Positions 1-64,000 of a DNA stretch of 64,000 nt are shown here, piece by piece. The notes under the pieces are model-generated. The model was given only the letters and a program-made list of their open reading frames with translations. It did no database searches and was not told where the DNA came from. Each line of letters starts with the position of its first letter. Position 1 is the stretch's first letter. This stretch comes from Diacronema lutheri (taxonomy: Eukaryota; Haptophyta; Pavlovophyceae; Pavlovales; Pavlovaceae), in assembly GCA_019448385.1 (NCBI GenBank), contig JAGTXO010000038.1, positions 124,001 through 188,000 of the forward strand, in the 5' to 3' direction. Made by a program: the position numbers and the translations under genes.

Positions 1-1576
1 GCCTGCCTGTACCACGGCATCGGCGGCACCTCGCGCGGGATCTTGCTCGTGCGGCACGGCGGCTCGAAGGGCGAGCGCGCCGCCCACGCACGGCCCGCGA
101 GTCCGCCGAGCACCGCAAGGGGCAGAGAGACAAGAGCCCACAGGAGCACAACGAGCAGGATCGTGCCAAACGGAAGTGCCGCAGTCGAGTCGTAACCAAT
201 TGCTATCGAATTGAGCACGCAAAAGACCGCGAAGAAGGGGCACGGGTATAGGCCTAACCGCCACCGCGCACACCCGCCACCGCACAGGGCCGCGCGCGCG
301 ACCGCGCACGGCCGTCGGATCGCGCGCGCAGCGGCGGCGGCGGCGGCAGCGGTGGCGGGCGGGAACGGGGCGGGCGGGAACGGGGCGGGCGGGAACGGGG
401 CGGGCGGGGACGGGGCGGGCGGGGACGGGGCGGGCGGGGACGGGGCGGGCGGGAACGGGGCGGGCGGGGACGGGTCGGGCGGGAACGGGGCGGGCGGGGA
501 CGGGGCGGGCGGGGACGGGGCGGGCGGGGACGGGGCGGGCGGGAACGGGGCGGGCGGGGACGGGGCGGACGGGGACGGGGCGGGCGGGAACGGGGCGGGC
601 GGGGACGGGGCGGGCGGGAACGGGGCGGGCGGGGACGGGGCGGGCGGGGACGGGTCGGGCGGGGACGGGGCGGGCGGCAACACGGCGGGCGGGGACGGGG
701 CGGGCGGGGACGGGGCGGGCGGGGACGGGGCGGGCGGGGACGGGGCGGGCGGGAACGGGGCGGGCGGGGACGGGGCGGGCGGGGACGGGGCGGGCGGGAA
801 CGGGGCGGGCGGGGACGGGGCGGGCGGGGACGGGGCGGGCGGGGACGGGGCGGGCGGGGACGGGGCGGGCGGGGACGGGGCGGGCGGGGACGGGGCGGGC
901 GGGGACGGGGCGGGCGGGGACGGGGCGGGCGGGGACGGGGCGGGCGGGGACACGGCGGGCGGGAACGGGGCGGGCGCGCACATGCGGCGAGGACGAGGTT
1001 GAACGCCCAGCGGCCGCCGCCCGCGCTGCCCGACAAGTGCGCGTAGGACGCGGCGGAGATAAAGCCGGCGATGCCGGCAGTGAGCGCGTACAGCACAACC
1101 GCTGCCGAATAGCTGTTTAAAAAGGGGCGGGGAGGAGGAAAGGGGTGGTGGGGGGGGGGGGGGGGTATGTTGGGCTTTGGGCTCTGGTTGGGACAGGCGC
1201 TGGTGCGGGTGGCCGGGCGCGCAGAGCGGGAGGAGGGGGGGGGGAGGAGGGGGAAGGCGAGGAGGGGCGAGCGCAGGGCATGTGCGTAGGGTGCGCGTAC
1301 ACAGCGCCCCTGTTGCCGGGGTAGAACGTGTTCATCAACGCCAAGCAAAGCATCGCCACGACGAGGGCGAGGAGCTGCGCTCCCGTGCCGAGCAGCGCGC
1401 AGAGCAGCGAGCCGTAGTGCGGGAAGCGGAAGACATCGCCATGCACCAGCTTCCAGCCCGACTCGTCCTCGTCCTCGCCCTCGTCGAGCTGGTCAGCGCG
1501 CGTGTACCTGCCATTAAAGGGGGGGAAGGGGGAAGGGGGAAGGGGGAAGGGGGGGCGTGTACCTGCCATTAAAGGG

Positions 1577-1607
<31 letters not shown>

Positions 1608-3988
1608 ACGCGCGATCGGGGCGGCAAGAGGCAGCGGCGCGAGCGGCGCCACGCTCGCACGGCGGCGGGCGACCCGAGGAGCGCGGCGGAAAGGCGCCTC
1701 GTCGAAAGGGGCGGCAACTGAAAGTGGGGGCAACCCCCTTCCCCTTCCCACCCCTCCCCTCCCCTCCCTGTGCGTGCCTGGAGAAGTCGTTCTTGAGCAC
1801 GCGCATGAGGATGACGGTGAGGAAGCCGACGAGCAGCAGGACGAGGACGAAGGAGTTGATGATCGACAGCCAGTGGATCTCCAACGAGAGCGGCATCATC
1901 GCATACTTGGACGAGCGGTCCAGACGCCGCTCGAACGGAACGTCCGTTGCAGACCAGCGCACCGAATACCTGCCCAGTGAGGGGAGGGATGGGGGGGGGG
2001 AGAGGGGAAGGTGCCTGTGTGTGTGTCTGTGTGGCGGTGCTCGTGCCCTGTGCGACACGCCGCTTCTCGTCTGCGCAGTCCGTACGGCGCGCAGCCCCCT
2101 CACGTGAACTCGACCAGCATGGCGGCTGCCCCCGCGCCAATCTCGGTGCGGTGCAGCGGGTCGGCGGTCACGTTGGCCTCGATCACGCGGCCGCCATTGT
2201 GCCTGCGCACCGGACGGCGGACGGTGTACGGAGGGGAGGCCAAAAAAATGAAGAGGGGGAGGGGAGGGGAGGGGGGGGGCAGGGGAGGGGAGGGGAGGGG
2301 AGGGGAGGGGAGGGGAGGGGAGGGGAGGGGAGGGGAGGGGAGGGGAGGGGAGGGGAGGGGAGGGGCAGGGGAGGGGAGGGGAGGGGAGGGGAGGGGAGGG
2401 GAGGGGAGGAGAGGGGAGGGGAGGGGAGGGGAGGGGAGGGGAGGGGAGGGGAGGGGAGGGGAGGGGAGGGGAGGGGAGGGGAGGGGAGGGGAGGGGAGGG
2501 GAGGGGAGGGGAGGGGAGGGGAGGGGAGGGGAGGGGAGGGGAGGGGAGGGGGGGGCAGAGGGGGGAGGGGGGGGAGGGGGGGGGGCAGGAGGCAGGCGGG
2601 GGTTTCTCTGAGCGCGCGCAACCCGGCGGATGGGCGCGTGCGTGCGGGTGGAGCCACGAACGGGCAGCGAGCGCGCGCAGTTGCGTACGCGAGGGCAAAG
2701 TCAAGGTGCGTGAAGAGAAAGGCACGGCTTGCCCCGTCGAGCGCGACGTCGCTGCTGCTGTTGCCGCCAGTCGCGGTCTCGTCGGTCGTGCGCAGCGTGG
2801 GGCCGACCGTCTCGAGCTCGCCCACGTAGCCCCAGATGGGCAGCTCATCGAGCATCATCTGCGCGCAATGGCCGACGCACGCGGCGAGCGGGGCGGCGCG
2901 CGCGCTCAGCGGCGCGCACGCACACGACGCGGCTAGCGGCGGCCACTGCGCGCGCGCGCCGGCCTGCGCGTGGCCAACGGGCCGCGCGCGCGCTGCGGCG
3001 AAATCGCAGTGCAGAAAGCGGTTTGGTTGCAGTGTGATTTGGCCGCACTGCAGAGGGCAGCAAAGGGCAGCAGAGGGGCTCAAGGAGGGCTCAAAAATGG
3101 CTCGTGCGGCACAGGGCGGTGGCCCGCCGCACCGCTGCGCGCGGGGCGGTGCGCGCTGGGCAGCAGCGCCGAGCAGCACGCGCGCAGCAGCCCCGACGAG
3201 AGAGGCGCCCCCCCCCCCCCCTCCCCTCTCCCGCCCCGCGGCCACGGCCGCGGCCCGGTCGGCGGTGCCCGGCGGCGGCGGCACCGCGGCCTCAGCGCGA
3301 CAGAACGCGACGATCGGCCTCGCACGCCAGCCGCGTGCGCGCGCCCGTGTGGCCCTCCGCCGCGCGCACCTCAAAGTAGTAATCATCTGCGATCGCCTGG
3401 CGGAAGCGCGCGGCCTTGTCCGCATCGAGCGTGACGGTGCAGAGGGGGCGCGGCTGCACATCCTCTCCGTACTTGATCTCGTACCTGCGCGACAGCGGGC
3501 GCGCACGCCAACGAGGGTGAACGGCGGTATGCGCGAGCGCACCGAGCGCGGCACAGCCTCCTTGGCGCGCGCGCGCGTGCGCGCACAGCGTCTTGTGCGC
3601 GCGGTCGCCCTTGAGGACCTCGCCCAGGTCGAGCCACTTCTCCTCGATCTCAGTGGGCCGGCAGAAGGGCAGCGAGTAGTACTGGTACAACTCGGACGGG
3701 TTGGCAAACGGGCCCACCTGCGCGGCGAGAGGCAGCCGGCGCAAAGCACGGCCGCGCGCGCGCGCGCTGAGCGACGCGGCGCGCTGGAGCGCCGGCCGCT
3801 CGAGCGCGGCCTCGCTGCCGGCGCGTGGTGTAGCGCGGCGGTCGGTGCGCGGCAGCACGCGGCGGTGCGCGCGCCTTGTTCGCGTAGAGCGGGATCTGCT
3901 CCCCCTGCTCGTACGCCGCCGCCGCGAGCGGCGCCGACAGCGCGAGGAGCACGCGCAGCACGCCGCCCATCTCTCCGACCGGCCCCAT
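1..3988 (-). CDS. Transmembrane 9 superfamily protein (nonaspanin/EMP70), C-terminus beyond window
   Basis: Nine exons on the minus strand: 3988-3875, 3717-3587, 3484-3370, 2858-2689, 2202-2104, 1969-1778, 1507-1301, 1112-982 and 253-1, with matching phases throughout. The product opens with a signal peptide (start at 3988, or in frame at 3970 with [19 protein letters not shown]) and then shows nonaspanin signatures in order: [98 protein letters not shown], and [18 protein letters not shown] at the edge. About 470 residues are present and the family is usually 550-650, so the last membrane helices lie outside. Nonaspanins are endosome/Golgi membrane proteins linked to sorting of membrane cargo. 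Introns 1 and 6 use GC donors (AAG|GCGCGC at 3875, CAG|GCACGC at 1778). The introns hold a 15-bp minisatellite and a GGGGA array. The start lies 49 bp from the divergent GT61 gene. Confidence 0.93.
356..975. repeat. 15-bp minisatellite, about 41 copies, inside a TM9SF intron
   Basis: Tandem copies of GGGGACGGGGCGGGC, with variants (GGGAAC, GGGTCG, one GGCAACACGG), fill most of the intron 981-254. Because 15 is a multiple of three, the array reads open as [10 protein letters not shown] repeats on the plus strand and PRPPR repeats on the minus strand. The flanking exons (ending at 982 and starting at 253) splice in phase across it, so it is intronic. Confidence 0.95.
2262..2556. repeat. GGGGA pentanucleotide array in a TM9SF intron
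   Basis: A nearly pure (GGGGA)n run with a few one-base variants lies within intron 2688-2203. On the sense (minus) strand it is pyrimidine-rich (TCCCC)n and sits upstream of the acceptor used at 2202. Confidence 0.95.
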
Positions 3989-4037
3989 CGCCCCGTTTCG
4001 GCCCGCCGGTTGCCCCGCGGCTGGGGTGCGCGCGCAC
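3989..4037. promoter_or_regulatory. 49-bp head-to-head gap between TM9SF and GT61 start codons
   Basis: Only 49 bases separate the two proposed ATGs (3988 minus, 4038 plus). Any core promoters must overlap each other or the neighbouring first exons. No TATA-like or other named motif is visible. Confidence 0.45.
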
Positions 4038-5886
<1,849 letters not shown>

Positions 5887-7080
5887 TGTGCACCGCGCGG
5901 TGGAGACGAACAGCATGCGCGCGAGCCGGGCGCGGCCGCTCGAACGGCCGACGGCCGGACGCAGCCGCAGCGCGGGGCGTTGCTCGACGGGGCGCCCGCC
6001 GGACGTGCCGAGTGCACGGCGACGGGTGCGAGCCGCGCGCACCATCTCGCTCGGCCGCGCGCGCCGTGGCACGCGCGGCCGTGCACGTGCTCGCTGCCTT
6101 TGGCCGCCGACTTTTTAAAACAGTGCTGGCTCGTCGGGCGTGCGCGCGCGCGCGCTCGCACGCTTTCGCGCGCACGCGCTCCGCACGTACGAAGCGCAAG
6201 AATGCGCGGCGCACTCTTTCTCCTCGCCGCGACGCGCGCGCTCGCGCACCACGTGGTCGCGGCCATGCGGCACGACACGTCATCGTCGGGCCCTCGCGTG
6301 TCACGCGGCCGCAAAATGGCCGACCGGAGTGCGCGGTGGAGTGCGAGGTGGACGGCGCGGCGCAGAGCGCGCAGCGTCGGTGCGATCGGACAGCTGGGCA
6401 TGCCGATCGCGCATCAAGGGCACCAGCCGAGCGGACCAGCCGACCGTTCTCCGCGCTGGTCGCGCATTGCGCTCGCTCCGCACGTGCGCCACGGCCGGGC
6501 GGATCCGCGCCGGGCCGCGCGCAGCCGAGTGCGCGCCGCTCGCGCCGTCGTAACACGGCGCGGCGTGGTGGGAGCTTCATCCGCGTCGCCCGAGCATATC
6601 GTCGCCGCGAAGCCGGACGAGACTCCCGGCGCGCACACGGAGGGGACCGCATCTTCGCGCTCCGAGCGCGCAGCGCTGCGCGCACAGAGCGCGCGCTTTC
6701 GCACGCCCTCCTGATCGCGGCGTCGGCCGAATCGAGCTCCGCCGGTGCGCACGCAGCGCTACACTGGCGTGCCGCACACTCGGCAGGGACGGCGGAGAGC
6801 GCGGGACGTGCGCCATTGCTGTGCGCACTCGAGCGCCGCTGTGTGCCAGAGCAGCGAGAGGGTTCGAGAGGGTTCGAGAGGGTTCGCAGCCGCTCACCGC
6901 CGCTGCACGACCACCTCGCGCTGCTGCGGCGACCTGACGTTGGACGGCGCGCTGCGCCCGATGCGGTGTGGCGATGCGCGAACAGCGCGTGCGCTGGCGA
7001 AGGCGACGCGGCGTGCACGCTGCGCGCGCTTGCTTCCAGAGGCTCAAATGGCCCCGACGGAAGATCTGACCAAAGAATCG
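5887..7080. other. Intergenic stretch without a recognisable gene
   Basis: This lies between the convergent ends of the GT61 and LSM11-like genes. Long open frames occur on both strands but are Arg/Ala-rich and show no family motif or convincing splice pattern. The only local structure is three copies of GAGAGGGTTC at about 6855-6884. A short frame from 6202 begins with a signal-peptide-like MRGALFLLAATRALAHH, but nothing downstream supports it. Confidence 0.6.
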
Positions 7081-7719
7081 TCACGGCGCAGCAAAGACGA
7101 GCACGACGCTCTCTCCGCGGAAGAGCACCTGGCCAAACCGCCGGCGCACGAGTAGCTGGCCGTGCGAGGAGTGCGTCCCGTGCATGCCGCGGACAGCACG
7201 CGCAATGCCTGCGCTCGCGTCGAGCAGCTCGCCCGTCTCGCCAGTGCGCGCGGCTGCGTCGTGCGCGGGCACGAAGACGTCCTCCGCCTCGAAGAGGAGC
7301 AGGTTCAAATGACGGTCCACCGCCATCAGCAAGCCCGTGCAGGTGCCGCGCACGCAGTTGCGGTGGCGCGTGACCACGCACACACGAGAGCCGAGGAGGC
7401 GCTTCGCGAGCTGCAGCGGGCCATGGCCGAGCGGGTCGGGTCTTCCGCGGCTGCGAACGGCCGGCGCGGCCGCACGCGCCGCCTCCTCATGCGCCACGGG
7501 CGGCGCGTGCGCGTCGCGCACGCACGTCCTCTGCAGCGCTCGCAGCTTCGCCTCTGGCAGCGCGTCGCGAGCATCGCGCGGAAGGAGCCGCCGGCATTCG
7601 GCCAGGTTGTTGAGCGGCTGCACATCCGGATACGGCACGCGCAGCTGCGCGCAGAGCAGCGCCTCTCGCGGATTGAAGTTCGGGGAGTAGATGTCCGTGG
7701 CGCCGTCCAATTCCGCCAT
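7081..7719 (-). CDS. LSM11: LSM11-like U7 snRNP Sm-like protein
   Basis: An intronless 212-residue protein. Its N-terminus (SPNFNPREALLCAQLRVPYP, then DVQPLNNLAEC) resembles the conserved LSM11 stretch before the Sm fold. The Sm1 half reads GPLQLAKRLLGSRV, then CTGLLMAVDRHLNLLLF. After a spacer of about 35 residues comes an Sm2-type end, FGQVLFRGESVVLV. The split Sm domain and the FRGESV C-terminus are typical of LSM11, which with LSM10 replaces SmD1/D2 in the U7 snRNP that cleaves histone pre-mRNA at its 3' end. It is shorter than animal LSM11 (about 360 residues), mainly in the N-terminal arm and the insert. A generic Sm-like protein is the alternative, but the N-terminal match argues against it. 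The start at 7719 is the ATG just before the conserved block. Confidence 0.82.
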   Translation of the reverse strand: MAELDGATDIYSPNFNPREALLCAQLRVPYPDVQPLNNLAECRRLLPRDARDALPEAKLRALQRTCVRDAHAPPVAHEEAARAAAPAVRSRGRPDPLGHGPLQLAKRLLGSRVCVVTRHRNCVRGTCTGLLMAVDRHLNLLLFEAEDVFVPAHDAAARTGETGELLDASAGIARAVRGMHGTHSSHGQLLVRRRFGQVLFRGESVVLVFAAP

Positions 7720-8430
7720 CGTTGTCGCGGGGTCGGCCAGCCCAGGCCAGCCACCCTCTGTCAGCCTACCGATGTCTTTGACCGGGCAAGGTCGGCCGGC
7801 AGGTGGCTCGCACTCTTCTGCCTCGTCGCCGTCGCGAGAAACAACAGGAGCCCCGGGAGGGACACGAGCCCCAACTCCAACACGCGGGTGCGGCGGGGTC
7901 GGTGATGTCGGCGATGTGTGGAGTCATCGCGCGGCGCGTGCGAGCGCCGCTTCATGCTCGCTTCGACAGGAGCGTGCCGTCACGTCCACCAGCCCCCCAT
8001 CCACTCTTCCGCCCGTAAGTACCATTGCCCGGCATAATACTAACGACGCTTTCCGACGGGTCAACAGATGGGGTCAGGAAGTGCGCAGCGAGGCGCCAGG
8101 CGGAGCAGGCCCAAAGGCCCACACGCGCCTAGCCACCGCGCGCCGCCGCCCGCGCGCCGCCGCACCGGTGGCCGCCGTCAATCACACCACCGGCCGACGC
8201 GCACGCGCACGCCGAGGCCCGAAGATCGTCGGCGACGACCGCCACCCCCGAGCCGCCGCCTGCCACGTCGCCAAGCCGCCCGCCGCCGCTGCAGAGCGCG
8301 ACGCCCGCCGCCAGCGAGCCGCCGCCCTCCCCGCCGCGTCGCAGCCCCCTGCCGCCGCCGCGAAGCGCACCGCCACCCGCCGCCAGCGTGGCAAGCGCCG
8401 CGATGCTGGCCGCGTGGCCGCGCACGCGCG

Positions 8431-9119
8431 CCCCGCCACCCCCAAACCCACCGACCGGGGCGAAAAGTACGTTGTTCGCGGTGCCGGCGCAGTCGATGGG
8501 CAGGGGCGGCGGGGCGCGCGGAACGCGGCCAGCAGAGCGCGAGGGCGCAGCCGTCGCAAGCGAAGATTTCGTCGTAGAGAAGGCCACGCCGCCGTCGCTC
8601 GTGCGGCCGTGCGCGCGCGCCCCGCCACCTCCAAACCCACCGACCGGGGCGAAAAGTACGTTGTTCGCGGTGCCGGCGCAGTCGATGGGCAGGGGCGGCG
8701 GGGCGCGCGGAACGCGGCCATCAGAGCGCGAGGGCGCAGCCGTCGCAAGCGAAGGTTTCGTCGTAGAGAAGGCCACGCCGCCGTCGCTCGTGCGGCCGTG
8801 CGCGCGCGCCCCGCCACCCCCAAACCCACCGACCGGGGCGAAAAGTACGTTGTTCGCGGTGCCGGCGCAGTCGATGGGCAGGGGCGGCGGGGCGCGCGGA
8901 GCGCGGCCAGCAGAGCGCGAGGGCGCAGCCGTCGCAAGCGAAGGTTTCGTCGTAGAGAAGGCCACGCCGCCGTCGCTCGTGCGGCCGTGCGCGCGCGCCC
9001 CGCCACCCCCAAACCCACCGACCGGGGCGAAAAGTACGTTGTTCGCGGTGCCGGCGCAGTCGATGGGCAGGGGCGGCGGGGCGCGCGGAGCGCGGCCAGC
9101 AGAGCGCGAGGGCGCAGCC
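8431..9119. repeat. 189-bp tandem repeat, about 3.6 copies
   Basis: Copies begin at 8431, 8620, 8809 and 8998 (the last partial), with exact 189-base spacing and only a few substitutions. The unit equals 63 codons, so frames stay open through it on both strands. One plus frame gives a Pro/Gly-rich repeat containing GAKSTLFAVPAQSMGRGGG; one minus frame gives GTANNVLFAPVGGFGGGGA. High copy identity suggests recent amplification. Confidence 0.95.
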
Positions 9120-9307
9120 TGGATGGCAAAGGCAGGCGTCGTCAAGGCAGCCGGCGTTTCGAAGCTGCCGGCCGGCACGGCCGCGCCGGCGCGCGCCGCG
9201 CCGACGGGGACCACGGTGCCTCGCAGCTGTTCAAAATAATCAGCATTGGCCGACCCATGTCCACCCCGCGCACGTATGTGCCAATAATGGGGCGCTCACT
9301 GGCACAG

Positions 9308-9371
9308 CCGGCGCGGCCAGCGCGGCCGGCGCGGCCGGCGCGGCCGGCGCGGCCGGCGCGGCCGGCCGCGC
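9308..9371. repeat. GCGGCCGGC short tandem array
   Basis: About seven copies of a 9-10 base GCGGCCGGC unit. No function is apparent. Confidence 0.9.
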
Positions 9372-10076
9372 CGGTGCTGCCCGTTCGGCGCAAGGGCTTG
9401 CGCGTCAGAATATTCCGCGGAGATCAAGTCATTCACGGCATCGCGGTTCTTCCGCTACCGACGGCTCAGCTGCGCGAGGGCGTGCCGGAGGGATCAAGCA
9501 ACGGTGCGGGCTCGCCGGGCGCGGGCTTGCCGAGGGCTGGCTTGCCAGACGCGTGCGCCGCGCACCAGCGCAATACGTTCAGTTTGCACGCGGAGGACGA
9601 GCCCGCTCTTCACGAAGCGGACTCGGTCGCTGATGATGGTGTCGATTTGGGAACAGCTTCGCCACCAGTGGCGGCGCCCGCATCGCCACCAGTGGCCTCG
9701 GCCCTAGCCAAAGCGTTTGAACGCGGCGGCGCATCGGGAGATTGACCTCGTGCGCGCAGCTTTGGTCGTACATCCGGATTGACAGAGCTGTCCCCGCCGC
9801 CGAGCGCACGCGCCTCGTCTCCCGCTTCCAGGCCCCATTCAAGCTCGGCGGTACGGGTGGCGCTCCTGTCCGTGACGGCTGCGGGGCAGGGCCGCATGCT
9901 CACCGCGGCATCCACCGTCGTCGTCGTCGCGCGGCTACAGGCGTCGAACTGACAGAAGACCAGCAGAGGCCGACGTCTGCCCCTGCTGGTGCAGGCCGGC
10001 GCGGGGTGGCGCACACACGAAATCAACGAGCAGCGTTGGCGCACACATTGAGCACGCCTTGCGCGCTATTTGCCGA

Positions 10077-13000
10077 TCAGTCCGAGTCCGCGGAGCCCTC
10101 GCCGTGGGCAAACTCAAAATCCCCCTCGTCCTCCTCGTCGCTCCCCCCTCTTTCCCCTTCCACCGGTGGTGGTGGGAGCGACGCGTGGCTGAGCATTGCG
10201 CCAGCCGCGGCGCTCAGCTCGGCGAAGGCGAATTCGACCGTTGGCTCGAGCAGCGCGCACGCGCGCGCGGCGATGCGCACGGCGGCTGGTGCGAAGGCGA
10301 AGGGCGGCTCAAGGCAGTTGACGAACGAGATGACCGCGGCGGCGAGCAGTCGGGAGGGGAGCAGCGGCCCGCCCCCGCTGCGGCCCTGCTCGTACCCGGC
10401 CTCGTGCGCCGCCTCGCCCTCTGCGACGAGGGCACGCGCAGAATGGGCGTGCGCCTTGAGCTCATAGAGCATGAGCGGGATCGCCGCGATCGCGTTGGTG
10501 TGGTAGAGCTCCTCGGCGTCCTGCGCGCGCACGCAGAGGCATGCACGCTAGCGCGTCATCACGTGCGTGGCGCGCGCACCCACCCACGGGGCGGAGCTGC
10601 GGTGCGCGCGGCGTGCCCGCGCCATGCGGAGCGGCGCGACGCGCGCCGGCCTGCGCCCATCCCTCGCGCGCACGTGCGTGGAGTCGCAACGCACGCGCGC
10701 GCGCGCGCCCGCACCGCTCGCGCATCGACTCGGCCGTCGACGTATGCGTCGGCGACCACCTCTGGCCGCGCCTTGAGCGCGACCGTGCCGACGAGCGAGC
10801 GGAGGGCGCCCTCGCGGTCGGTGAGCGAGATGGAGCGCGGCTGCCTGGTCGGGGGGCCAAGGGCGAAATGGCCGTCCTCGTACAGGACGAGCTGCTTGGT
10901 CGGCGCGTGCAGCAGCCACACCTGCACGCACACGCGCGGAGGGCCCCCATGCGCGCGGCTCGCGTGAATGTGGTGTGTGCGTGGCGTGCGCGCGGCGTGC
11001 ACGCGCGCGCGCCGTGCGCGGCGCCGCGGCCGCGCGCGCCTGGCAGCGGTCTGCGCCGAGCTCGCTGCCAATCGAGCGGGCGGCGTGGCCAAGCAGCTGC
11101 AGCGGCCGCGTGCGGTGCGCCGAGATGAGGGCGGACACGGTCGACATCACCGATCGCTCGAGCGCGCCGAGCTGCGCGGCGGCGCTCGCCTCGGCCTGCG
11201 TGGCGGCGGCGCGCGCCGCGTCAAAGGGCAGCACGCGCGCCACCGCGGAGAGCCGCGGCGAGCTCTCCGAATGTGTAGATGCGCCTCCGTCCGACCTGTG
11301 CGGCGAGTCGGCGTGCGCACCGGCAGACGCGCTCGGCCTCGCGTGTGGCGCGAGCGAGTGTCTGCGCACGGATGCGCTGGCCGCGTGCGCTGTGCGCAAA
11401 GCCACGTGGCCCATCGATTCGCGACGCAGCCGACGGCTCGTCGCGCCGAAGCTCGTCGTGACGCCAACGCAGGCGTAAGGTGCGCGCGCACGGTCAGATC
11501 CGCCGCCGCCGTCGCCATCGTCGAGATCGGCGAGCAGAGGCCGGAGCAGCGCGCCGCCGACGGGCCGCGCATCGTCGCCGTTTGCCGGCCGCTCGAGCGC
11601 GAGCTCCGAGAGGTTTGACGTGCGCCGAAAGGGGTGCGCCTTCACCCGCTGAAGCGCCTCGCCTGCCATGCTATCGGCCAGCTGGCCGCAACCGCCTGGC
11701 GCGCGCTGCCCGCGCGTCGGCTCGCCCGCCTCGTCCATGCCGCCTGCGCCCGCCGCGACGGAGACGGGGTCGGTTGGGCGGCGCGGGCCGTATGCGCCCG
11801 CCGCGTCTGCGTCCGCGCGAAGTCGGTCGTCCAAGTTCATCGCCTCGCGCATCGCGTGCACGCCCGGCGCGGGCGCGGCCGGCGCGGGCGCATCCGCGCG
11901 CAGCCGCACGCCCGCGAGCGCGCAGGCCATGAGGGCGACCACCGGCGCGAGCGCCTCGACGGTCGCGACCGCGTCGGCCGGCGTCGCGCCAACGGGCGGC
12001 GCGAGCGCAGCGTCTGCCGCGGCGGCGGCGGTGGCGGTGAGGGCGGCGGGCGGCGGGCGGGGCGGGAGGAGGGCGAGTTGAAGGACGCCGACGCACCGCT
12101 GCGAGTCCGCGCCGGTGCGCCCGTCGCTCGCGCGGCCGCGCGGCCGCGCGTCATCATCATCATCGTCGTCGTCGCGAGCGCGCGCGGGGAGCGGCGGGAG
12201 GACGAGGGGGCAACAGAGGAGCGCAAGGGGTGTGACGCCATGCGTCGCCCTGGAGTCGAGCGCAAAGTGGAAACGGTCGTGGTGCGCGGGACGGTGGATG
12301 AGGAGTGCTGTGCGCTGCGCGAAGGCCTGCCCGGTGAAGCCGTGGCCCAGGCCAAGCCGCAGCTCACCCATCGCCGCGGCAGAGAGCGCGGCGGTGAGGC
12401 CCCCGGACGGCGGCGCGGCCAGGATCTCGGCTGGCGTGGGCAGCGCGCGGAGCGCGCGCGCGACGCCCGTCTCGGCCGCGTCCTCGGGACTGCCACCCAC
12501 AAAGCCGCCGCCTTCCGTGCCGCCGCCGGCCGCTGCGCCCGTGGCCCTGAGCGGCACCCCCGGGCGGCCGTCGCGAGGACGCGGTGCCGGCCGCTGGCCC
12601 TGGCCGCTCGCGCCGCCACCCGCCGCCGCGTGCGCGTGGGCGCTTGGGTCCTTATCCGCGACGATGCCTTCGCTCCCGTCGGGCCGCTCGCCGACTGCGA
12701 CGAAGAGGGCCGCGGCAGACAGGCCCGCCGCGGCGGGGAGCGTGTCACGTACCGCCTGCCCCAGCTCCTCGAGGCTGCGAATGCGCGGCGGGTGGGAGGG
12801 CGCGGCCAAGGGTTTGAGCAAGCGGCAGGCGCGGCGCGCGGCGCGCGGCGCCGAGCGCAGCGCGCAGCGCCAGAAGCGGCGCCACGCGCGCGGCGCGCGC
12901 GGCGTGGGCGCGCGCGCACAGCGCGCACCTTGTCGCAGTCGTGAGGGCGCGCACGCACGCGAGCGCGGCGGCGGCGCGGTGCAGCCGGCGCCCCTCCTCG

Positions 13001-14460
13001 CGCGCGGCGCGCGCGATCTCGAGGTCGTGCGCCGCGCGCCACTCGCGCGCCGCCGGCTGCAGCGCCGCGCCGTTCGATCGGCCGCCGTACGCGCCGGCGC
13101 TGTGTGCGCCCACGCCGCTGCCGCTGCCGCCCCCGGCGGCGGTGGCGCTCGGCACGGCGCGCGGCGCGGTCAGCGGCCGGCTGAGGCTCACGCCGCCGCC
13201 GCCGCCGCCGCTGTGCGCACGGCCCTGCGAGACAGGTCGCGCCGCGTGCGCGTGCGACCCGGCCAAGCGCTCGCGTTCGGCGTTGCCGCACGCCGAGGCG
13301 GCGCAGCGCAGCTGCGTTGCGTGCGGCGCGCAGCTCAGCGAAGGGTCGCGCGACAGGCCGCAGCCGAGCGGGTCACTACCGCCGAGCGGCGGCTGCAGCG
13401 CGGCGCGGCGCTGTCCGCCCGCCGTCGTCGGCCTCGCCATCGCTGCGCACGCGGCATGCGCGCGCGCGCTCGATGCCACGCCCATCTGAGCGCAGCCCGC
13501 GTTCTGCCCGCCGAGCGCGCCACGCGCTCCGCCCACAGCAAGCTGCGCCTTGGCCGCACTGAGCTCGCGCCGCAGCGCGGTCAGCTCGAGGTCGAGCAGC
13601 GTCTCGCGGTCCGCGCCGACTTCGCGCCACACGCGCGCGCTGCCGCCACCGCCGCCGTCCGCGCCATCGGCGCCGTCGACTGCTAGCCGCCTACTGGTGC
13701 CGCCGCCGCCGTCCGCCGCCGCTGGCGCGCGCGCGCCGGCGCGCCCGCCGCTCGCCGCCCACGCCTTGGCGCGCGCCACATCGGCGCCGCCGCGCGCGAG
13801 CAGGTACTCCACCTGCGCGTGCAGCGCGCCGATCTGCGCCTGCAGCCCGGAGAGCCGCCGAGCGAGCGCATCGACAAGGCTCGCGCGCTCGGCGGCCGCG
13901 CGCGCGTTCGCGGGCACGTCGCGCCATCCGTCGCTGCCGCGTGCGCGCGCAGCGTCGGCCAGGGCGGTGTCTACGAGGTGCGCGGCCTCGACGGTGCCCG
14001 GATTCTCCTCGTCAGCCTCGGGCTGCGCGCCCACCGCCGGCCCATCGGCCGCGTACCGCGGGCACGCAGACGGACCGGGCGCGTGTGTCGCGCCATGCCA
14101 CCGCCCGCTCGCGCCCGTCGCGCCCGTACGCGCGGCCGCGCCGGCGGGCGCGTGGCTCGCGACGGGCGATGCGCAGAACGCCGGTGCCATTGGTGCGCGG
14201 GCGAGGGCCTCGGCGAATGCGCCCGAGTCGGGCCGGTAGCGCGGGCCGATGCCGCCGGCCGCGATCGCCGAGGCGAGCTCGGCGCCCGGCGCGCCGCGCA
14301 GCAGACGGCTGGGCGCAGGCAGGAGCGAGCCGTCGCGCGCAACGCCGTGCTCGCGCTCTGCTCTGTTGTACGCCGTCGCCGGCTGCTCGCGCGCCGGCAC
14401 GTCCACCACCTTCCAACGGCCGACCGCGAATACGAACTCGTCGAGCCGCGCGGCCGCCAT
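10077..14460 (-). CDS. Large GAF-domain protein of unknown function
   Basis: Four exons, 14460-12929, 12774-11040, 10921-10715 and 10520-10077, sum to 1,306 codons with every junction in phase. The N-terminal third (MAAARLDEFVFAVGRWKVVD onward) is mostly low complexity with short coiled-coil stretches (ALARRLSGLQAQIGALHAQV; LELTALRRELSAAKAQL). A first GAF-like region covers roughly residues 525-800 (GLGHGFTGQAFAQRTALLIH, then CVGVLQLALL) with an acidic and Ala-rich insert. A second, near residues 1045-1200, spans exons 2-3: LGADRC|QVWLLH, LVLYEDGHFAL. The C-terminal exon is helical and ends acidic. GAF domains bind cyclic nucleotides or other small ligands; no HD phosphodiesterase, kinase or cyclase domain is visible, so the output is unknown. 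Intron 2 is GC-AG (CAG|GCGCGC at 11040). Confidence 0.82.
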
Positions 14461-15035
14461 GGCCGCGCGCGGTAACGGCCGGCCCGCTTTTAAAATTTAA
14501 ATGGTTTCGAGATCCCGAGGGGACTTGGTGCTCCCAAATTCAAAATTTTATTTATAGACGAACGAGGTGGCTACTCGATTCCCCCGCAGCTGGTGCTGAC
14601 CCCGCTGTCCTGACGTAAGCGCCGTTAGTATTACCTGACTTCGGCCCGACGTTGCGCGCGCGCTCTCTTTCGCTCGCTCCGGTTGTCCAGCCTCGGCCCC
14701 GTGCACGCCCCCCCTGCTGACCCGCCTGTAAGCGTCGTTAGTATTTATACGCCTGTAAGCGTCGTATAAATTGTATTTTGACATATACTACTCAACTTTT
14801 TGACATTTTAAATGTCAAAATACAATTTAAATGTCGACAGGCCACGGCCCACGCCACCGCCCCCCGTCGCCCGACGGCCGACGCCCGCGCAGCCGCGCGC
14901 GATAAGGCAGGCGTCGTCGAGGCGGCCGACATTCCCGAAGTTTCCGGCCGGCGCGGCCGCGCAGCTGTTCAAAAAGTTGAGTGTGCGTTGGTTCATTCCC
15001 TTCCCCGCTCTCCTGGCTGGGGAAAAAACGGTCGC
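14461..15035. other. Intergenic repeat region upstream of the GAF gene
   Basis: An AT-rich island in a GC-rich setting. A TTTTAAAATTTAAA block at 14488-14501 sits about 28 bp upstream of the GAF start codon and is a plausible core-promoter element for it. Two copies of a TAAGCGYCGTTAGTATT motif lie near 14622 and 14727, matching a reverse-oriented copy near 8037. A perfect 17-bp inverted repeat occurs at 14768-14784/14812-14828. The short TIR element is described separately. No gene is visible. Confidence 0.7.
14790..14982. mobile_element. Short TIR element (MITE-like), about 193 bp
   Basis: It is bounded by perfect 14-bp inverted repeats, ACTCAACTTTTTGA (14790-14803) and TCAAAAAGTTGAGT (14969-14982). 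No transposase could fit. Its right part (GGCAGGCGTCGTC...CAGCTGTTCAAAA) has a diverged relative at 9127-9237, so the sequence is dispersed. No clear target-site duplication can be read. The alternative is a chance inverted repeat within a larger dispersed repeat. Confidence 0.55.
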
Positions 15036-16646
15036 CTAGTCGGCGGGCTGGTCGGCGCCCGCTGGTGACGTTCCGCCCGAGCGCGCCGAGGCTGCGGCCG
15101 CGGCTGGCGCTGCGGGCGCTGGCGCCTGGGCCCGTGCTCGAGGCGGAGCTCTTGCCGCCCGCGTGTCGGCAGGCTCAAGCGCCCCGAGCTGCTTCGGCTG
15201 CTTCGCGCCCGCGCCCGGCGCGCCCCGCGCCGCCGGCGCGGCCCGCGCCGCGCTGCGTCGCGGAGCCGCACGCGCGCGCCGCGCGCCGGCCGCGTCCGCA
15301 CTCTGCTTGGCTGCGTGCGCCTGTGTGGTTGCGGCGCGCGCGTTCTTCTGCGCGTGCGCCTGCCTGCAGTACCACAGCTCCTGCGCAGCGATGGTGCCGT
15401 CCGACTCGAGCCAGCACGCATCGACGCGCTCGACGTGCAGCCCTTCGTCGCCGCCGCCCGCTCCTGCCGCTCCGTCCGCCCCCGCCCCGCTGGGCGTCGC
15501 GTTTCCCGCCGCCATCTCGACGATCGCGAACCAGTGCTGCTTGCGCTCGATGGCGGGCTCGCGCACGCCGACCGCGCCGTCGACGTGCTCGTCCGCGCCG
15601 TCGCCGGCGCTCGCAAGCCCCGCCGCCGCCTCCGCCGCGTCGTACCCGAGCGGCTCCACGCCCGGCCCGCGCCAGCGTGGCACCTGCGCCGCATTTAAAA
15701 AGACGGTGCCGGCGTCGTCGTCAACGCGCACCATCTGGCGGAGGCCGCCGCCGATCAGGCGGCGGTGGAGGTGGCCAAAGGCGACGAGCGGCACGCGCTT
15801 CCCCGCCTTGCGCGCCATCCTGATCCCGTCCGCCAAGTCGCGGTCGCCCCAGTCGCCGCCTGACTGCCCCGCGTGCGCGCCGACCCGGTGGGGCCAGTCG
15901 CGGCCGCAGATGTCGTCGCGCGCGGCGCCCAGGCCGGCGGGCCCGTTGTGCGCGAGGAAGACGAGGTCGCGCGCCTGCGCGTTGGTAGCCACGCGCCCTA
16001 TCCGATCCGCCGATTCGATCTGCGACGCGAGCCCGTACTGCTCGACGTAAAAGGGCGGCCAGATTGGCCCGCCGATCGAGTAGGGCCGGCCACCGACAAC
16101 AGTCAGCCCGAGCTCGGGCAGCTCGCGACGCTCATACTCGAGGTTGCGCGGGGCAAAGAGGCGGCGCTGCGCGTCGAGCGCCGTCTGCCCGTCATAGTCG
16201 CGCGCCGCCTTTTTTGGTCGCCGCTTCCGCTTGTCGAGCGAGAACCATGCGTCGTGGTTGCCAAAGACGGACGCGGCCGGGAACGGCAGCTCGGAGCGCG
16301 CGCACGACTCGACCGTCACGACGTCCTCGTCGCCAAAATCACCGACAAAGAGGCACAAATCGACGGGCGGGCGCAACTCGCGCAGCGCGCTTGCGTCGCC
16401 CTCGTCCCACTGCCCGTGCACGTCACCCACGATCGCCACGCGCAGGCGCTCAGGCGGCGCGCTGCGCGCGCCGCCTCCCGCCGCGAATGGGGCGGGCGCG
16501 GTGGAGGCGGCGGGCTGCGCGCGAGGCGGAGCGCGCGCCTCCACGGCGCGCGGCACACCCAACCGCGCCGCGGCGGCGCGCGCCGAGGAGCAGCAGAGCC
16601 ACCCGAGCCACCCGAGGAGCAGCAGCGTGAACGTCCTGGGCGCCAT
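15036..16646 (-). CDS. Calcineurin-like metallophosphoesterase with N-terminal signal (TIGR04168-like)
   Basis: A single exon of 536 residues. It begins MAPRTFTLLLLGWLGWLCC, a signal peptide or the first part of a plastid leader. The metallophosphoesterase motifs follow in order: GDVHGQWD near residue 74, VGDFGDED, GNHDAW, and GHLHRR, which supply the two-metal ligands. It resembles the cyanobacterial/plastid-lineage TIGR04168 group, which has the same DVHGxWD...GDFGxED spacing; that assignment is from memory. Substrates of this group are unknown. The C-terminal 120 residues are an Ala/Arg-rich tail. The start at 16646 is chosen because the signal peptide begins there. It diverges from the syntaxin gene, 97 bp between ATGs. 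Confidence 0.87.
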   Translation of the reverse strand: MAPRTFTLLLLGWLGWLCCSSARAAAARLGVPRAVEARAPPRAQPAASTAPAPFAAGGGARSAPPERLRVAIVGDVHGQWDEGDASALRELRPPVDLCLFVGDFGDEDVVTVESCARSELPFPAASVFGNHDAWFSLDKRKRRPKKAARDYDGQTALDAQRRLFAPRNLEYERRELPELGLTVVGGRPYSIGGPIWPPFYVEQYGLASQIESADRIGRVATNAQARDLVFLAHNGPAGLGAARDDICGRDWPHRVGAHAGQSGGDWGDRDLADGIRMARKAGKRVPLVAFGHLHRRLIGGGLRQMVRVDDDAGTVFLNAAQVPRWRGPGVEPLGYDAAEAAAGLASAGDGADEHVDGAVGVREPAIERKQHWFAIVEMAAGNATPSGAGADGAAGAGGGDEGLHVERVDACWLESDGTIAAQELWYCRQAHAQKNARAATTQAHAAKQSADAAGARRARAAPRRSAARAAPAARGAPGAGAKQPKQLGALEPADTRAARAPPRARAQAPAPAAPAAAAASARSGGTSPAGADQPAD

Positions 16647-16743
16647 GAAATTTCGGCTCGGGGTCACTACTACGCAGCGGGCCGCCATCGTTCGTCTCCA
16701 CCAAGCGGGAGGACGCCCGGTCCTTCCACCCGGCCGGCGCGGC
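16647..16743. promoter_or_regulatory. 97-bp divergent promoter interval, metallophosphoesterase/syntaxin
   Basis: The two start codons (16646 minus, 16744 plus) are 97 bp apart. The interval has no recognisable TATA box, and both genes must be driven from it or from sequence inside their first exons. Confidence 0.45.
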
Positions 16744-18199
16744 ATGAGTTTTGCCGACACGTTTGGGAATGGCGCGCCGACCGAGACGCCGTACCAGCAG
16801 CTGAGCGGGGCGCCGCCCGTGCAGATGGGCACCGTCAAGAAGGAGCTCCGCGCAAACCTGCGCGTCATCACCGACATGACAGCGGGTGTGCCACGCGAGC
16901 CGCCCGTCGCTCGCCGCGCCTCGCGGCTGCGGCGCGCCCGTCGCTCGCCGCGCCTCGCGGCTGCGGCGCGCGGTCTGGCATTGTGCACGTCGTGGCGCCG
17001 ATAAGCTTTCGTAGAAGGCGCTGCCCAGCGCGGCAGCGCCGCTGCACCGCACGCCTATCAATGCGCGCGCCCCCCCTCCCCGCCTCTCCCCGCCGGCGCG
17101 CCTGGTGCGCGCGCGCAGAGATCTCGCGCCGAGCCAAGGCGCTCAACTCGGGCCATGGCGCGAGAGGCGAGACGGCCGCCGAGTCGCGCGCGCAGGTCTT
17201 CGCCGAGATCACTTCGGTCCGCGAGACCGCACGCGCGAGCATGTCCATGCTCAAGCACGCGTGCCAGTGGGCGCCCGCGCTGCACCAGCCCGAGCTCTCG
17301 GGGCTGCAGGACGAATTTCGCACGGCGCTCGCGCGCTTCCACACGGCGGCCGAGTCCGCGTCGAGCGCGCTCGGCCCCGCGCCCGCGCACGTGGCGGCAG
17401 GCGGGAGCGGCGGGGGGGGTGACGACGAGACGGAGCTTGCGCTCGGGCGCGCAACCTGCGGGCAGGTCGTCATCACGATGGCGGCGGGCGCAGCCGGGCG
17501 CTTGGACGAGAGCACCGCGCCGCTCATGGTGCGCCGCTCGCTCGTCGCCGCGACACGCGCTGAACCCCGGCTGCTGCTTTTCGCGCCCGCCGCGCGCGCC
17601 GGCGTGCGCGCCGGCGGTCGGCCGCGCGACGCCGCTCACGTGCGCGCCCGCCGCTCGCGCGCGCTGCCGCTCGCGCAGGCGGCGGACATCCGCTCTCCGC
17701 ACGAGCTGCAGCAGGAGCAGCAGCAGCAGCTCGAGGCCGCCATCTCCCTCCGTTCCGAGGCGATTGCCGAGCGCGAGGCGGGGATTGCAGCGGTGCAGCA
17801 GTCGGTGCGCGAGGTGCATGAGATCTTCCACGACCTCGCGTTGCTCGTGCACGAGCAGGGCGCGCAGGTGCGCAGCTGCTCGGCCCGCCCGCCGCTCGCT
17901 CGTCTCGCCAGCCCGCTACGTCCCGCCGCGCGCCGCCATCCGCTCACGTGCCGCCCCGCGCGCGTGCCCGCCCGGCCGCGGCCGCTGCGCGCGATGTCTC
18001 GCAGATCGACAACATTCAAACCAACGTAGAGAGCGCTTCGCAGCGCGTGCACCGCGGCGTGGGCGAGCTGCAGACCGCGGCCAAGTCGCAGCGGCGGTAC
18101 CGTCGCAAGCTGTGCACGCTGCTGCTGCTCGGAGCGATCGCGATCGTCGTCCTCATAGCCGTCCTGAAGTTTGCGCTCAAGGCGGCCATGCCGTTCTGA
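16744..18199 (+). CDS. Qa-SNARE syntaxin
   Basis: Four exons, 16744-16885, 17119-17528, 17679-17867 and 18005-18199, give 311 residues in phase. The N-terminus MSFADTFGNGAPTETPYQQL leads into helices of an Habc-type domain (LRANLRVITDM; FAEITSVRETARASMSMLKH). The SNARE motif runs across the last junction: SLRSEAIAEREAGIAAVQQ, then EIFHDLALLVHEQGAQ|IDNI and QTNVESASQRVHRGV, with the zero-layer glutamine in HEQG. A single C-terminal membrane anchor (TLLLLGAIAIVVLIAVLKFA) follows. This is the full domain order of a syntaxin that drives membrane fusion with R- and Qbc-SNAREs; the SNARE motif looks closest to endosomal syntaxin 7/12/PEP12 types, but compartment is inference. The 150-base intron 17529-17678 has no stops and a length divisible by three, so its retention would give an in-frame insertion. 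Confidence 0.93.
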
Positions 18200-18295
18200 G
18201 GCCGCTAGAAGGCGCATAAATGTCATGACCTCCGCTCTCCACCCCGAGATGGGGCCCTCCGTCGAGCCAAGTGACGCAAGCAACGAGTGATGGCC

Positions 18296-21223
18296 TCACC
18301 TGCCGCGAGCAGCGCGCAGCTCCAGCGCGTGTTGGCGCTGCGCAGCGGCGGCTGCCGCGAGCTCGCCCCGCGCGGCTCGGTAGCCCGCGAGGCCGCCCGT
18401 GCCCCCACTGTCGACAACCTTGGTCGCGCTTGCGCGGCCGTTGGCGCCGTTGGCGCGCGGCGTGAGGTTGCCGTTGGTCGGCGGCGACGGCGGCGAGACG
18501 GCGGCGACGAGCAGCATCGGGCTCGGCAGGGGCATTGGCGGTGGCAGCCCAGTGTGCGCTGTCGCGCGCGTCGCGTCGCGCTGCTGCCGGCCGAGCGACG
18601 CATCGGGTAAGAATGGCGGTGTCTCCCGTGGCGTGGGGAGCGCGCCAACCCGCGCACTGCCAATCGGCGTCTGATGCGGTGTCAGCGAGAGCGGCGTGTG
18701 CGCCGCCAGCGGCGCGGGCGCGAGCGCGTCGAGCCCCCGGCGCAGCGCGAGCGCGGTTGCCACCTCGGGGAAGATGCGCGCGTCGACGAGCGCGTGCGCC
18801 GAGCCCGTCAGCGCGTCGAGCCGTGCGTTGACGTGCGCGGCGCGCGCCCGCTCGCGCGCGAGAGCCGCCTCGGCCTCGGCGAGCTGGCCGCGCACGAGCT
18901 TGATGTGCGGCACATCTGAGCGGGAGAGGCGGTGCAGCTTGCTCAGTGTCAGCTGCGCAGAAGGCGGGCGGGAGGGGGGGGGGGAGGGGGGGGGGGTGGG
19001 GCACGGAGGAGACGCGCCTCAGCCGGCGGGCGGGCGGGCAGAGCGGGGAGCGCGGCGGGCTGCGCGCGGCACGCGCAGCGCCGGCTGTTGCGACGGGCGG
19101 GTCGCGGCGGTGGCGCCCCAGAGCCCCACAGCACCAGCCAATGGCTGCAGCCCCACAGCATCAGCCAATGGCTGCAGCCCCACAGCATCAGCCAATGGCT
19201 GCAGCCCCACAGCATCAGCCAATGGCTGCAGCCCCACAGCATCAGCCAATGGCTGCAGCCCCACAGCATCAGCCAATGGCTGCAGCCCCACAGCACCAGC
19301 CAATGGCTGCAGCCCCACAGCATCAGCCAATGGCTGCGGCCCCACAGCATCAGCCAATGGCTGCAGCCCCACAGCATCAGCCAATGGCTGCAGCCCCACA
19401 GCATCAGCCAATGGCTGCAGCCCCACAGCATCAGCCAATGGCTGCAGCCCCACAGCATCAGCCAATGGCTGCAGCCCCACAGCATCAGCCAATGGCTGCA
19501 GCCCCACAGCATCAGCCAATGGCTGCAGCCCCACAGCATCAGCCAATGGCTGCAGCCCCACAGCATCAGCCAATGGCTGCAGCCCCACAGCACCAGCCAA
19601 TGGCTGCAGCCCCACAGCACCAGCCAATGGCTGCAGCCCCACAGCATCAGCCAATGGCTGCAGCCCCACAGCACCAGCCAATGGCTGCAGCCCCACAGCA
19701 CCAGCCAATGGCTGCAGCCCCACAGCACCAGCCAATGGCTGCAGCCCCACAGCATCAGCCAATGGCTGCAGCCCCACAGCATCAGCCAATGGCTGCAGCC
19801 CCACAGCACCAGCCAATGGCTGCAGCCCCACAGCACCAGCCAATGGCTGCAGCCCCACAGCATCAGCCAATGGCTGCAGCCCCACAGCATCAGCCAATGG
19901 CTGCAGCCCCACAGCATCAGCCAATGGCTGCAGCCCCACAGCACCAGCCAATGGCTGCAGCCCCACAGCACCAGCCAATGGCTGCAGCCCCACAGCATCA
20001 GCCAATGGCTGCAGCCCCACAGCACCAGCCAATGGCTGCAGCCCCACAGCATCAGCCAATGGCTGCGGCCCCACAGCATCAGCCAATGGCTGCAGCCCCA
20101 CAGCATCAGCCAATGGCTGCAGCCCCACAGCATCAGCCAATGGCTGCAGCCCCACAGCATCAGCCAATGGCTGCAGCCCCACAGCATCAGCCAATGGCTG
20201 CAGCCCCACAGCATCAGCCAATGGCTGCAGCCCCACAGCACCAGCCAATGGCTGCAGCCCCACAGCACCAGCCAATGGCTGCAGCCCCACAGCATCAGCC
20301 AATGGCTGCAGCCCCACAGCACCAGCCAATGGCTGCAGCCCCACAGCATCAGCCAATGGCTGCAGCCCCACAGCATCAGCCAATGGCTGCAGCCCCACAG
20401 CACCAGCCGTTTCGTGCCAGCGCACCTCGCGCACGCCAACTGCGCGCCGCGCGCTGTTCAGCTCGCGTTTGAGCCTTTGCGCCTGCAGCTGCGCCTGGAG
20501 CACATCAGCGACGACCGCGTACTGCTCCGCGAGCGAGGCGAGCGTGCCCGCCTCGGCCGTGGCCGCCGCGTGCTGCGCGGCGGACGCGCGCAGCGGCGCG
20601 CGGCGGCGCGCGGGTGCGGCGGTGGGCGGCGCGCCGCTGCCGCCGGGGGCCGCGCGTCCCCGGGGTTTGGGATGGGGGGAGGGGTGGAGCGGCAACGGCG
20701 CGAGCGCGCGCGCCACCTGCGCGCGCCGCGCCACGAGCGAGGCGTGCAGCTCCGTGGCGAGCACGTGCAGCCCACTTGATGCCGCCGCCTCGAGCGCGCT
20801 GACAGCGGCAAGCGCGGTGTCGGCAGCAGCGCGCAGCGCGTGCGCGGCTGCACGCTCCGTCTGCGCGCGCGCGTTTTCGGCAGCGCGCGAGGAGGTGAGC
20901 GCCGGCGCCGCGGTGAGTCCGGCGCCGCGGTGAGTCCGGCGCCGCGGTGAGTCCGGCGCCGCGCGCGGCCTGTGGGCGCTCAGCAGCGTGAGTGGCGTTG
21001 TGCCAAACCACCCCCCCCCCCTTACCCCACCCGAGCCGCTCGAGCGCGCGCGCACACCTCGAGCGCCACGCGCACGGTGCGCGCGTGGTCGACCGAATTG
21101 GCCACCCACGTCGCGGCGAGCGCGGCGCCACGCGCGCCGCCGAGCGTGAGCCTGCCGTCGCCGCCGGTGCTGCGCGCGCTCGCGGCACACGCGGCACACG
21201 CGTTCGGCCGGTGCTCGAGTTCG

Positions 21224-21279
<56 letters not shown>

Positions 21280-23955
21280 GGGCCGCTCGACGAGCGCGCA
21301 GCTCGAGTCGCCGTGCGCAGTGATATAGCCGCCGGCACCGAGCGGGCGCGGCGTGGCGGGCGGCGTCGCGGCGGCGCCGATCAGCGCGGCCGCGTCGTCC
21401 GCCGCGCCGTCGCTGCTCTGCGCGCGCACGGCCGAGAGCGCGCGCAGCTTGGTGCTGCTCGCCGCGCGCGGGTCGGCGAGCAGCGCGAGCAGCTGCACGA
21501 GCGCCGCGCCCTCGTCGCCCGTCCACACCGCCTCCGCCTCGCGCATCGCCGCCGCGCGCCTCTTGGCGGCAGCAGCGTATGACATGGGCGGCGCAACGCG
21601 CTGTTTCGACGAGGCGGCGGGCGTGGCGGAGGGCTCGGACGGCGTGGCGGAAAGCCACGAGGCGCCGCCGCCGCACCCGCCGCACCCGCCGCTGCCCGCT
21701 GCGCCGAAAGCAATGCTCGGCCGCGCGCGCGCATCCGCCGCACTGAGCCAGCCGCGACTGCCGCGCCCCGCCGCCGCCCGCGCGACAGCCGCCTCAAGCC
21801 TCGCCTGCTGCTCCTGCAGCGCGCGCAGCGAGCGCGCGGGCGGCCGCGCGCGCGAGACGCTCGCGTCTTCGCTCGCGCTCACGCCACGCGACGGCGCGTC
21901 GACAGGCGAGGCGGTGCCGGCCGAGCCGCCGTCGCGCAGCGGCGAGCCGCCCGACGGCGTCTCGCCGGCCGAAGCAGCGCGCGCGAGCAGGCGCGCGCGC
22001 GCTGCGAGCCCGGCGCCGGGCGCGCGCGCCGACGACGGCGCGGCCGAGTTGTGCGCGCCGCCGCGAATCGCGCCGCCGGGCAGGGCGTCGCCCAGCGCCG
22101 CGCGCGAGGACGCCTCCGAGTCGGCGCCGCTCGGCCGGCGCGTGCCGCCGTCCGCGTGCGCGCATGCGGTGCGGTACGCGACGAGCGCGCCAGCGGCGGG
22201 CGCGCCCTTGAGCGCGCCACCCATCGCGAGCAGCGCGTCGTGCGCGGCGGCGAGGCGCGCGAGCCACGCGGCGAGCCCGCGTGCGAGCCGCTCGTCCCAC
22301 GATTTCAAAAGCCGCGCCTCGGCCTCTGCAGACGTGCGCGCCGCGCGCAAGGCCGCGACAGCAACGTCGGCGGCGCTTGCGCCGCTCGGCAGCGCGGCGT
22401 AGCTGCCATAGCTGCCGGCAGATGTGGGCGCGCGCACGCCGAGCGCGCCGAGTAGCGCGCCAACCTCCGCCTCGAGCGCTCGCTGCGCGCCGTCCGCGCC
22501 GCCGCCGCCGTCGCGCGGCGGCGGCGGCGGCGGCGGCGCGCGCCGCTCGTGGACGCCGTGCGCGTCGCGCTGCTGCGCGCCGAGCGCGCCGACCTGCGCG
22601 GCGGCGGCGGCGCCGGGCGCGCGTGTTGGCGCGCGCGCGCCGCTGCCGACGTCGCGCGCCGCCGCGCGCATCGCGCCAACATGCAGCGCGAGCCACAGGT
22701 CGGCACGGATCGACGCCCAGTCCGGCGGCGCGCGCGCGTCGTCGATTGGCAAAGAAAGGGCCGAGCGCCCACGGTGCATTGGCGAGGGCCTGGGCGGCGC
22801 GCCGGCGCCTCGCACGCTGGCCGCGCCGGCCGCATGCCCGCCGCCGAGCGGCGGACGTGCGGAGCGCGCGTACGCGCCGGGCGCGGCGGCGGCGTGCGCG
22901 GCGGTCACGAGGTCACCGTCGGCGGACGATGAGACGAGCGACGCGAGCGACGCTTGCCGCGGCAGGCCGCCGCCGCCGTGCGGCTGCGCGCGCGCGTCCC
23001 TAGGCGACGGCGCGGCGGCGCGCGCGCGCAGCCGCAGCACGCCGCGCTCGATCAGCGAGGCGCGCAGCGTAGACCAACGCCAGCTGAGCCCTCCGGCGTG
23101 CTCGCGCAGGGCGGCACGCATCGCCGCCTCGCACACGCCGAGCGGCGACGCCGCGTGCGCGCGACGCGCGCGCAGCAGCGCGACCCACAGCCTCATCGCG
23201 TTGGACGAGGCCGCTCGCGCGAGACGGCGCGCCGCGTCGCTCGCGCGCCGGAGCGCCGCGACGCGTTCATCGCGCACGCGCGGCGCACCCTCGTCCTGAG
23301 CAAGCGCGTCGAGCAGCGCCCCCTCCATCGACTCGCACGCGCCCGCCATCCGCACCGCGCGCGCGTACACGGCCGCGCAGCACGGCTCGAGCGGCAGCGC
23401 GCCACAGGCAATTTGCCGGCACACGTGGAGCGCCGGCGCGCGCTCGAGCTGCTCGCGCGCGCGCTCGAGCGCGGCAACACCGGCCGACTCGGCGGAGCGC
23501 GCACGTGCCCGCCGCGCCACGTGCGCCGCCGCCTGCCGCTGCCGCACCACCGCCTGCAGCCGAAGCGCGACGCGCAGCGCCGCGCGCGCGCGTTCGCGAT
23601 TCGTCGCGCGCACAGCCTCCTCGTCGCCGTCCCAGCCGAGCTCGCGCGCCTCGCGGAACTGGTTGCACGCGAGGTGCCAATCAATCCACTGCTCGCACGC
23701 CAGCTCGTTCACTCGGTCCGCGTACCGACGGCTCGCCCAGCCGCGGTACGCTGCCTGAATGCGCACCGCCGCGCCGACGATCCGCTCGAACTCTAGCCTT
23801 TCCGAGCGCTCGCGCGCGGTCGGGCGGCGCGGCGGCGGCGAGGCGAACGCAAGGTCCAGCGCGGGCACGCCCGCCGGCGCGGGCGCGCGCGTGGCCGACT
23901 GCTCGTGCGTGTGCTGGCCCTCGCGCGGCGCGCGCGTCGAAAAGGGCGCGGCCAT
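18296..23955 (-). CDS. Large IQ-motif, coiled-coil protein of unknown function
   Basis: Three exons, 23955-21056, 20969-20426 and 18952-18296, total 1,366 residues in phase. After MAAPFSTRAPREGQ comes an IQ motif (AAVRIQAAYRGWASRRY) and a second partial one (VALRLQAVVRQRQAAAHVA), the usual calmodulin-binding helices. The middle is Ala/Arg-rich and probably helical with disordered stretches, including a polyglutamine tract of about 17 (21229-21280). The C-terminal coiled coil crosses intron 2: LQAQRLKRELNSARR to GVRE|LTLSKLHRLSRSDV, then KLVRGQLAEAEAALARERAR. That continuity shows the 27-bp minisatellite between them is intronic. I do not recognise an orthologue. The gene is convergent with syntaxin (96 bp between stops) and divergent from the channel gene. 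A GTGAGG donor-like site overlaps the stop at 18296, so a further short exon cannot be excluded. Confidence 0.8.
19124..20409. repeat. 27-bp minisatellite, about 47 copies, in an intron of the IQ gene
   Basis: A nearly perfect head-to-tail array contains CAATGGCTGCAGCCCC in each unit. Two variable positions recur: CAT/CAC and an occasional GCGGCC for GCAGCC. It lies within intron 20425-18953, whose donor GAG|GTGCGC and acceptor GCGCAG|CTGACA join a continuous coiled coil in phase. Because the unit is nine codons, several frames stay open on both strands (up to 888 codons), but these are artefacts of the array. Confidence 0.97.
21229..21280. repeat. CTG/CAG triplet run encoding polyglutamine in the IQ protein
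   Basis: About 17 uninterrupted CTG triplets on the plus strand, read as CAG (Gln) in exon 1 of the minus-strand gene. This is an ordinary polyQ tract; similar runs occur in the homeodomain and DDT/PHD genes. Confidence 0.9.
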
Positions 23956-24466
23956 TGTCGCCCCAGCAGGCCGCTTAAAAACAACGGCAGAAATTTGAGT
24001 CCGCCGAGATTGCCCACTTCCCAGTGGGTCTCGGTCAGCCCAAGTCGCGTCGCGTCGCGTCGCATCGCGTCGCGATTCCCACGACGCTGACCGGCGCAGG
24101 CCATGCACGAACGGCCCGCGCGGCGGCGTCCGCGCTGGCACGTTGCGAAGTGCTCCGTGTGTTGCGCGACACGGCCGCGTGCCGGCCCACTCTTCGCCAG
24201 TCACTTGCCAGCCCTGCTCGGCCTTGGTTCACACCGATTCCGGACGATCCCAAAGACAAAATCATCCTGCGGTCGCCGGTCGGCCCCTCGGCTGGGCTGC
24301 CCGTGCACGTGGTTTAACGCGATTTCGGCCGGCGCGATGGAGCCGTTACGACCCGCCTGCGGGTACCTCAACGAAGCCCTCTTCTCATTGAAAGGATGAA
24401 TCATGTTTTACGCGACTTGGCGCACCGGGCACAAAAACAGCGGCGGTAACCGACACACAGCGCCGA
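23956..24466. promoter_or_regulatory. 511-bp divergent interval, IQ gene/channel gene
   Basis: A bidirectional promoter region. A TTAAAAAC element at 23975-23982 lies about 20 bp upstream of the IQ start codon (reading GTTTTTAA on its strand). A GCGTC pentanucleotide run occupies about 24046-24074. An out-of-frame ATG at 24403 precedes the chosen channel start at 24467 and could be an upstream ORF. No gene is seen. Confidence 0.5.
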
Positions 24467-27400
24467 ATGGTGGGGAGAGTGAGTACGGCCCGGCCCTCGG
24501 GGGCGCGCTCCCGGTTAAGCGTCGAAGAGCAGCCGACGCGAGTGGCCGCGCCGGAGCGTGCGGACGGTGGCGGTGGCATCTTGCGCGGCAATGGCTCGCG
24601 CGCGAGGCGGCCCGGCAGCCGCGTGCCCGGCCGCGGCGTGCACTGGAGGCTCGTGCTCGTCGCCGATGCGCCGCGCGGCGTCAACGCGGGCGCGGTCGCA
24701 GAGGGCGCGGTCGCGCCGAAGAACCCGTGCCTCGCGGTTGCGCTCGCGCTTCGCGATCTTCGCCTCTGGCTGCTTACCTACGAGCTCGTGATGATCCCGC
24801 TCCGCTTTTCGGCCCCGGGCATCGTCATTCTATCGAGCGCGTGCACGGTGCTCGATATCCTCGTCGACCTGTGCGAGGTGCTGCTCAACGAGACGAGCGC
24901 CGTGCGCGCAAACTTGCCGCTGCTCGCCGCCGCACAGCTCGGCGTGCCGCCGCCCGCTTCGCAAGGCGACGACGATGACGATGGCACGCGCGTCTCCGCT
25001 TATTCGACGCCGCGTATGCTCGTCGACGTGATGACCATCGTCTTGCTGCACACGGGGCGAGCGCTGTACGCGCTGAGCGGGTACGAGCAGCTCTTTGTGT
25101 ACGCGCAGATCCCGCGCCTGACGCGCGTCGTCGACCTCGGCGCGCACGTGCAGGCGCTCAACTCGAACCTCGCGACCAACGTGACGTTCCTGTCCGTCTT
25201 CAAGTTTGGCCTCGTCCTCCTCTCCGTGCCGCACTGGTGCGCGCGTGCGTGGCGCATACGCGCAGAACGGCGCGGCGCGAGTGGGTCGCCCGCGGTGGCG
25301 CGCCGAGCGCGGGTGCAGCGCCCGACGCCGCGCACGCCGCCGCGCCGCGTTGGCGCGCAGGATCGCGTGCCTGTGGCTGCTCGTCTCGCCATGGGGCCCG
25401 GACGGACACCGCCGTGTCGACTTGCCGGCGTGGCCCGCGCAGATAGCCGTGCTGTCGAACAACCCGTCGATCGATCCGAACGTGCTGTCCGACGGCGAGC
25501 GCTACCTCATCGCCACGCACATGTCGTACGCTGGCCTCGCCGGCCTCGGCTACGAGGTGCGCGTCGGACCCAGGCGGCGCGCCGACCGTGCCCGACGGCG
25601 CTGACCCACCGGCGTATGCGCCGCCACCGGCTCCGCGTGCGTGCCCGCGCTGCGCGCAGATACTCTTCACGCGCGTGGGCGAGATGCTGCTCGTGATGCT
25701 CGTCGCGCTCGCCCAGATCGTCTTCTACGCCTTCGTGCTCGGCACGCTCTTCAATTATCTCGTGCGCACCGACGAGAACACGGGTGCGCGCAGCGCGCTC
25801 GCCGCGGCACGGGGCGCGTTCGCGCGAGCGTCGAGCGGGCTCGCACGGCTGCGCTGCGCGCGCGCGGCGCGCCGAGCCGGGCGCCGCGCGCGGCGCGGCA
25901 CCGACGCGCGCCGCTCCCAACTCGCGCGCTGTGCGTCCCGTGCGCGCGCTGCGGCAGTTGCGTTCAAGAGCCTGCTCAAGGCCGTTGACGAATTCGCGCT
26001 CGAGCGCAAGTTGCCCGCGCCGCTCGTCGGCCGGATCGTCACGCACTTCCGCTTCCAGCACTCGAAGCAGTCGTCCGCTACCGACCGCATCTTCGCGCAG
26101 ATGCCGCGCACGCTGCAGACGGTGCGCAATGCGCCGAGCGCTGCTGCCCCCCCCCCCCCCCCCCTCCCCTTCCCCTTCCCCTTCCCCTCCTCCTTTCAAG
26201 CGCGGCGCCTGGGGCGCGCGTTTCCGCCGCCATCGGCGGCAGCCGACGTGCGCGCGCCGCGCGCCGCGCAATGCCTCGCGTGGCCACCCGCCGCAGGAGG
26301 TTGCATCCGCGCAGTACGCGCGCGAGGTGGGCGCGACGTGGGTCTTTCACGGCGTGACACCTCAGTTTTTAAATGCCATTGTGTTGCAGCTGCGCGAGCG
26401 GTACATGCCGCCGCGCGGCACGGTCTTCCGCAAGGGCGACGGATCGCTCGAGCTGCTCTGGTGCGTCGGCGGCACGCTGCACGTGCGCAAGGGCGACGCG
26501 TTGATCACGACGATCCGCGCGGACATTGGGCCGGGCCAGGTCGTCGGCGAGCTCGCCTTCTTCGCGGGCATCCCGCAGCCGTACACGGTGCAGGCGAGCG
26601 CGCGGAGCGAGGTGACGCTCGTCGTGCTGCCCGCGCTCGGCTACGACGAGATCGTCGCCTCGTACCCCGAGCAGCTCGAGACGATCATGGTGACCGTGCT
26701 GCGCAAGTTTGGCCTCAACGTGAACGGCTCCGACTATGGCGCGCAGGGCGGCGCGCTCGGCGAGGGCCCGCGCGACAAGGAGGAGGAGGAGGAGTTCAAC
26801 GAGCTGCGCGAGGCTGTGCGCGTCGTGATCATCGCGCGCAACGAGGAGCGCCTCGCGCAGATGGCCGCCGCCGTGCGGCAGGGCGACGTCGAGTCGATCA
26901 AGGCGCTGTGCGCTGCCGGCTTCGACGCCAACATGGGCGACTACGACTCGCGCACCGCGCTGCACGTCGCGGCCGCGTCGGGGCACCTCGCCGTCGTCAC
27001 GCTGCTCCTCGAGCTCGACGCGGATGTGCAGCGCTTCGACCGGTGGAACGATTCGCCCATCCGCGTCGCGCTCGAGGGTCGGCACGGCGCCGTCGTCGAG
27101 GCGCTGCGCGCGCACGGCGCTGTGCTGCACTTTGACCACCCGGCGATGCGGCTGCATGCCGCCGTGCGCGCCGCGGACATGAACCACATCGCGCTGCTGC
27201 TGCAGGCGCGCGTCGACGTGAACGCGGGCGACCACGACCGCCGCACCGCGCTGCACATCGCCGCCGCCGATGGCAACGTGCGCCGCGTCTCGCCGCGTCT
27301 CGCCGCGCCGCGTCTCGCCGCGTCTCGCCGCGCCGCGCCGCGCCGCGTCTCGCCGCGCCGCGCCGCGCCGCGTCTCGCCGCGCCGCGCCGCGCCGCGCCG

Positions 27401-30400
27401 CGCCGCGCCGCGCCGCGCCGCGCCGCGCCGCGCCGCGCCGCGCCGCGTCTCGCCGCGCCTCGCCGCGCCGCGCCGCGCCGCGCCTCGCCGCGCCGCGCCG
27501 CGCCGCGCCGCGCGCGCGTCGGTGCGCGAACGCGCGCGGCCGGTCACGTGCTCACGGTGCGCTCGCCCGCCCGCCCGCCCGCCCGCCCACCCGCCGCGCA
27601 TCAGGTGCGCATCGCCGAGCACTTGATCAGTGCCCTCGCCGACGTGAATGCGTCCGACCGCTGGGGCCTGCGCCCGATCGACGAGGCGATCGACGCGCAG
27701 CAGATGGTCGTGACGCAGCTGCTGCTCCGCTCGTCGGCGCGGCCGGACGCGGCGGCGGTCGCGCCCAAGCTGCGCGCGGCGTGCATGCGCGCGGATGTGA
27801 GCGCGTTGCACTTCTTCATCAACACGGGCCTGCCGCTGCCCGCGCTCGTGGCGGCCGCGCCGCACTACGACGGGCGCACGGCGCTGCACTACGCGGCGCT
27901 CTCCGGCTCGGACTCGACGGCCTCCCTCCTCATCGGCGCGCTCCTCGACGTGAACGCGTGCGATGGCTGGGGCAGGCCGGCCCTCGCTGACGCGCTCGAG
28001 ATCTCAGACGAGATCAGCGCGTTGCTGCTGCGCGCGGGCGCGTCGCTGCCCGCCAACCTCGCGCAGCAAGAGCACCTCGCCGCCGCGCTCGAGCGCGCCC
28101 GCGCCGTCGACGTCTACCCGGTGCTGCGCGAGGTGGACCGCAGGCTTCGCGCGACCAAGGCGCTGCGCACGCGCGCCAACGCGTCGACGCGCGAGATGGA
28201 GGTGGCGTGCTCGACGGCGACCGCCGAGATCGGCCGGCTCATCCGCAGCCACCGCTCGCTGCAACGCGTGCTCGACCGGCACGCGTCCGTGTGGATCGCT
28301 ACGTACGCCGAGCCGGACGAGTCCGACACGAGCTCCGACGCGGACGGATCGGACATGTCGGACGCCTACTCGGAAGCCGAGCCCATCGACGCGCCAGCGC
28401 ACGACGGCGCGCGCTCGGCCGGCGCCGACCTCGCCGCGCGCCAGCTGATGCGCCTGCTGCTCAACCTGCACAAGGTGGAGGGCGCGGTCCACTCGCTGCG
28501 CACGCTCTGGCACGACGCGTTTGCGTCGGCGCGCGCGCTCTCCAAGGGCGAGAAGGACCGGCGGCAGAATGAGCACGACGCGCTCATCGAGCTGCTCACC
28601 CACCATCTCGAGCTTGACGAGACCCAGGCCGCCATCGTGAGCACGCCGCCGCCTGCGCGCCGCGCGCCGCGCGCGCGCAGGCCGCCCGTGCGCGCACGCG
28701 CGCCCGCCCCGCGCGCGCCCACCTCTCCCGCCGCGCCCTCCCACCGCCCGTGCGTGCGCAGGTGGTCATCGAGCTGTACACGGCGGCAAGCCGCCTCGTC
28801 TCGCCCGACGTGGTCATCGGTAGGCACGCGGCGCACGCCAGCTCGGACACCTTTGATGGGAAGCCGCGCCTCTTCGCCTCGGCAAGCGCGTGCGCCCAGC
28901 TGCGCAGCGGCTCGCCGCTCGCCCTGCTCAGCTTCTGCGCGGCGGTGCAGTCCGAGCTGCACAGCGCACAGCGCCGCACGGCGCGCTCACGCAACGCGTC
29001 GCGCACGCGCGTGGGCGGCGGCTCGGGCACGCTGAGTGGGCGAGTCATCGCCCAAGCCGCGAGCGCAATCGACGCGTCGCGCGCGCCAGGCGCCACCGCG
29101 GACGGCACCGGCGGCCTGGCCGCGCTGTCGGGCGGCGCGCTCCGCCTGTCGGGTTCGGGGCACGCCGGCGAGCGCGTTGAGAGCGAGCCCGTCTACATCT
29201 CGGAGCTCGGCGTCGCGCTGCTCTTCCTCGCGCCCAGCTTCGCCAGGGCCATCTGCACGCCGCCCACGCCCCGGCCGCCGCCACCGACGGACACACCCGC
29301 GGCGCCCACCGACGGTCGCCCGTCGCCGTCCGTCCGGCGCAGCGTGCGCGTGTCGCTCAAGATGGCCGCGTGCACCGCCGCCAGCTTCAGCAGGCCCTCG
29401 GCGAGGCGAAGCGCCGAGGGTCGCGACGACCACGCGGCCATGCTGCCGCCCGTCTCGCCGCCGCCTGCGGTGCCCGGCGCTTCGCTCGCGGCGCGCGCGA
29501 CGCTCACGCGCGCCGCTTCGGTGGTTGACGCGGTGGCGGACCCGGTTGCGGCGCGCGAGCCCGAGGCGGGCGTGAGCGGCGGCGAAGGCGCGGGCATAGG
29601 CGCGGCCACCTCCGCGCAGCAGCTGCCGACGAATGGCCCGGACGGCGTGTCGTGGGTCGATCGGGTCCGGCGCTCGTCGTGGACCAATAAGCAGAGCCCG
29701 AGCGGTGCGGCGTCCAAGTACCGCTCACGCAAGACGAGCCTTCTCGAGCAAACGGTCAGCTCGATGCCCGACGGCAACGCCGGCGGCGGCCGCTCGGCGT
29801 GGGCGGCCAAGGGCGGACTCAGCGCGCTGCGCGAAGCCGCGGCGATGATCTCGACCATCTTTGATGCCTTTGACACCGACCGAGCGGATGTGCTCGAGCT
29901 GCGCGCCCTGCGGCACGCGCAGGGAGCGCTCGCAGCGGGCGAGCACCGCGGCCGCGGCAGCGTCGGCGCCGCCGGCGCGCGCGCGGGCGGCAAGGGCGCG
30001 CGCGGCGGCGACGGCTCTGGCGGCACCGAGCTGAACGCGCTGTACACGACGCTCGCGCGCACGGCGCGCGCGCTCGCGCCCGCCGCGCCGGAGCTGGCCG
30101 CGCGCGTCGCCGTGAGCGCGCGGCGTGGCAGCGGCAGCGTGTCGCGTTCGCCGGGCGTGGCGCAGCGCGAGGCAAGCGTGCGCGCCGGCGGCTCGCCCGG
30201 CGTGCCCCGGCACGGTGACGCGCCTGGCGCGGCGGGGCGTGGCGGCTCGCCAAGCGTGCCCAGGCAAGGCAGCTGCGTCGGCGGCAGCTCACAGACTGGC
30301 AGCTGCATCGGCGCCAGGCCGCAGAGCGGCAGCTGCGTCGGCGGCAGCTCACAGACTGGCAGCTGCATCGGCAGCACCTGGCGGCGCGCCAGCTGCCGGC

Positions 30401-33400
30401 TGCTCGCGCAGCAGTCGAGCGTCGAGCCGCAGCCGGCCAAGGCGGACGAGGACGCCGAGTCGCGCGCATCCCCGAGCCCGAGCGGCAGCGTCCGTTTCGC
30501 GCGCGCGCCTCGCGCGCTGGACAAGCTGCAGTTCCTCGCCGGAGTGGCGACGTGGGTCGCGTGCACGCGGCTGGAGGACGCGGACGCTGCTGCACACGCG
30601 AGCGGTGAGGACGGGGCGGACGCGGCGCGGCGCGACGAGCGCGAGCCTGCCGATCGCGGCGGCACGGGCGGCGTCGGCGCCGACGAGACCGTGCGCGGTC
30701 CGGCGCTCGCGCTCGACAAGCTGCGCGACTTGGAGGGCAGCGGGACGGACGAGACGCCCGCCGCGGCGTTGACGACGGCCGCGGCGGAGACGGCTGCCGC
30801 GGCCGGCCTGCGCGCGGCGCTCGCATCTGCTGGCGCGTTCCACGCCATCGCCCAGTCGATTGAGCTAAGGCTCTCGACGCAGCGCCTCGCGCCCGCCGAC
30901 CGGCCGTCCGCCGCCGAGCTGCTGCCGATCGTGCACCACGCGCTCACCGTCCCGCCGCTGTGCAAGCCACGCACCCTCGCCGACTTCTTTGCGCGAGAGC
31001 TCGGCATCGAGTTGCTGCCTGGCGCAGACTCGGCGGCCGCAGCGGCGATCGCGTCGAGCGCGGCCGAGGCCGAGGCGCCCACGTGGCGCGCGCTCGCGCG
31101 GCTGCTCACCGAGGCAGCGCAGAGCGTGGGCACGCTCGGGCGCGCGGGCGCGCTGACGCGCGCCGCGGCGGACGGCGCGGACGGCGTCGGCGGCGCGCTC
31201 GCGGGCGCGGGCGGAGGCGCGGGCGGCGATAGCCACGCGAAGCCGTGGTTCATCCTGTCGGTCTCGTCGCGCGCGCACCACCGGCTGCACGGCGCGTTCG
31301 TGCTCCTCGTCTTCGTCGACTGCGTCGCGCTGCCGTGCGTGCTCGCCTTCATCCGGTACGCGGCGCAGATGCCGTGGCTGCGCCCCGCGGCGCTGTGCAT
31401 CGACTGCGTCTACTGGCTGCTCATCGTCGTGCGACTGCACACGAGCTTCATCAACTCAAAGTCCGTCGAGGTGACCGACCCGCGCGAGTGCCGCTCCGCC
31501 TACCTCGCCGGCGCGTTCGCCCTCGACGTGCTCGGATGCTTGCCGATCAATCTGGCCGCTCTGTCGGGCGGCGCCTCCGTTCTGCTCTTCTTCCAGTTCC
31601 GGCTGTTACGCTTTGTGAACGTGCGTTACGCGGTGCGCGCGTACCGCAGCTGGCAGCGGACACTCGTCGACGACTCGCTGGGCAGCGGGGTGCTCTCAAT
31701 GCTCTTCCTCCTCTCCCTCCTCCTCCATCTGCTCGCGTGCACCCTCGAGGCCTTTGCGATCGCGCCCATCTCGACGTACGGCGGGCGCAACTGGCTGAGT
31801 GCTTACCAGGCGCGCAGGCAGGACGTGCAGGGGCGGCCGCTCGACGCGTACGTGTCGGCCGAGGAAGGGCTGCTCGACAATTGTGCGCCACGCGCCGCCG
31901 CGCGCCGCGCGCCGCCGCGCCGCGTGCTGACGCGCGGCGGTGCGCTGACGGGCCGTGCGCGGACGCGCCGTGCGCTGCGCCGCGCCCTCCGCGTCCGTGC
32001 CGCGGGTCTGCCGCGTGCGCAGACCTGTCGGCGCTGCTGCTCGCGATGCAGCTGCTCACGGCGATGGGCGTCGAGCAGCTGCCGCAAAACTTGCACGAGT
32101 TTGGTCTCTACATCGCCGTGATGCTCATTAACCTCACCTTCTTCGCGTACGTTGTCGGTCAGCTCTCGACGATCGTGATGCGGCAGGACGACGAGGTCGT
32201 GTCCAAGCGCGCGCAGCTCGAGTTGGTGAACGGGTACATCGCGTCGATTCGTGTGCCCAAGGAGCTCAAGGGCCGGCTGACCAAGCTCTTCCGCGCGCGG
32301 CTCAAGTCGACGTCGCTCTCGTCCGTCTCCGCCGAGGTGATCTACCAGCGGCTGCCAATGGAGCTGCAGATCGAGGTGGCCGCGCACACGTACCGCGCGA
32401 TCGTCGTCGCCGCGTCGCTGCTGCGCGGCACGTCCGCCCCGTTCATCGACCGCCTCTCGTCCCTCCTCACCGAGCGCACGCTCGACGCCGAAACGGTCGT
32501 CTTTCAGGCGGCCGCCGCGTGCGACGAGCTCTTCTTCGTCGCGACGGGCGCGCTGCAGGCGAGCGCGCGCCGGCCGCAGCGCGCGCGCGCGCGCTGCGCT
32601 GCGCTCGCCGCCAACCCCGCCGCTCGCGCGCGCCTCGCTGACGCCGCCGCCGCGGCGCTTCGGATGGCGCTCGCGCGGCCTTGCGCAGGTGTACGACGAG
32701 GCGGAGGGGGGCTCGACCGACAACGTCGAGATCTCCGCGTCATTTGGCGTCGGCGAGACCCTCGACGACGTCGCGTTCATCTTCAACATCCGGCACGTGA
32801 GCAGCGCGCGCACGGCACCCGACGGCGCGACGAAACTCTTTGTGCTGCACAGGCGCGGCTGGCTCGAGCTGCTCAAGACCTTCCCGGGGCAGGAGGACAT
32901 CATCATGGAGAACGCCATCTCGGCGCACGAGGGCGACGCGCGCGGCAACGCGACCGCGCGGTCGGCGCGCTCGCACGCGGCCGCCTCGGAGGGCGGCGGC
33001 GCGGCCGGCGCCGCGCGCTCCGAGTATGGCTCCGCCGTCTCGGTGGCGCACGGCGGGCGCGACGCGGGCGAGGACCGGCTGCAGGCCGTCGTCACGGCGG
33101 CCAAGCGCAAGCGCGCCGACCTTTACCACACGCGCCTCTGCTCCGCGTGCGCGCGCGCCGAACTGGGCGCGGCAAAGCGCGTGCTCGCGTCGTCCGCGGC
33201 GGACGTGAATGCGCGCGGCCCCAACAAGCGCACCGCGCTCCACCTCGGCGCGTGCGGCGGCTCCGTGCCGCTCGTCCGGCTGCTGCTCGCCGCGCGCGCC
33301 GAGGTGAACGCAACGGACGCGCGCGGCTCGACGCCGCTCACCGACGCGCTCGACTCGGGCCACGCCGACGTCGCCTCGCTCCTCGCGCGGCACGGCGGCG

Positions 33401-35148
33401 TGCGCGGCGCGAGCGTGGATGCGCCCGAGCGGATGTGCCAGGCGCCGCGCCGGCCGGACGGCGTCGAGCGCCTGCGGTCGCTCGCGGCGTTCGGCGGCGA
33501 CCTCGGCGCGCGCAACGCGCAGGGCCGCACTGCGCTGCACGTGGCCGCGGCGGAGGGGCGGCTGCCGTGCGTCGAGTTCCTCGTGCAGGCGAACGTCAAC
33601 GTGAACGCCGCGGACGCGCTGCAGCGCACGCCCTTGCGCGAGGCGTGCATCGCGCGACACGACGCGTGCGCGGACGCGCTGCTCGCGCGCGGTGCGCACC
33701 TCGGCCGCGCCTTTGATGCCGGGCTCCACCTCAACCAGGTGCGTACCACGGCGCGCGGCGCAAGCCGGCGCGTCGCTTGCGCCCCTTCCCCTGCCCCCCC
33801 CCCCCCCCCGCCCCCCCCCCCCCCCCCCCCCCCGGCCTGCGCACGCGCGCCGCGTGGCTGCGGCGTGGCGCGGCGTTGGGCCCATTTCGCCCGAACAGCT
33901 GTGAGCAGGCAACTGGGCGGGGGAGGGGTGGTACGTACCCGCCTGCTCAGACGAGGCAGCCCTCCCGCCCTCCGCCCCTCCCTCCCTCCCGCCGCCTGCG
34001 CTGCGCAGGCCGTCTTCCAGAACGACACCGCCCACCTCGCACGGCTGATCCGCTGCCGGTGCAGCGTGAACAGCGCCGACGACTTTGGGCGCACGCCGCT
34101 GCACGTCGCCGTCTCGCGCAAGCGCGTCTCCGCCGTCCACCACCTGCTCCAGCTACCGGCCGAGGTGGGCGCAAACATCAACGCGGAGGATGTGTACGGG
34201 CACACGGCTTATGATGACGCCGAGCGCGTCGAGGCGGGCACCGAGCCGCGCGTGCTCTGCACGCTCGTGCGCGCGGCTGGCGGCGTGCCCGGCTCGGGCG
34301 TGCGGCGCGCGCACGCGCAGGGCGTGCGCGGCGCGGGCCTCGAGGAGGGGCGCATCGCAAAGTGGGAGGCCTTTCTGCTCGCCGAAGAGGCGAGGCTCTC
34401 CGACGCGCGCGAGATCGAGGGCTGGGTGCGCGACGAGGCGCTCGCCGTCGTCGAGCTGCGCTCGCTCGTCGACAGGGGCGTCACGCTCGAGCGGGACGAA
34501 GGGTCGGTGCTCGCAGATCGCGCGCCCGAGCTCTTTGAGAGCGTGCAGGCATTCGCCGACGCGCAGCGCGCGCAGCTCCTCATCGCGCGCCGCGCGCTCG
34601 AGACGGTGCGCGCGTGGGCTGCAGGCGGCGACGCCGACACGAGCGCACGCGGTGTGGCCACTGCCGGCATGAAAGGCGCGGGCCGAGTGGACGGCAAGAG
34701 CGCCGACTTTTACGCGCCGCTCGTTGCGAAGGTGCGCGCGCTGGGCTTGCGCGCACTCCTCCGTGCGCACGCGCGCGCGCGCGCCGACAGCGGCCGTTCT
34801 GCGCGCGTCGCCCCTCGCTGTCCGTGCTGACCACCGTGCCCTCTGCCCCCCTCCCTCCCTCCCCCCCCCCCCCCCCCCCCAACAATGCCGTGCGCTCCTC
34901 GCGCGCAGCTCAACGAGCTCGTTGCCGTGCACGAGTCGGACGAAGCCTCGGCGACCAACCCGCTCGTCCGTCTGCAACAAACGACCTTCCGACTCGCGCC
35001 GTCCACGCATCTCGTGCACGCGAACGCGAGTGTGGCAAAAGGCGCCGCGCCGTCAAACTCGCCGGCTGGTGCCCCCGCGAGCTCCGCGCCTGGCGCGGGC
35101 GCGCGCGCGGGGCCGGACGGCGTCGCAGCGCCTGCCGGTTCGTCCTAG
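24467..35148 (+). CDS. Tandem two-module 6TM/CNBD/ankyrin cation channel (2,978 aa)
   Basis: Eleven exons: 24467-25236, 25361-25556, 25660-25783, 25958-26121, 26297-27277, 27605-28636, 28762-31882, 32023-32558, 32689-33738, 34009-34731, 34909-35148. All are in phase, total 2,979 codons. Module 1 (residues 90-1000): membrane helices including LRLWLLTYELVMIPLRF and GEMLLVMLVALAQIVFYAFV; a C-linker; a cyclic-nucleotide-binding-like fold with GQVVGELAFFAGIPQPYTVQ; then ankyrin repeats (DSRTALHVAAASGHLAVVTL; DRRTALHIAAADG). An 830-residue disordered linker lies in one open exon. Module 2 (residues 1913-2800): helices such as GAFVLLVFVDCVALPCVLAF, an Arg-rich S4 (FRLLRFVNVRYAVRAYR), pore NY|LSALLLAMQLLTAMGVEQ, S6 YIAVMLINLTFFAYVVGQL, a second CNBD, and ankyrins (NKRTALHLGACGGSVPLVRL). 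Each module has plant Shaker (AKT) order. CNBD 1 reads PQPYT where ligand-binding domains have PRTA. Neither pore has GYG. Intron 8 is GC-AG. An earlier start is possible. Confidence 0.88.
27281..27525. repeat. CGCCGCGC/GTCTCGCCGCGC short repeats in a channel-gene intron
   Basis: Degenerate 5-11 base repeats fill the start of intron 27278-27604. The flanking exons join VNAGDHDRRTALHIAAADGN to VRIAEHLISALADVN, restoring an ankyrin repeat, so the array is spliced out. Confidence 0.85.
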
Positions 35149-35238
35149 TCTGGGCCGCCGCAGCAGCCCATAATCTGTTTTTTGGGCCGCCGCCTGCCGG
35201 TTCGTCCTAGTCTGGGCCGGTTCGTCCTAGTCTGGGCT
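35136..35238. repeat. Triplicated segment around the channel stop codon
   Basis: GGTTCGTCCTAGTCTGGGC occurs three times in about 100 bp (near 35138, 35195 and 35217). The first copy contains the TAG stop of the channel gene. The short gap to the convergent homeobox stop (35259) is thus mostly tandem duplication. Confidence 0.9.
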
Positions 35239-35258
35239 AACAGCAAGGAGGGAAGCTG

Positions 35259-36303
35259 TTAGCCGATCGCGCGCGGCGGCTGCTCGCGCTGTGAGCCGCC
35301 CAGCTGCGCGTGCGCCGCAGCGTCGCGCGCCTTCTTGGCGGTGTGCGGCTGCGCGGCGCACACGGAGCCACTCGCCATCATCGCCGACGCGGAGAGGAGG
35401 AGCAGCCCGTCGCTTACGTCGCCTCCGCCGCTCTGCTCGTCCGCCGCGGCGGCCGGCGCGCCACCGAGCCGCCTGGGCGCGCCGCCGCAGGGGCCAGTGG
35501 AGCAGTGGCCGTGCTTGCACGACGTGTCGTAGCCGAGGCGCGCGCTCGCTGTGAGGGCGTGCGCCGCCGGCGCCGGCGCCTCTGCGCCCGTTGCGCAGGG
35601 CGGCGCGCTGCACGCGGGCGCAGCGCCCAGCGCGACCTGTGCAAAGACGGGACGCGCGCCATAGCAACTCGCAGGTGCCGGGTGCGTTGCGACAAATTGC
35701 GCCGGCGGCGCGTGCGCCCGGCCGGCAAAGCCCGCGACCGCGCCAGAGCCCGGCAGCGGCGAGGGGCACGCCGACGCCGCGCCGCCTGGCGATGTGCCGA
35801 GCGCGAGCGGCGCGAGTGCGCGTGCGGCGGCGCGCTCGTGCTTGCGGCCGCGTGGCGCGGGTATCGACGGGCGCGTGGCCGCGTTGGGCGAAGCGCGCCC
35901 GCCCGCGCCCGCGTGCACGCACGGCGGCTGTGGCGACAGCGGCACTTGCGGTGGCGGCTGCTGTGGCGCGCTCGGCGCCGGCCGCAGCGGCTGAAGGTGC
36001 GGCGGCTGCGCGTGCGGTTGGGCGCAGCCGCCGCCCGCGTGCTGCGCGCCGACTGCGCCGCCGCCGCCGCCCGACGCGGCGCGCGCGCCGAGCGTGGCGA
36101 AGAGCGATGCGAGCGCGGCGGCGGCGCTCGCCGTGTGCACGCCGGCGGCGCCAAAAAAGGGCGCGAGCGCGCCGAGCCCGCCCTGCGCGAACGCGGCGGG
36201 CGAACTCGTCGCGCCGCTGCCGCCGCCCGGCAGCGTCTGCTGCAGTGCGTGCAGCTGCGCGCCCGCGCCCGCGCCAAAGCTGGGCGGCGCGCCTGCGCCG
36301 CCC

Positions 36304-36341
<38 letters not shown>

Positions 36342-36492
36342 TTGCATCTGGTAGTGCGCGTGCTGCTGCGCCTGCTGCTGCTGGATCACGACGAGCTGCT
36401 GTTGCATGGCGGCCATCTGCTGCTGCTGCTGCGCCTGCTGCTGCAGCTGCTGCTGCAGCTGCTGCTGCAAAGCATCGGAGCCAACGTCGCGA

Positions 36493-36528
<36 letters not shown>

Positions 36529-39500
36529 ACCTGCGACTGTGCCTGCTGCACCTGCGACTGTGCCTGCTGTGCCTGCGACTGTGCCTGCTGTGCCTGCGAC
36601 TGTGCCTGCTGCACCTGCGACTGTGCCTGCTGTGCCTGCGACTGTGCCTGCGACTGCTGCGCGTGCACCTGCACGTCGCCACACCCACCGACAGCCATGG
36701 GACCAGCCGGTGTGTGCGGAGCGAGAAGGTGGCGCAGCTGCTGCAGCTGCGCGTGGTTGAGCGGCGCACGCGCGCCGCCGTGCGCGCCGGCGCCGCCCAG
36801 CAACGGCGGTGGCGCGCTCGGCGCGGCGGCCGGCGGGTGCGCGGCCTGCTGCGGCCGCTGCACGGGCGGTGCTGTCGGGCGCGCGCCAGCCGCGCCGTCG
36901 GCGCCGCGCGGGCCCCGGCCCCCATCGTCGGGCGCGGGGCTCGAACCGCCGCTTCCGCCGTAGGACCCACCTGCTGAGCCATCCGCGCCGCCGCTGCCCG
37001 AGCCGCCACTCGACCCCGAGCCGGCGCCGCCATGCGCAGTCGGAGTGCGCTCGCGCTCGGCGCCGCCGTCCGCGCGGTGGCGTTTGCTTGCGTTCGGCGA
37101 GTGCGATGGCGAGGTCGCGACCGGGTGAAGCAGCGCGATGGCGGTCGTGCGCGGCCGTTTGAGCTGCGGCGCGGCGTCGCCAGCGGTGGCGAGCTGCTCT
37201 GCGCTCTCGGACAGCTCGACGGCGCGCGATGGCGCGCCGCCGTCTCCGCGCGCGCCCGCCGTTGCGCCGCCGGGCGCGCCGGCGGCCAGCGCGCTGCTGC
37301 ACTCGCGTGGCGAGTCACGGCGGTGCTGCACGATGGCTGCCGACTGTGCACCGGCCGAGCCGCTGCCGCCAGAGCCGCCGGAGCCGCCGTCTGCGCCGCT
37401 CTGCGCGCCTGCGCTGCCGCTGCCGCTCCCGCCGCGCGCGCCGTCCGCGCTGGGCGACGCGCCGGCGCCGTCCAGGCCGTCGCCATCGGCGCGTCGCGCC
37501 GCCGCCGGCCGCGACGCGACGGCGGCGAAGCGGCGGCCAGCGCCGCCGCTCCGCCCGCCGTCGGCGCGCTCGGCTCGCGCACGCTGCTGCTGCGACGAGC
37601 TGCCAGCGGCGTGTGGGGCTTCATTCGAACCTGAACCATCGCCCGAGCCCGAGCCGTCATACCCGTCCTCGGGCACCGAGCCCGAACCGCCCGATCCGCC
37701 CGAGCCCTCGCCCCCAGAGCCGCCGTCGGCGTCGGCGTCTGCGCTGCCGCTCGCGTCGCGCCCGCTCCCCTCGCCGCCTGAGCCGTCGCGGCCGTCGCCA
37801 ATGTCGTCGCCGTCCACGCCCGCTGCGTGAGCCAGCGCACCGACGCCACGCCGCGCGCCACCACCGCCCTCCAGCGCCTCGCGCCGGCTCAAAGGGCCGA
37901 GGGGCAGCGGGTTTGTGAAATTGCGCTGCCAATGCGGCCTCGCGCCCACCGCCGCGCGCGCGGCGACGGCGGCGACGTGCTCGGTCGTGAGGGCGTCGTT
38001 GGCAATGCGCTGCGCGTGCTCGCCGCTGCCGCCGCTGCCGCCGCCGCTGCCGCCGCCACTGCCGCCGCCGCTCCCAGCGCCGCCGCCAGCACCGCCGCCG
38101 CCGCTCGGCGGGCCGGCAGCTGTGTCGGCACCGCCGGCGAGCGCGCCGGCCTGCGCGGCGGGCGCGCTCGCTGCACCGTCCGCCATGCTGACCGCCAAGC
38201 CGCGTGGCGCGCATCCATACGAGTAGGGCGCAACATTGTTGCAACTGCCGTCGCTGCCGCGTCGAAGTCCCAGACCCCAGCCCGGCCTGCTCGCGGAGTG
38301 AGGCGGCGGCATGGCGTGTGCGCCCGCGCCGCGCGCGCCCGCGGGCGGCGCGCAGCCGGCGGCGGGCGCAACGGTGGGCACGGCGGTGGGCGCGCACTGC
38401 GCCGCCGGTGCGCCGCCCGGCTGCTGCTGCTGCTGCAGACTCGCAGCTGACGCGGCGGCGACGAGGTCGGGAGGCGGCGCGCCCACACCGCCGCCGTTCG
38501 CGCCGTTGCATCCGCCCACGGCCGAGGGCGGCGGCATGGCACCGGGCTGCGCGAGCTGCTGCGGGCGGCCGGCAAGGATGGCGGACGCGTAGGCCGCAGG
38601 CGGAGGCGGAGGTGCAGCCGAGATCAGCGTCGGCAGCTGCGTGCGCACGGCGCCACGCAGCGGGCGAGCGGGCGAGCGGGCGTGAGCGGACCAGCGCACG
38701 GCGGCGCGACACGCGCGACACGCGCGACACGCGCGGGAACTCGGCACAGAGCGGCACGGAGCGGCACGGAGCGGCACGGAGCGGCACGGAGCGGCACAGA
38801 GCGGCACGGAGCGGCACAGAGCGGCACAGAGCGGCGTCCCACCTGCGGGATGGCAAGGCCGGAGAGCGCGGCGGCAAGCGCCTGCGCTGAGACGGTCTGG
38901 CCGGTGGATGCCGCAGTAAGTATGGGCAGCATGCGCTGCAAGAAGTGGAGCGCGGGCAGCACGGCGGCGGCAGCCGTCGCCGCGTCGGCCGCGCCCGACG
39001 GCTGCGCGGTCGTCTGCGCGCAGCCGCCTGCGGCCGGCGCGTCCGCCGCGGCGCCTCCGCTGAGCCCGAGCCCGACGGAGCGCTGCAGCCGCGCCTGCGT
39101 GAGCTCAAGGCCCGTGATGTGCGCGACGAGGTTCTCGCACGTGACGAGGCCGGCGACGCACGCAGGCTGTGCCGGTTGGATCGGCCGAGCGCCGCCGCCG
39201 CGCCCACCGCCGCTTCCGCCGCCGCAGGCAGATGAGCCGTGCGCCGAGCCGGCGTACGCAGGCGGGCCGGCGCAGCGCACCCGCGCGTGGTCGCGTGCGC
39301 CCGCGCACGTGCCGGCGGGCGCGAGCTGCGCGGGCTCCGCGCCCGGCGCGCGCGGCGATGCGCCGCCCGGCTGCACGGGACACGCGCAGCCGTGACTGCC
39401 TCGCGGCGCGCCGGCGGGCCGCGCGGCGGCGACGTCGTCGCACGCGGGCGGCGCGCCAGCCGAGCTTGCCGCGCCACCCGCCTCGTCCGAAAGCGCGCCA

Positions 39501-40095
39501 GTGCAGCTGCCGCTCGCCGCGCCCGCGCCGCCGCTGCTCGCCGCCGCGCCCGCGCCGGCGTGGTGTGGCACCGGCGCTTGCGTCGAGAGCGACGAGGCCT
39601 TGAGCTTTTGCCGCCGGTTCTGGAACCAGACCTGCACCGTGCGTGGTGACATGGCGAGGCTCTCCGCGAGCGACGTGCGCAGGCATTGGCCGGGCAGCGG
39701 CTCGGTCTCAAACACCTGGCACCCCGCGTGCGCACGGGACGGGCACATGGGTCACGCGGGCGTTGGGAAGCGGGTCGCGGGAGGGCCACGTGCGCCGCGC
39801 GCGCGCGCGCGCGCTAGAGTCCAATCCGCGCTGTCCCTAATATCCGCGCAACCGCGCCATCCCGCCGGTTCGGCCCGCGGCGACGCGGCGTGCGGCGCGG
39901 TCGGCGCACCTCCTCGAGCGCCATCAGCTGTGCGCGCGAGATCTTCGAGCGCTTGGTCGATTTGCGCTGGCCCGAGCCGCCGCGGCGCGAGCGCGCAGCG
40001 TCGGCGGTGGCGAGCACGGGCTCGCCGTCCGCACGGACGGTCGAGTCGCTCTCCGTGTGCAGCATGCCGCGGCGCTGCCCTGCAGGTGGTGTCAT
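35259..40095 (-). CDS. Homeodomain transcription factor with a very long low-complexity tail
   Basis: Three exons, 40095-39910, 39715-38843 and 38636-35259, total 1,478 residues in phase. The homeodomain (about residues 44-102) spans exons 1 and 2: RKSTKRSKISRAQLMALEE|V, then FETEPLPGQCLRTSLAESLA and MSPRTVQVWFQNRRQKLKA. Recognition-helix residues W48, F49, Q50, N51 and R53 are present and no three-residue TALE insertion is seen, so it should bind TAAT-type DNA. The remaining 1,370 residues have no recognised domain: Gly/Ser/Ala-rich runs, polyglutamine, QSQAQQAQSQVQQ repeats, acidic Asp/Gly segments, and a Cys/His-containing stretch near the end (DTSCKHGHCSTGPCGG). Such tails are common in activators, but that is inference. 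Exon 3 is one open frame of 3.4 kb. It diverges from the b5-dioxygenase gene. Confidence 0.88.
38738..38832. repeat. 10-bp GAGCGGCACR array in a homeobox-gene intron
   Basis: Eight or nine tandem copies of GAGCGGCACG/GAGCGGCACA lie in intron 38842-38637, next to a shorter GCGACACGC array (38703-38730). The array is just downstream of the donor CAG|GTGGGA on the sense strand. Confidence 0.9.
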
Positions 40096-40755
40096 TTAGG
40101 CAAATGAGGGCGACGGGCGCGCGCGCGCGCGTGCGCGTGCGTGAGCACGGGTCGCCGAGCGGCGGGAAGCACGGACGCGAGCTTGTGGCGGCAGGCGCGC
40201 GCCGCGCCGCGCCACCCGGCGAGGCGGTCGGCGCACCTGGACACGGACCACTCGCGACGGCGGTGGCACCACTGCCTGCGAGCGCCCGGCCTTTGAGTGG
40301 TCTCCCTCGCTGAGAAGTTTGGTTGTGCTTCTCTCGCCTCGCACGGGAGAACTTTGGCCTCGCGGGAAAAAGCTTTTGTGTCCCACTTTTAAACACGGCG
40401 AAGGTGCGGGAAGTCGGGAACGGCACGCTGGCACTTGGCGGAGGTGACGCCGACGAGGGCCGAGGTGCACGGACGGCACGAAGCGCAGGCGGGCACGAGT
40501 GCCGCTCGCCTGAATCTGATTGCTTGTTTCACTCGAGTGCTTCCTGCAACTCCTCCGTGCCGACGCGCGCACTGCCAGTTCCCGCCCCCTGCGACTCCCT
40601 TCGACACGATTCGCGCGCACTGCAAGTTGCCGCTACAGAGTCCCTCGCTCCCTCCCCCTGCGTGCCAGTTTTAAATCGAGAATCGTGTCGCAGTGCACAG
40701 TGGCGGCTGCCGTGGGACGAAAGGGCCCCCTTCGTGGCGCGAGTGGCCGGGCCCG
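40096..40755. promoter_or_regulatory. 660-bp divergent interval, homeobox/b5-dioxygenase
   Basis: The longest divergent promoter in the window. It holds GCGGGAAA at 40362-40369, matching the E2F/DP consensus GCGSSAAA (S = G or C), next to TTTTAAA at 40387-40393. A perfect 11-bp inverted repeat, CGACACGATTC (40602-40612) and GAATCGTGTCG (40680-40690), flanks a second TTTTAAA (40670-40676). The TTTTAAA elements are candidate core-promoter boxes. No gene is visible in the interval. Confidence 0.5.
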
Positions 40756-43700
40756 ATGGCCGCGCCGCTCCGCGCGATCCGCGCGGCCGAGCTGCGCGAG
40801 CACACGTCGCGCGCCTCGCTTTGGCTCGTTCTCAACGGCCGCGTCTACGACGTGACCGCCTTCCAGTTTGAGCACCCGGGCGGCAAGCGCGTGCTCCTCG
40901 AGCACGCGGGCTCGGATGCGACGCACGCGTTCGTCTCGCTGCACTCGCCAAAGGCGTACGCGATGCTCGACCAGTTCTGCGTCGGTGTGTTTGCGCCCGA
41001 CGAGCCCGAATTCGACGCCACGCGCGCGCGCGCCACCGCCGAGACGCGCGCGCCGCCGGCGGACGGCGGCGACGGCGTGGCAGGCGCGAACGTCGCGCGC
41101 GCGGGCGCGCTCGCCGGCTCGCCCGTGCTCGCGCACGCGCGCGCGCCGCTCGCGCGCCTCGCCTCGCAATTTGCGGCGCCGTCCGACGGTGTCGCGCCGC
41201 GCGAGCGCGACTCGGGCGTGCCGCACCTCGCGCCGCCGGCGATGCTCTCGGCGCACGCGGCCGCGGCGCGCACGCCGTCGGCGCGCACCGACACGGCGAC
41301 AAGCTCGGAGACGGCGTCCGAGGAGGAGGTCGGCAGCGCGCATACCGACGTGCCGTCTGTGCGCGCCGGCGCCGACGCCGAAGCTGCCGCCGACGCCGAT
41401 GCCGCCGCGCGCGCCGCCGACGCCGAGCTGCTCTGCCCGCACCCGCTGCCCGCCGGCGCGCTCGCGTCGGGCGCACGCTGCCCGTTCGCGCCGCCGCCGC
41501 CGCGTTCGCCGAGCGCGAGCGCGCTCGCGCCGGCGCTGCCGGCCAGCGCGCTGTTGCGCGCACCACACGGCTCCGCCGGCGCGCCGCCCGGCGCGCCCGC
41601 CGGCGCGCCGCTCGCGCCGGGCGCCGCGGACGCGGCCTATGCGAGCGCACCGGCCGGTGCTATGAGCACGTCGCCCGGCGGCGGCGGCGGCGGCTGGCTG
41701 AGCGGGCTGGGCGTGGGCGGCGCCGGCCTCACCGGCCTGAGCGGCGGCGCGCTCGCCGGCGGCGCACTCGACGGCCGCCCCGCCGACGTGCTCACGCTGA
41801 CGGGCGGGATTCGCACGGAGGCGCCGCAGAGCGTGCCGCTCTGGGCGGTGGGCGAGCGCGGCTTCCTGCCCGTGCGCGACCCGCTCGTGCAGCTACCCGG
41901 CAGGTGCGCGCGCGCGCGCGCGCGCGCCCGAGCCGGCCGTCGCCCTGCCGTGCGCGCGCGTCCGCGCGCGCGCGCCGCCCCACACGCCCGCCCGCCGGCG
42001 CGCGCGCGCTCGCAGGTGGGCTCTGCTTGTCGAGCTCGCGCAGGAGATCCCGATGTACTGCGCGGATCGTACCGCGCAGCAGTCGCTCGCGAGCCACGCC
42101 GACGCGCTCGCGCAGCTCTGCACCGACGCGTCGATCGGCGAGCTCAACTCGGCCGAGACGCTCGAGCGCGCGCATTCCTTGTACGGCTACTTGGCGTCAG
42201 CTTACGTGCACGGCGATGCGGAGGCGGACGAGGCGGTGGGCGCCGCAGGCGGGGGCGGCGCTGACGCGCTTGTCGGCCGCGAGTTTGGCGGCGCGGCCGA
42301 CGAGGAGGGCGCTGGCGGCCTCGGCCTTGGCGGCGACGGCGCGCGCACGCCGCGGTCGGCGCGCGCGGCGGGCGGCGCGCTGCGCGTCGGCGCGGGCACG
42401 GGGGCGGGCGAAGCGGCGGTGGCGCCGCCGGCGGCCGGCAGGGGCGGGCGCCCATCCGTGCTGCCTGCGTGGCTCTCCGTGGGCTGGGTGAAGGTGGCCG
42501 AGCGATTGGGGCGCAGGCCGATGCTCGACTACGCGGCGTGCGTGCTGTACAACTGGGACCGAGTGAGCTCGCGCGTGCGCAGTCGCCGCCGCCGCTCATG
42601 CTGCGCCTCCACCCTTGCCCCGCGGTCAAGAGGGGCCGAGCGAGCTCGCGCGCGCGGCGCGCGTGGCGCGCACGCGCCTCGCCGACGGCGCGACTCGCAC
42701 CACCTCGCCTCCCTTCCATCCCGCCCCCGGTGGCGGTGCGCGCGTCCGCGGACAGGTCGACCGTCTCGGCCCCATCTCGATGAGTAACGTTCGGCTGCTC
42801 AACCGATTCACCGGCCTCGTCGACGAGGAGTGGTTCTTCAAGACGCATATCGTCATCGAGTCTGAGGCGGCGGGGGTCGTGCACGCGCTGCTGCGCGGGC
42901 TCGACGCACTCGGCGGCGGCGGCGGCGGCGCGAGCGGCGGGCCAGGCTGCGCGGGCGCGCCCGACCCCGAGGCACTGCTCCTCTCCTTGCGCGCACTCGA
43001 GGGCGCGCTCTGGCGCGTTGCGCGCGTGTGCCTGCCGATCATGTTTGAGCGGGCGGAGGGGCAGGGCGCCCTGTGCGACTATTCGATGTTCTACAACCGA
43101 CTGCGCCAATTCATTGGTGGCTGGGAGCTCGCATACGAAGGCGTCGAGCACGGGCCCTTTGGCGGCGGTCGGACGGTGCGCCTCGCCGGACCGTCGGGCG
43201 CAATGTCCGCTCTGCTGCCGACGGTGGACGCGTTCCTTGGCATCGGCATGAGCCACAAGGCGCTGCACACGCTGCTCACCGACTTTGAGGCCTACATGCC
43301 CACCGAGCACTCCCGCTTCATCCGCGCGGTGCGCGACCACCGACCCAAGCTGCGCGCCTACCTTGTCGGGCTGCTGCACGCGCAGGACAAGTCGCAGCCG
43401 CCGCTGCCGCTGCCGCAGCAGCAGCAGCAGCAGCAGCAGCTGCCCGACGCAGCGGCGGCGGCCGTGCGGGCCACGCCGACTGATGGGTGCGAGGCCGACG
43501 CGGATGCGCTCGTCTCCACGTACAACGAGTGCATCAACCGCGTCCTCGACTTTCGGTGCGCGCGGCGCGGCGCGAGGCGCGCGCGCGCCCGGCGCGGCGC
43601 GGCACGCGCCGCTCACGCGGCGCCAACGGCGCGCGGCGGCGCGCGCGCGTGCGTCGCAGGTGGCGCCACTTCCAGCTCGTGCAGAAGTACATCATCGACC

Positions 43701-46000
43701 AGGCGCGCGCGACCGACGGCAGCGGCGCGCCGGGCGGCGCGCGGCGCGCGCGCGGCTGCCCGATGGGCACGGGCGGCACGCCAGCGGTAGAGTACCTGCA
43801 CCAGCACATCCACGACACGGAGGTTGCGCGGATTCGCCGGCCGCGCCCCACCGCCACCGCCGGCGGCTCAGCGAGCGCGTCGCCGCTCGTCATTGGCGGG
43901 AGCGCCGGCGGCTCGGCGTCCGGCGGAAGCGGCGGCGGGGGCGTCATGCTGCACGCCGCCGCGGCGGACGGCGGCGGCGCGGCGCAGCTGCTCGCGCCCT
44001 TTGCGCTGAGCGCGGCGGACTCTGCGCGGATGGCGAGCATCGAAGCATCGGCATCGGAAATGTGGGCCCTCACCGGGCCGAACGGCCTCTTGCCGACACA
44101 CGAGCCGCTGCTCTGGCGGACGCCGGCGGATGCGCCAGGCGGCGATGGCGGGTTTGGCGTGCTCGTCACGCTCTCGCGCGCGATCCCGTCGCTCTCGGCG
44201 GGGACGGGCCTCTTCAAATCGCTCGTCGAGCGCCATTTGCCCGCCGTCTCGCGATGCTCCGATCTCGCGCGCGGCGGTCAACTCCTCCGCACGGCACACG
44301 AGCGCGAGCGAGCGCGCGCGCTATGCGCGCACGTGTGCGCCGCGTACGTCCACTCGTCGCACGCGCTGCGCCGCCCCCTCGAGTGGGTCGAGCACCTGCC
44401 GCCGGGAGATGTTGATGGTGCGCTCAGCGCGCCGTCGGCGGCGGCGAGCGCCGCCGGCGGCGCGAACGCGGCGGGCGGCGCGGCGGGCGGCGCGGCGGGC
44501 GGCGCGGCGGGCGGCGCGGCCGGCGCGCTGCAGAACGGCGGCGTGCACGCGCTGCCCGCGCCCCTCTCTGCGCTCTTCACCAGCCTCTCGCGGCTCGTCG
44601 ATCGCCCCGCGCGTCTCGACTTTGTGGACGTCGCGCTCTACAACTGGACGTTGCAGCCCCTCCCACCCGCACAGCGGCGCGGCGCGGACGGCGCGGACGG
44701 CGGCGCGCCGAGCGACGGCGGCGCGGGCGCGGGCGCGACGGAGGCGGTGACGATGGCAAACGTGCACCGGCTGCGCCTCGTCTGCCGCTTCCTCGCCATC
44801 CCGGAGGAGGATGCGTTTTGGCGGTTACACATTGCCCTCGAGGCAGAGGCGCGCGCGATGATCGCGGCAGTTGCGCACGGGCAGGCGGCGATGTCGCACA
44901 AGGACACGCGCGCGCTCATCGGTGCGCAGCGCGCGCGCGCGCCGCGAGGCCCGTCCGCGCCGGGCGTGGCGACGTGTTGCGCCGATCTTGTCTCGCCCGC
45001 GCCCATCGCCCGCGCGCCTCGCCCGCCGCCGCGGCGCGCAGACTCGCTCGACCATCTGGCGCTCGCGCTCGCCAAGTTGTCCGAGTGCCACGCGACGCTC
45101 TTTGCGGACGGAGGGCGGCGTGACGTTGTGCTCGCGCGCCGGCTGCGTCCGTTCCTGCAGGCTGGGATCGGCGAACTGCAGGACATGCACTTGGGGTGTC
45201 TCTACTATTCGCCAAGGTGACGCTGGCTGCGCGCCTTTCGCACACCGCCCGTCGCACTGCACCCCCGTTCCCCTCTCCGCCGCGCGACGCGCGCGCACGC
45301 GCCGCCACCGCCACCGCCACCGCCGCCGCCGCCACCCCCACCCCCACCCCCCCCACCGCCCCCACCGCCCCCTTAACCGACGCCATCCCGCGCGCGCGCG
45401 GTGCGCAGGTCGGCGATTCTGCCGATGGCGTTGCTCTTCCTCGGCGTGCGGCACGCGGAGACGCACCCGCTGCTCCGCGCGATTCAAAAGAGCGTCCGCT
45501 CGATGCCCGCGCCGCACCGCCACTTCCTCGCGTCCCTTGAGCGGCCGGGCGGCGGCGATGTGCGCTCGCACCTGCACGCCATCGCCGACCGCACGGCGGT
45601 GCACGAGCTCGCGCTGCTCGAGGCGGGGTACAACGGGTGCATCGAGGTGTGCGCCTCGCGTTTGTCCGTCTCCCCGCCGCATCGCCGCCTCCGCCGGCCG
45701 CGCGCTGCGCTCACGCCGCGTTCGGCGTCGCAACCCGTCGCGTCCCGTCCCCTCCCCCATGCACGCATGCGATGTGCAGGAGCTGCTGCGCTACTGCTCG
45801 CGCCGCTCGCACCTCGTGTGCAAGGCCTTCCCGCACATCGCCGAGAGCTTCCGAGAGTGCGCGCCGCGCCGCGCGCGCCGCGCGCCGCGCGCCAGCCGAC
45901 CGCGCGCGACACGGCGGCGTTGCGCTCCTTCTTGGCCGCAGCGGCGCTGCGCACGTCGCGCGGGATGCGGCGTGCGCACACGTGCCAATCCCCCCTCCCC

Positions 46001-46033
<33 letters not shown>

Positions 46034-46493
46034 ACCCCCCCCCACCTCTCGCAGGTACTCGCACCGCAAGCTCGAGTCGGCCATCCACCAGGCGCGATGC
46101 AAGCTGATGCTGCAGAGGCGCGTGCACGGCGGGCCCGCGATGGGCGCAGGCGGCGCGGGCGGACGCGGCGCGCCCGCGCACACCGGTGGCTCGCGCTCGT
46201 CGGACGCGCTGCCCGGCTCGAGCTCGGTCGAGTCGCTCTCGCTCGGCCGCTGGTCCCACCCGCCCTTGCTGCCGCCGTCTGACAGCCTCGACTCGTCCGC
46301 GGGCGGCGCGGGCGGCGCAGGCACGCTTGGCGGAGCGTACGGCGCGTACGCGCGCGGCTGGCGCGACGAGCCCGCATCGACCGTTGATTCGCCCGCACTC
46401 GACTTGCTGCCGGCGCGCGTGCTCGCCGCCGACTCGGCGCGCGACTCGGACGGCGGCGCGTCCGTGCCCGCTGGGACCCCCGACCACCCCTAG
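40756..46493 (+). CDS. Cytochrome b5 / double indoleamine 2,3-dioxygenase fusion (1,561 aa)
   Basis: Eight exons, 40756-41903, 42016-42562, 42756-43555, 43660-44921, 45042-45216, 45409-45646, 45780-45856 and 46055-46493, all in phase. Residues 1-75 are a cytochrome b5 domain: LNGRVYDVTAFQFEHPGGKR, with the second heme histidine in SLHSPKAYAML. A disordered linker follows. IDO module 1 (about 355-890) shows GFLPVRDPLVQLPG, ALYNWDR-like VLYNWDR, DEEWFFKTHIVIE, FYNRLRQFIGGW (distal-pocket Arg), GPSGAMSALLPTVDAFLGI, the proximal heme histidine in FRWRHFQLVQKYI, and GTGGTP. IDO module 2 (about 950-1430) repeats the order: GLLPTHEPL, VALYNWTLQPL, DAFWRLHIALEAE, RRLRPFL, SAILPMALLFLGVRH, SMPAPHRHFLASLE, and SRRSHLV with the proximal histidine. 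IDO oxidises tryptophan to N-formylkynurenine. Module 1 looks catalytic; module 2 lacks GGW and GTGGT and is more diverged. Confidence 0.9.
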
Positions 46494-46694
46494 CAAAATA
46501 CCTTCCGGACCGTCCTTTTCCTGTTAGGGTCGCCTGCACATCCGGAGTTCTGAGAAAACGGAGGAAGCACTCAGGAGCTGACCGGCGCGGCCGCGGCCGT
46601 AGGGTCGAGAGCAAGGGGAGCCTGCCCTCAAGTATCCGGCTGTCGGACGCGGCGCCTGCCCGCCTCGGCCGTCCTTTCGGGCACGTGATCGCGA
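46494..46694. other. Short convergent gap between the dioxygenase and PsbO genes
   Basis: 201 bases between two stop codons. It holds the 3' ends of both transcripts. No terminator hairpin, canonical polyadenylation signal or RNA gene is recognisable. Confidence 0.5.
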
Positions 46695-48200
46695 TTACTC
46701 GTCGATGCCCGGGATGTGCGCCGTCCACACGCCCTTGAGAAGGATGGTCTTGGGCGCCTTGGAGCCCATGTCAGTGTCCGACGCCTGCTTCGAGACGAAC
46801 GTGCCGCCAAAGTCGCCGGTCGCGGCGTCGACGCCCGTCACGGTGAGCTCGGTCGAGCCGCTGAGCACCTCAAACTTCTTGTTGTTCTCCTTGAAGAGCT
46901 CGTCGTCGCCACCCGCCTGCAGCGCCGGAAGCGCGACGGCCTGGTCGTAGCCCGTCGTCGTGCCGCGGCCCTTGGGGTCGAGGAAGAGGCCGGTGCGGTA
47001 CGAGGGCACGATGTAGTCGCCCGACAGCTTGAGGCCCGGCTTGACCGAGCCCTCGGTGCCCTTTGCGATCAGGCCCTTCACCGTGAAGAGGTAGGGCACG
47101 CGCTCGCCGCCGGGCGTCTGCACAGTCGAGGCGGCGTAGTCGATGCCTGCCACCATGCACGCGCGCGCGGTCGGTTGGTCAGGCGGTGAGCCGCGAGCGC
47201 CACGCTGGGGCGCATTGCACCGCTGGCCCCCAACGCGCACCCGACCCGGCCGGCCGCGCGCGACCCGACCGACGCGTGACCGGTGTCACAAGGGCCGCGC
47301 GCGTGCGGCAAGACGCGTGCGCCCTCGGCGCGCGCGCGGGGGTCAGGCGCGGCTGCGCGCACCATCCTTCTCCTTGAGCACGACCTTGCCGCCATCGGTG
47401 ACGAGGTCGCCCTCAACCATCGCGAGCGTGCCCGTCTGGCGCGTCATCATCTGCGCGCCCATCGACCAGGCCAGACGACGGGGGGGGGGGGGGGGGGGGG
47501 CACGTGTGCACACGGCCGCGTCGGCGGAGAGGGGAGCGCGGAAACGAGGGTGAGCGCGTGGCGAGGAGCACGGCGCGCGAGGCCACAGCGCGCCTCGCCC
47601 CGCGGAACTCGTCTGCTCCTGGCGGCCGCCGCCCACGCCAAACGGAAGGCCGTCCGCGTCGAGCCCCGCGCCCGAGCCGCGCCGCGGCGGGCGGCACGCC
47701 GCGCGTGCGGGCGGCCACGCCCGTCGGCGCGCGAGATGCCAAGGCGCGTTCCTGCGTAGCGCTCCGCTCCAGCGCGCTGCCAGCGCGCGCACCTTGGAGG
47801 GGATGATCTCCGTCTTGGTGACGCCCTTCTTGTCGGTCACCGTCTCGAGGATCGAGACCTCGGTCGGCTGCATGCAGAACTCGTCAAACTTGTTGAGCTT
47901 GCCGCCGAGGTTGATGTTGCCCGCACCGGGGGTCACATCCGGGCACTTGTTCGCCAGGCCCGTCCCCTTGATCTGGTCGTACGTCAGCGAGTTGTACGTC
48001 TCCTTCGACAGCGCCTGCGCCGCGTCCGGCGCGACAAGCGCGGCCGCAAAGACGGCGGCAAGCGCGGCGGCCGAGGCGGACTCGGCGGCGCGCGACACGG
48101 CGGCCTTCGCGCTTGCGCGGAACGCCGACTGCACGCCCGTCTGCAGCGCGCTGGCGCCGGCGACGAGGGCGAGGGAAGCGACAAGAACGCGGCGCGGCAT
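46695..48200 (-). CDS. psbO: Photosystem II oxygen-evolving enhancer protein 1 (PsbO), nucleus-encoded, plastid-targeted
   Basis: Three exons, 48200-47793, 47450-47363 and 47146-46695, give 315 residues in phase. The leader is bipartite: signal peptide MPRRVLVASLALVAGASA, a Ser/Ala/Arg transit region starting LQTGVQSAFRASAK, then a thylakoid signal (ALAAVFAAALVAPDAAQA). The mature protein has YDQIKGTGLANKCPDV, FCMQPTEVSILETVTDKKG, TRQTGTLAMVEGDL, ERVPYLFTVKGLIAKG, VPSYRTGLFLDPKGRGTTTG, SDTDMGSKAPKTILLKGVW. It stabilises the manganese cluster at the lumenal face of photosystem II. The signal peptide shows the plastid lies behind an ER-type membrane, as in haptophytes, cryptophytes and ochrophytes; the residue after the cleavage site is not the usual Phe. 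Intron 1 contains a poly-G run (poly-C in sense) at 47480-47500, and reading through it gives an open frame that should not be taken as the gene. Confidence 0.98.
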
Positions 48201-48495
48201 CGCTCCTGAAGCCCGCTGTTAATTAACTTTCTTTCGCGTAAAGGCCCGAAAGCTCCTGAAGGTGAGCAGGCTGAGTGGCGCTCCGCGGAAGCATCACAGG
48301 GCGCCGCGGTGCTCGAGCGGGCGGCACGGCGTGGGTCAGGCCGTCTGCCGCGATCACGGTACTGCACGTCCGCGCCACGAGCGCCCAGGCGCGACCGACT
48401 CCCGCCACTCCGACGATCCGTCGAGCGGGCAGTGTGCGCCGGACAAACATGGGAAAAAGTCCGGGCTGGGGGTTCTCCGAGCGGGAAGAAAAGTC
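48201..48495. promoter_or_regulatory. 295-bp divergent interval, PsbO/DDT-PHD gene
   Basis: This contains TTAATTAA near the PsbO start and two GCTCCTGAA copies (48203 and 48252), but no recognised light-response or TATA element. The A-rich GAAGAAAAGTC lies immediately before the DDT-PHD start codon. Confidence 0.4.
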
Positions 48496-51400
48496 ATGGC
48501 GTCCCGAGGCCCGACTCCCGTGACATCCGGTCAGCGCGCCCTCCGTGGGGCGCGCCCAGCGAACGCGCGCGCCTACGACGAGGGCGATGGCGACGGCTCG
48601 GACGGCGATTCGAGCGACGAGCGTCGCGCGCAGCCGCGCAAGCGCAAGCGCGGCCGGCCACGTAAGGACGCGCCGCTCGCGCGCGATGGCGGGCCCGCGA
48701 GCACGGGCAGGCCGCCGGGCACGGGCGCAAGGGGCGGGCAGGGCGTGAATGCCGCGCGCAGCTTGGCCTCCGGCACGGCTGGTGGCAACTGGCTAGCGCC
48801 CATCCCGCCGCCCTACGGATCGGCCGATGAGCTCGACGTGCAGCAGCAGCCGCCGTGGTGGCAGCCGGTCGGCACACGCGCGCCACCGACGCTTGGATCG
48901 CAGGGCGCGCAGTGCGAAGGCCCCGCCGCCGCCGAGGGCGCGCCGTCGTCGCAGCCGTTACCGCAGCAGCCGCCGACGCCGCTCGCGCCGGCTGCAGCCG
49001 ACAGCGAGCGCCGCGCGAGCGCCGCCGCGCAGCCGCTGCGCGTGCTTCCACCGCTGCTGCTGCCGCGCGAGGCGTGGGACGACCTGCTGCTCTGCCATTT
49101 GTTCGCGAACGCGTTCGCCAACGTGCTGCAGCTCGACAGCATGACATCCGTGCAGCCGCCGCTCGGCGTGGACGCGCCGGCGACTGGCGCGCGGGCGAAC
49201 GGCGCCGTGGCACTCACTCTCGTGCCGCCAACGGTGAGCAGGGCCGTGCCCGCGGCGCCGCGGCCGGCCGACCATGCCATCTCGCTGCACGAGCTCGACC
49301 AGTCCCTCGCCGGCGCGGATGTGCACCCGCGCCAGCTCGCGCCCGCCCTCGCGATCGCCGCGCTCCGCCTCGCGGGCGCCCGCGAGCTGCGGCTCGTCGA
49401 GCTGGCCGACGGCGTCGGCGGCGGGCTCGGCGGCGGGCTCGGCGCCGGCGGCGGCGGCGGCGGCGTCGGCGGGCTCGGCGGCGGCGGTGGTGGCGGCGGC
49501 GGGCTCGGTGGCGGCGCGGCGGCGAGTGCCTTTGACGTCGCCGTCGCGCAGGGCTCATGCTGGCTCGAGATTGCGCGCTGTGCGCTGCGCGAGTGGCGTT
49601 GGTTTCGGTCCGACGTGCTCCAGCGCATCCGCTCGTGTGAGGCATGGCAGCTGCCGCCAGCCGACCGAGCGGCGATCGTCGGCGCGCTCTGCTCGTGCGC
49701 GCGCGCGCACGCGCGCGCGCGCGAGCGCGCGCGCCGACGATCGCCGCTCGCTCATGCCGTGCGCGTGCCGCCACCGCGCGGCCGCCGCCCCCCCGCCTGC
49801 CTTCCCCCGCCCCCGCCCCCGCCCCCGCCTCCGGTGCAGGTTCGCGCTCTCGCGCGCGCCCGAGCTCGCCACCGCGGTCGACATGCGAGCGGCTCGGCTC
49901 GAGGCGTCGGTGTGGTCGCTCGAGCGCGCGGCGCAGCTCGGGCGCGCGCAGGCGAGCGGCATGCTTGGCCTTCTCCCGCGCGTTGAGGCTGTCGGCACCG
50001 ACCGCCACGGCATCGCGTACTGGTGGGCTGGCGGCGCGCTCTTCGCCTCTCAGCATGGCGGCGGCGGGGCGGGCGGCGCGCGCGAGACGCCCGAGCGGCG
50101 CGGCCGCGCGCTGCGCTGCTACAGCGGGCATGCGCTGCTGCAGCTGCTCGTCGGCCTCGCCGCTGACTGGCCAATCGTCACGTACGCGCGCTCTATCGCC
50201 GCGGAGTGGGCGGAGCTGCGCGAGCAGCTCCGCGAGACCGCGGGCGGCCGGGAGAGCGGCGCGTCGGGCGCGGCGCACGGCGCGCGCAGGCGGGCGGTGC
50301 GCGAGCTGCTGCTTGATGGCGGCGCGGGCGGCGCGAACGACCGACTCGCCGCCGAGCTCGCTCTGCGGCGCGCGCTCGCCGGGCTGTGCGCGCGGCCGGA
50401 GCTCCGTGAGCCATTGCCCAGCGCGGCGACGCGGCGCGTGGCCGAGGCCATTGGCCGCGCGATGGCGGCGGCGGCCACGGCGGCCGCGCAGCGCGCGGTC
50501 GGCGCGGGCGCGCCGGCGGCGGACGCGCCGGTGGCGGACGCGCCGGCAGCGGACGCGGCGCGACCGCGCGCCGCCGCGCCGGGCAGCGAGGCGGCCTCGC
50601 TGCCCGCCGGGCAGCGCCGGGCAGCGAGGCGACCATGCCCCGCCTGCGGCGGCCTGCGCTCCGCCCGCGGCGGCCGCGATCGCGCCGGCGACGACGGGAG
50701 CTGCTGTGGTCGCGCCCGGCGCGTCCGCGCGCACCGCTGCCGCCGCGGCCGCCGCCGTGCTCGCCGCGCGCCTCGCCGCGGACGCGGATGCGGCAGAGGG
50801 TGCGCGCGCGCACGCGGCGGCCCTCGCCGACGGGCTGCTCGCGCAGGGCGCGGCGTGCACGCCGAGCGGCGAGGCGCTTGGCTTGATCGAGCGCGAGAGC
50901 GTGCGCGTGCTGCTGCTGCGCACGGGCTGGCCGTCGCAGAAGCGCGAGAGCCACGCGCAGTCGATCCGCTGCCCGCTCTGCGGCGCAAAGCTCAAGGGTG
51001 GCCCCTCCCAACTCGCGGTGCACGTCGCGGCGTGCACGGCAGAGGGCGGCGTGGTCGCGCCGCCGCTGCTGCACGCCGCGCTCACGCTCGCCGCCGTCGA
51101 GCACTCCATCCCCGACGCCCTGCTCGCGCCTGGCTGGCCGAGCGAGCGCGCGTCATGGGTAGCGGCTCTGCGCGAAGCGCTGAGCGTCGAGGCGCTTGCG
51201 GCCCTCGCCGTGCGCCTCGAGCGCGCGATCCACCCGGCAGCGTGCGCGCGCGCGTGGCAGAGCGGCGTGTCGCGCCCGCCGCGCTCCGTCGACGCGCAGC
51301 TTGCCGACAGCGCGCGCGCACGCTGCGAGCCGCCGACCGCAGGCCGAACGGTCGACGCAGCCGGGCGTACGCTCGCTCACGGTGCGCTTGCTGGCTGGTG

Positions 51401-52042
51401 GCTACCGGAGGACGAGCGAGGCGGCGGCACGGACAGCGGCGCGCAGGGCGCGTGCGCCTTGCTGGAGCCCATCGTCGGCGGCGCCCGATCCCATCCGATG
51501 CACGGCGTCGCGTCGGCCGCGCCCGACGACGGCGCTGGCGCGTGCGGTGGAGGCGCGCTCGTTGGCGTGCCGCCGATGGCCGGCGTGGCGTGCGTCGGGC
51601 CCCTGCTCGCAACGCCGGTCTTCGGCTGCGCCGCGGCCGCGCGCGAGGCGCGCAGGCTCGCGCGATCCGAGCGGCTCGGCAATGGCGCAGGCATCAACGA
51701 CGCGGCGACGGGCGGGGTGGGCGCAGTCGCGCATGTCGACGGCTCGGCAGGCGGCGGCGGCGGCGCGCGCGGTCAGGGCGCCGGCCGAGGGCGAGCGCGC
51801 GGCGCGCAGTGCGGGGAGGAAGCGGCGGCGATGGCGGCGGCGGTGGCGTGCGGCGCGAGCCCGGCGGCCAAAGCCACGCTGAGCGTAGGCCGCACAGCGT
51901 CACCGCCGGACGAGGGCGTGGCGGCCGACACGCGAGCGATCGCTTCGCCGGGGTCACGCGCTTCCCCTCTGGCCGGCGCCGAGCTGAGCGACCAAGCGCC
52001 CGCAAGCGCTGGCGGTGGCGCGCTCGGCGCGCATCGTGGGAC

Positions 52043-52077
<35 letters not shown>

Positions 52078-54224
52078 CGCAACCGGCGGCCGCCGCGGGC
52101 GCGCCGGCGTCCGGCGCGGTCGGCGAGCGCGCCGGACTGCTCACCGGCTTGGAGGCCGCAAGCCCTGCCACCGCGCGCGCGGCCGGCCGGCCGTCGAGCT
52201 CGCCCCTCAAGCCGGTCGGTCGGCCGCCGCGCGCGGTGCGCCCCGCCGCGGCGCGCGCGGCCAGCGCGCGCGCGCGCGTCGTCGCCGAGTCGGACGATTC
52301 CGGCAGTGCATCGGAATCCGAGTCCGATGCAGCCGGTCGGACGGGCGCGGCCGCAGCCGGCGCGCGCGCGCGCGCGGCGAGCGCGCGCGCCGATCGCGCG
52401 CGGCGGAGCGCGAGCGTGGCCGCCGCCTCCGCCGCGCGCGGCAGCCGCGGCGGCCGCGGCGGTGGCGGTGGCGGCGGTGGCGGCGGTGGCGGTGGCGGCG
52501 GCGCCACGCGCGAGGGTTGGGATGACAACGTGGAGGGCGCTCGGCGCGACGCGCCGCTCACACCCGCGCGCACGTCCGCTCGGCGCGACCGGGCGCGCAC
52601 GCTGCAGCCGGTGCGCGTGACGGACAGCGTTATCGCGGGCGGCGGCGCAGGCGGCGCGGCGCGCGAACTCGAGGACACGCCGAGGATGGCGGAGGACGGG
52701 GAGGCGGTGGGACGGCGCGCATTCGACGGCGCGGACGGCGGACGGTCTCAGCCGCGCGAGACGGCGGAGGACGGGGCGCGCGCGTCGCTCGTGCGCGGCC
52801 GCACCGCTCGCCTCGTCGTCGGCGCGAAGCTGCTCTACGTGCCCATGCCGCCCGGCGGCGTGGGCGGCGCGGCTCGCACTGCGCCGCGCGCGCCACGCCG
52901 GTGGATTCCTGGCGTCGTGCGCGAACGGCGCGCGGCGGCGAGCGGCGTGCTGCGGCTGCGCGTCGCGCCGGACGGCGCCGTCGGCGGCGCGGACGCCCCG
53001 CGCGGCGGCGGCGGCGGCGAGTGGATGTCGATTGCCGAGACGGCGCGCCTGCGCGAGCTCACGTCCGCAAACTGCGCGGCGCACGCGCGGCCGGCGATGC
53101 GCGGCGCGCAGCCGCGCGGGCGCGCGGCGCGCGCGCGGCTGCGCGCGGGCGCGCGTAGCGGCGGTCGGCGCGTGTACGAGAGCGGCGAGGGCTCGTCGGC
53201 GTCGGAGGGCGGGGACGAGGCGGTCGGCATGGACGCGGAGGCGGAGGCGGGCGGCGAGGGCGGCGGCGCCGGCGGCGGCGGCGGCGGCGGCGCGGACGCG
53301 GGCGAGGAGGAGGCGGAGGAGGCGGAGGAAGCCTTCTGCGCGGCGTGCGGCGATGGCGGCGACGAGGGGGCCTTGCTGCTGTGCGACCGTTGCGACCGCG
53401 GGCAACACACCTACTGCCTCCGCGTGCCGCTCGTGCGCCCACCGGACGCGGCATGGTTCTGCGCGGCCTGCTCGGCGGATGCGGCAGCGCACCTCACGGC
53501 GCGGGGCTGCGGCGAGTACGCGGTTGGCGAGCTCGCGCTCATCTCCGACGGGAGCGGTCAGTGGTGCCCAGCAGTCGTCGACTCGATCCGCGCCGCACAC
53601 TGGACGAGCGCGCGCACGCGCGCGCGGCCGGCCGCCGGCGGCGCGTCCGACCGTCGCGACGCCGTGCATGCGCGCCCCGAGGGGTGGGGCGACAAGTATG
53701 CGCGCTGGATCGACGTGGTGCCGCTCAGCGCGCTCGAGCGGCGCGTGGAGCATGCGCGCGCCCGCGCGCCGCAGGGCGCGCCGGCGGGCGCGCCGGCGTC
53801 GGCCGCGCACGCGCCGCTGGCGTGCGACGCGCACGCGGCCGCGCCGCGCGGGCGAGGCGACGGCGTCCACGAGGCGGACTCCGACGTGGACGTGGACGTG
53901 GACGCGGACGCGGACGCGGCGCGCGCGGTGCCCGCGTTCGCGGCTGTCGTCGCGCCGCTCGCGCTCGCCGCGCGCCTCGGCCTCGCGCTGCGCAACCTGG
54001 CGCTCGACGAGCACGACGCGCTGGCGCACGCGCGGCTCGGCGCGCTCGCGCGCGAGGCGGAGCCGCGCGTGCTGGGCAACGCAGAGGCGCGCGGCGCGCT
54101 CGAGCCGGCGCGCGGCGGCGGCGCGCGGCGGCGCGCGCAGAGCCGCCCCGCCGCGCGCGCGTCCGCCGCCTCGGACGAGAGGAGCGGTGGCGAGAGCGGT
54201 CGCTCGTCCGGCGCGGAGGACTTT

Positions 54225-54259
<35 letters not shown>

Positions 54260-54931
54260 CCGCGCGCGCGCGCGCGCGCGCGCACCGAGCGCGGCGGCGA
54301 GGGCGGCGGCGACGGCGACGGCGACGGCGAGGGCGAGGGCGAGGTGGTGTGCTCGGCGTGCGCGGGCTCCGCCGATGACGCGCGCCTGCTCCTGTGCGAC
54401 AGTTGTGACTCCGCATGGCACACCTACTGCATGTGGCGGCCACTTTCCGATGCGCAGATCCCGGACGGTGAGTGGCATTGTGAGGACTGTACCCTCGCGC
54501 TCTGCTGCGCACACCCGCACGGCACGACGGCCAACGAAGCCGCGCACGCCGCGCGCGTGTCGCGCGCGACGCGCGGGCGCACGCGCGTCGCCGTCGGCGC
54601 GCACGCGGCGTGCAATGCGCCGGCCAACACCGCCGGCGCCGGCGCGACGGCCGACGGCGACGGCGCCGGCGCGCAGCTGACGCCGCGGCTGTGCTGGCGC
54701 GCGCACGTCGGCCGGCTGCGCACGAGCGCGCAGCTGGGTGCAGCCCTCCTTCGCCTCGTCTCGGCGATCCGGTGGGAGCAGATTGCGCGCGCGCGCGAGC
54801 GAATGCGTCGGGCGCTCCGCGACGACGGCGGCATCGAGATGGCGCGCGGCGCGGTCAGCGCGCACGGCGCGTGGCAGCAGGCGGCGCGGCGCGCGCTCGG
54901 CGTGCGGCAGGCGTACATTGCGCATTGGGCG

Positions 54932-54968
<37 letters not shown>

Positions 54969-57900
54969 TGCAGGCGCAGCAGCAGCACGCCGCCGCCAGC
55001 GACGCCGCACCGGCGAGCGACGCCGCGCCCGCACCCGCGCTCCGTGCGTCAATCGTTGCGCCGCTGCCGCCGCCGCCTGCCGCTGTCACCGCGGCGGATG
55101 TGGCGGCAGCCGCGAGCGAGGCGAATGCGGCGGCGGCAGTTGCGTCATCTGCCGCCGCCGCCGCGGGCGGCGAGCTGCTCGTCCTTGCCGCGCGGCGGCC
55201 GCCGCCGCCGTCGCCGGCCGCGGCGGTCGCGCACGTCGTCGCGGCGGCCGCGCCGCTCGCGCCTTCGGAGGACGCAGTCACGGCCGCATCGATCGCAGCT
55301 GCGACAGTGTGCGCGGTGGGCGGCGGTCTGGCGACAAGTTACCTGCTCCGACGCTTTTTGCCCGCAAAGGTCGCCGCTCTCTCCGCCTCGGGCGCGGGCG
55401 GCGCGGGCGGCGGCGCGATCCTCAGCTCGGGTCCGTGGCGCGACGGTTGGGTGGGCGCCGCTGAGCTGCCCGACGAGGCACACGCGGCGGTGCTCGCGTT
55501 CGAGGCAGCGCGGCTCGGTGCGTGCACGCGCGCGCACGTGCGCGCGTGTGCTCGAGCCGCGCATCGCCGTACGCACGCGCGCGGGGGGGGGGGGGGGGGG
55601 GGGGGGGGGGTAGCGCGTGTCGCACGTTGCGCGTCGGCTGCGCGGCTGTGTTTGGCTCTGTGCCCCCCCTGTGCCCTCCCTGTGCCCTGCTCTGTGCACT
55701 CATCCCCGCCGCTCATGCGCGTGAGCGTACGGTGCTCATCCCGCACAGAGGGATGAGCGCACAGGGGCAGGAGCACGCTACGCGTCCTGCTCTGTGCACT
55801 CATCCCCGCACCTCGCACGCCCTCCCGCGCTGCGCGCCCAATCTGCCCTCGCGCGCGCGCGCGCCGCTGCCTCCGCCCCCTACCCCACCGCGTGCCGCCC
55901 CGCCTCCTCGGCGCAGCGAGCGAGAGCCGTGCCGAGCACGAGCAGCGCGAGGTGCACGCGGCGCTCGCCTTGGTCTGCGCGCGCGTCGCGGCGTGCGCTG
56001 AGGCGGCGTGCAGCCCCGCGTGGCAGCAGCGGCCGCTCCTCGTCCACCGCGGCTACTACCAGCAGCAGGGGCAGCAGCAGCAGCAGCAGCAGCAGCACAT
56101 GCACCATTGCGCGCAGCTCATATGCGCCCGCCCCTGCCACCCGCACGTCGGCGGCGGCGGATGTGGCGGCGCGTGCGCGGGCGCGGCGATGGGCGCCAGC
56201 CCATGTGCGTACACCGCGGCATACCCGAGCGCGCACACCGGCTCCGCGGGCGGCAACGTATATGCCGCGCACGTCCTGCCTGGCACACCGTCCAACGGCT
56301 GGGCGGGCGGCAGCGGCGCGTGCGGCGTGACCGGCGGCGGCGATTCGGACAGCGCCGGCTCGGACGAGGGCGGCGGTGAGATGGCGGGGCGTATGGACGG
56401 CGATGCGCGACGCGGTGCCGCCGCCGCCGTGGGCGCGCGCGGCGGACGCGGCAGCCGCGGCGGGCGCGCGCGCGGGCGGCCGCAGGGCGGCGCGAGCAAC
56501 CCGGGGTGGCCTAGCGCCGTCGCGCCCGCGGACGGCTCGAACGCGCAGCAACGCTGGGTGACGATGCGCGGCATGCTGCTCGCGCGACGCGACGCGTCCA
56601 AGCGCGCCGCCGCCGTCGCAACCGACGCGAGCCGCGCGTGCGAGAGCGCCCTCCAGTCATCGCACGCACGTGCCGCGCACCTCCGTGCTGCGCTCGACGA
56701 GCGAACGGCGCGCTGGCGCGAGGCGAACGGCCACGCTGACGCGGCGCGTGCGGCGTACGCACACGCGGCGCAGTACGTCGGTGTCGACGGCGATGGTCGC
56801 GACGCCACGCGCTTTGCCGCGCTCGCCGCCGAGCACGAGCGCGAGAGCGACGTGGCCGAGGCGGACGCGCGCGCGCTCGGCGGGGCGGCTGCGCGCGAAG
56901 ACGAGCGGCTGCTCGAGCTGCAGCAGGTTGGTCGCACGCGATGAAGAGCGGTGCAGCGGGCGCGGGGCTCGCGCGGCTGCGCACAGCGCGTGCGCTCTGC
57001 GTGCCCATGCAACCGCAGCCTCACGCCCCGTTCCCCGACCCTTTCCCCCCTTCCCCCCCTCTCCCTTTTTGGCTCCCGGGCGCTCGACGCAGCGCCTTGC
57101 GACGGCGCGGCACGAGGAGGCGAGCCAGCTCGACCAGGTCGCGCAGCACGAGCTCGCGCTCCAGACGCACTACACGGTACGCAGCCTCGCGCATGCCGAT
57201 GCGCCCCTCCCTCCTCCTCCTTTCGTCGCCCAAACCTGGCGCGCTGAATCCAATGGCATCCGCCCCCCTCCCTTTTGCGCGCGCACGGCCCGCCGCCATC
57301 GTGCCTGCCACAGGCGCTGCTCAGCGCGCCGCAGCTGCAGATGGCAGCGCAGCAGCAGCCGCACGCGCAGTCCGCGCACGGCAGCTCGCCGTACAACGCG
57401 CGATGGGTTGAGATGCGGCAGGGCGTTGCGAATGCGGCCGCGCAGCATGGTGAGTGCGCGCTCGGCGCGGCCAAGGCGGCCGTCGAGACGCGAGCGAAGG
57501 CAAGTGGGCAGCTGAGCGCGCAGCCGGGACCGCCGCCCGCGTGCGGCTGCGTCGCCGACGATTTTCCGCCGCCGCCCTACGCGCAGCCGCCGCCGCAGCA
57601 GCCCCCGCAGCCCCCGCAGCTCGCAAACGCACGGTGGCCGCCGCCGCCGCCGCCGCCGCGGCATCATCAGCTGCCGCACGTCGCGGCGATGCCCCGCGCA
57701 CTGCAGTCGCAGCCGCAGCCGCAGCAGCAGCAGCCGCACTGCGCCGCCGCGCCGCCGCCCTCCGCGCACGCGCCGTGCGCTCAGAGCAGCGGCGCGGCGG
57801 CGCGGGCAGAGGGCGGCGCGCAGCAGCCGATGCACGCGCAGCCGATGCAAAGTTGTGCGGATGTGACGGATGTGACGCATGTGACGCAGCAGCAGCAGCA

Positions 57901-58083
57901 GCAGCAGCAGGCCTTGGAGTTGCGCGAGCTGCTGCGCGTGCTGTCGAGCATCGGGCCGTCGCACCGCGAGGCCGCCGTCGACCAGCTGCGCGCGCTGCTT
58001 GGCAAGCAGCCGCACCTGCAGCAGCTGCTGCTGCGCCAACCCGAGCTGATGCTCCTCGTGCGGCAGGCGCTGCACGCGCGGCC

Positions 58084-58125
<42 letters not shown>

Positions 58126-61063
58126 CCCACAGCACCGCCACTTTTCGTGGCCTTTGCAGCCCGGCGCGCAGCATGGCGGCAGCGCGGGCGGCCATGCGAC
58201 GGGCAACGCCGGCGCGCCGATGCCCGCCGCCATGCTGCCGTGCGGTGGTGCACACCTGCCGCCGCCATTGCCCCCGCCAAATCTGGCGCCGGCGCCTGCC
58301 TTTTCGCCGGCGCTAGGGCAGCCATTTGCCTGCGGCTCCGACGGCACACGCGAAGGCGGCGCGCGCGCCGCCCCTCGCGACGGTGGTGGCGCGGGAGGCG
58401 ACGGCAGCGGCCTTGACGGCAGCGGCCTTGACGGCAGCGGCCTTGTAGGCAGCGGCCTTGACGGCACCTATGTGGGCGCGTGGCCGCTCCCGGTTGCACG
58501 CACGGATGAGCCGAGCGCGCTGCAGCAGGTGCGCGCGCGCGCGCGCGCCGCCGCCGCCGCCAAGCCCGCCGCCGCCGCCCACCGCCCACCCGCTCGCCGT
58601 CCGCCACGCGCGCGCCGCTCACGCGCGTGCGCCGGCGCCTGCCTGCGCCGCATCGCCCCGCGCGTGCGCCGCGGTGGGCAGCCTGCCGCGCCCGTCTTCC
58701 CCTTCGGCTGCGGCGGCGTGAATGTGCCGCCTGGCCCGCTCTGCGCGGGCTCGCCCTTCGTCTTCGCGCACGCAACGCGCCTTCCCACCTGCAGCACTAC
58801 CGTTCCGCAGCCGGGCGGCATCGTGCGCATCAACACATCGGTCGAGCGGGGCACGTTGCCCGCGCGGCTGCTCCAGGGCAGCGCGCTGCGCATGGCGCCA
58901 CCGCCGCCCTCGGCGCTAGCGAGCGGCGCGCGGCCGAGGGCAGAGGCGGCGCGAGCGCATCGCAGCGTGGGGGAGAACAAGGCGATGCGCGCCGTGGCGT
59001 GCGTCGTCGAGAGGCTGGTAAGCAGAGTGGAGCTTGGCGAGGCGAAGCGGCTCGCTCGGGAGGAAAAGCGGCTTGCCAGGCTGCAGCAGCGCGCGGAGCA
59101 CCTCGTCGCGCATCGCACGTGCGGCGCCGGCGCCAAGCGCAGCGCACCCGACGCCGATGAGCATGGCGGCGGTGGATGGCTGGGCGCGCGCGGCGCGGGT
59201 CGCGGACGCGGCGCGGGCTGGGGCGGCGGCCGGGGCGGCGGCAAGCGGCAGCGCGCTGGCGCGCTCGACGAGGGCGGCCCTCTCGACGGGCGCGAGCCCT
59301 TCGCGCCGATGCAGCCGCATCACGATGGCGGCCGGCGCGCCCTGCTCGAGCGCGAAATGCGTGGACTCCGCCGCCTTGAGGCCGTCACGCTTGCCGAGCC
59401 GACGGCGCGCGACGCGGGCGTCAATGCGCGGCGCGCGGGCGCGCGCGACGCCGAGGAGGGCGGCGGCGCGCGCTGCGCGACGGTCTGCCTGCGCGCGCGC
59501 GTGGTGCAGCACGTGGATGCACAATGTGGCAGCGGGGCCGCTCCTCGGCAGCTGGGCAAGGGGGTGCGCGCCGTCCGCCGTCCGCCGTCCGCCGTCCGCC
59601 GTTTGCCGGCAGCTGGCAGCCCATGCGGCCGCGCCGCGAGCCGCGCGCGCGCGCGCGCATTGCGCGGCGCGCGCTCTCACGCCGCCATCGCACGCGCGTG
59701 GCCCGTGCCAATTGCCACCCTCCTCTCACGCCGCCATCGCAGGAGGACGTCCTGCTGATTGGCGCGGCGTGGGCTGCTCTCCCACCGCACGAGCGGCGCG
59801 CGCTCTACGTTGCATGTGCGCAAGCGTTGCATGCGCGCCCGCGCACGCAGCGCCCACTCGGCCGAGCGATGGCGGCCCTGCGCCCACTCGGCCGAGCGAT
59901 GGCGGCCATGCGCCCACTCGGCCGAGCGATGGCGGCCCTGCGCCCACTCGGCCGAGCGATGGCGGCCATGCGCCCACTCGGCCGAGCGATGGCGGCCCTG
60001 CGCCCACTCGGCCGAGCGATGGCGGCCATGCGCCCACTCGGCCGAGCGATGGCGGCCATGCGCCCACTCGGCCGAGCGATGGCGGCCATGCGCCCACTCG
60101 GCCATGCGCCCACGCGCGGCGCTTGCGCATGACGAGCCCCCCCCCCCCCCCCCCCCTCTCCTCCCCTCCCCTCCCCTCCCCCCCTCACACCGCGCAGGCG
60201 CCGAGCGTGTGAACGATGCGGCGGGCTCGAGCGCGAGCCAAGCGGGCCACGTCGAATCGGCCGCCGCGCCGCGCGTCGGGCTCGCCGCGCCGTCCGAGTC
60301 GCACGCGGGCGGCCTCGGCCTGCCCACGTGGCTGCGCGTCGCGCTGCTTACGGGTGACGCCGAGGCGGCGGCGCGCAAGGGGGTTGGCACGAACACGGCC
60401 GCTGGCGCCGCCAAGAGGCGCGCGGGCAGGCGGGCTGCTGGCACGGGCCGCGACGAGGACGACGGCAAGGGCGCGGACGGCGCCGACCACCCGGCGGGGC
60501 GCACGCTCGCGTGGTGCGGACGGACGGTCGACACGTTTAGCCTCGTGCGCGCGCCCACGAGCACCGACGCCGCCGCCACCGCCGCCACCGCCAACGCCGC
60601 CGACGCCGCCACACGCCGCCAGCTCAACGGGTTGGTCCTCCGGCTACGCATGCACTTCGCTCCCGACCCGTTTGCGCGCGTGCCACATGGCGGCGGGCAG
60701 GGTGTCACACCCGGCCGTGCCGACGCACCAACAGATGCCGTAACGGCCGACGCGTGGGGAGCGGCGGCGGGCCACGCTTGCGCGGCGCTGGCGCCGCGGG
60801 CCGACGGCGCACGAGCGGACGCGCCACCGGCGAGCGCGCCGGTGGCGTGCGGCGCCATCGTCCCGTCGGCAAGCCGCGACGGGCGGCTTGCGGACGCTGC
60901 GGCGCTCGGCTCTGCTTCCGAGGGCGACAGCAACGGCGACGGCGACGATGACCACGCCGACGCCGATGCCGATGCTCATGTCAACGGCGATGGCGGGAGC
61001 GAGAGCGAGGGCGAGGTTGAGGACGCAGCGGAAGAGGGAGTGAAGGCGGAAGACGGCGAGTGA
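48496..61063 (+). CDS. DDT/WHIM/double-PHD chromatin regulator (BAZ/ISWI-partner-like)
   Basis: Exons seen: 48496-49694, 49840 to about 50497, about 50625-55517, 55917-56926, 57093-57176, 57314-58528, 58682-59563, 59743-59815, 60198-61063. Domains in order: AT-hook (KRKRGRPRK, 48645); DDT-like LLLPREAWDDLLLCHLFANA (49050); WHIM-like segments ending TDRHGIAYWWAG (50000); a zinc knuckle CPLCGAKLK..HVAAC (50970); a Tudor-like LVVGAKLLYVPM...WIPGVV (52815); PHD1 FCAACGDGGDEGALLLCDRC (53335); a second Tudor/PWWP-like YAVGELALISDGSGQWCPAV (53518); PHD2 VCSACAGSADDARLLLCDSC (54347); polyglutamine and coiled coils to an acidic C-terminus. DDT-WHIM-PHD proteins recruit ISWI remodellers and read histone tails. 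The frame changes twice in low-complexity DNA: near 50.50-50.62 kb, explained by a 127-base GT-AG intron (50498-50624, tentative), and near 54.26 kb, at a (CG)n run where I find no good intron. Confidence 0.8.
55583..55815. repeat. Poly-G run and about 104-bp spaced direct repeats in a DDT-PHD gene intron
   Basis: Intron 55518-55916 holds G28 (55583-55610) and then two copies of CTGCTCTGTGCACTCATCCC about 104 bp apart (near 55687 and 55789). An inverted partner, GGGATGAGCGCACAG, lies between them. No function is evident. Confidence 0.8.
59851..60110. repeat. 30-bp minisatellite, about 8.6 copies, in a DDT-PHD gene intron
   Basis: Each unit contains CACTCGGCCGAGCGATGGCG. The array reads open on both strands (for example RPLGRAMAAM decamers) but lies in intron 59816-60197. 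Donor GCAT|GTGCGC and acceptor GCGCAG|GCGCCG join in phase as YVAC|AERVND. Confidence 0.93.
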
Positions 61064-61129
61064 TGTGAATGCCGGCAATGCCGGCATCTCTTCACTCGAG
61101 ATCTAGCAACAGAGGTCTACGAGGGGGGA

Positions 61130-61968
61130 TCAGTGCACGATGGGCTTAAGCGGCTGAGCGACGATGGTAGACAGGTCGAGCTCGGCGTCGAGCTCCTCGT
61201 CAATCTCGCCAATCACCGCGCTGCACCCCGCCAAGCCGCACGCGGGTGCGCAAAGAGGGAGGGGGGAAGGGAGGTGAGGGGAGGGGAGGGAGGGGAGTGA
61301 GCCGGCGGATGAGCGAGCAAAACGGCGCCTTCGTGTGCGCGCGCACGATAGTAGGCCGCACGCGGCAGGCGCGGCGCACGACATGCGCTGCGCACATGTT
61401 GTCGCCGCGCACGAGGTAGAGGCCGAGGGGCACTTGCTCGACCGGTGCGTCGGCGGCGAAGACACGCTCGTGGCTCTCGTCGAGCACGACGTTGGTCTTT
61501 TGGTCGTACCCCTTGAGCACGCCCTGCGTCGCAGGCGATGGAGACGATCGGCCGTGCGCACGAGCGGCGATCGGGGCGGGCGATCAGGCGGCCGTTCGCG
61601 CTCCGACGCAGCGGCCGGTCGCGCTCCGACACAGCGATCGACGCGCCGCGCTCGATCCCGCGGTCGCCCGGCGCAAATGTGCAACGGGTGCAGCGCGGGC
61701 CGCGCGTGCGCTCGGATGCTTGGCAGCGCACCAGCAGGTGCCTCCCGTCATTCGTCACCACGTGCACGGGCTCTGCGCATAGCACAGCGCGCACGCCAGC
61801 GGAGCACGCGCGCGCGGCATGAGCGGGACGGGAGGCGCCGCACGCGCGCAGCCATGCGCAGCGCCGCGCGCGCTAAGCCACTGCGTGGCCGCGCGCGCGC
61901 GCGGCCATGCGCGCGCGCCGCCCTGTCGCGCGCGTACTCCCCACGCAGCTTTGCAAATCGGAGGCCAT
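61130..61968 (-). CDS. LSM8: LSM8, U6 snRNA-associated Sm-like protein
   Basis: Four exons, 61968-61938, 61772-61732, 61523-61396 and 61220-61130, give 96 residues, the usual LSM8 length. Spliced, the protein runs MASDLQSCVGKPVHVV, TNDGRHLLGVLKGYDQ, NVVLDESHERVF, GLYLVRGDN(I)AVIGEIDEE and ends STIVAQPLKPIVH. The Sm1 (GVLKGYDQ...NVVL) and Sm2 (LYLVRGDN) motifs are intact, and the DESHERVF and EIDEELDAxLD segments are LSM8-specific. LSM8 makes the nuclear LSM2-8 ring that binds the U6 snRNA 3' end, a spliceosome core function fitting the intron-dense genome. The first exon codes only ten residues plus one base. The start lies 28 bp from the divergent methyltransferase-LRR gene. Confidence 0.96.
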
Positions 61969-61996
61969 CGTGCAGTTCGCGCGCACCAACAAATAA
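61969..61996. promoter_or_regulatory. 28-bp head-to-head gap between LSM8 and methyltransferase-LRR start codons
   Basis: This is the shortest divergent spacing in the window. An AACAAATAAATG string immediately precedes the plus-strand ATG. Promoter elements must sit inside transcribed or coding sequence on at least one side. Confidence 0.45.
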
Positions 61997-64000
61997 ATGT
62001 CGATGGACGTGCGCGTGTTTGAGCTCGGATGCGCGCGCGTGCGCGCCGCGTGCGCGCCAGCGCGCGCGGAGCTGCACCGAGGCGGGGCGGCGGACGCGCA
62101 AGAAAGAGATCTCGACCTTACTGGGCACGTGCCGTGGCTCGCGTGCTTCCCGCTCTGCGACTTTGTCCAGTCGCCCGCCGGGCAAGCGCTGCTCTCCGGC
62201 CATCCGCGCGTGCTCGAGCTCGGCGCAGGGGTCGGCCTGCCCGGGCTGCTCGCTGGGCGGCGCGCATCGGAGCTGCGCCTGACGGACAACCAGCCGGCCA
62301 TCGTCGCTCAGCTCGCCGCGTCCGTCGCCGAGAACGCGCAGCTGCGCCTCGTGCCCGCCGCCCCGGCGTCGAGCGCGGAGCTGCTCGACTGGGGCGCGAG
62401 CGCGCCCTTGCCGCACACGGTCCGCGAGGGCGGGTACGACGTCGTGCTCGCATCCGACTGCGTGTACTACGCGGGCTCCGCGCAGCTGCTCGTCGAGAGC
62501 GCCGCGCGCCTCCTTGCGCCGGCGGGCACGCTGCTGCTCGCGCACACGGCGCGGTGGGAGCAGACGGATCGCGCCCTCGCGGCTGCGCTGCGAGCGGCGC
62601 ACTTGCACTGCCGGCTTGCGAGCGCGGCGATGGCGCGGAGTGCCGACGAGGGCTCGCGCGCGCCGGACGCGCAGAACGGGCCCGACGATGAGGCGCCCAC
62701 CGGCGGACGCGACGGCAGGCTCATGCACGCGCGCAGCGGACGCACGGCGCGTGTGTACGCCGTGCGCAAAGCCGAGCGCGCGCACGCAGTGGACGGGCGC
62801 GCGACGCTGCTCGAGCTGGTCGCGCAGCTTGCCGCCGATGGCATGCGCGCGAGCCTCAGCCCGGCCACTTGGGCGGATGCACCCGCGGACGGGCGCGAGC
62901 GCGCGCCCGCCGCCCGGCCGCAGGCGCAGCCGCAGGTGCAGCCGCAGCCGGGCAGCGCGCTCCGCGTCGACGCGCTCGGCCCACTCGCCCTCTCCCCGTG
63001 CGACGTGGCGCGGCTGTGCGAGGCCTTGTGCGCATGCACGCCGCCCGCTGCGCCCGTCGCGCTCGCCGCGCTCAACCTGCGTGGCCACGGGCTGCGCGCG
63101 AGCGGGGACGCGTACAACACGCGCGCGGCGACGGGCGCGGGCGCGGCCGAGGCGGCGTCCGGGGCGTGCGCGTGGCCAGCCGCCGGAGTGCGTGAGGCGA
63201 TGACAGCCGAGCCGCGGCCTGGCGGCGTGTGCGCTCTGCTCGCGCTGCGCGCATGCGCGACGCTCGTGTCACTCGACCTGAGCGGCAATGCGCTCGGCGG
63301 GGCAGGTCGCTCTGTTCTGAGAGCGCTGCCACGGGATGGAGACGGGGCGGAGGAGGCGAGCGGGGGAGGCGCGAACGTGTCCGTGCACGCCGCGCCGCGC
63401 GCCGCGCTCGGCGGCGTGTGCGACGCGATCCGCGCGTGCGCCACGCTGCGCGCGCTTCGCCTCGCGTCCAACGGCTTGCGCGACGATGATGCGCTCGAGC
63501 TCGCCCTCTTCCTCGGCTCCGGCCACCGAACGCCCCTCGTGCTGCTCGACGTGTGCGGCAACGAGCTCAGCGGTAACGGCCTCGCGCCCCTCGCGCTCGC
63601 CGCGGCGCGCGCCGGCCGTTGCGGCGACGAGGGCGGCGCGAAATTTGCCTCCCTGGCGAGCAGCGCGCCGCCACCGCTCGCGCTGCTCGCGGGCCACAAT
63701 CGGCTCGAGCAGGAGGGCGCGGCTGCACTCGGCGCGGTACTGCCGCCATTTTTGACGAATCTTGACCTCAGTCGGCAGTGGCTTGGCGATGATGGCGCCT
63801 CAGAGCTCGGGAGCCGCGGCCTACGCACGTGCGCACACTCGCTGCGCCTCCTCGACCTCTCGCACAGCACGACGGCGTGGGGCGCGCTCGCTGCGCTGCG
63901 CCACCTGGCGGACGGCAGCGCAGGCGGCGGCAGCGCGCTGCACGAGCTGCGCGTGCGCGGCTGCGCGCTGCGCGATGAAGGGGCGTGCGACCTGGCGCGC
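61997..64000 (+). CDS. METTL21/FAM86-type methyltransferase fused to leucine-rich repeats, C-terminus beyond window
   Basis: One open frame from 61997 to the window end (668 codons so far, no stop). A second in-frame ATG is at 62003. Residues 1-250 form a class I methyltransferase: ELGCARVRAACAP, the GHVPWLACFPLCDFV entry, motif I VLELGAGVGLPGLLA, post-I LRLTDNQPAIV, and YDVVLASDCVYYAGSAQLLV with LLLAHTARWEQTD, the pattern of the Methyltransf_16 lysine methyltransferases. After a Pro/Gln linker, from about residue 340, ribonuclease-inhibitor-type leucine-rich repeats follow: LAALNLRGHGLRASG, LVSLDLSGNALGG, LRALRLASNGLRDDDAL, LVLLDVCGNELSGNG, LTNLDLSRQWLGDDG, LRLLDLSHS and LHELRVRGCALRDEG. The LRR probably selects the protein substrate; that is inference. 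No intron is obvious. Confidence 0.87.
   Translation, partial: MSMDVRVFELGCARVRAACAPARAELHRGGAADAQERDLDLTGHVPWLACFPLCDFVQSPAGQALLSGHPRVLELGAGVGLPGLLAGRRASELRLTDNQPAIVAQLAASVAENAQLRLVPAAPASSAELLDWGASAPLPHTVREGGYDVVLASDCVYYAGSAQLLVESAARLLAPAGTLLLAHTARWEQTDRALAAALRAAHLHCRLASAAMARSADEGSRAPDAQNGPDDEAPTGGRDGRLMHARSGRTARVYAVRKAERAHAVDGRATLLELVAQLAADGMRASLSPATWADAPADGRERAPAARPQAQPQVQPQPGSALRVDALGPLALSPCDVARLCEALCACTPPAAPVALAALNLRGHGLRASGDAYNTRAATGAGAAEAASGACAWPAAGVREAMTAEPRPGGVCALLALRACATLVSLDLSGNALGGAGRSVLRALPRDGDGAEEASGGGANVSVHAAPRAALGGVCDAIRACATLRALRLASNGLRDDDALELALFLGSGHRTPLVLLDVCGNELSGNGLAPLALAAARAGRCGDEGGAKFASLASSAPPPLALLAGHNRLEQEGAAALGAVLPPFLTNLDLSRQWLGDDGASELGSRGLRTCAHSLRLLDLSHSTTAWGALAALRHLADGSAGGGSALHELRVRGCALRDEGACDLAR

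Follow-up and report, generated by a model that had tools for sequence, protein, structure and literature searches.

A predicted cytochrome b5 fusion with two indoleamine 2,3-dioxygenase-like modules in Diacronema lutheri and its relatives

A predicted gene of Diacronema lutheri encodes, from the N- to the C-terminus of one chain, a cytochrome b5 domain, an indoleamine 2,3-dioxygenase (IDO) module and a second IDO-like module. It lies on the forward strand at 40756–46493 of the window (i.e. the whole stretch of 64,000 nucleotides that was analysed) and comprises eight exons, which are in frame, encode 1561 aa and hold a sole stop codon at the end. Judged from sequence comparison, the b5-IDO-IDO fusion is real and common to relatives. 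Our overall reading, which we hold to be probable, is that b5 feeds electrons to IDO module 1 and that module 2 is a pseudo-IDO. The question of which reductant serves IDO in cells is long-standing; natural b5-IDO fusions provide genetic evidence for the pairing of the two as well as a ready-made protein for measuring it, and the layout of the family hints at how IDO enzymes obtain their starting electron. The alga is used in aquaculture, and in it the gene is also a candidate for opening the route to NAD+. A conserved second module without heme ligand would exemplify the change of a heme enzyme into a pseudo-enzyme.

Relatives (P0001–P0065) were collected in two overlapping searches (19 and 60 sequences). 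The D. lutheri protein and P0001–P0046 form the alignment of 47 rows used for all counts (including P0027, a poor gene model), with P0047–P0065, which are shorter or of other architecture, left out. The features of the gene, in window coordinates, are as follows.

40756–41903, 42016–42562, 42756–43555, 43660–44921 (+): exons 1 to 4 of the predicted model
45042–45216, 45409–45646, 45780–45856, 46055–46493 (+): exons 5 to 8 of the predicted model
40783–40992 (+): cytochrome b5 domain, residues 10–79 (Pfam PF00173, E 4.7e-21; phmmer to solved cytochromes b5, best E 3.9e-18)
40873–40875 (+): b5 axial ligand His40 (HPGG), from alignment
40942–40944 (+): b5 axial ligand His63 (HSP), from alignment
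40993–41832 (+): low-complexity linker from b5 to module 1, residues 80–359, within exon 1
41833–43834 (+): IDO module 1, residues 360–890, introns 1–3 inside, likely catalytic (PF01231; phmmer to IDO1/IDO2 structures, E 1.3e-18)
43188–43208 (+): distal-loop motif GPSGAMS, residues 710–716, aligned with the GGSAGQSS loop of IDO1 and conserved in the family
43667–43669 (+): proximal heme ligand His835 (FRWRH), H in 46 of 47 rows, N in P0029
43766–43780 (+): GTGGT loop, residues 868–872, from alignment
43835–44056 (+): linker from module 1 to module 2, within exon 4
44057–46121 (+): IDO-like module 2, residues 965–1438, introns 4–7 inside, likely non-catalytic (PF01231; hhalign to module 1)
45804–45806 (+): Arg1399 (CSRR) where module 1 has its proximal His (R 44, K 2 and gap 1 of 47 rows)
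46122–46490 (+): low-complexity C-terminal tail, residues 1439–1561, predicted model
46491–46493 (+): stop codon, predicted model

An earlier note, made from the letters of this DNA, had described a b5 domain with both heme-ligand histidines and two successive IDO-like modules in one chain, joined through eight exons in exact phase. All of this is borne out by the in-frame model, whose seven introns (104–198 bases) are all GT-AG, and by the domain search proposed there, in which both PF00173 and PF01231 matched (the latter with E 1.7e-66 and 225.1 bits for the whole protein, in three stretches, at a cut-off of 26). IDO and Cyt-b5 were the only Pfam matches of the whole protein up to E 10.

Module 1 and its proposed electron supply

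Module 1 resembles IDO1/IDO2 (PF01231; PDB 6e46, 9uz1) in its proximal histidine, in equivalents of Arg231, Phe226 and Ser263, and in the GTGG loop. Its fold is probably alike as well, judged from the predicted structure of the relative P0003, which matches IDO. It differs from them in overall sequence (about 25% identity), in a His at the place of Ser167 and in the GPSGAMS form of its distal loop, and the D. lutheri protein joins this module to b5 and to another IDO module that lacks the heme ligand. Since module 2 has no proximal His, only module 1 looks catalytic. The bis-His b5 is of the kind found in flavocytochrome b2, SCS7 fatty acid hydroxylase and sulfite oxidase, b5-fused enzymes which are also among the PDB matches of the domain.

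In the available parts of three publications (PMC13142367, PMC5350241, PMC4191572), b5 is reported or cited as reducing human IDO in cells and yeast, mouse IDO2 is described as more active with b5, and the in vivo reductant is doubted. The portion available of the first of these, a 2026 preprint, calls the in vivo role of the proposed IDO-reducing systems, b5 included, still unclear (PMC13142367). Bacterial proteins combine the same two partners: IDO and b5 occur in one chain in all six candidates scanned (P0063, P0064, P0065, L027, L028 and L029), five of which contain an NAD-binding reductase part and four a match to FAD_binding_1 (two above cut-off). Three of them were located as follows.

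L027:6025–9930: IDO-reductase-b5 fusion of a Polyangiaceae metagenome-assembled genome
L028:5956–9342: IDO-reductase-b5 fusion of a Chloroflexi metagenome-assembled genome
L029:5974–14344: open reading frame of Chitinophaga solisilvae with IDO, FAD/NAD reductase parts and b5

The Chitinophaga fusion lies 38 bases before trpE, which is followed by trpG, trpD, trpC and trpB-like genes. The bacterial IDO-reductase-b5 proteins (P0063, P0065 and those of Polyangiaceae, Chloroflexi and Chitinophaga) share with the protist proteins the union of IDO and b5 in one chain, but their order is IDO, NAD-binding reductase, b5, they have one IDO module, and the three included in the tree fall on a separate, long branch away from the protist modules. 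In our reading, the protist and bacterial proteins probably arose by separate fusion events that serve a common electron path. Against this weigh the protist chain, in which no reductase was matched, the 18 of 47 rows with no b5 seen, and the single initiating electron that the dioxygenase reaction is said to need (PMC5350241). Because b5 reduces human IDO in the cited work and separate IDO-reductase-b5 fusions exist in bacteria, the best reading of the b5 domain, by analogy, is that of a tethered electron donor.

A separate NAD(P)H-dependent reductase would then re-reduce b5, which would pass one electron to the heme of module 1 and so make it ferrous and able to bind O2; the same electron supply could rescue this heme after autoxidation. 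The long linker may let b5 swing between reductase and IDO and, more tentatively, module 2 might assist module 1 structurally, by docking or by sensing tryptophan. The proposal of the earlier note that the fusion supplies the donor in the same chain is thus supported as far as b5 is concerned, but it extends to one apparently catalytic module only, and the description as a self-sufficient enzyme did not hold. Pfam finds no flavin or NAD(P)H reductase in the chain (up to E 10), so b5 must be reduced by another protein, and complete self-sufficiency was rejected. A tethered donor may also not be strictly required, since in the accessible part of one source these dioxygenases are said to need a single initiating reduction only (PMC5350241).

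The earlier note took the three-part architecture to be one that is not known to have been described. No described b5-IDO fusion was found in the open-licence PMC literature searched, and a description may exist elsewhere; PF01231 and PF00173 already stand together in domain tables of public proteins, and the architecture is not unique to D. lutheri.

Probable substrate and the candidate route from tryptophan to NAD+

The D. lutheri assembly searched for the pathway has 43,492,796 bases in 103 contigs; the available text on the published assembly of strain NIVA-4/92 gives 43,502,671 bp, 103 contigs, 73.25% GC and a BUSCO completeness of 80.8% (PMC8379373). In an exon-wise search of the whole genome, IDO matched two exons, both of the b5-IDO-IDO gene. 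No match to PF03301 (tryptophan 2,3-dioxygenase, TDO) was found in the genome or in the Pfam table of the b5-IDO-IDO protein, and NadA was not found in a genome search that detected 12 of 14 controls; of seven places matched by nadB, the best is SdhA. Among later enzymes, 3-hydroxyanthranilate dioxygenase (3-HAO) exceeded its NCBIfam cut-off (TIGR03037, 178.6 vs 145.95) and quinolinate phosphoribosyltransferase (QPRT) is present. Kynureninase matched two neighbouring exons with 241.8 and 93 bits, neither of which reaches the cut-off of 246.4; the first scores 241.5 for kynureninase vs 31 for the next family. With this being the only IDO found, TDO and NadA not detected, and kynureninase, 3-HAO and QPRT present, the b5-IDO-IDO gene is, on balance, the strongest candidate for starting the route from tryptophan to NAD+, and we infer tryptophan as its substrate from this pathway context.

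Several observations weigh against a b5-fed tryptophan dioxygenase. The search missed module 2, so another divergent IDO could escape detection, and the BUSCO completeness is a further limit. Six of the 22 FAD_binding_3 matches were scanned, with none identified as a kynurenine monooxygenase, and no formamidase of PF04199 was matched in the genome; these searches therefore recovered part of the kynurenine pathway. In the part of the text available for PMC4217691, action on tryptophan is doubted for the haptophyte and stramenopile IDO branches, and very slow rates on it are given for enzymes characterised from the branches to which the Emiliania huxleyi IDO also belongs. Of these divergent branches (E. 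huxleyi, Aureococcus, labyrinthulids), the Aureococcus IDO (P0027) is a tandem-IDO relative; in the text of that paper the words "cytochrome", "tandem" and "fused" are absent, and "fusion" occurs once, in the reference list (PMC4217691).

The protein could instead be a b5-fed oxygenase for another substrate (indole or another aromatic compound), perhaps a monooxygenase needing electrons at every turnover, as in the wider superfamily. A standing electron supply would suit such an electron-consuming reaction, and the low tryptophan rates just cited are in line with it, as is the distal loop, whose GPSGAMS diverges from the GGSAGQSS type. We nevertheless regard this as unlikely: the protein retains the pocket residues and the GTGG loop, and no other tryptophan-cleaving candidate was found, yet kynureninase and 3-HAO are present.

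A broader version of the preferred reading, b5-fed module 1 with tryptophan as substrate, would account for the slow enzymes too. The b5-IDO fusion may have arisen at least twice (as b5, IDO, pseudo-IDO in protists and as IDO, reductase, b5 in bacteria) because b5 is the native IDO donor generally; the "slow" divergent IDOs may have been assayed without their donor, and module 2 would be heme-free and either tryptophan-sensing or b5-docking. We offer this combination tentatively, with somewhat less than even confidence.

The tandem-IDO family and its second module

The same architecture, which the earlier note had suggested looking for in other haptophyte genomes, recurs in the family, so that a one-species oddity was rejected. 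A b5 domain with both axial histidines is present in 29 of the 47 tandem-IDO rows, D. lutheri included, and dinoflagellates are among them (e.g. Cladocopium goreaui). In the other 18 rows no b5 was seen, among them those of the pelagophytes Aureococcus and Chrysophaeum. Relatives with the parts as separate genes, which the note had named as counting against the fusion, are thus matched in part by these rows, and an in-chain b5 would not always be needed. Several of these 18 sequences start inside or after the expected place of b5 (P0001, from the chlorarachniophyte Gymnochlora, as well as P0012, P0027, P0044 and others), which makes the share of 29 in 47 a lower bound.

N-termini in the family are diverse. 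A hydrophobic stretch (mean hydropathy above 1.6 over 19 residues) takes the place of b5 in 8 of the 18 rows without it and precedes b5 in 13 of the 29 rows with it. Seven further b5-IDO-IDO proteins (P0006, P0008, P0009, P0011, P0016, P0018 and P0020) start with MGN, a start suggestive of myristoylation. Membrane placement thus seems common in the family (7 MGN rows plus 21 others with a hydrophobic stretch); the D. lutheri protein has neither of the two.

These N-termini bear on the role of b5, which might be not a donor but a heme store or a module for heme delivery, docking or targeting. The hydrophobic stretches in place of b5 and the MGN starts would fit an N-terminus that mainly serves placement. 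Against this stand the retention of both axial histidines in all 29 b5-bearing rows, a mark of electron-transfer b5, and the NAD-binding reductase that most of the scanned bacterial fusions add to IDO and b5, and we consider such a role rather improbable.

Module 2 is a genuine relative of IDO. On its own (500 aa) it matched PF01231 with E 2.8e-14 and 53.2 bits (cut-off 26), and a profile alignment of the two modules by hhalign gave E 1.1e-50 (the incomplete module 2 of P0016, 328 aa, was excluded from the module-2 profile). Within an ungapped stretch of this alignment H835 stands opposite R1399. The earlier note had given each module its own proximal-heme histidine; this is right for module 1 (H835), but module 2 has R1399 at that place, and the nearby H1401, two residues further on, is not conserved (R 13, H 11, Q 10, E 8, A 3, D 1, gap 1). 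The GPSGAMS loop is not kept in module 2 (in the family alignment, and with a gap there in hhalign), and a search of the 22 module-2 sequences that entered the tree gave no GTGGT. For module 2 of P0003 an all-helical structure is predicted; among the matches listed in the structure search with P0003, only module 1 was covered. We infer that module 2 looks like a conserved pseudo-IDO. That both modules bind heme and are catalytic, with b5 feeding both, could draw on the PF01231 match of module 2 and on the histidine at +2 (present in 11 of 47 rows, D. lutheri included); it is very unlikely given R or K in all 46 rows with a residue in the ligand column, the variable +2 place and the two lost loops, and two catalytic IDO modules were rejected because the heme ligand is lost in module 2.

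A tree of 79 rows was built with 22 of the 47 family rows (midpoint root, for drawing only). Modules 1 form one group (support 100/99, 22 rows) and modules 2 another (100/100, 22 rows), by which a recent module duplication was rejected; the tandem predates the split of the sampled lineages or has moved between them. In addition, 282 relatives of single-module size were found (120 of the 282 among the matches listed). Two other relatives, P0057 and P0058, have IDO fused to an alpha/beta hydrolase of the BD-FAE type, possibly a formamidase for the next pathway step, and P0057 also contains CN_hydrolase. P0059 combines IDO and a chlorophyll a/b-binding protein in one model, which may be a gene-model error.

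Integrity of the gene model and neighbouring genes

Exon 1 holds b5 together with the first part of module 1, and exon 4 holds the last part of module 1 together with the first part of module 2; neither junction therefore depends on splice prediction. Third-position GC of the exons is 0.81–0.96, and one of four non-coding control stretches had a similar positional bias, so that this measure gives weak support to the gene model and no proof that the linker is coding. The linker region is long: 359 residues precede module 1 in the D. lutheri protein vs 107 in P0003. That neighbouring genes or frames were merged by a model predicted from genomic DNA, in which long open frames are common at about 73% GC and the linker is not secured by positional GC, is scarcely credible given both junctions inside single exons and the transcript-named relatives P0003, P0018 and P0046, which show b5 and both IDO modules in the same order and in one frame.

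A PDB search with L018 returned nothing useful. The upstream neighbour gene (window 38624–39751, − strand) contains a homeodomain (PF00046, E 1.1e-10). On the other side, at 46695–48218 and on the opposite (−) strand, lies a gene for PsbO (MSP, PF01716), matched in two open frames.
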